From Methanobacteriota archaeon (GTDB taxonomy: Archaea > Thermoplasmatota > Poseidoniia > MGIII > CG-Epi1), in NCBI GenBank assembly GCA_002687355.1, contig NYZZ01000018.1, positions 1-37,101 on the forward strand: a stretch of 37,101 bases of DNA. Direction: 5' to 3'. Both the position numbers and the translations under genes were made by a program. A model generated the notes under the pieces. The model was not told the origin of the DNA. It saw only the letters and a list, made by a program, of their open reading frames with translations, and did no database searches. Shown here in pieces: positions 1 to 37,101 of this stretch. The stretch's first letter is position 1. Each line of letters opens with the position of its first letter.

Positions 1-1
1 A

Positions 2-217
2 CTCTTCGTGCTGACTGACATGCCTCGCCGCGTCTACATCTACGATGAGGCGACCTGGGAACTCTACAACCTCGTGGCCACAATTGGCGCCGTAATTGCC
101 TTCCTGGCACAACTGGTTTTCCTCTATAACCTTGTCAGGAGTTTGAGTCACGGCGAGCAGGCAGGTAGTAACCCCTGGGGCGCCAGCACACTGGAATGGA
201 GTGATTCTGATGGATGA
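2..217 (+). CDS. Heme-copper (cytochrome c type) oxidase subunit I, C-terminal fragment (truncated by window start)
   Basis: Reading frame is open to the window edge (LFVLTDMPRRVYIYDE...); ends ...NPWGASTLEWSDSDG, the typical CoxI C-terminal motif NPWGA-TLEW. Confidence 0.85.
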   Translation, partial: LFVLTDMPRRVYIYDEATWELYNLVATIGAVIAFLAQLVFLYNLVRSLSHGEQAGSNPWGASTLEWSDSDG

Positions 218-1292
218 AGTCCCACTCCGGGGCACCCATCACGTAGAACTCTGGGTTGGTAACGCCAAGCAGGCTGCCTATTACTACCGTAAGGCGTTTG
301 GCTTCTCACAGATAGCCTACTCCGGACTGGAAACTGGCAACCGCGAAAATACGTCGTACGTACTTGAGCAAGGCAAGATCAAGCTAGTCCTGACAACACC
401 CCTCAGCAGCAATAATAGGATTACGAACCACCTCAGGAAGCATGGTGACGGAGTACGAGACATCGCGTTCCACGTTGACGACGTGGAGAGCTGCTTCAAG
501 ACAGTCGTAGAAAACGGCGCGGAACCGCTGGCCGGCCCGCATGAGTTGGTGGGTGAACATGGAATTGTCGCTAAGGCCACCATCAAAACCTACGGTGATG
601 TCGTACATTCGTTCATCTGCGATGAAAACTACGATGGTGTTTTCATCCCCGGATTCCGAGAAGATTCCGAGACCGAATACTCCTTCGGCTTCAAATTCAT
701 AGATCATATCGTTGGTAACGTCGAGAAGGGGCAGATGAATCACTGGGCCGGCTTCTATGCTGACGTGCTCGGCTTTACACAACTAATTCACTTTACAGAC
801 AAAGATATCTCGACGAAATACAGCGCGCTAATGTCAAAGGTTATGCAGAACAGCAATAAATACATCAAGTTCCCGATTAACGAACCGGCCGATGGACTGA
901 ATAAATCGCAGATTCAGGAATTCCTAGACTACTACGGAGGTCCCGGTTCACAGCATATTGCACTCCTCACAGATGATATTGTGCATACTTGCACCCAGAT
1001 GAGGAATGCTGGAGTCGAGTTCCTGGAAATTCCCGATGCCTACTATGATGTTCTAAAAGAGCGAGTTGGCGATATTGAAGAGGACATCGAGATACTACGC
1101 CAGTTGGGCATCTTAGTGGATCGTGCCGGCGAGGGCTACCTGCTACAGCTCTTCACCAAGCCGGTCCAGGACCGACCGACCCTCTTCTACGAGATTATCC
1201 AGAGGAAAGGAAGCGATGGCTTTGGGCAGGGCAACTTCCAGGCACTCTTCGACTCAATCGAACATGAGCAGGGATTACGGGGGAATTTATGA
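210..1292 (+). CDS. hppD: 4-hydroxyphenylpyruvate dioxygenase, copy 1
   Basis: [60 protein letters not shown]; Fe ligands H/H/E retained. ATG at 210 preferred over GTG 201; overlaps the end of the oxidase gene. Confidence 0.92.
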   Translation: MDEVPLRGTHHVELWVGNAKQAAYYYRKAFGFSQIAYSGLETGNRENTSYVLEQGKIKLVLTTPLSSNNRITNHLRKHGDGVRDIAFHVDDVESCFKTVVENGAEPLAGPHELVGEHGIVAKATIKTYGDVVHSFICDENYDGVFIPGFREDSETEYSFGFKFIDHIVGNVEKGQMNHWAGFYADVLGFTQLIHFTDKDISTKYSALMSKVMQNSNKYIKFPINEPADGLNKSQIQEFLDYYGGPGSQHIALLTDDIVHTCTQMRNAGVEFLEIPDAYYDVLKERVGDIEEDIEILRQLGILVDRAGEGYLLQLFTKPVQDRPTLFYEIIQRKGSDGFGQGNFQALFDSIEHEQGLRGNL

Positions 1293-1879
1293 TGGTCCGT
1301 TCTTCTAGCATAGACAATGGGCGCTTAGAATACACTCTGAGTCCGAAGATTAAGAGGATTCATCATGTGGCATATCGTTGCAAGGATGCCAAAGAAACTG
1401 TCGAATTCTACCAGGATTTACTCAACATGGATTTTCAATTGGCTATCGCTGAGAATAAAGTTCCATCGACAAAAGAACCTGATCCTTACATGCACGTATT
1501 TCTGAACGCAGGCAATGGGAGTGTGCTGGCCTTCTTCGAGCTTCCCAACTCACCGCCTATGGGGAAAGATCCGGCCACACCGGAATGGGTGCAGCACATC
1601 GCCTTCGAGGTTACATCTGGAGATGAACAGCTGGAAATCAAGTTTAAGGCTGAAACACGCGGACTTGAGGTGTTGGGACCGATAGACCACCAGATTTTCC
1701 AGTCAATCTATTTCTTCGACCCAAGCGGACATCGGATTGAGATAGCGACAAATACACGGACTGAGAAAGATTTGCAGCGGCTTAATGCAGTCGCGGAAGA
1801 AATGCTGGAGGAGTGGGACCGGACTAAGCGAGCTCCGCGGCACGCTGCCTGGCTACACGAGAAGGAATTCAAGAACTAA
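1289..1879 (+). CDS. VOC superfamily (glyoxalase/extradiol dioxygenase-like) metalloprotein
   Basis: IHHVAYRCKDAKETVEFYQDLL...VQHIAFEV...YFFDPSGHRIEIATNT; ATGA overlap with the preceding HPPD stop. Confidence 0.85.
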   Translation: MMVRSSSIDNGRLEYTLSPKIKRIHHVAYRCKDAKETVEFYQDLLNMDFQLAIAENKVPSTKEPDPYMHVFLNAGNGSVLAFFELPNSPPMGKDPATPEWVQHIAFEVTSGDEQLEIKFKAETRGLEVLGPIDHQIFQSIYFFDPSGHRIEIATNTRTEKDLQRLNAVAEEMLEEWDRTKRAPRHAAWLHEKEFKN

Positions 1880-2204
1880 CAGATGAGTTCGAGGGAAGAC
1901 TGTAGTATCTGCGCGCCTCTGCTAGCTTGTGTCCTGATAATTGTTGTAGATTCGGCCATAACGGAATGGGTGCAGTACATCGCCTTCGATGTTGCATCCG
2001 GAGAGGAACAGCTGAAAATCCAGTCTAGGGCTGAAATGCACGGACTTGAAGTGGTGGGACCGATAGACCAGCAGATTTTCCAGTCAATCTATTTCTTCGA
2101 CCCGAACGAACACAAAGTGAAAATTGCGGCAAACACATGAATTCGAGGGAAGACTGTAGTATCTGCAGGCTCCTGCTAGCTTGGGTCCTGATAATTGCTG
2201 TGGC
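1581..2204 (+). repeat. Imperfect tandem duplication (offset about 391 bp) with an internal deletion in the second copy
   Basis: cggaatgggtgcag at 1581 recurs at 1972 (offset 391); atgaRttcgagggaagactgtagtatctgc at 1883 recurs at 2137 (offset 254); the difference implies about 137 bp lost. Confidence 0.85.
1883..2140 (+). pseudogene. Chimeric remnant: N-terminus copied from the following gene fused to the C-terminal part of the VOC gene
   Basis: MSSREDCSIC..LLA.VLII matches the start of the 2137 ORF; TEWVQYIAFDVASGEEQLKIQ...FQSIYFFDPNEHKVKIAANT matches VOC residues from about nt 1581; metal-ligand positions H->Y and E->K changed. Confidence 0.75.
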
Positions 2205-2769
2205 AGTTATCACGTTCCCGGACGCTAGTTCCTACAGTGATGGGATTTCGGTTGATGACTCAAAGAATGGATGCGTATGCCACAGTAGCTCGCCAGCTAG
2301 TGACCTCACGGTGACGCTTTCGGGACTGCCCGCTACGTATGATACTGGAGTCAGCTACAATCTGACAGTTACGCTGTTTGGTGGTCCCGAGGTCACGTCA
2401 GATTCGACAAACCAAGGAGGCTTCAACCTCAAGACAAGCGCTGGTGACCTTTCTTCAGTGGATTCGAACACACAAGAAATGGAAGATAGCTCGTTAACCC
2501 ATAACTCGGAAGGCAACAACCAGCGGAGCTGGGAAGTCGAATGGATTGCCCCCCATGATGATTCGTTGAGCGTTAGCTTCCTGTTGAGAGGGAACGCCGT
2601 GAATGGAGATGGTGAACAAAGCGAGGAAGATTACTGGAACGAAGCCGAATATAGTAGCAAGGGCAGTAATTACAAGGAGGCGAATTCAGCCACTCCCAGC
2701 GTCACAATTTCGCTGGCCGTAGTGGCAATTGCTGCTGTGGCCGCTGCCCGGAGGGAACTTCTAGAATGA
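2137..2769 (+). CDS. Secreted, membrane-anchored protein with Reeler/choice-of-anchor-V-like domain
   Basis: N-terminal hydrophobic segment, NGCVCHSSSPASDLTVTLSGLPATYDTGVSYNLTVTL..., GNAVNGDGEQSEEDYWNE, C-terminal TM followed by ARR. Confidence 0.65.
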   Translation: MNSREDCSICRLLLAWVLIIAVAVITFPDASSYSDGISVDDSKNGCVCHSSSPASDLTVTLSGLPATYDTGVSYNLTVTLFGGPEVTSDSTNQGGFNLKTSAGDLSSVDSNTQEMEDSSLTHNSEGNNQRSWEVEWIAPHDDSLSVSFLLRGNAVNGDGEQSEEDYWNEAEYSSKGSNYKEANSATPSVTISLAVVAIAAVAAARRELLE

Positions 2770-2798
2770 GACAAACCGGACACCCCAGGGAGACAAGT

Positions 2799-2821
2799 CG
2801 GGGGTCGAGTTGCGTCCCCCG
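2799..2821. terminator. Possible stem-loop in intergenic region
   Basis: CGGGGG-tcgagttgcgt-CCCCCG, 6-bp perfect GC stem, 11-nt loop, about 30 nt past the 2769 stop; function uncertain. Confidence 0.3.
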
Positions 2822-2971
2822 GCCCTCCCAAACAAATCGGATTTAAGTCCTCAGTATTACCCTCGCTATCTTGAGTGAACCTCGTGTATCGGCAGTTAAT
2901 GCCATCTTGTCAGCGACTTCGGCACAGTCACTCTTAAAACCCACAACTGGCAGGGCGGCTGCGGTGACAAC

Positions 2972-4645
2972 ATGCGCACCTACCTAACTCTGGCCATCCT
3001 CTTCGCGGGGATGGCAATGCTCGGCTCCGCACAGGCGGATAACTACGAAATACACATCGATAATTTCGAGTTCACACCTAATGACATAACTATCGTTGCC
3101 GGCGATTCAGTGACCTGGTACAACGATGACAGTGCGTCGCACACCGTCGAAAGTGACGATAACGAATTCAGTTCAGGGAACATGAATACCGGGGACGATT
3201 TTCCCTATATGTTCGATGTGGCTGGCAATTACAGCTACCATTGCGACCATCACTCCTCAATGACCGGTGTTGTCAACGTTGAAAAAGAGGAGGAAGAACC
3301 GGTTGATACGGACGAAGATGGCCTCTCGGACGATGAGGAAGAAGAGCGGGGAACCGACCCGAACGACCCAGACACTGACGGGGATGGCGTCAGCGATTAC
3401 GATGAAGTCATCTGGGGAATTGACCCCCTGAATCCTGATACGGATGGGGATGGCCTCAATGACACTGAAGGATCTGTGTACGGGACCGAACCCGCACTGT
3501 ACGATACTGATGGGGACGGATTTGGCGATGGGGAAGAAGTCTGGAGCGGTACCGACCCTAATGATTCTGAAGACTACCCTGAGGATCAAGGTGGTTTTGA
3601 CTTTGACCCCGTATTCACCGAGCTGGAAATGATTATGGAGACTGTCACCAACGGAGAGCTTACGGCAACAGCCGAGCTTGATGCTCAGGCGGCCAACGAA
3701 TTGCGCTACGGTATCTGGTGGTTGTACGAAACCCTGACCGAAGGTGACATGGATGAAACTAATGCAAGCATTGACCAGACCATGGTGGCAGCATTCAATG
3801 CCTTCATGTCTGGAGGGCAGGCGGAAGTGGACTCAGGCTTCCAGCTCAATGGAGTCAACGCAACGGTGGGTCCGGGAATGCCTACTGTTACTCCAATGGA
3901 TGCGCTGCTCGGCACTCTGGCCGACAACGAAAATGAAACTATGACAATCACGATGTCGCAGACGCTGAGCTTCAATGTCACAGATCCTGGCGACAGCCCA
4001 ACCTACTTCTTTGAGGGCGATGACGCTGGTGATGACGAAAGCCTCCCAGTAGAGCTGAATTATCGATTTGTAGCGCCCGGGGAGTGGGTTGTTGCCTCCG
4101 CTGAAGGCACAAATATTACCATCAATATTGTCAATGGGGTAACTGCCGAGTTCTTACTACCAGCTGGAACATCAGTACCTGATGTCACTATCACACTTGA
4201 AGAACAGGCACCGGCACCTTATGACTGCGAGGATGCAGCGACCCACTGCATTAGCCTAAACGACGACATGACGTTCACACCAAACAAACTGTCAGTAAGT
4301 AAGGGCGACACGGTGGTTTTCGTCTGGGAAGGGAATGCCGACGTACACAATGTTGCGGAAGTTAATGGTGCTAATGATATCGACTACAACGACGGATTCC
4401 GTTCAGGCAATCCAACCTCGGATGATGGCTACTGGATACTCCCAGCCGAAGAAACTGCTGTCGGGGGGACCCTCTACTATGTATGCGAACCGCACGCCAT
4501 GATGGATATGCGTGGCAGTATCACCGTCGGTGAACTGCCGGACGATGAGGGGGAACTGCTCGATGAGGATAGCGGGCTTCCCGGACCAGGGGCTGTGTTT
4601 GCAGGCGCTGCCATTATCGGCGCCGCATTGCGCCGCCGTCGTTAG
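2972..4645 (+). CDS. Secreted blue-copper protein: cupredoxin - thrombospondin type-3 repeats - unknown domain - cupredoxin - archaeosortase-type tail
   Basis: Signal peptide; [15 protein letters not shown] and [16 protein letters not shown] (type-1 Cu ligands H, C, H, M in each); DTDGDG.xD repeats; C-terminus [23 protein letters not shown]. Confidence 0.85.
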
Positions 4646-4680
4646 GCGTATTCCAAAATAGCCCCTGCACCTGCGACCCC

Positions 4681-5025
4681 GTGAGCGACTGCCTCTTCTG
4701 CAAGATTCGCGACGGGGAGATTCCGGGAGACCTGGTCTACGAGGGCGACTCGGTGCTGGCGTTCAACGACATCAATCCTCAGGCACCGACGCACGTGCTC
4801 ATCATACCGCGTGAGCACATCGCGACGCTCAACGATTTAGAGCCAAAACACAGTGATGTAGTAGGTGAAATGCACCTCGTAGCGCAGCAGATAGCGCGCG
4901 AGCGGGACCATGCAGAGGACGGCTACCGCACGGTCTTCAACTGCAACGCTGCGGCAGGACAGACTGTGTTTCACATCCATTTGCACCTGCTCGGTGGACG
5001 CAATTTGGGCTGGCCACCTGGTTAA
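4681..5025 (+). CDS. HIT family protein
   Basis: CLFCKIRDGEIPG...HIHLHLLGGR histidine-triad motif; GTG start; AT-rich TATA-like ccaaaata about 25 nt upstream. Confidence 0.93.
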   Translation: MSDCLFCKIRDGEIPGDLVYEGDSVLAFNDINPQAPTHVLIIPREHIATLNDLEPKHSDVVGEMHLVAQQIARERDHAEDGYRTVFNCNAAAGQTVFHIHLHLLGGRNLGWPPG

Positions 5026-5043
5026 ATAGTAGTCGTCGAGAAC

Positions 5044-5478
5044 TCAGGCTACTCCGCCACCCATCTCGATGACGCGTTCCCAATGCTCATCCGAGACTGG
5101 CATTACTGATAGTCTGCCGTATTTCACGAGATGGAATTCGACGAACTCCGGCTGCGACTTGACGTGTGCCAGCGTTACCGGTTCCCTCAGTGCAGCCTTG
5201 TGTGCGACATCCACGACTGCCAAGCGATCTTCCTTTTCGACCCCGCAGTCGCAGCCTGCCTGCCAGTGCGGGTAGGGCTCACTCTCGACAGTGACTATCC
5301 CGCGCACACAGCGATCGCTGCCCGTGTGGTAGAAGAACGCCTCATCACCAGACTGGCACTGTCGCAGGAACTTGAGAGCCCAGTTGTTGCCTATCCCAGT
5401 CCAGCGAATGGTGCGATCATTCTCCATCTGCTCCCAGCTGTAGCTGGACGGTTCGGTCTTCAGCAACCAGCGCGCCAT
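5044..5478 (-). CDS. EVE domain-containing protein (THYN1-like)
   Basis: MARWLLKTEPSSYSWEQM...WTGIGNNWALKFLRQCQSGDEAFFYHTG...GIVTV. Confidence 0.88.
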   Translation of the reverse strand: MARWLLKTEPSSYSWEQMENDRTIRWTGIGNNWALKFLRQCQSGDEAFFYHTGSDRCVRGIVTVESEPYPHWQAGCDCGVEKEDRLAVVDVAHKAALREPVTLAHVKSQPEFVEFHLVKYGRLSVMPVSDEHWERVIEMGGGVA

Positions 5479-5518
5479 TCAATCCTCGTTGACCGGTGAG
5501 TATTCATCTTCTTTTTCT

Positions 5519-5854
5519 TCAGCCAAAGCCGCCGCCGAAATTGGAGTGGACGGAATCGTCGTGGCCGCCACCGCCGTCATCCTCATCATCGTCCTCAAAA
5601 TCTGGTACTCTGGGCCTTTCGTCCTCAGAATCTGGTATTCCATCACCATCGATGTCACCTTTACCACCTTCTTCCAGAGGTCCTTCAACTTTATTTTCAC
5701 CAGAGTCTTCCGCTGCAGGTGCGCCTTCAGCGACGCCTTCGTCGAATGCTGCTTTCGACTGACCCATGCTCTTGGCGAGCTCGGGCAGTTTCTTCGCGCC
5801 GAAGAGCAGCACGATGATACCGCCGATAATGAGAGCTTCAGTGGTGCCGAACAT
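5519..5854 (-). CDS. tatA: Twin-arginine translocase TatA/E with long acidic Asp/Gly-rich tail
   Basis: MFGTTEALIIGGIIVLLFGAKKLPELAKSMGQSKAAF is diagnostic for TatA; tail GDIDGDGIPDSEDE...DDDEDDGGGG. Confidence 0.9.
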   Translation of the reverse strand: MFGTTEALIIGGIIVLLFGAKKLPELAKSMGQSKAAFDEGVAEGAPAAEDSGENKVEGPLEEGGKGDIDGDGIPDSEDERPRVPDFEDDDEDDGGGGHDDSVHSNFGGGFG

Positions 5855-5874
5855 AGTCTCCCAGCCAGTGGGGG

Positions 5875-6636
5875 GTGATTACTGTTTCGGACGCAAGCGC
5901 TAAACTGCGCGCAGGCTGGCAGCCCGTGGACCGTGACGCATGGGCAACCGCTGCCGAGAGCATACAGCGGCACACCGCGCTGCACCTGCTGCTGGCTGGA
6001 ACATTGTTCCTGGGCATGTTCGAACTATCGCCTGCGCTGTTGACCGAGCTGCGCGACCGCCTCCTGCCGCAGGACGCGACGCTGGTCTACCTCTCGCCGG
6101 CGGAATACATGCTGCTGCGCTTCCGGCTCGCTGGATACGCAGCCATCTGCGGACTGGCTCTAACCACCGGCATTGACGCGTGGAGTACCTTGCGAGGGCG
6201 CCTGACAGCGGGCAGGGCTGGCATCGGCTCTGTGGCGATGGTGTTGCTAACAGCGCTGGCGCTCTTTGCGGTTGGTGTCGCGTATGCACAACTGCTGATG
6301 CTACCGCTAGTACTGGAGTACCTGCATGGCGATGCGGCGGCGGCTGGCTTCGCCTCAACCTACTCCCTGAGTGCATTCTACTCGTTCATACTGTTGTTGA
6401 CTGTATCTCTTGGTATCGCGTTCGAGCTGCCGCTGGTGGTACTTCTGGTGCTGCGGCTCGAGCTGGCGACTGGCGCACAACTGGCGCACTACCGGCGGCA
6501 CCTCGCCGTCGCCTTCTTCGTGCTGGCAGCACTCATCACGCCGCCCGATGTCATCTCGCAGTTCCTGCTGGCCGTGCCACTGCTGCTGCTGTTCGAGCTA
6601 TCGCTAGTGGTAGGACGATTCGCCGGCAAGGGCTAA
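5875..6636 (+). CDS. tatC: Twin-arginine translocase subunit TatC (start may be GTG 5875 or GTG 5926)
   Basis: Polytopic; LSPAEYMLLRFRLAGYA..., ITPPDVISQFLLAVPLLLLFELSL is diagnostic for TatC. Confidence 0.85.
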   Translation: MITVSDASAKLRAGWQPVDRDAWATAAESIQRHTALHLLLAGTLFLGMFELSPALLTELRDRLLPQDATLVYLSPAEYMLLRFRLAGYAAICGLALTTGIDAWSTLRGRLTAGRAGIGSVAMVLLTALALFAVGVAYAQLLMLPLVLEYLHGDAAAAGFASTYSLSAFYSFILLLTVSLGIAFELPLVVLLVLRLELATGAQLAHYRRHLAVAFFVLAALITPPDVISQFLLAVPLLLLFELSLVVGRFAGKG

Positions 6637-6649
6637 ATCGCCGGGGCGC

Positions 6650-9229
6650 GTGGGGGATTCCTTGTCCACGCCGATGATGAAGCAGTATTACTCCATCAAG
6701 CGCGAGCATCCCGACGCACTGTTGATGTTCCGCATGGGTGACTTCTACGAGACCTTCGGTGAAGACGCGCGCACCGTTTCACGCGAGCTGGACATTGTGC
6801 TCACTGCACGCGACAGGAAGTCGAAGAACCCGGTGCCGCTCGCCGGCATCCCCTACCACGCGCTTGACAGTTACCTGGCGAAATTGATTCGCCGCGGTTA
6901 CCGCGTCGCTATTTGTGATCAGCTGGAGGACCCCAAAGCGGCTCGTGGACTGGTGAAGCGCGGTGTGACTCGCGTCGTCAGCCCCGGTACCGTCGTCGAA
7001 GGCGCGCTGCTCGACGCGGGGCACAACTTCCTCGCCGCCGTGCTCGAGAGTGACGGCCGCTTCGGACTGGCGCTGCTTGACATCTCGACTGGCGACTTCC
7101 GCGCGGCGCAGTTCGCCCGCCGCAGCGGACTCGAGGCGGAGCTGGTGCGACACGCGCCGGCAGAGGTGCTGGTGGCTCCAGCTGAAGAGGCCGAAGACGG
7201 ACTGGCGGAGTGGCTACGTGCACATGGCTTTGCGGTCACCGAGGCGGAACTGGAAGGCTGGTTGCACCCTGTCGCGGCGAAGGCGCTTGAGAAGCGATTC
7301 GGCGCGCTGGAACTGAAACCGCTGGCAACGACCGCCGGCGGCGCGGTGCTCGAATACGCGGGCGCAACACAATTCTCCGAGCTGCAGCACCTGCGGCCAC
7401 CGATCGAGCTTGCTGCGAGCGAGCAGATGGTTCTCGATGCAGTGACACTGCGCAACCTCGAAGTCGTCAGGGCGGTCGGCGACGGTGGAGTGCGCGATTC
7501 ACTCTTCGGTCATCTCAACACAACGGTCACTGCAGGTGGCGGTCGCACGCTGCGTGAGTGGTTGCTACGACCTATCTGTACGCTCGAACCGCTGGCAGCT
7601 CGCCATAGTGCGGTGGGTGAGCTGGTCAACAAAACATTGCCACGGCGTGAAATCCGTGACATCCTCAAAGGTTTCCAGGACGTCGAGCGACTGCTGTCGC
7701 GGGTCGGCCATGGCTCAGCATCACCACGTGACCTGGCTGGACTCGGGCAGAGCCTCACTATCGTCGGCGAGCTACAGCAATTGCTACAGGAAGAGCCTCT
7801 CGAGGCGGAGCTGCTCGCCTCAACCACCAGTGAGATTGATCCGCACCCTGAAGTTTCGAAGCACCTGACGCAGGCACTGGTCGAGGAGCCCCCACTAGTC
7901 CTCCGCGACGGTGGCATCTTCCGCGCCGGCTTCTCCAACAAGCTAGACCAGCTGCGCGGGCAGGCAACGCAGGGGCGCGAGTGGGTCACTGCGCTACAGG
8001 CACAGGAGCGCAAGCAGACTGGCATCTCCAGATTGAAGGTAGGCTACAACCGAGTCTTCGGCTACTACCTTGAAATCCCGAAAAAAGACGCGAAGAAAGT
8101 GCCTGAAAGCTACCACCGCAAGCAAACCGTCGCGACCGGCGAACGCTACATCACTCCCGAGCTGAAGGAGCAGGAATCTGCTATCCTGCGCGCCGACGAG
8201 CGCGCCACTGCTCTGGAAAGCGAGCTGTTCCATGAGTTGCGCGACTGGGTGCTCAAACGGCTGCCATCGCTGCAGTCGACTGCACGTGCCGTCGGCCAGC
8301 TGGATGCACTGGCAGCACTGTCTGAGGTCGCTGAAACGCGCGACTACTGCCAGCCCGAAATGTCCGAGAAGGGTGCACTGCACGTCTCTGATGGTCGTCA
8401 CCCGGTTATCGAGCGGCTGCGCGAAGGCGAGTACATCCCCAACTCGCTGCACCTGGACGACACACAGCGGCAAGTGATGATTCTAACCGGCCCCAATATG
8501 GGCGGCAAGTCAACCTACATGCGTCAGACGGCACTCATCTGTCTGCTGGCGCAGGCTGGCTCGTGGGTCCCCGCAGCGTCGGCACGGCTGCCACTGGTCG
8601 ATCGTATCTTCACGCGTGTGGGAGCGCACGATGACCTGGTCCACGGCCACTCTACCTTCATGGTCGAGATGCTCGAGCTGGCCAACATCCTGCAGAACGC
8701 CACGCCACGGAGCTTGGTGCTGCTGGATGAAATTGGCCGCGGCACCTCCACCTATGATGGGCTCGCAATTGCGTGGGCTGTTGCGGAGCAGCTCCACGCC
8801 GGGCAGGGCGTCAAGACCATGTTCGCGACGCACTACCACCAGTTGACCGACCTGGCTCGGTTGCTAGAGCGCACCTTTAACTCACATATGCAAGCGCGTG
8901 AAGAAGGACACGAACTGCTGCTGCTCTATCGCGTCGCAGAGGGGGCAGCCGATGCGTCATTCGGCGTCCACGTGGCTCAGATGGCAGGAGTCCCGAAGGC
9001 GGTCACAGCACGTGCCAGAGAAGTGCTCGGGAAGCTGGAACAGGACGCGACCGTGGAAATTTCAGCCGCGGGCGGCCCGGTGCAGGCAGTCTTCGACTTG
9101 GCGCAGGCTGCTGCTACTGAACAGAAAGCAGACCCGCTACGCGACGAAATCCGTAAGCTGGACCTGATGAACCTGACACCGTTGCAGGCGCTCGAGAAAC
9201 TGCATGCCCTACAGCAGGAATTGCTCTAG
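6650..9229 (+). CDS. mutS: DNA mismatch repair protein MutS
   Basis: TPMMKQYYSIKREHPDALLMFRMGDFYETFGEDA..., TGPNMGGKSTYMRQTALI, LLDEIGRGTSTYDGLAIAWA, FATHYHQL; GTG start. Confidence 0.97.
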   Translation: MGDSLSTPMMKQYYSIKREHPDALLMFRMGDFYETFGEDARTVSRELDIVLTARDRKSKNPVPLAGIPYHALDSYLAKLIRRGYRVAICDQLEDPKAARGLVKRGVTRVVSPGTVVEGALLDAGHNFLAAVLESDGRFGLALLDISTGDFRAAQFARRSGLEAELVRHAPAEVLVAPAEEAEDGLAEWLRAHGFAVTEAELEGWLHPVAAKALEKRFGALELKPLATTAGGAVLEYAGATQFSELQHLRPPIELAASEQMVLDAVTLRNLEVVRAVGDGGVRDSLFGHLNTTVTAGGGRTLREWLLRPICTLEPLAARHSAVGELVNKTLPRREIRDILKGFQDVERLLSRVGHGSASPRDLAGLGQSLTIVGELQQLLQEEPLEAELLASTTSEIDPHPEVSKHLTQALVEEPPLVLRDGGIFRAGFSNKLDQLRGQATQGREWVTALQAQERKQTGISRLKVGYNRVFGYYLEIPKKDAKKVPESYHRKQTVATGERYITPELKEQESAILRADERATALESELFHELRDWVLKRLPSLQSTARAVGQLDALAALSEVAETRDYCQPEMSEKGALHVSDGRHPVIERLREGEYIPNSLHLDDTQRQVMILTGPNMGGKSTYMRQTALICLLAQAGSWVPAASARLPLVDRIFTRVGAHDDLVHGHSTFMVEMLELANILQNATPRSLVLLDEIGRGTSTYDGLAIAWAVAEQLHAGQGVKTMFATHYHQLTDLARLLERTFNSHMQAREEGHELLLLYRVAEGAADASFGVHVAQMAGVPKAVTARAREVLGKLEQDATVEISAAGGPVQAVFDLAQAAATEQKADPLRDEIRKLDLMNLTPLQALEKLHALQQELL

Positions 9230-9927
9230 GCTATGTCGAGCAGATAGCTACGCTGCTTCTCATTGCCCTGCTCGTCAAATGCAGTGATGCGTACAGTATA
9301 GCTGCCCGAATCGAGCCCCTCGTCCAGCATGAAATACCAGCCGTATGCGGCTTCGATATCCCACTCATTGTCAGTTGCTAGAGGCTGCAATAACACATAT
9401 GTGCCTCCGGCGACCAGGACGCCTTCTGTACCTTCCTGCAGCGCCAATCGCGCTCCCGTAACTTCGCGGTTGTCGCGCAGATCAACGACAAAAAGTAGTT
9501 GCGTGCCGTCGGGAGGCGACATGGTCGTGTTCCAGTTGTCGCCATCGTCAACGTAGAAATCCAGTCCGCCAACACGCGGAGGCGCAATGTCACTGAAAGG
9601 AGGATTTGAGAGCAGGATGAAGAAGCCTAGCCAAGCGAATACTGAGGTAAGTATTGGACCTGCCCAGTTCTTGCGCTCGAAGCTGCTAGTGTCAATCACC
9701 AGCGGAAGCACCTTCACTATGGAAAAGCAGGCGGCGAAGCCGAATAGCAGCCCGTAGCGCGCCTGCTCTGTCGCAAGCGCAATCTGCCAGCTTGCTAGCC
9801 CCATCAGCAGCGCCCAGACTATGCTGAAAAGTCCGGCTTTCGAGTCACGCACCTCCTTCACGAGCCACTCACTGCGGTCGAACTCGGGAAACTCGAACGA
9901 CGGCTCCGACTTTTTCTTCTTTGCCAT
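9226..9927 (-). CDS. Membrane protein of unknown function with extracytoplasmic beta-rich C-terminus
   Basis: MAKKKKSEPSFEFPEFDRSEW..., three to four predicted TM segments followed by a soluble domain; start at MAKKKK with TATA-like element about 29 nt upstream. Confidence 0.7.
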   Translation of the reverse strand: MAKKKKSEPSFEFPEFDRSEWLVKEVRDSKAGLFSIVWALLMGLASWQIALATEQARYGLLFGFAACFSIVKVLPLVIDTSSFERKNWAGPILTSVFAWLGFFILLSNPPFSDIAPPRVGGLDFYVDDGDNWNTTMSPPDGTQLLFVVDLRDNREVTGARLALQEGTEGVLVAGGTYVLLQPLATDNEWDIEAAYGWYFMLDEGLDSGSYTVRITAFDEQGNEKQRSYLLDIA

Positions 9928-9950
9928 AGCACCGCGCGTAGCGCAATAGC

Positions 9951-9962
9951 CTACAAATAAAG
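9951..9962. promoter_or_regulatory. Shared TATA-like element for divergent leaderless genes
   Basis: ctacaaataaag is centred about 28 nt from GTG 9984 (+) and about 29 nt from ATG 9927 (-). Confidence 0.5.
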
Positions 9963-9983
9963 CCCCCCGCTCGCGCGGCACCT

Positions 9984-12053
9984 GTGGCCCGACTCCCCGA
10001 TTTCAGGCAGCTCTCCGACAACGTGCGCTCTCTCGACCGCGCCAGAGCGGAGGCGTTTCTTCAAGCGCACTGGCGACTGCTGGTTTTCCTGTTGGTGCTG
10101 CTCCTGCTGGGCGGCTTCTCACCCTCTTCTGGATTTACAAAATTCGCACTGTTGGTCGCCGTTTGGGTCACCACACTGCGATGGGCACAGAATGAGGATA
10201 GACTGGAACCTCTTGGCCTCGATCTCATCTGGGGCCGCTCGTTCCTGATGTGGCGCACTGACCGCGGCAAGCGCTTCATCGAGCGTATGGCGCAGTACGG
10301 CACGATCTGGCGTCGCTTCGGCGATATGGGACTAGTGATGGTCTATGGAACTATGGTGACCATGCTGCTACTGCTGGTGTGGCAGGCGTTCCTGGTTTCC
10401 AGCGTCCCCAAGTCGGCCGCCGTCTCCCCAAAGCTGATGCTAGGTTTGCCAGGCATCAACCCGGTTATCCCTCTCGGCTACGGAGTTGCTGCACTCGCCA
10501 TCGCTGTTGTCGTTCACGAATTCTGCCACGGTATTCTGGCGCGTGTCGCGAAGGTAAAACTGAAGGCACTCGGTCTCCTGTTCTTCGCCGCACCAATCGG
10601 TGCTTTCGTCGAGCCAGACGAGGAAGAAATGATTGCGATGCGGCGAATTGACCGCATGCGACTTTACGCCGTCGGTCCCGCCTCCAATATCACGCTAGCG
10701 TTCCTGTTCGCGCTGCTCTTCTCGTGGGGCATGGTCGCGGCGCTCGAACCAGCTCACGATGGCGCGCTAACTGCCTCTGTCATGGGAGACTATGCTGCCG
10801 GAGAAGCAGGCATCGAGCCATGGATGCTGCTTACCTCGGTCAATGGTACCCCCATCGAGAGTGCCACTGACTTCGGGGAAGAGCTGAACAAGACCTGGGC
10901 GGGACAGAACGTCACTGTACAGGCGCTTGACAAGGGACAGCCACGCAGTTTCGATGTCACCCTAGATGACAAGGGCAGCTACTACCTGCAGTATTACCCA
11001 GATTACTACGAGCCGTGGATGTCGGGCAAGGGGTTCCTCGGCGTCGGCGTGACCGATCAGGCAGCCGTCACTGAAGGACTGGCGCATCCTGCGCAGGACG
11101 GCTGGAGCCTATTGCGCTACATCACGCTACCATTCCTGAAGCTGCAGCCGTTCCCCGAACACTTCACTGCACTCTTCGAGCCGAGTGGACTGCCCGGAGT
11201 CCTGCCGGACGGCCTGTTCTGGATGACGGCCAACCTGTTCTACTGGATTTTTTGGCTGAACCTGATGGTCGGCATGACCAACGCGCTTCCCGCCGTGCCA
11301 CTCGACGGCGGTTTCATCTTCGGCGACTCGGTCGCGGCGCTACTCGACCGGCTGAAGCGGCCGGCACTCTCGGCCGAACGCAAGGAGGAAATCACCGACC
11401 GTCTCGTCTCGGCGCTCGCAATTCTGGTAGTCGCACTGGTCGTGTGGCAGCTGGTCGGCCCGCGGGTGATTGGGACCGATGTAGTATTCCTGCAGGCACG
11501 GTTTGACTCTAGCGCAGAGGAAGGGTGGAATGGCGACAGTTTCGAGTTCGACGCGTCGAGCTCGGTCGGTGGATTCGTCGAATGGGAATGGGATTTCGGC
11601 GACGGAACCACCGCCAATGGCGAGCAGACAAGCCACGCATGGGATACCGGCAAAGCCTATTACGTCGTGCTGACCGCGAAGGACGCAGATGGTAGGCAGA
11701 GTCGTGCCTATCAGCCAATAGTCATCGACCAGCGCTCCGAGAGGAACGACGATGTGGACGCGCTTGACAGCGCCACCGAGGCCATCACCACCAACCCCTA
11801 CAATGACGAGGTACGGGTCGAGATTTCCATCACCGGCGACAACCTGATTTTATCAAGCAGCGTTACCATCACGTTCTCTTCTCCCGAGGGGGAGATACAG
11901 CAGCAATCCATCACCGTCGGCTCCGGTAGTACGCAAGTGCTGGACTGGACCGCCCCGGGCGAGGTAGGTGACTGGGCCATCGAACTGGAGTCAGAGGATT
12001 TCGAGTTTAGCTACGTAGTGGCGTGGGAACTGGATTACCGGCTCTCTGCTTAA
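9984..12053 (+). CDS. Site-2-protease family (M50) membrane metalloprotease with PDZ-like region and C-terminal PKD domain
   Basis: [24 protein letters not shown] (HExxH), [17 protein letters not shown]-terminal [35 protein letters not shown] motif. Confidence 0.88.
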
Positions 12054-12077
12054 TAATTGCATTCATCGCACTCATAA

Positions 12078-12090
12078 CTAATATTAAGGA
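12078..12090 (+). promoter_or_regulatory. TATA-like box upstream of hppD copy 2
   Basis: ctaatattaagga about 30 nt upstream of ATG 12116. Confidence 0.5.
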
Positions 12091-12115
12091 CCCCTTGAGG
12101 CCTGACACAAACCCG

Positions 12116-13204
12116 ATGAGCAAAGACCCGATTCCGCTGAAAGCCATCCACCACGTCGAGCTGTGGGTCGGCAACGCCAAGCAGGCCGCCTACTACTATC
12201 GCCAGGCGTTCGGTTTCTCACAAATCGCCTACGCTGGCCTGGAGACCGGTATGCGCGACCGCGCCAGCTATGTGCTAGAGCAGGGGCGTGTGAGGCTAGT
12301 ACTCTCCACCCCACTCAGCGGTGACAACGGTATGTCTTCACACCTTATGCAACACGGGGATGGCGTACACGACATTGCGTTTCACGTTGATGACGCCGAT
12401 GCTTGCTTCACTGCTGCGGTTGAACGTGGTGCGAAAGTAGCTAGCAAACCGCAGACGCTCAACGATGCAAACGGTTCGGTGCGGCATGCCGCTATACACA
12501 CTTACGGTGACACGCTACACTCGTTCATCTCACACGATGACTACGACGGTCCCTTCCTGCCAGGCTACCACGCTGCACCGGTTGCGGGCGATTCTGTGGG
12601 GCTGCGTTTCGTGGACCATATCGTCGGCAACGTCGAGCTGGGAAAGATGGATGTGTGGGCCGGTTTCTACGCCAACGTCCTCGGCTTCAGCCAGCTACAG
12701 CACTTTAGCGACAAGGATATCTCGACCGAATACAGCGCACTGATGTCCAAGGTAATGGAATCAGATAACGGGCGCATCAAGTTCCCTCTCAACGAACCTG
12801 CCGAAGGGCGACGGAAGTCACAGATTGAGGAATACCTCGATTTCTACGACGGGGCAGGCGTGCAGCACGTCGCGCTACTGACCGATGATATCATCAAGGC
12901 TATCACCAACCTGCGCGCCAATGGTGTCGAGTTTCTGGAAGTGCCTGACACCTATTACGATGACCTACAGGAACGGGTCGGCGTGATTGATGAGGACATG
13001 GAAGCCATTCGCAAGCTGCGCATACTTGTTGACAGGGATGACGAAGGCTACCTGCTGCAACTCTTCACTAAGCCGGTCGAGGACCGGCCAACCCTCTTCT
13101 ACGAGATTATTCAGCGCAAGGGCTCGCGTGGCTTCGGCCAAGGCAACTTCAAGGCGCTGTTCGAGGCGATTGAACGGCATCAGGCCGAGCGGGGAAACCT
13201 CTGA
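12116..13204 (+). CDS. hppD: 4-hydroxyphenylpyruvate dioxygenase, copy 2
   Basis: [24 protein letters not shown]..., [42 protein letters not shown]; followed by homogentisate dioxygenase with ATGA overlap. Confidence 0.95.
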
Positions 13205-14391
13205 TGCACCGCTACCACTGGCTGGGTGAACTGCCGAAGAAACGACACATGGCACTGCGCAAGCCTGATGGCGGTGTCTACTATGAAGAGCTCAAGGGCA
13301 ACAAGGGGTTCGACGGACCCTCCTCGCTGCTCTACCACCTTCACCGTCCCACGGCAGTAGTTGGGACCAAGCTGCTGCGCGAAGTCAAGCTGGAAGAGGA
13401 TCCAGACCGGCAACTACGCATGCGCCACTTCTTCACTGATAAACTGTCGCGCGGCGGCAGCCCCACTATGGATAGGGTGCCGATGCTATTCAACAACGAC
13501 GTCGTGCTCTGGATGGCGTTCCCCGATAAGGAAGACGATTTCTACTACCGCAACGCCCAGGGCGACGAAATCGTCTATGTCAGCGACGGGAGTGGCACGC
13601 TCGAGACGGCCTTCGGGGAATTGGCCTATACTCAAGGTGACTACCTCGTTATTCCACGTGGCATCCTGCATCGCTACCGCCTCGGCAAGGACAAGCAACG
13701 ATTCTTCATCACCGAATCAAAGGGTGAGGTGCGCACGCCAAAGCGCTACAGGAACGAATACGGTCAGCTAATCGAGCGCTCCCCCTTCAGCGAGCGTGAC
13801 TGGCGCGTGCCGGAAAACCTGCAGACCGTTGATAAACAGGAGCCGTCCGTCATCATTGTCAAACAGCACGACCTGCTTACCGAAGTCACGCTAAACCACC
13901 ACCCCTGCGACGTCGTCGGTTGGGACGGCTACTACTACCCGTATGCTTTCAGTATCCACGACTTCGAGCCGATTGTTGGCCGCTATCACGAGCCGCCGCC
14001 AGTCCACCAAACCTTCGAAGGCGATAATTTCGTAATCTGCAGCTTCTGCCCACGGCCGTACGATTTCGGCGAGGACGCTGTGCCTGCACCGTATAACCAC
14101 GCCAACATCATGTCTGACGAAGTCATCTACTACGCTAAGTCAGAGTTCATGTCGCGCAAGGGCATCGAATACGGCTCGATTACACTCCATCCCGACGGTA
14201 TAACTCATGGACCTCACCCCGGCCGCTACGAGGCGAGCATCGGCGCTGAAGCAACAGACGAGCTGGCGGTGATGGTCGATACCTACTACCCACTCAAAGT
14301 TGCCAAACAAGCTCTCGATATCGAGGACGGCGACTATAGTCGTTCCTGGCTTGAGAGCGGAGAGGGCTTCGAGGACGCGCTGGGCACCTAG
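13204..14391 (+). CDS. hmgA: Homogentisate 1,2-dioxygenase
   Basis: [15 protein letters not shown]..., SDGSGTLETAFGELAYTQGDYLVIPRGILHRY, HANIMSDEVIYY, HPDGITHGPHPG. Confidence 0.95.
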   Translation: MHRYHWLGELPKKRHMALRKPDGGVYYEELKGNKGFDGPSSLLYHLHRPTAVVGTKLLREVKLEEDPDRQLRMRHFFTDKLSRGGSPTMDRVPMLFNNDVVLWMAFPDKEDDFYYRNAQGDEIVYVSDGSGTLETAFGELAYTQGDYLVIPRGILHRYRLGKDKQRFFITESKGEVRTPKRYRNEYGQLIERSPFSERDWRVPENLQTVDKQEPSVIIVKQHDLLTEVTLNHHPCDVVGWDGYYYPYAFSIHDFEPIVGRYHEPPPVHQTFEGDNFVICSFCPRPYDFGEDAVPAPYNHANIMSDEVIYYAKSEFMSRKGIEYGSITLHPDGITHGPHPGRYEASIGAEATDELAVMVDTYYPLKVAKQALDIEDGDYSRSWLESGEGFEDALGT

Positions 14392-14401
14392 AGACCTATA
14401 G

Positions 14402-15199
14402 ATGGACGACGAACAAGCCGTTATTTTGCTCCTCTCGGCAATCATGTTCGTGGGGGCATTGGCGTTTGGTTACGTACCACTCGGCCTGCATTTTTCCCAC
14501 AAACGTCTGGAGCAGTTCATGGCAATTAGTGCGGGAGTGCTAATCGGTTCCGCCTTCCTGATTATAATTCCTGAAGGGCTGGAAATTACCTTGGGTGAAC
14601 ATGAGGAGGGGCTAGAGCATGAGGAGGGCCTGGAGCCACTTCTGCTTGGCGGCACTATCCTAGCAGGCTTCACACTAATGCTACTGTTCGAGTTCTTCGG
14701 ACTTCCACATGCGGTCCACCATGAGGCAGATCGGGAATTACTGAGTCTGTCTGCCACAATCGGACTTGTAATCCATTCGGCCGTGGATGGATTAGCACTT
14801 GGCGCTTCGGTCACCAGCGGCACCGAGATTGGACTGATTGTTTTTGCTGCTATTATGCTCCACAAGGGGCCAACCGCTTTCGGCCTCTCTTCATTTCTGG
14901 CACACAACAAGACCGAAAAAACACGGTCGCAACTCTATCTGTTGCTCTTTGCACTTACGTCGCCGATTGCAGCCATCCTTGCGTTCTATACTTTGCGCGA
15001 CAGTGCGCTGGCTAGTGACGTGAATGTCGGGCTGGCACTGCTCTTCTCAGCTGGTACCTTCCTCTATGTTGCGACTGTTGATGTCTTGCCCGAAGTGCAC
15101 AGCCACGAACACAATGATGAATCACCTACCGGTTTCGTCGTGCTCGGGATGCTGCTGGTGCTGTTAATCGCCCTGCTAGGCCCCGGCCACGGCCACTAG
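14402..15199 (+). CDS. ZIP family metal transporter
   Basis: AISAGVLIGSAFLIIIPEG, GLVIHSAVDGLALGAS, AAIMLHKGPTAFGLSSFL, GTFLYVATVDVLPEVH. Confidence 0.9.
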   Translation: MDDEQAVILLLSAIMFVGALAFGYVPLGLHFSHKRLEQFMAISAGVLIGSAFLIIIPEGLEITLGEHEEGLEHEEGLEPLLLGGTILAGFTLMLLFEFFGLPHAVHHEADRELLSLSATIGLVIHSAVDGLALGASVTSGTEIGLIVFAAIMLHKGPTAFGLSSFLAHNKTEKTRSQLYLLLFALTSPIAAILAFYTLRDSALASDVNVGLALLFSAGTFLYVATVDVLPEVHSHEHNDESPTGFVVLGMLLVLLIALLGPGHGH

Positions 15200-15205
15200 G
15201 TTCCA

Positions 15206-16024
15206 ATGCCGCCTGCCTTCATCTACGGTACCGCCTGGAAAGAGCAGCACACTGCTGGACTAGTTGAACTGGCGCTCAAGCAAGGATTTCGTGGTATTGA
15301 TACTGCCAACCAACGCAGGCACTACTTCGAAGCGGCGGCGGGCGAGGCGATTGCGCGAGAGATTGCGGCCGGCACAGTCACCCGCGAGGAACTGTTCCTG
15401 CAAACCAAGTTCACCCACCGACCGGGGCAGGACCAGCGCCTGCCTTACGACCCGAGGGCACCCGTTAGTGAACAAGTGCGGCAGTCCTGTGCCAGCTCGT
15501 TCGAGCACCTGCACACCGACTACCTAGATTCGTACCTGCTGCACGGACCCAGCCAGAGGCCAGGGCTGGCGGAACAGGACTGGGAAGCATGGTCAGCGAT
15601 AGAGGCGCTGCACGCTGATGGCAAGGTGCGAGCGGTGGGAGTAAGCAATGTCGACTACACGCAGCTGGAATTGCTGCTCAGCCGTGCCAACGTTAAGCCA
15701 CAATTCGTCCAGAATCGTTGCTTCGCTGTAAGAGGCTGGGACTTACAGGTAAGACAAGTCTGTCAAAATCATGGCATCACCTATCAGGGGTTCAGCCTGC
15801 TGACTGCCAACCAGGAAATATGGCACAGCCGCCGTGTTGCCGAGATTGGGAACGTTCACAACCTTTCCGCGGCCCAAATTATCTTCTGTCTGGCAATGGA
15901 TCTAGGCATCCTGCCACTGACAGGGACCTCAAACGCAAGTCACATGGCGGACGACCTAGTCTGCAAGCCGGGAATTCTAACGTCCGCGGAAGTCCGGGAA
16001 CTGGCCCCCGATGTCGTTGAATGA
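15206..16024 (+). CDS. Aldo/keto reductase family protein
   Basis: GFRGIDTANQRRHYFEAAAGEAI, LFLQTKFTH, LDSYLLHGPS, GKVRAVGVSNVDYTQLE, catalytic D-Y-K-H tetrad. Confidence 0.9.
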   Translation: MPPAFIYGTAWKEQHTAGLVELALKQGFRGIDTANQRRHYFEAAAGEAIAREIAAGTVTREELFLQTKFTHRPGQDQRLPYDPRAPVSEQVRQSCASSFEHLHTDYLDSYLLHGPSQRPGLAEQDWEAWSAIEALHADGKVRAVGVSNVDYTQLELLLSRANVKPQFVQNRCFAVRGWDLQVRQVCQNHGITYQGFSLLTANQEIWHSRRVAEIGNVHNLSAAQIIFCLAMDLGILPLTGTSNASHMADDLVCKPGILTSAEVRELAPDVVE

Positions 16025-16026
16025 TG

Positions 16027-16782
16027 TCATAATACCATTTTACCGAACAAGATGGCAATCGCGATAAGGATTACACCTCCAAGAAATTTCTGCATTGTGC
16101 GCGGTTCGTACTTGTTCGCACCTAGAGAGGAGCCTGCGGCGCCGCCGACAAGGACCGCCAGTGCCAAGGGGAGAATTGTGACAGGATCCGGGAAATTTCC
16201 TACCCGGGCAGCGAGTCCGGCACAGGAATTCAGCCAGATGAATATTGCCCCTGTAGCGGCAGCCTCCTTCTCGGTTCCCAGTCCCAGGATAATAATCAAA
16301 GGTACCAGATAGATTCCGCCGCCGATTCCCACGGCACCAGCAACAAAGCCGAGGATGCCACCAATCAGAAGCGATACAGCTAATTTTCCCGAAGAAGTGA
16401 GATTTAAGCGTAATTCCGGTCTGTCCCACACGTAAACGCGGAGCGCGACGAGGACCAGCGTTGCCATAAGCAAGAGAAAAAAGATATCTTTCTGAAAATG
16501 CAGTGAGCCCCCAACATATGCCATCGGTATGGAAGTTATTAGAAATGGGGACAGTAACCTGATTCGGCCGTGGCCGCCACGCAGAAAATTAATTGAGGCA
16601 ATGCTCGTTACAATCAGATTCAGAATTAGTGAAATAGTTGGAATTAACAGGTAATGCACTCCAATAATTGCCATCAGCGCCGTGTAGGATGAGCCACCGC
16701 CAAGTCCCACGGATGAATATAGGAAAGCAACTATGCAGAAGGCTAAAGCCAAAAAATACAGATTCGGGATTAATTCGTCCAT
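16027..16782 (-). CDS. TauE/SafE (TSUP) family membrane transporter
   Basis: FLYSSVGLGGGSSYTALMAIIG..., GFVAGAVGIGGGIYLVPLIIILG..., polytopic. Confidence 0.9.
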   Translation of the reverse strand: MDELIPNLYFLALAFCIVAFLYSSVGLGGGSSYTALMAIIGVHYLLIPTISLILNLIVTSIASINFLRGGHGRIRLLSPFLITSIPMAYVGGSLHFQKDIFFLLLMATLVLVALRVYVWDRPELRLNLTSSGKLAVSLLIGGILGFVAGAVGIGGGIYLVPLIIILGLGTEKEAAATGAIFIWLNSCAGLAARVGNFPDPVTILPLALAVLVGGAAGSSLGANKYEPRTMQKFLGGVILIAIAILFGKMVL

Positions 16783-16890
16783 TTATTGTTTTCACCTTGC
16801 AAAACGGAGACTGGGTAAAAGATAACGGGCATTAACTCTTCAAGGTTGAACACCTGAAAGCCTAATACCGCCTGTCTGAAGTCAGCGCCG

Positions 16891-17787
16891 ATGCGTCCTG
16901 AACGTGCGCTACTAAGCAAAATAGTAGATTACGCCGGGCTATTCCCGCCCGCGCAATTGCCGCTAGAAAAAGCAGTGTGTGAATACGCCGCGCACCTTGG
17001 TGAGGAGGAAGCATGGATGCTGGGGCGCTTTATCATTCCTGCACAGCGACTGGAAGAGCTAGAACCGCATCTTGTTATCTTTTCGAAACCGTTGCGTATC
17101 GTTGCATTGGGCAAAGGCGGTCGCTCCGAAGACGAGTATTTAAAAAATCTTAACCAAGACTTAACTGCTATCAAAACCTTCCGCGCCGCTCAAAACACAA
17201 CTATCAGCATCGATAGCTTTGAGGCGCGACTGCCGCCTCTGCCAGTCACCAACACATTCATTGCCAATGTGGCCAACCAATTGCGCGAAGCTGGACTGAA
17301 GCAATCGCACGAATTCGCTGTCGATGGCTGTCTCGAGTCGACCATGGCGGCGCTCGCCGCGGCTGGCGCGGGAGCGAAGCTGCGCTGCGGTGGCGTGACT
17401 GCCGACACCGTTCCGGCGCCCGAACAGGTAGCGCGCTTCATCGTCGCCGCACGTGACGCCGGTGTGCCGGCCAAGTTTACCGCCGGACTGCACCATCCAG
17501 TACGGCATTTCAGCGATGACATCCAGACCGAAATGCATGGTTTCCTGAATCTATATGTCGGTGGAATGCTAGCACACACAACAAACTTCGGATGGCAGGA
17601 GCTGGCTGGCATCATCGCCGACCAGTCACCCGACGCGTTCGCACTGACTGGCGTCGGAGTCGAGTGGCGTGGCCGGCTGGTCCGTAGCGAGGATGCGGCG
17701 CGGCTACGTGAAAACGCGCTGCTTGGACAAGGGAGTTGCTCTTTTGCCGAGCCGGTAGCTGACCTGCGCAATATGGGGTGGCTCTGA
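16891..17787 (+). CDS. Uncharacterised protein translationally coupled to fumarylacetoacetase
   Basis: ATG start, 298 aa; LLSKIVDYAGLFPPAQLPLEKAV..., AKLRCGGVTADTVPAPEQVARFIVAARDAGVPAKFTAGLHHPVRH; stop overlaps the FAH start (ATGA). Confidence 0.85.
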   Translation: MRPERALLSKIVDYAGLFPPAQLPLEKAVCEYAAHLGEEEAWMLGRFIIPAQRLEELEPHLVIFSKPLRIVALGKGGRSEDEYLKNLNQDLTAIKTFRAAQNTTISIDSFEARLPPLPVTNTFIANVANQLREAGLKQSHEFAVDGCLESTMAALAAAGAGAKLRCGGVTADTVPAPEQVARFIVAARDAGVPAKFTAGLHHPVRHFSDDIQTEMHGFLNLYVGGMLAHTTNFGWQELAGIIADQSPDAFALTGVGVEWRGRLVRSEDAARLRENALLGQGSCSFAEPVADLRNMGWL

Positions 17788-19064
17788 TGGCTAGCGAAGC
17801 TAACAACCCAGCGTTGCGGTCATGGATTGAAGTTGAGACGAATTCACACTTTCCAATCCAGAACTTGCCATTCGGAATTTGCCGCTCCCCTGCCGGGGGC
17901 GATCTGCACGTCTGTTCTGCCATTGGGGAGTTCGTTATCGACCTAGCAGCGCTAGACGAGGTCGGAGCTTTCGATGACACACCAGTCGCCGGCACCGAAG
18001 TATTTCATGAACCGACGCTGAACGCTTTCATGGCGCTCGGCCGAGAAGCGTGGTCGGCAACCCGGCAGGCGCTGAGCCAGTTACTGCGCGACGATTGCGA
18101 CGAGCTACGCGATAATACTGAACTGTGCGGACGAGCGCTGCAGCCTGCCAACGAAATAGAGCTACAACTGCCAGTAGATGTCGGTGACTACACCGACTTT
18201 TACTCATCTCGTGAGCACGCTACTAACGTCGGGACTCTATTCCGTGGCGCCGATAACGCACTGCTGCCAAACTGGCTGCACCTCCCTGTTGGCTACCACG
18301 GCCGCTCTTCCTCAATTGTCGTCAGCGGCGCCCCAGTGCGACGACCGCAAGGGCAAACGCGTCCCGATGATAAACAACCTCCCGTGTTTGGTACCAGTAA
18401 CATGGTCGACTTCGAGCTGGAGATGGGGTTCTTTGTCGGTCCTGGCAACGTGCTCGGCAAACCTGTTCCCGTCGGCGAAGCAGAGGAGCACATCTTCGGG
18501 ATGGTACTGGTCAATGACTGGTCAGCGCGCGACATCCAGAAGTGGGAATACCAACCGCTCGGCCCCTTCCTAGCGAAGAACTTTGCGACAACCGTCTCGC
18601 CTTGGGTCGTGACGCTAGATGCACTGGAGCCATTCCGCTGTCGCGGCCCTGAGCAAGAGCCACGACCGCTGGCCTATCTTCAGTGCAACGACGGTGCGTT
18701 CGATATTGCCCTGGAAGTGTGGCTGACGCCTGACGGGGCAACAGCAACGCGAATCTGTGAGAGCAATTTCCGTTATCTTTACTGGTCAATGGCGCAGCAA
18801 CTAGCGCACCATACTGTCGGCGGCTGCAATCTGCGTACTGGTGACCTGCTCGCTTCCGGCACTATTTCAGGGCAAACTAATGGCAGTCGGGGTTCACTAC
18901 TCGAACTTGCGTGGCGTGGAGAGGAACCACTGAGCCTCGATTCGGGCGAGCAACGCAGCTCGGTGCAGGACGGAGATACCGTTACGCTGACCGGCTGGTG
19001 TCAAGGCGACGGCTACCGCATCGGTTTCGGCGAGTGTTCTGGCCAGCTGCTGACCGCACACTGA
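17787..19064 (+). CDS. fahA: Fumarylacetoacetase
   Basis: DYTDFYSSREHATNVGTLFRG, NWLHLPVGYHGRSSSIVVSG, DFELEMGFFVG, FGMVLVNDWSARDIQKWEYQPLGPFLAKNF, TISG..; ATG 17787 chosen. Confidence 0.96.
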   Translation: MASEANNPALRSWIEVETNSHFPIQNLPFGICRSPAGGDLHVCSAIGEFVIDLAALDEVGAFDDTPVAGTEVFHEPTLNAFMALGREAWSATRQALSQLLRDDCDELRDNTELCGRALQPANEIELQLPVDVGDYTDFYSSREHATNVGTLFRGADNALLPNWLHLPVGYHGRSSSIVVSGAPVRRPQGQTRPDDKQPPVFGTSNMVDFELEMGFFVGPGNVLGKPVPVGEAEEHIFGMVLVNDWSARDIQKWEYQPLGPFLAKNFATTVSPWVVTLDALEPFRCRGPEQEPRPLAYLQCNDGAFDIALEVWLTPDGATATRICESNFRYLYWSMAQQLAHHTVGGCNLRTGDLLASGTISGQTNGSRGSLLELAWRGEEPLSLDSGEQRSSVQDGDTVTLTGWCQGDGYRIGFGECSGQLLTAH

Positions 19065-19097
19065 CCCTTCGCGCGTAAGGCGCGTTCGAGCTAGCGC

Positions 19098-19106
19098 TTA
19101 TATAAA
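19098..19106 (+). promoter_or_regulatory. TATA box upstream of aglB
   Basis: cttatataaa in the intergenic gap, about 55 nt upstream of ATG 19160. Confidence 0.5.
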
Positions 19107-19159
19107 CCAGCGAGTGGCGCCCCTTCCGGCCGCCTCGGGCAGCCGGCGCAGGACTCAAC

Positions 19160-22100
19160 ATGGCTCGTCGCACGCGTAGGCGCCGTGAGAGCGCACGCAG
19201 TCGCCCGCTACTACATCCCAGCGCAGCTGCCGCCGTCACACCGACTGCTACGCCAGTCCGAACGCGTGAACCGGTCGAACCGCTCCACTGGCCCAGTGTA
19301 CTATCGCTACTCGGTATTTTCCTGCTCGCACTCACGCTGCGGACTGCCTGGACACTTGAGCCAGCGACCGCCGACGGCTTCCAGCTAACTGGAGGCAGCG
19401 ACCCATACTACCACAAGTGGGTGGTTGACCATGTCAGCGCGACTGGCGAGCACCTAGTCCACGATGATATGCTCAACTACCCCTATGGGGCGAACAACAA
19501 CCGGCCGCCGCTCTTCGACTGGTCCATTGCCATTGCGGGGCTAGCGCTGGCGCCCTTCTTCGGTGACGTTGAGGAGTCGACCTGGTGGGCGATGGAGGTG
19601 CTGCCCGCAATCTACGGTGCACTCATTGTCTTTCCCATTTACGCTATCGGTCGTGCACAGTTCGGCCGGCAAGCGGGACTACTAGCAGCGCTCTTCATTG
19701 CAGCCAACTCAGGGCATATTTCGCACTCGACCCTCTCGCTGGCTGATCACGACTCCTACATCGCGTTCTTTGGAACCTGCGCCTTCTTTTTCTTCATGCG
19801 AGCGCTCACTGAAGGGGGCGATGCCCGCTGGATTGCAGACTGGCGCTCTGTCGAGAGTGTCCGCAGTGGCTTCGCAAACTTCCTGCACTCCGAGCGGCTG
19901 GCGCTCGGCTACGCTGGACTTACGGGCATGACTTTGGCGCTGATTGCGCTAAGTTGGAAGGGATTTCCCTACCTGATGGTCATCATCGCCACCTATCTAG
20001 TACTGCAAATGGTCGTCAACCAGTTTCGAAGAGTCGACAGCCTGACCACTGCGATGCTCGGTATTGTCGCACTTTCGCTGCCACTCCTGATCTCATTTCC
20101 CTACTACCACCATATGGGGTTCATCGAAACCTGGTGGGACGCACCTGCCTACGTCCTGCTCGCCTTTATCGGCGCATCGGCACTGCTGGTGCCAACACGG
20201 GACCTGCCGTGGCTGCTGGTGCTAGGTGGCACTGCCACAGTCGCTACCATCGGTTACCTGCTGCTCACCTATGTCTTCACCGAACTAGGATTTCTGCTCT
20301 TCAGCGGGCAGGGCTACTTCGTCCGTACCAAGCTATTCGACACTATTGCTGAGGCGCAGCCACCCACCTTCGCCAATTTTGTCTTTTCCTTTGGGCCAAT
20401 CTCTGTCTGGTTCGGCTTCTTTGGACTGGCTTGGATGGCATGGCAGCTTTCCGGCGGTCGCACCTGGAAGAAGGACTACCTCTTCATCCTGACATGGTCG
20501 GCGGTTGCACTCTACATGGCGCAGTCCGCCATCCGCTTCATCTTCAACGCTACGCCAGTGATGGCATTGCTCTCGGGCTGGGTCACCTGGCAGCTCATCG
20601 AGCGTGCCGACTTCGGTGCGGTGCTGCAGGCATGGCGGCACTACTGGGGTCGCTATGGGCCGACCGTTTTCTTCCTAGCGCTTGGCTCGCTGTTGACAGG
20701 AGTTCTGTCTATTTTCGTGGTCGGGCTGCTGGAAGGCTTTCTGATTGGTATTCTACTGCTGGCACTGGTGCTGCTCCTCGGCGTCATGGCGGCAGGCGAA
20801 GACCAGTACCGTTTACGTGACCGCCTAAGCGGACTGCGACGCGCGTTCGAGATTAAACGACCGGCAATCGCGTTCGTAGTTGTAGGACTGCTGTTGCTTC
20901 CAAATGGCTTTCAGGGCTACGACGCCGGTATCCCCTACGAATCCAAGAAAGATCATGATACTGCAGTCTACGATTTTCTGCGCTACTCGCTGCTGCGACC
21001 GGATGAGTATCAGTACGCCGAGCGCGCCAATACCACTCTCTATCCTGACGGCGTAGTTGGGATGTATAATCGCACTGATAGCAGCGAGTTGTGGTATCTG
21101 GGGCTCAGTGGCCCGTCTTTCCCGGCCGACTACTGGATTGAGGGGCTAGAGTGGCTGGCGGAGCAGGACACTCACCTGCCGCCCCAGCAGCGACCTGGGT
21201 TCATTTCTTGGTGGGATTACGGCTTTTGGGCCATCGACATCGGAGAGCACCCGACCGTGGCAGACAATTTCCAGTACGGCTACCAGATGGCGGGCAACTT
21301 CATCGCTGCCCAATCAGAACAGGAGGCCATGGCGCTGATACTCTACCGCCTCATTGAACCAGAGGTGGACCGCAAGGGTGACCAGCGTTTCTCACCTCCA
21401 GTACGCGAGGTACTGCTACAGCACTACAGCGAGGATCAAGTGACGCAACTGGAGCATATCATCGCCAACGCGAGCGACTATATCCCTGACGATGACCCGG
21501 AGCTTAACCGACGTAACGCCGCCATCCGCGCCGGACGACCCATCTTGATGTCACAGCCGACCGATGTATTGGCTGACGCCATCTACGGCATCGAACAAGT
21601 GACTGGGCACTCCATTCGCTACTTCGCCGCCGACACGCGCCTTATGCCCTACTCGGCCGATAATACCGGTATCCTCTACGCGCCGGTAACACTCGCCGAT
21701 TACGAAATTGGAGATTTCGTCGAGGTGCAAGCTGTTCTCTCTAACGGCGAAACACTCGGCTTCACCGACGCTACAGAGATGCTGAAGCAGGACCCCACCC
21801 TGACCGTTACCGCACAGGAACTGACCTACAAAGAACGCTTCCTGAACTCTATGTTCTACCGTGCCTTCATCGGCTGGTCTGGTCCTGACCTAGGACGACC
21901 AATCGAAGATGGGATTCCCGGTATCTCCGGTGCGCTGGGTAGCGATCGTAACCTGCCCCCTATCCCGGCCTGGAACCTAACCCATTTCCGGTTGGTCGAG
22001 TTCAATAGCGGACTGCGCATCCTGAAATACTACGACGGCGCTGAAATATCTGGTGTTGTACGTACCCCCGACGGGGCGCCAGTACCGTACGCCAACCTGA

Positions 22101-25100
22101 CGCTAGTCGATGAGCTCCGCACCCCGCACGCGACCACCACCACCGACGACTATGGTCGCTACAGCCTGCTGGCGACTGCCGGTAACCACTCGCTGGCGGT
22201 CTCACTCGGAGGCTGGGAGAGCGACCAGGAAAAACTCTTCCTCACATCCAACAACTTGCTTACCATCCGCGAGTCGCTGCTAATCTCGGAGGCTCAGGCT
22301 ACCCGCCAGACGGATTGGCAAATTGAGTTAGACTTGGAGGTCGAACCGGCCAGCGTCAGCGGTCGACTCTTTTGGGACAAAACCGATGGAGAGCAGCCAC
22401 TCACTGGCGTCAGCGTTACTGCCCGGCAAGAATCTACAGACCGTGAATTCAGTGCGCTTAGCGATGGTGACGGTAACTACGTGCTGGAAGGTCTGGCCCC
22501 GAGTGAATACGTAATCACTGCCGACTACCGCGGTCACACGCTCGAGCTGGCGAGCTACGAGGGCGGTGCTGCGCTGCGTGCAGGACAGGCAGTAACGGCC
22601 GACGGCAGGTTCGCACCGGCACTGGTGTCGGGACGACTAGACTTCTCGCCGGAACTGACAGCGCGCCCGGTAGGGCTAATCCTTCACGACCACACCAACG
22701 GAACACTGATGGAACAGACCACTAGTGGAATGTTCGACTTCGGTGAACTACTTCCGGGCAGTTATACACTACAGCTGCTAGCTGACGACCTGCACAGCGA
22801 GTGGGGTAACAATACCCTGCCACTCGAGCTGGAAGCAGGAGATTTTGTGAGTCAGAACCTGAGTCTAGTGGGCGGCTTCCGACTGGAAGGGGTACTCACC
22901 AGCGGCGGTCAACCAATCTTTGATGAACAAATTTCCATCAAGGAAGTGAGTGGACAGCGCACTGCCGAGGTTTTCAGCACCGCCAGTGGCTATTTCACCA
23001 CAGTTCTACCGCACGGCCTATACGATTTGTACACCTTACAGGAGCATGGCGACGCTGTTACAGTCTATCTGGACCGAGTAGATAGTGAAAGCTATAGCGG
23101 GCCACTGGACGCGAGGCTAGTGGCAGGGAGTCGTGTCAGTGGCACGCTATTCATAGATTTGAACGGTAACGGACTTCACGATCACGACCTAGACGAAAAG
23201 ATAGCTGGTGGCATCTCGGTGCACTTCGACTCGCCCTACGGGAAGATTGAGGTTCCAACCAATTCTTTAGGTGATTACGAAGCGATTCTGCCACAGGGAG
23301 ACTTCACTGCCCACGCACTGAAAATGGACGAGAGGGGCGCGATGGCAGTGTTGCGGGTAATACAGGTGGAATACGGCAGCACGACTGCCGACTTGCCGTT
23401 GCTCCCGGCACAAGACTTGATGGTGCGGCTATATGAACAGCACCTAGGACAGGACCTGCCAGCTGATGGGTTGCTACAGCTGGAAGGCGACGGAGGTAGT
23501 CTCTCTACCTGGGTAACCGAAGCGGGCGGCGCTCTGATTTTGCCGTCAGGCAGCTACCGCCCGACGCTTGAGAAAAACGGCTACCACCTGATCGATGGGG
23601 AACGCTTCCAGCACTACGCAATACAGGAAGTTGTGCTGGAAATAGAGCGCGACCCGGTCGAAGTGAGTGGGCAACTGCTCTACTCCGGTGCGCCCGTAGG
23701 TGAATTCCAGATTAGCTTTATCCCCCTTAGTCAGCCCGAATATTACTATTTAAATTTCAGCACCGACGCATATGGCAATTTTGCGGTGCAACTACCACCC
23801 GACCAGTATCTCTATAGATTCAGCCGCGAAGTCGACGGCGTACGCTATCTAGCAGAGGGGCTGCTAGAACTAGAACTGGCTTCGCCGCCAGTTGCACTCG
23901 GAGTTGTCGAGACGGAGCTAGCGCTACATGTTGCAGGCCACGCCATTGGCGGAGCCGTGTCACAAGGAGGACAGCTGCATTTCACAGATACCGAGGACTC
24001 GGAACGCATTATCACGCTTGAGGCGACTCGCATTGACGGCTTCAATGGATGGGTCCCTCCGGGCGAATGGTGGGTACAATTCAATGATTTTTCGAACAGC
24101 AACCACTGGAGTTGGTTATCGACACTTCAGCTGGATACGCCGGTGGAGTTGGAGTTGGGGTTGACGCAGGGTCACTACCTGCACGGCGCGCTGCTATCGG
24201 GGCCAACTGGCCAAGTAGTCGAGGAGCCAGTAACCCTACAACTCAGCTCACCCGGTGGCACCCTGTTTATCGACGTGGAAGGTGGGGACTTCGATCCGCG
24301 CGATCTGCCGCCCGGCGAATATCTGCTTGATGCTGAACCAGAAGGCTTCCTGCCCTACTCGCAGGCAATCGAAATCGATGGTGCAACCTTCATGACAATA
24401 GAACTTGTGCCTGAGCCGGTCCCTCTGACGCTAAACCTGAGCTACCGCAACGCAAGCGGGAGCAAGCTGCCGCTAGCAGCAGGCATTAATCTAACACTCA
24501 GCCGCGAGGGGTATAGCCAAACCTGGACCACTGACGAGAACGGCAGCTTGACGCTGCCAGAGCTAATCCCAGCACGCTACGACTTGCTTGTCGACGCACA
24601 GCCCGGTGGAGGTGGCGACCGATTCAGCTTAGATCGCAGTCTGAACCTGCGCCCCGGACAAGGACACCAATACTTCGACTACACTGCTAGCTGGGAAGTA
24701 CAGGTGCAGGGTCGTGTGTTCTACGACCGCGACTTTGACGGCAAAACCGATGTAAACGAGCTGCTCCCCGATGCACAGGTCGAGTTTCATGATATGGCAG
24801 GTGCGACGATCATTGCTAGTCTGCAGACCAACGCTAACGGTGACTTCACTACCTGGCTGGTGCCTGGAAATTACTTGCTCTGGACCCGCTCCAGCACGGA
24901 CGCTAGCTACGTACTGCTTGAAACCCTAGAACTTGAAGGCTCTCTTGATCAAGATTTCTCGCTACAGCGTGGAGTCCACTATGCGCCCACCTTCCTGCGT
25001 GGCGACGACGGGAGTCCACTACCGGACCGGACTGTGACAGTCAGTGGCGGCCCAACGCCACTCGAGCTGCAGGCCAGCGACGGCACTCTCGAGCTACTGC

Positions 25101-26008
25101 TACCGGCAGGCGAGTATCATTTGGAGGCTGAATGGACCGAGCTGGAGTCTAGCCCCGACTGGATTTACGTTCTGGACCGCGATGAAACACTGACGCTGGA
25201 ACGCGACGGCGAGGTGTCGACTATCGAGCTGGAGCGGCAGCTGCTCCGAGGGGTCGACATCGTACTTGACCAGCAAATGGCCACGGGCACACTGGGGCAA
25301 TCGATTGACTTCGTGTTCAACTTGACTGGCAGCGGCTACCGCACTACTACCTTCAGCGCCTCGGTCTCGGACGCGCCAGCCAACTGGACCGCTAACTTCG
25401 GCTCGGGAGGACAGGTAACCGTTGCACAGGGCGAGACCGTGCAAACGATGTTGACCGTGATTCCCGACGACGGAGTCGTGCCTGGTGCATTCACCTGGTG
25501 GCAGGTTAGCTTCACCTGGACTGGCAGTGGCGAGCAAGACCCGCTTACCTACAACTACGAGCTACAGGTTATGCCACAGCAGCGACCGGCCCCTGATTTC
25601 ACAATTAGCGAGGTGACTTGGTCACCCTTTGAGTCTATCGTTACGGGGAGCGAGGTAACGCTGCGCGCGACAGTGCAAAACACCATCCATAATTCCGGGA
25701 CTCACTTTCCGCAGGTGACATTTTACGCGGGTGACGAAATCATCGAGATGACTAGTGCCGAGTTCGACGGTGAAAGCGAGTGGCTAGTCGAGACCACCTG
25801 GACGGCTGATGAGGGAAACACCGTAATTCGAGTTATGATCGACCCCGAGTCGCTGTTCGAGGAGCAAGATGAGACAAACAATGAACAACTGCTGACGCTG
25901 GCCGTCTACACACCAGTCGAAGAGAGTGAGGAGACGCCTTGGATACTAGGAGCTGCTGTCGTGCTGCTGCTAATGATTGCCTACTTCGCGTTCCGGTTAC
26001 GTCGCTAG
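19160..26008 (+). CDS. aglB: Dolichyl-phosphooligosaccharide-protein glycotransferase (AglB/STT3) with very long C-terminal repeat extension
   Basis: GGSDPYYHKWVVDH, SLADHDSYIAFFG, polytopic membrane region, FISWWDYGFWAIDIGEHPTVADNFQYG (WWDYG motif); 2282 aa; C-terminal TM ILGAAVVLLLMIAYFAFRLRR. Confidence 0.93.
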   Translation: MARRTRRRRESARSRPLLHPSAAAAVTPTATPVRTREPVEPLHWPSVLSLLGIFLLALTLRTAWTLEPATADGFQLTGGSDPYYHKWVVDHVSATGEHLVHDDMLNYPYGANNNRPPLFDWSIAIAGLALAPFFGDVEESTWWAMEVLPAIYGALIVFPIYAIGRAQFGRQAGLLAALFIAANSGHISHSTLSLADHDSYIAFFGTCAFFFFMRALTEGGDARWIADWRSVESVRSGFANFLHSERLALGYAGLTGMTLALIALSWKGFPYLMVIIATYLVLQMVVNQFRRVDSLTTAMLGIVALSLPLLISFPYYHHMGFIETWWDAPAYVLLAFIGASALLVPTRDLPWLLVLGGTATVATIGYLLLTYVFTELGFLLFSGQGYFVRTKLFDTIAEAQPPTFANFVFSFGPISVWFGFFGLAWMAWQLSGGRTWKKDYLFILTWSAVALYMAQSAIRFIFNATPVMALLSGWVTWQLIERADFGAVLQAWRHYWGRYGPTVFFLALGSLLTGVLSIFVVGLLEGFLIGILLLALVLLLGVMAAGEDQYRLRDRLSGLRRAFEIKRPAIAFVVVGLLLLPNGFQGYDAGIPYESKKDHDTAVYDFLRYSLLRPDEYQYAERANTTLYPDGVVGMYNRTDSSELWYLGLSGPSFPADYWIEGLEWLAEQDTHLPPQQRPGFISWWDYGFWAIDIGEHPTVADNFQYGYQMAGNFIAAQSEQEAMALILYRLIEPEVDRKGDQRFSPPVREVLLQHYSEDQVTQLEHIIANASDYIPDDDPELNRRNAAIRAGRPILMSQPTDVLADAIYGIEQVTGHSIRYFAADTRLMPYSADNTGILYAPVTLADYEIGDFVEVQAVLSNGETLGFTDATEMLKQDPTLTVTAQELTYKERFLNSMFYRAFIGWSGPDLGRPIEDGIPGISGALGSDRNLPPIPAWNLTHFRLVEFNSGLRILKYYDGAEISGVVRTPDGAPVPYANLTLVDELRTPHATTTTDDYGRYSLLATAGNHSLAVSLGGWESDQEKLFLTSNNLLTIRESLLISEAQATRQTDWQIELDLEVEPASVSGRLFWDKTDGEQPLTGVSVTARQESTDREFSALSDGDGNYVLEGLAPSEYVITADYRGHTLELASYEGGAALRAGQAVTADGRFAPALVSGRLDFSPELTARPVGLILHDHTNGTLMEQTTSGMFDFGELLPGSYTLQLLADDLHSEWGNNTLPLELEAGDFVSQNLSLVGGFRLEGVLTSGGQPIFDEQISIKEVSGQRTAEVFSTASGYFTTVLPHGLYDLYTLQEHGDAVTVYLDRVDSESYSGPLDARLVAGSRVSGTLFIDLNGNGLHDHDLDEKIAGGISVHFDSPYGKIEVPTNSLGDYEAILPQGDFTAHALKMDERGAMAVLRVIQVEYGSTTADLPLLPAQDLMVRLYEQHLGQDLPADGLLQLEGDGGSLSTWVTEAGGALILPSGSYRPTLEKNGYHLIDGERFQHYAIQEVVLEIERDPVEVSGQLLYSGAPVGEFQISFIPLSQPEYYYLNFSTDAYGNFAVQLPPDQYLYRFSREVDGVRYLAEGLLELELASPPVALGVVETELALHVAGHAIGGAVSQGGQLHFTDTEDSERIITLEATRIDGFNGWVPPGEWWVQFNDFSNSNHWSWLSTLQLDTPVELELGLTQGHYLHGALLSGPTGQVVEEPVTLQLSSPGGTLFIDVEGGDFDPRDLPPGEYLLDAEPEGFLPYSQAIEIDGATFMTIELVPEPVPLTLNLSYRNASGSKLPLAAGINLTLSREGYSQTWTTDENGSLTLPELIPARYDLLVDAQPGGGGDRFSLDRSLNLRPGQGHQYFDYTASWEVQVQGRVFYDRDFDGKTDVNELLPDAQVEFHDMAGATIIASLQTNANGDFTTWLVPGNYLLWTRSSTDASYVLLETLELEGSLDQDFSLQRGVHYAPTFLRGDDGSPLPDRTVTVSGGPTPLELQASDGTLELLLPAGEYHLEAEWTELESSPDWIYVLDRDETLTLERDGEVSTIELERQLLRGVDIVLDQQMATGTLGQSIDFVFNLTGSGYRTTTFSASVSDAPANWTANFGSGGQVTVAQGETVQTMLTVIPDDGVVPGAFTWWQVSFTWTGSGEQDPLTYNYELQVMPQQRPAPDFTISEVTWSPFESIVTGSEVTLRATVQNTIHNSGTHFPQVTFYAGDEIIEMTSAEFDGESEWLVETTWTADEGNTVIRVMIDPESLFEEQDETNNEQLLTLAVYTPVEESEETPWILGAAVVLLLMIAYFAFRLRR
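22035..25575 (+). other. Array of carboxypeptidase-regulatory/SdrD-B-like beta-sandwich domains inside AglB ORF
   Basis: Recurrent xVSGxLxxxxG..LxxxxVxxxx..G.......T...G.Y...LxPGxYxLxxx pattern (for example ISGVVRTPDGAPVPYANL; VSGRLFWDKTDGEQPLTGVSV; VSGTLFIDLNGNGLHDHDLDE; VQGRVFYDRDFDGKTDVNELLPDAQV). Confidence 0.75.
25590..25915 (+). other. CARDB-like domain near AglB C-terminus
   Basis: PDFTISEVTWSPFESIVTGSEVTLRATVQNTIHNSGTHFPQVTFYAGDE...VRVMIDPESLFEEQDETNNEQLLTL. Confidence 0.7.
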
Positions 26009-26133
26009 GAAATCGTAAGTTCCTTGACTTCGTAGTTCTCCGCGCGCTTGTCGATGTACTCAATAAGGTCGGAAACGTGCGGCGATTCTAGCATAATTTC
26101 GCCACTCTCATGGTCAACAATGCGGAAGGGCAT
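26005..26133 (-). CDS. Small 42-aa protein, unknown function (not in supplied ORF track)
   Basis: Hand translation MPFRIVDHESGEIMLESPHVSDLIEYIDKRAENYEVKELTIS*; TATATAATAA about 23 nt upstream on the minus strand; stop shares CTAG with the aglB stop. Confidence 0.6.
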   Translation of the reverse strand: MPFRIVDHESGEIMLESPHVSDLIEYIDKRAENYEVKELTIS

Positions 26134-26149
26134 GAGCCCCCTTACATCG

Positions 26150-26162
26150 ATTATTATATATT
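26150..26162. promoter_or_regulatory. TATA-like element in divergent 42-aa ORF / thyA intergenic region
   Basis: attattatatatt; correctly spaced for a leaderless minus-strand ORF starting at 26133. Confidence 0.5.
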
Positions 26163-26213
26163 GGTTTCGAATTTCACGCCCAATTCCTTAATTCCGCTAT
26201 GATATGGGGGGGC

Positions 26214-27092
26214 GTGAGGCAGTATCTGGAGCTGGTAAAGGAAGTCCTCAACCGAGGAACACGCAAGGCAAACCGTACTGGCGTCGATACCGTTTCAGCA
26301 TTCAATATCAACTACTCTGTCGATATGGAAAGTGGTTTTCCGCTACTGACAACCAAAAAAATATCGTGGAAGAACATTGTTGTCGAGAATCTCTGGTTCC
26401 TCTCGGGCGACCTGCATATCGGGCTAATGCAAAAGCACGGATGTAAAATCTGGGATCCGTGGGCCGATGACGCAGGCTACGTGCCGAGCGCCTACGGGAA
26501 TTTCTGGCGCAACTTTCCGGTCCACGACGGTGACCATGCTAGCTTCAACGACCAAGTGCGCTACGTGCTGCAGACATTGCGTGAAAGTCCTGACAGCCGG
26601 CGCATGGTCATCTCAGCTTGGGCACCTGGTAACGCGCAGAGTAGCGCACTGCCACCCTGCCACCTCATGTTCATTTTCAACGTCCAGTACACTGAAACAG
26701 GTGAGCCTAGGCTCTGCCTGCACCTCACGCAACGTAGCTGTGATGTTGCGCTAGGGGTGCCGTACAATATTGCCGGCTATGCATTCCTGCTCCACCTTTT
26801 CGCTCATTTAGTGGGAATTCAGCCCGGCATCTTCGGTCACTCGCTAGTCGATGCGCACATTTACACTGCCAAGCCAGACGGTTCGATGGCCGAATACGAC
26901 CACGTTCCGGGACTGCAAGAGCAGCTGCTGCGTGAACCGCGACCGCGACCGCAACTCACAATCAACCCGGCGCTTGCAACGTTCGATGACGTGCTAGCAC
27001 TATGCGACGCCGACCTTGAGTCAATTCTAGCTGCATTCCGGATTGATGACTATGATCCACACCCTGCCATTGCCTTCAAGGTCGCAGTGTGA
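26214..27092 (+). CDS. thyA: Thymidylate synthase (ThyA); GTG 26214 is a likelier start than ATG 26199
   Basis: VRQYLELVKEVLNRGTRKANRTGVDTVSAFN (aligns to canonical ThyA N-terminus), SWKNIVVENLWFLSGD, ALPPCHLMFIFNV, QRSCDVALGVPYNIAGYAFL. Confidence 0.95.
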   Translation: MRQYLELVKEVLNRGTRKANRTGVDTVSAFNINYSVDMESGFPLLTTKKISWKNIVVENLWFLSGDLHIGLMQKHGCKIWDPWADDAGYVPSAYGNFWRNFPVHDGDHASFNDQVRYVLQTLRESPDSRRMVISAWAPGNAQSSALPPCHLMFIFNVQYTETGEPRLCLHLTQRSCDVALGVPYNIAGYAFLLHLFAHLVGIQPGIFGHSLVDAHIYTAKPDGSMAEYDHVPGLQEQLLREPRPRPQLTINPALATFDDVLALCDADLESILAAFRIDDYDPHPAIAFKVAV

Positions 27093-27553
27093 GCGGAACC
27101 CTTCTGGCGGCAATCTCGCCCGATATGGTTATCGGCCGTGATGGAGGAATTCCATGGCACTACCCGGGCGATCTGCGGCGATTCAAACGACTGACATTGG
27201 GCCACACGATCGTGATGGGGCGCCGCACCTGGGAATCACTGCCAAAACGGCCGCTGCCGGGACGGCGTAACCTAGTACTCACTTCACGCAACCTCGACGG
27301 GTGTGAGTGCTTTAGGTCGCTCGCTAAAGCAGTGGCGGCTATAGATGGTGAAATGTTCTTCATCGGTGGTGCACAGCTATACCGTGAAGCGCTAAGTGTC
27401 GCTGACCTCATTGACCTTACATTGGTGCCTGATGAGGTACCGATGGAGGGGAGTGTGCTGTTTCCGCCGATTCCTCCGGAGTGGGAACCAGGGCCAGTTG
27501 AGCCGCATCCCGACGAGCCGAAGCTGCGGTTGCAATGCTGGGCACGGCGCTAG
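27089..27553 (+). CDS. folA: Dihydrofolate reductase
   Basis: LLAAISPDMVIGRDGGIPWHYPGDLRRFKRLTLGHTIVMGRRTWESLP, FIGGAQLYREAL; GTGA overlap with thyA stop. Confidence 0.95.
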   Translation: MSGTLLAAISPDMVIGRDGGIPWHYPGDLRRFKRLTLGHTIVMGRRTWESLPKRPLPGRRNLVLTSRNLDGCECFRSLAKAVAAIDGEMFFIGGAQLYREALSVADLIDLTLVPDEVPMEGSVLFPPIPPEWEPGPVEPHPDEPKLRLQCWARR

Positions 27554-28326
27554 CCACTACGCCAGTCGGGGTCGTTGCGCAGCACCCACAACGGGCTGCC
27601 AATGATGTAAATGGCGGTGAACAGTGTCGCCACGGTCCACAACAGTTCCCACACAGCGTAGCGCTGCCACGCGGCTAGGATAGCGAGCTGTAGCAACAGC
27701 ACTGCTCCGAAAATAGGCAGCAGCATCTGCCCACGTGCCTTCAGAAGTGGTAACGTCGTAACCATAGCGAATGCCATCAGTCCAAGCAGAGCTGGCGGCC
27801 ATGTCGCTGTGTTGCCGGTGAGCCAGGAAAAACGTAGACAAACAATTAGCACCAAGACCATCATCGCTGGTGTTGGCATCCCTGAGAAATGGCGCAACTG
27901 CTCCTCACGCTCATACGTGAAGCGCGCCAACCGCAACACTCCTAGCAAACCAACCAGTAACGCACCTGTCAAAGCCAGCATATTTGGCACGTCCCAGTCA
28001 CCACTGAGTGAAAGCGCCGGACCGCGCGACAGCTCGTACCAGAGTGTATAGATGAGTGCCGTCGGTGCGAGGCAGAAGCTAACCATGTCAGCCATTGAGT
28101 CTAGCAGTGGTCCGAAGCGGTGGCTCGAGCCGTAGCGGCGCACAAGCATTCCGTCGATGCTGTCAAGAAACGCTCCGGTCACTAACAGTAGCATTCCAAT
28201 CAAGATTGCGCTGCGCGTCCCATCAAGGAAGTAGGTAATCGCTAGCAGGCCACACCCTGCGTTGCCGAGTGTAGCCAGGTCGCCATATGATATCTGAAGC
28301 AAGGGTCGGAAGAGCTTGCGCAGCAT
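27550..28326 (-). CDS. pssA: CDP-alcohol phosphatidyltransferase, phosphatidyl/archaetidylserine synthase-like
   Basis: TGAFLDSIDGMLVRRYGSSHRFGPLLDSMADMVSFCLAPTALIY (DxxDG...G...D...D motif). Confidence 0.85.
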   Translation of the reverse strand: MLRKLFRPLLQISYGDLATLGNAGCGLLAITYFLDGTRSAILIGMLLLVTGAFLDSIDGMLVRRYGSSHRFGPLLDSMADMVSFCLAPTALIYTLWYELSRGPALSLSGDWDVPNMLALTGALLVGLLGVLRLARFTYEREEQLRHFSGMPTPAMMVLVLIVCLRFSWLTGNTATWPPALLGLMAFAMVTTLPLLKARGQMLLPIFGAVLLLQLAILAAWQRYAVWELLWTVATLFTAIYIIGSPLWVLRNDPDWRSG

Positions 28327-29873
28327 TACGGCCTCGTCAGGCGCGCCACGGTCTGGCCTGCTTGCAGCTTCTGTCCTGGCGTGACTACCATCTTGGCCTT
28401 CCCCGGTAATTCCAGATCAACTCGCGAACCGAGGTGGATTATGCCAATACGCTCGCCCTTCACCAGTTGCTGCCCTTCGGAGAGGTAGCTAGTGATACGC
28501 CGGGCTAATGCGCCAGCAACCTGTATCACCACTACTAACCCGATAGCGGTCTCGAGCTCAGTACGCAGCTGCAAGTTGACGTCCGCATCAGCACCATAAG
28601 CAGGGTTGAAGCCAACTCCAGAACGGTGCTGCGCCACGACACGACCATCCAGCGGCGCGCGGTTGACGTGGACGTCCAGCGGTGACATGAAAATTGAGAG
28701 TTGTGCACGCCCGCCCTGCTCGTTAACGGAAAGCACCGTCCCGTCAGCGGGGCTGACGACATCATCCTCAATCAGCCGTTGCGGGTCGCGATGGAACCAA
28801 AGTAACCCGCTACCAAGCACTAACAGCGTCGCCGCAGCCCAGCCAGCTCCACGTAATGGCATATCAGACGGCAATCCCGTGGCAGCGGCGAACGGCACCA
28901 GCGCCAGCCCCAGTGCGGCGGCAGCATAAATCCAGCCCGGAGTACCAGCAGCGAAAGGAGGCGTGCGCCTTCCCGACGGTGGTTCACGCCATGGCAGGTC
29001 CATCACCCCTAGAATGGCGTCCTGCATCTCTGGCAGGTAGTGGAACACGATATACGCCAGCGCAACTAGCGCAATCAGGCTGCCACCTTTCCCTATCCAA
29101 GCGTGCGCGTAGTAGAATGTATCCTCTCCCCACACATTCTGGTAGGTAAGCCAGATAACTACGGCGTTCCGAATCAGATTGAGCAAATAAATAGTGGGCA
29201 CAGTCGCCAAGAACGCGTAAAGACGGCGCTGACGCGGTGCGCTAGTACAGAGCACGCCGCCAACGAAGATTATCATCGACTGCAACGCAGTGCACGCCAG
29301 TACGATGCTGACCGGGGATGACATCGGGTCGCGCCACTCAGCCTCGACGGGGACGCTCACGCCCTGATGCGTTGAGCCAATACGGTACCAACGCGAGCCG
29401 GAACCGTAATCCAGTGCTTCCAGCGCAGTCGGATAGCCGAATATATCAAGCAGCCAAACCGATTGCTCTGCCACTACTAGGATTAGCCATCCTGCCAGTA
29501 GCGGGATTCGCTCAACCAGGAAATATATTCCACCGGCGACTATGGTCATCGCTACTAGCCAGCGCAACGCAGGGTATTCCTGCTTCCAGTAAATAGTAAG
29601 CCAATGATGGTATGCAAGGTAGCCAAAGAACGGCAGCGCCATAGCGCAAAAAAATGCGTTGACGGGATCGTTAACTGGAAGTGTCGCGTAGTATGCGACC
29701 TCACTCCACCAGAAACCACCCAACGCCAGCCATCCAACCATGCAGAGCCGGTGGCCAGCAGTAACCGGCAGCCTACGTCCTGCAAATGCATGGGGGCCAC
29801 TTGAGAGCCAGTAGCCTGCCGTGAGTAGCAGCAACGACCCAATGGCGAGTACCTCACTGGCCGGTATCATCAC
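28326..29873 (-). CDS. Fusion protein: N-terminal archaeosortase A-like + C-terminal phosphatidylserine decarboxylase
   Basis: N-terminal polytopic region with VLACTALQSM / LNLIRNAVVIW / YYAHAWIGKGGS (Cys-Arg-His triad pattern); C-terminal WFHRDPQR...SPADGTVLSV...SIFMSPLDVHVNRAPLDG...VVIQVAGALARRI...GERIGIIHLGSRVDLELP (PSD). Confidence 0.88.
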   Translation of the reverse strand: MMIPASEVLAIGSLLLLTAGYWLSSGPHAFAGRRLPVTAGHRLCMVGWLALGGFWWSEVAYYATLPVNDPVNAFFCAMALPFFGYLAYHHWLTIYWKQEYPALRWLVAMTIVAGGIYFLVERIPLLAGWLILVVAEQSVWLLDIFGYPTALEALDYGSGSRWYRIGSTHQGVSVPVEAEWRDPMSSPVSIVLACTALQSMIIFVGGVLCTSAPRQRRLYAFLATVPTIYLLNLIRNAVVIWLTYQNVWGEDTFYYAHAWIGKGGSLIALVALAYIVFHYLPEMQDAILGVMDLPWREPPSGRRTPPFAAGTPGWIYAAAALGLALVPFAAATGLPSDMPLRGAGWAAATLLVLGSGLLWFHRDPQRLIEDDVVSPADGTVLSVNEQGGRAQLSIFMSPLDVHVNRAPLDGRVVAQHRSGVGFNPAYGADADVNLQLRTELETAIGLVVVIQVAGALARRITSYLSEGQQLVKGERIGIIHLGSRVDLELPGKAKMVVTPGQKLQAGQTVARLTRP

Positions 29874-29906
29874 TCCGCGCGACGCCTCCCCGCTAAAAAA
29901 GACTCT

Positions 29907-30632
29907 TCAACTGAAATGAGCACATGCCGCTGCGTACGATTCGGGGTCGCCGATGTCAAACCATGTCCCGGCATAGGCAATGCCGCGCACTCTTGCACGG
30001 CTGCTGCGCCATGCCAAGAAATGTCCTAATGCATCGCGCTGTCCGCCGTCATCGAGGAACTCATCGAGAGCGCTGACACCACTAGAGGAGAGCAGCCAAC
30101 AGGCAGTCGCCGCCAGAGTAGAACGTGGTACGGACGGTTTCTCGACAAAATCGACAATGACGCCGTCCTCCAGCGTGGCGATGCCATAGAGTTGCGCTAG
30201 CTCTCGATTCTGGACGTCGTAGAGCGCAATGATGTCGTCGCCGGTGGCCTCGTACAACCCTACTAAGCGGCTGAGATCAAAGTCAAAAAGATTGTCGCCG
30301 GCGGCGATGAAAAGCGGTCCTGTCAGATGCTGTGCCTCTACCAATTGCCATAGGGCGCCCAGTGCGCCTGGCTTCTCGCCTTCGCTGTGCGCCTGCTCGA
30401 CTGTCAGCTCTACTTGCAGCGGACCGTTGTAGCTGGTGATGAAGGCATCGAACTGGCTAGCAAAGGCTGCGTTAACCGCGAGAATCACACGATTGGGAGC
30501 GACGGCCTCGAGCGAGCGCAGTACGTGCGCTAGTAGTGGTTCGCCTGCGACAATGAGTAGCTGCTTAGGGGTATCGCTTACCAGCTCCCCCATGCGGCTC
30601 GCAAAGCCACCCGCCAGAACGATTGCGTCCAT
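29907..30632 (-). CDS. Sugar-phosphate nucleotidyltransferase family protein
   Basis: MDAIVLAGGFASRMGELVSDTPKQLLIVAGEPLLAHVL..., AAGDNLFDFDL, VDFVEKP. Confidence 0.9.
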   Translation of the reverse strand: MDAIVLAGGFASRMGELVSDTPKQLLIVAGEPLLAHVLRSLEAVAPNRVILAVNAAFASQFDAFITSYNGPLQVELTVEQAHSEGEKPGALGALWQLVEAQHLTGPLFIAAGDNLFDFDLSRLVGLYEATGDDIIALYDVQNRELAQLYGIATLEDGVIVDFVEKPSVPRSTLAATACWLLSSSGVSALDEFLDDGGQRDALGHFLAWRSSRARVRGIAYAGTWFDIGDPESYAAACAHFS

Positions 30633-31519
30633 CAGAGCGATATCTTGCCGCCGGCCATCAGTTCCTTGATAGCATCATCGGCAGCCTCAGCGAGCTTCGT
30701 GTCATCGTATAGCGCCTGCTTCACGGCCTGATGGCGGTCGCGTACCTGTTTCCAGCGCGCCTGCTGCTCCTCGCGCGTCACCTTACGGTGCTGTCGCAAG
30801 TGATCAAGCATCTCCATCGCGCGTTGGTGCTGGTGGTCTGCTCGCTGGCGAATATCGACAAATTCCTGATGTTTCTTGTCTGCCTCTCCAGAGAGATGCG
30901 ACGCCTCCTGCATCATTTCGGTCATCTTGTCGTATAATTTTGAATTGAGCTTCGCCAATCGCACCACTTCCTGATGGTGCTGGTCCGCCTCACTGAAGTG
31001 AGTGTCGATTGACTCGTCGAGCTCGCCCACCTCGGCATGCAGGTGTTCCTGCTCCTCCAACGACACCTGTTGCTCGTTCAGGCTGCGACGCAGGATGGAA
31101 ATACGATCAAGCAAGTCGCGCTCCCGGGCAATTGACATTTCGGTTGTCTCGAGTCGTCGCTCGGATGCCATGATTTCCGACATTAGTGCCTGAACTGTGT
31201 CACGTAGCCCCCCCGAGCCCCGGCCGTTCTTCCGCTTCGCCTTCTTGGCGGCAATTAGCTTGTGAGCCTGGTTACGCAGCCGGTCCCGGGTCTGCATACT
31301 CTGGCCCTTGGCGCGCGAGTTGGACTTCATTTCCTCGCGCAGCGCTAGAATCTGTTCCATCACCTTATGGCGCTGCTCATGCAGTGCATCGCGTTCGTCG
31401 CGTAACATGCGCGACTCGTTATTGAACTCATTGCGGCGCTCTACGAAGCGCTGGAATTGCTCTTCTGAGCGCTGTATTTCGGTTTTAGGCTTGCGCTGCC
31501 CCTTCTTACGTTGCGCCAT
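30632..31519 (-). CDS. Coiled-coil protein, unknown function
   Basis: MAQRKKGQRKPKTEIQRSEEQFQRFVERRNEFNNESRMLRDERD..., heptad-rich throughout; TATA-like taatataaaa about 30 nt upstream of ATG 31519. Confidence 0.8.
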   Translation of the reverse strand: MAQRKKGQRKPKTEIQRSEEQFQRFVERRNEFNNESRMLRDERDALHEQRHKVMEQILALREEMKSNSRAKGQSMQTRDRLRNQAHKLIAAKKAKRKNGRGSGGLRDTVQALMSEIMASERRLETTEMSIARERDLLDRISILRRSLNEQQVSLEEQEHLHAEVGELDESIDTHFSEADQHHQEVVRLAKLNSKLYDKMTEMMQEASHLSGEADKKHQEFVDIRQRADHQHQRAMEMLDHLRQHRKVTREEQQARWKQVRDRHQAVKQALYDDTKLAEAADDAIKELMAGGKISL

Positions 31520-31544
31520 TGGAAGCGGGGGACGGCTAGCGCGG

Positions 31545-31554
31545 TAATATAAAA
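31545..31554 (-). promoter_or_regulatory. TATA box for the coiled-coil/NTase/ArtA-PSD/PssA operon
   Basis: taatataaaa, centred about 30 nt upstream of ATG 31519 on the minus strand. Confidence 0.55.
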
Positions 31555-31602
31555 TCAACCTCTCAGACAGGAGGTGTGCTGTTTGAACTATATCGCCGGG
31601 AA

Positions 31603-32565
31603 CTATGCGAAGGGGTTGAGTACATGGTAGATTGAGTCATTAATCGGCCCTACTTCCAACGGCATTTCCTCCCCCGTAAATGTTTCGACTACCTCGATAT
31701 AGCGGGAAGCTGCCTCCACCCGTATGTCGTCAGTCAGTGTGGGCGGCTTTCCTTTGCCAGTAAATCCCTGATTTGCGAGCCAGGTTCGCACGTATTCCTT
31801 GTCGAACTTGCGTGGCTCTTCCTCCTTTTCGAAACGTGCCTCGTAATCCTCCGCCAGCCAGTAACGGCTGGAATCGGGCGTGTTTACTTCGTCCATCAGC
31901 ATAATCTTGCCTTTGGAAATGCCAAATTCGTACTTGGTGTCTACGAAAATCATCCCCTGCTCGGCCGCGCGCTTGACACCGCGGTGGTAGAGTTGCATCG
32001 AAATCTTTGAGAGTTCACGGAATAACCCCGGGTCAATCACACCGCGGCGGTAGAGTTCCTCAGGTGCAACAGATTCATCATGGTCGCCCTGCGCCGCCTT
32101 GGTTGAAGGAGTTATTATCGGCTCGGGGAGCTGCTCGTGCTTGCGCATGCCGTCCGGTAACTCATTACCACAGAAGTCGCGGTCGCCCTGCTCGTATGCA
32201 GTCCAGATTGATGTAGATGTTACACCTGTTAGGTAGCCTCGCACGACCATCTCGACTTGAATAGGATCGCAGCGTCGCACCGTCCACAGATTGGGGTGCG
32301 GTCGTCGTAGTACATGGTTGGCGACTATATCGGCTGTTTCCCCGAACCACCAGTCAGCTAGCTCGACCAGTGCTTGCCCTTTGAAAGGAACCGTTCCCAA
32401 CACACGGTCGAAGGCAGAGATGCGGTCAGTGGTAACCATTGTAATCGTCTCCTCCTTGATGTAATTGTCGCGCACCTTGCCACGGTAGAGTTCACCCTGG
32501 TCTTCGTAACTGGTTCCCTCCAGAGTATGGGGGAGCTGCTGTCGCAGGATGTCGCGGGCGACCAT
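31603..32565 (-). CDS. purC: Phosphoribosylaminoimidazole-succinocarboxamide synthase
   Basis: YRGKVRDNYIKEETITMVTTDRISAFDRVLGTVPFKGQAL, RRCDPIQVEMVVRGYLTG, FVDTKYEFGISKGKIMLMDEVNTPDSSRYW. Confidence 0.96.
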   Translation of the reverse strand: MVARDILRQQLPHTLEGTSYEDQGELYRGKVRDNYIKEETITMVTTDRISAFDRVLGTVPFKGQALVELADWWFGETADIVANHVLRRPHPNLWTVRRCDPIQVEMVVRGYLTGVTSTSIWTAYEQGDRDFCGNELPDGMRKHEQLPEPIITPSTKAAQGDHDESVAPEELYRRGVIDPGLFRELSKISMQLYHRGVKRAAEQGMIFVDTKYEFGISKGKIMLMDEVNTPDSSRYWLAEDYEARFEKEEEPRKFDKEYVRTWLANQGFTGKGKPPTLTDDIRVEAASRYIEVVETFTGEEMPLEVGPINDSIYHVLNPFA

Positions 32566-32642
32566 GTCACCCCGAAGGTGGGAGTGGGACTAAAAGCGGT
32601 ATCGGTAGGTGTAGCACAAGGCTGAAAAACTACAAGTGACTC

Positions 32643-33302
32643 TTGCGCAAGGTTATCGTGCTGAGTGACATGCTGAGGCGCCGCAGCAACAAACTGCTGC
32701 GCCCACTTGGGGTTTTTATGGGTCGTGTAGGGATTCGCCCTAACAACCTCACCTTCCTCGGACTGGCGCTGACCGTTGCTGCAGCGTGGCAGCTGTACGC
32801 ATCGGACCACGATGGGAAGCCTGTCGCCATTCTGCCTGGAGTAGCACTGATGTTGCTGGCTGGGCTGGCTGATGGCGGAGATGGATTGGTGGCGCGCGCT
32901 GCTGGCCAGACAAGCGTGCGCGGCGGCTTCCTTGATGCGCTGACCGACCGCTACTCAGACAGTCTGATCTTCGGCGCGCTGCTGCTGGGCGGCTGGCTGG
33001 TGCCACTGCCACAAGCACCCGCGATAACAGGCGAGGCGTGGGCACTGGCGGCGCTCATCGGTGCGCTGCTAACCTCTTACTCACGCGCGGCCGCCGAGCG
33101 GCTCGGCGTGAGCCAGCAGGCAGTGGGCCTCATCGAGCGACCGGAGCGCATCATTCTGCTTGGCTTCGGTATGCTAGCAGGAGAATTGGCAGGTGAACCC
33201 GCAATCTGGACTACGGTAACGCTGGCGATGCTGGCACTGCTCGGAAACCTTACAGTGGCGCAGCGACTCGTACATTTCTGGCGAAATGCGTCTGAAACAT
33301 AA
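32643..33302 (+). CDS. CDP-alcohol phosphatidyltransferase (archaetidylinositol-phosphate-synthase-like)
   Basis: LADGGDGLVARAAGQTSVRGGFLDALTDRYSD catalytic motif; SYSRAAAERLGVSQQAVGLIERPERI; exact start uncertain. Confidence 0.85.
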   Translation: MRKVIVLSDMLRRRSNKLLRPLGVFMGRVGIRPNNLTFLGLALTVAAAWQLYASDHDGKPVAILPGVALMLLAGLADGGDGLVARAAGQTSVRGGFLDALTDRYSDSLIFGALLLGGWLVPLPQAPAITGEAWALAALIGALLTSYSRAAAERLGVSQQAVGLIERPERIILLGFGMLAGELAGEPAIWTTVTLAMLALLGNLTVAQRLVHFWRNASET

Positions 33303-33312
33303 TTTAAATATA
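33301..33312 (+). promoter_or_regulatory. TATA box upstream of pgpA
   Basis: aatttaaatata about 25 nt upstream of ATG 33331. Confidence 0.55.
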
Positions 33313-33330
33313 GGTCGTCAGTGGAACATC

Positions 33331-33804
33331 ATGCCTGATTGGCGAGGGCTGGCTGCTACTTGCCTTGGACTAGGGCATTCACCATTCGCTCCCGGCACAG
33401 CCGGCAGTAGTGGTGCGCTGGTACTGGTCTGGGTGATTATAGCTTATGGCGGAACACAGGGTGGCTATGCGCTGCTAGCAATCGCTATCCTGCTCTACCC
33501 AACTGGTCGCAGCTTGGCTGAATGGGCCGAACAGGAGTGGGGCGATGACCCCGGGCGTTTCGTGCTGGATGAGGTGGCAGGCTACCTGCTAGGTGCCGCC
33601 ATTGTTTGGCTTGCTACTGCATCATCCCCAGATGTAACCGAGCTAGTGGCACTGTTCGTCCTGTTCCGCGCCTTTGACATCCTGAAGCCATGGCCGATCT
33701 CGCGGCTTGAGGAACTCAAGGGTGGTGACGGGGTGATGCTAGATGATGTTGCAGCCGGTATACTGGCTGCTGTCGTGCTACTTCTGCTCCCTATTCTGTT
33801 TTAG
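33331..33804 (+). CDS. pgpA: Phosphatidylglycerophosphatase A family protein
   Basis: GLGHSPFAPGTAGSSGAL, GRFVLDEVAGYL, FRAFDILKPWPISRLEELKGGDGVMLDDVAAG. Confidence 0.92.
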   Translation: MPDWRGLAATCLGLGHSPFAPGTAGSSGALVLVWVIIAYGGTQGGYALLAIAILLYPTGRSLAEWAEQEWGDDPGRFVLDEVAGYLLGAAIVWLATASSPDVTELVALFVLFRAFDILKPWPISRLEELKGGDGVMLDDVAAGILAAVVLLLLPILF

Positions 33805-33819
33805 CCAGCCCTGCTTGCG

Positions 33820-34329
33820 ATGCCAATGGCCGAAATCGTTCTCTATTTGCATATCATCGGCGCCATTGCGCTCTTCAGTGGATTGGTGGCGGCTGCTGTG
33901 GCGATGTTGCGCATGGAGCGCGCTGCTGGTGAAACGCGGCGCGAGCTGGCGTCAATGGCGCGGGCGATGGCGTCAATGGCGGCAGGAGGCGGCGCACTGA
34001 CGCTGCTATTCGGGCTCTATATGGTACTCAACGAACCGTGGCCTAACTTCGGTGATGCGTGGATTGACAACTCACTTGGGCTATTGCTAGTGATTGTTGT
34101 AGTTATCCCGCTGGTAATAGTGCCGCGGCTACGTGCGATTGCCGAGGGAGGCGGGACCATGGGCGACCCTACGCTCTGGATTACTACTGCTGCTATGCTA
34201 GGAGGATCTTTCGGCATCGAGTACTTGATGGTTGCGAAGCCACTAGCACATGGCAGCGACGATGGCGTGCTGCTGCTATTTCTGCTACTTGGTGCAGGTG
34301 CGGGCTGGCTGCAAACCAGAGAAGCCTGA
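33820..34329 (+). CDS. Integral membrane protein, DUF2269-like
   Basis: IVLYLHIIGAIALFSGLVAAAVAML..., four predicted TM segments. Confidence 0.65.
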   Translation: MPMAEIVLYLHIIGAIALFSGLVAAAVAMLRMERAAGETRRELASMARAMASMAAGGGALTLLFGLYMVLNEPWPNFGDAWIDNSLGLLLVIVVVIPLVIVPRLRAIAEGGGTMGDPTLWITTAAMLGGSFGIEYLMVAKPLAHGSDDGVLLLFLLLGAGAGWLQTREA

Positions 34330-34363
34330 GTTTCGTTTTTTACCCGCCCCCACTGGGGGCGTA

Positions 34364-34606
34364 ATGACTGAGATTGAGATTCGTGTCGGTCTCAAGCCGG
34401 GCATGGCTGACCCTGAAGGCGCCAATGTCCAGAAAGCACTGGGATTGCTAGGCTTTGAGTCTGTAGAGGGTGTGAAATCGGCGCGCTGCTACCGCGTCTT
34501 GCTCGAGCTGCCAGAAGATAAAGCGCTCAAAGAAGCGGAGCGCATGTGCCAGCGGCTGCTTGCTAACCCTGTAGTGCATGACTACTCTATCTCGGTGGTG
34601 GAATGA
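34364..34606 (+). CDS. purS: Phosphoribosylformylglycinamidine synthase subunit PurS
   Basis: MTEIEIRVGLKPGMADPEGANVQKALGLLGFESVEGVKSARCYRVLLE; in-frame ATG at 34364, not the ORF-track start at 34250; ATGA overlap with purL. Confidence 0.93.
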   Translation: MTEIEIRVGLKPGMADPEGANVQKALGLLGFESVEGVKSARCYRVLLELPEDKALKEAERMCQRLLANPVVHDYSISVVE

Positions 34607-36894
34607 AACTACAGCCGCTTGAGGGCGTGGAACAGGCATTCACGGTACCGCTCGATGGAGACCTCAAGGCAGCCGCCGAAGTGCTAGGGCTGGGACTCTC
34701 GGTCACTGAGCTTGAAAAGGTACGCGACTATTTTCGCGCCGAGAAACGGGTGCCAACCGATATCGAGCTGCAAGCGATTGATCAGGCATGGTCCGAGCAC
34801 TGTTGCTACAAATCATCGCGCCCCGTTCTCGAGGAAACCGTTTTCGGACTTGATGTACCGCGCAAGGTCTTCGTGCGGGAAGATGCAGGTGTGATGGAAT
34901 TCGATGCCGACCACTACTACGTTGTTGGCCTTGAGTCACACAACCACCCTTCGGCACTCGACCCCTATGGCGGGGCGGCGACTGGTATCGGCGGAATCCT
35001 GCGCGACGTGGTCTGCATGGGTGCACAGCCAATTGCCTTGGTCGACCCGCTGTTCTTTGGGGAACTAGATCTCCCTCGCGCTGAGCTGCCTGAAGGCGTC
35101 AAACATCCACGCTACCTGATGGGAGGGGTTGTAGCTGGTATCCGCGACTACGGTAACCGTGTGGGAATACCTACAGTGGCTGGGCAAGTGGTATTCCACC
35201 CCAACTACACTGGCAACCCACTGGTGAACGTGGGCTGCATTGGTGTGATGCCGAAAGCAGAACTGATTCGCAGCCGAGCTGGCGGACCGGGTGACGTCTA
35301 CATCCTCGCCGGTGGCCGTACCGGCCGCGACGGCATCCACGGAGTGACGTTTGCGTCACGCGAACTGGAAGCAGGCTCCGAGAGCGACATTGGCGCGGTC
35401 CAGCTGGGGGATCCGATTACCAAGGAACCACTGATGCACCTCTGCCTCGAACTGAACCGAGCCGAACTACTGACCGGAATGAAGGACTTGGGCGGTGGCG
35501 GTCTCTCGTGCGTAGTCGGTGAACTGGCGCTGGATGGTGGCTGCGGTGCGCGCGTAGATTTGGAAAAGGTGCCACTCAAGCAGCCGGGAATGGCACCATG
35601 GGAAATCTGGGTTTCGGAATCACAGGAACGTATGATGTTTACCGTGCAACCTGAAAACGTCACGGAAGTGCTCGAACGATGCGCAGCGTGGGATGTTGAG
35701 GCGACCGAAATCGGAGAAGTCGTCCCCCAGAAGCGAACGTGCGTCGACTGGCACGGCACGACTGTGCTGGACCTCGACCTTGAGTTTACAACCAAGGGCC
35801 CTGCCTATCAGCGACCGGCGCTTGAACCGCAGACGCCCGAGCCTGTAGCAGCAGTAATGAAGCAACCAGACGACCTCGGAGCATTACTGCTCGAGCTGCT
35901 GGCGACCCCCGAGGTATGTTCGCGCTCGTGGATCATCCGACAATATGACCATCAAGTACGCGGATCTACTGCGCTTAATCCACTACAGGGACCGGTCGGG
36001 AACGAAGGTCCTGGAGATGCTGCCGTGCTGAAGCCTGTGGCGGATAGCTGGCGCGGACTGGCGCTGACGAGCGACGTCAATCCCTGGCTGGTGGAAGCTG
36101 ACCCCCACGCAGGAACACTACTGGCGATTGCCGAAGTATGCGGTAATCTCGCCGCTGTAGGTGCACGTATCGATTCGCTCGCCGATTGTCTTTGCTTTGG
36201 AAATCCAGAAAAACCTGAAGTGATGGGGCAGTTTCGCGCTACCTGCGAAGCGCTAGGTGAAGGCGCGCTGGCGCTTGGGGTACCGTATATCTCAGGCAAC
36301 GTTAGTTTCTACAACGAAACTTCCCAAGGTGCTGTACCGCCAACACCTGTGTTGATGGGGATTGGGCTCGTTGATGATATTCGTAACTGCGTCACGAGTG
36401 ACCTGAAACTAGAGGGGGAACTCTGGATTGTCGGTGCAACCCATGACGAATGGGGCGCTAGCCTCGCTGCAAGGCATCTTGAATTCGAGGGAGGAACGCT
36501 GCCAACGGTCGATTTCACGACACTGATTCCGCGTATGGAGGCATTGATAGATGCAATGGAGGCTGGTGAAGTAGTCGCATGCCACGACCTCTCGGCCGGA
36601 GGCCTCGCAATTGCACTGGCCGAGATGTGCCTGTCCGGTAACGGCGCAGCTATTGAGCTGTCCTCGAACTTGGATGCAATGGCCACTCTCTTCAGCGAGT
36701 CTGCTGGACGCTGGCTAGTACAGATTGCTCCGGGGCGTGAAGCAAACTTTGCAAAGCGTTTCGAACACGCGCAACGGCTCGGTACGCCCGCTGATAAGCT
36801 ATCGATAACATCCAATGACAACACACTGCTGGAGCTATCGCCGGCAGCACTGCGAGAGGCCTGGGAAGCCCCACTCTGGGAACGACTGGCCTAG
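34603..36894 (+). CDS. purL: Phosphoribosylformylglycinamidine synthase subunit PurL
   Basis: DQAWSEHCCYKSSRPVL, VVGLESHNHPSALDPYGGAATGIGGILRDVVCMGAQP, GGGGLSCVVGELA, ALTSDVNPW, CHDLSAGGLAIALAEM. Confidence 0.96.
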   Translation: MKLQPLEGVEQAFTVPLDGDLKAAAEVLGLGLSVTELEKVRDYFRAEKRVPTDIELQAIDQAWSEHCCYKSSRPVLEETVFGLDVPRKVFVREDAGVMEFDADHYYVVGLESHNHPSALDPYGGAATGIGGILRDVVCMGAQPIALVDPLFFGELDLPRAELPEGVKHPRYLMGGVVAGIRDYGNRVGIPTVAGQVVFHPNYTGNPLVNVGCIGVMPKAELIRSRAGGPGDVYILAGGRTGRDGIHGVTFASRELEAGSESDIGAVQLGDPITKEPLMHLCLELNRAELLTGMKDLGGGGLSCVVGELALDGGCGARVDLEKVPLKQPGMAPWEIWVSESQERMMFTVQPENVTEVLERCAAWDVEATEIGEVVPQKRTCVDWHGTTVLDLDLEFTTKGPAYQRPALEPQTPEPVAAVMKQPDDLGALLLELLATPEVCSRSWIIRQYDHQVRGSTALNPLQGPVGNEGPGDAAVLKPVADSWRGLALTSDVNPWLVEADPHAGTLLAIAEVCGNLAAVGARIDSLADCLCFGNPEKPEVMGQFRATCEALGEGALALGVPYISGNVSFYNETSQGAVPPTPVLMGIGLVDDIRNCVTSDLKLEGELWIVGATHDEWGASLAARHLEFEGGTLPTVDFTTLIPRMEALIDAMEAGEVVACHDLSAGGLAIALAEMCLSGNGAAIELSSNLDAMATLFSESAGRWLVQIAPGREANFAKRFEHAQRLGTPADKLSITSNDNTLLELSPAALREAWEAPLWERLA

Positions 36895-36926
36895 ACGCTT
36901 TTATCAACCCCTTTGATGGCGGCGAG

Positions 36927-37101
36927 ATGACGCTCGCAGCGACGTTGATACTGCTGATTTTCATAGTTGCCTTTGTACTAATTTTAGGAGAATTTGTCCA
37001 CCGTACTTTAGCTGCATGGGGAGGAGCTGTAGCTATGCTTATTGTCGGAAAAATATATGGTACCTTAGATTGGTGCTCTGGACATGGTAGTAATCATTGT
37101 G
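36927..37101 (+). CDS. N-terminal fragment of ArsB/NhaD-type permease (truncated by window end)
   Basis: Hand translation MTLAATLILLIFIVAFVLILGEFVHRTLAAWGGAVAMLIVGKIYGTLDWCSGHGSNHC; HRTLAAWGGAVAMLIVG resembles the ArsB/CitM/NhaD first-TM motif. Confidence 0.6.
   Translation, partial: MTLAATLILLIFIVAFVLILGEFVHRTLAAWGGAVAMLIVGKIYGTLDWCSGHGSNHC

Follow-up and report, generated by a model that had tools for sequence, protein, structure and literature searches.

The window, a 37,101-nt stretch of contig from a Marine Group III (MGIII) genome (GCA_002687355.1, NYZZ01000018.1), encodes a giant AglB of 2282 residues (Table 1). Its reading frame runs from an ATG at 19160 to a stop at 26006-26008 with zero internal stops, and its product is the sole STT3 match of the 918-kb assembly (∼71% complete; STT3 Pfam at residues 79 to 474, 47.0 bits, cut-off 24.5). 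Judged from sequence, the protein is an AglB/STT3 oligosaccharyltransferase (OST), predicted to transfer glycans to N-X-S/T sites. The initial annotation had described a single OST of this length with a long stalk, in which ∼950 STT3-like residues precede ∼1300 residues of beta-sandwich domains, a CARDB domain and a final transmembrane (TM) helix; the single ORF, the STT3 match and the catalytic motifs bear out the former, and Pfam, modeling and hydropathy the latter. Genomic neighborhood analysis places the gene outside a glycosylation cluster, with fumarylacetoacetase and thymidylate synthase on either side. The genes just upstream match HPPD/glyoxalase, homogentisate dioxygenase and fumarylacetoacetase, likely a tyrosine/homogentisate breakdown cluster, and a second glyoxalase/HPPD-like gene is encoded elsewhere in the window.

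Table 1. Features of the AglB gene and other genes of the window (aa, residues of AglB unless given as a length)
Feature	Positions	Strand	Basis
Giant AglB gene, 2282 aa	19160..26008	+	Uninterrupted ORF and Pfam matches
Multi-pass catalytic membrane domain, aa 44-580	19289..20899	+	STT3 Pfam; 3waj/5gmy match at 75-470; GSD, DHD, TIAE
Globular-domain central core, aa 581-950	20900..22009	+	WWDYG; 3vgp/3vu0 AglB globular-domain matches
Stalk domain D1, aa 956-1050	22025..22309	+	CarboxypepD_reg; KYYDGA junction, shared by most AglBs in the phylum; conservation within MGIII
Stalk domains D2-D12, aa 1051-2029, transthyretin/prealbumin-like	22310..25246	+	All-beta AlphaFold model; boundaries by eye
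NEW3-like domain, aa 2030-2139	25247..25576	+	Weak NPCBM_assoc match in the window, over cut-off in L081
CARDB domain, aa 2140-2250	25577..25909	+	PF07705; PDB 2l0d and others by profile; conservation within MGIII
C-terminal TM helix and basic tail, aa 2259-2282, WILGAAVVLLLMIAYFAFRLRR	25934..26005	+	Hydropathy; helix in model
Second glyoxalase/HPPD-like gene	201..1292		
Cupredoxin/TSP3-repeat protein, 557 aa	2972..4645	+	
Likely tyrosine/homogentisate breakdown cluster	12023..19064	+	HPPD/glyoxalase, homogentisate dioxygenase and fumarylacetoacetase matches
Archaetidylserine-synthase-like gene	27550..28326	-	
Archaeosortase A fusion ORF, 515 aa	28326..29873	-	TIGR04125

The catalytic half (residues 1 to 950) was read against published motif definitions (PMC8342417, PMC3703281). 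The two DXD-type motifs, of EL1 and EL2, are represented by D81 in GSDPYYH and by D196 and D198 of DHD (residues 196 to 198), invariant in 19/19 AglBs. The TIXE motif of EL5 is present as TIAE (residues 395 to 398), and WWDYG (residues 684 to 688) is invariant among the 19 AglBs. Only H197 (≥90%) and I396 are exceptions to the invariance of the motif residues. For the DK or MI motif, no clear DXXKXXX(M/I) or MXXIXXX(I/V/W) is seen by eye, and variant forms need a structure (PMC3703281). Simple hydropathy of the MGIII relatives gives only about 8 to 12 TM segments against the 13 expected for the catalytic domain; an AlphaFold model of residues 1 to 1090 was of low confidence (pLDDT 49.5) and was set aside.

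The AglB-L proteins of A. fulgidus (868 aa; PDB 3waj, 5gmy, 7e9s) and Pyrococcus share the catalytic membrane domain, the two DXD-type motifs, TIXE and WWDYG. They differ beyond the core, which beta-rich peripheral units IS, P1 and P2 can follow or interrupt (PMC3703281): these units are at most what the AglB-L proteins add, and neither a 12- to 14-domain stalk nor a C-terminal TM anchor has been described for them. The best NCBIfam match of the window protein is TIGR04154, the archaeosortase A system-associated STT3 (214.7 bits, residues 48 to 479), which lies below the family cut-off of 450 and covers no more than the initial portion of the model; an archaeosortase A gene is encoded in the same window.

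The stalk follows the core, which ends at THFRLV, and begins with KYYDGA at residue 956. Repeat motifs and predicted strands, with boundaries set by eye, give 12 transthyretin/CarboxypepD_reg-like domains, one NEW3-like domain, one CARDB domain and a TM helix. CarboxypepD_reg reaches 152 bits over the whole protein (cut-off 32.3) in four stretches, the best at residues 963 to 1030; SdrD_B is above its cut-off, SpaA is also matched in Pfam, and CARDB (PF07705) is found at residues 2145 to 2242 (37.7 bits, cut-off 22.7). The NEW3 match (residues 2070 to 2110, 14.7 bits) is under its cut-off. D5 and D11 bear DxNGN/DRDFDG-type loops that look like putative calcium-binding sites. The topology of AglB implies an extracellular stalk with a membrane attachment at each end. 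The final TM helix and the basic end of the initial annotation are kept in the MGIII relatives, where the basic tail after the helix reads RLRR in the nearest relatives and RSRR in most others. Structure prediction, which the annotation had proposed, yields for residues 1083 to 2282 an all-beta model that ends in a helix (mean pLDDT 81); its pTM is 0.39, and the relative placement of the stalk domains is therefore unreliable. A Foldseek search with the stalk returned alpha-2-macroglobulins, pilins and other Ig-like strings, all at very low TM-scores, and gave no functional clue.

Comparison with relatives establishes the integrity of the gene, which the initial annotation had allowed might be two genes fused through sequencing error. 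The closest contigs belong to MGIII metagenome-assembled genomes (MAGs), L032 (93% identical) and L033 (88%), and both carry the same single ORF. The start MAR.TRRRR is kept in the MGIII relatives, and the same intact frame is found in nearly all genomes of the class. Values of dN/dS (Nei-Gojobori) were obtained against L032, L033 and the more distant L055. The stalk segments give 0.083-0.183 against L033 and 0.115-0.207 against L032, with zero nonsynonymous changes in CARDB against L032; the values against L055 (0.273-0.335) are unreliable, as dS exceeds 1.4. The catalytic half gives 0.05-0.07 against L032/L033 and 0.10-0.17 against L055, and for the short tail of 32 residues the ratio against L033 rises to 0.28. 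A joining of two genes by sequencing or assembly error has a precedent of sorts in the split form known from L057 (MGII), and nothing in the window points to it; because the close MGIII MAGs share the ORF and stalk dN/dS is low, we regard it as ruled out, with only a vanishing probability left to it, the identical frame recurring throughout the class and in MAGs that are independent of one another. By these alignments, the window AglB is real and intact, with its stalk under purifying selection.

Within MGIII, stalk length is held (about 1320 of 1327 positions aligned, 35-47% identity). D1 is the best conserved stalk domain (55% identity, like part of the core) and CARDB reaches 45%, while most middle domains are lower (27-47%); that D1 and CARDB stand above most of the middle is as expected if both stalk ends have fixed contacts. 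Across lineages, stalk length ranges from about 300 to 2000 aa. This range would suit growth by neutral domain duplication with little function, an explanation that the near-constant length within MGIII and the low dN/dS make very improbable.

The size of the window AglB, which the initial annotation implied to be exceptional, turns out to be commonplace, both within the class and in the majority of families sampled from the phylum; the annotation had itself named such routine length as a refutation of its point. An STT3 match is present in 93 of 99 relatives. Complete-looking frames measure about 2290-2375 aa in MGIII (2293-2375 aa in the family of the window genome) and about 3000-3320 aa in MGII, many of the shorter values being frames cut by contig ends. 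The annotation had proposed a comparison of AglB lengths across Poseidoniales; those of MGII (Poseidoniales) are longer still, and the genome itself belongs to MGIII and not to Poseidoniales in the strict sense. In a phylum-wide sample, of which 20 genomes were re-examined, most other families have frames of about 1850-2750 aa among the matches listed, and frames >1850 aa occur under at least 31 family labels, a figure read from the matches listed and not a census. The remaining families show, among the matches listed, only frames of about 900-1430 aa, some of them cut by contig ends. Every complete AglB >2000 aa has a terminal TM helix, which the eight measuring 916-1426 aa lack. Versions of the stalked AglB are standard across most of the phylum Thermoplasmatota, among the families sampled. 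In the MGII AglBs (L057-L071, L073), the STT3 region is preceded by roughly 200-300 residues more than in MGIII, and WWDYG lies at about 840-1010, as against 640-740. The AglB of the MGII genome G021, which consists of a single contig, comes as two overlapping frames, 1603 and 1624 aa long (L057, 6943-16520, minus strand), with a frameshift or a sequence error as candidate causes. A contig filed under a Flavobacteriaceae MAG (L048) encodes an MGIII-type AglB that groups within MGIII, and is probably misbinned.

In BLASTP, most long AglBs outside MGII match the MGIII stalk, but those of MGII hardly do. Profile comparison aligns this stalk with that of MGII over almost its whole length (E 2.7e-41), and with stalks of other lineages at E 2e-125; tandem repeats can inflate both values. 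A KYYxGA-type junction occurs in all MGIII and MGII frames reaching that point and in many others; the simple pattern misses L075, L076, L079, L085, L086 and L093. In a quick catalytic-domain tree, the long forms fall in one 50-row group (support 87). Also in this group are three rows that are incomplete or split, and the short L085, whose branch is long. As the tree is midpoint-rooted and its long branches meet, we put a single origin of the long AglB forward as plausible. These data also bear on whether the stalk might be an adhesin or ligand-binding arm for which AglB serves merely as anchor. CarboxypepD_reg, SdrD_B, SpaA and CARDB do occur in adhesins and pilins, but the stalk stays with AglB over the whole phylum behind a conserved junction, and an arm tied to the membrane at both ends is poorly suited to reaching out; we consider such a role improbable.

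The stalk is also rich in candidate acceptor sites. N-X-S/T-X occurs 12 times in the window stalk, against 5.2 expected from shuffles (z 3.2); most stalks hold more sequons than their shuffled versions, with z as high as 19.6, but about half of those from MGIII show no such excess. The sequons at N1217, N1532 and N2054 are present in 11/11 aligned MGIII stalks. Because of this enrichment and of the invariant sites, the stalk is itself likely glycosylated. The sequon data do not choose among the three roles raised in the initial annotation, acceptor presentation, an envelope tether and a surface structure. The stalk could be a tether or coat, spacing the enzyme within a surface glycoprotein layer or forming an abundant glycosylated cover, a reading that is possible if doubtful. 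Strings of Ig-like domains that are acidic and rich in sequons are a typical feature of surface proteins, the best fold matches are surface or adhesive strings of this kind (pilins, TIE protein, S-layer SbsC), many cultured Thermoplasmatales are without an S-layer (PMC5155288), and a stalk evolving faster than the core also fits a spacer or a surface-exposed coat. However, one copy per genome, fused to a catalytic enzyme, is an odd design for a coat, and conservation is higher in D1 and CARDB, at the two ends, than in the domains between them.

We tentatively favor another role, in which the stalk is a built-in accessory scaffold of AglB, an arch over the active site and a single-chain counterpart of accessory subunits. 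In eukaryotes, OST accessory subunits and TRAP (ribophorin, OST48, TRAP alpha/beta) place lumenal beta-sandwich domains beside STT3, and the stalk would do in one chain what these separate subunits do. They are possible functional analogues of the stalk, but are separate chains without sequence match, and no accessory-subunit family matched the window stalk by sequence. Homologues of OST1 and TRAP are present in Asgard archaea (PMC11417166). In the proposed scaffold, D1 would pack against the catalytic core, the middle domains would form an arch or rod above the active site, taking up and retaining polypeptides as these leave the translocon, and CARDB and the TM helix would close the arch. If the stalk sequons are used, as is probable, the enzyme would also be one of its own substrates. 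Some families have a short stalk or none, so the stalk is not needed for catalysis as such. The wider proposition, a phylum-wide OST with acceptor-handling machinery built in as a glycosylated, doubly anchored arch, would make one chain the parallel of a eukaryotic OST with its several subunits and translocon partners; on present data it is rather unlikely. AglB is known from much smaller enzymes, such as the 868-aa AglB-L of A. fulgidus. If most families of a phylum that counts abundant marine plankton among its members have an AglB two to three times that size, with a doubly anchored and sugar-bearing stalk, then truncating a single chain can test what an OST needs beyond its core, and cell-surface models of these archaea must include the stalk.

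Eukaryotic NOMO, of the BOS complex, resembles the stalk in its tandem prealbumin-like domains and C-terminal TM segment, and NOMO2 is the first match of the stalk profile in the PDB (E 5.7e-17). Unlike the stalk, NOMO is not fused to an OST. A specific homology was rejected: a bacterial CarboxypepD_reg giant matches NOMO2 equally, and the resemblance is therefore generic. No NOMO Pfam model matches the window protein, and NOMO_5th gives five sub-cut-off matches across 145 genomes, in frames of AglB-fitting length. Tandem CarboxypepD_reg is also seen in a 21.5-kb plasmid gene of Priestia megaterium (NZ_CP085418.1, 16859-38338, part in L101), with 26 stretches in the first 2621 aa.

A literature search, with most subscription journals outside it, found no paper describing a stalked giant AglB. 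A metatranscriptome paper reports an MGII oligosaccharyltransferase as differentially transcribed and leaves its size uncommented (PMC9723583). The protein is of a known kind, AglB, and its enlarged, stalked, phylum-wide form is apparently undescribed in the literature searched.

The archaeosortase A gene of the window encodes a fusion to a phosphatidylserine/archaetidylserine decarboxylase domain (146.7 bits for TIGR04125, cut-off 75) and adjoins the archaetidylserine-synthase-like gene; the same pair lies near AglB in the MGIII genome G003. The ArtA of Haloferax volcanii acts together with PssA and PssD (PMC7157517). The window AglB lacks, by eye, the PGF-type motif of archaeosortase A substrates before its C-terminal TM helix (tail EETPWILGAAVVLLLMIAYFAFRLRR). 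The AglBs of L051, L052 and L081, whose genomes have archaeosortase A genes, end in a PGFE-TM-basic arrangement that resembles an archaeosortase signal by eye; NCBIfam lists no PGF-CTERM match for these three. Judged by eye from its tail, the 557-aa cupredoxin/TSP3-repeat protein of the window is likely an archaeosortase substrate. In L034, a 2255-aa ORF (9972-16739, plus strand; tail LPAPSLLAVLLLLGGVALRRRR) lies between thymidylate synthase and the archaetidylserine-synthase-like gene, a position at which the window has no counterpart.
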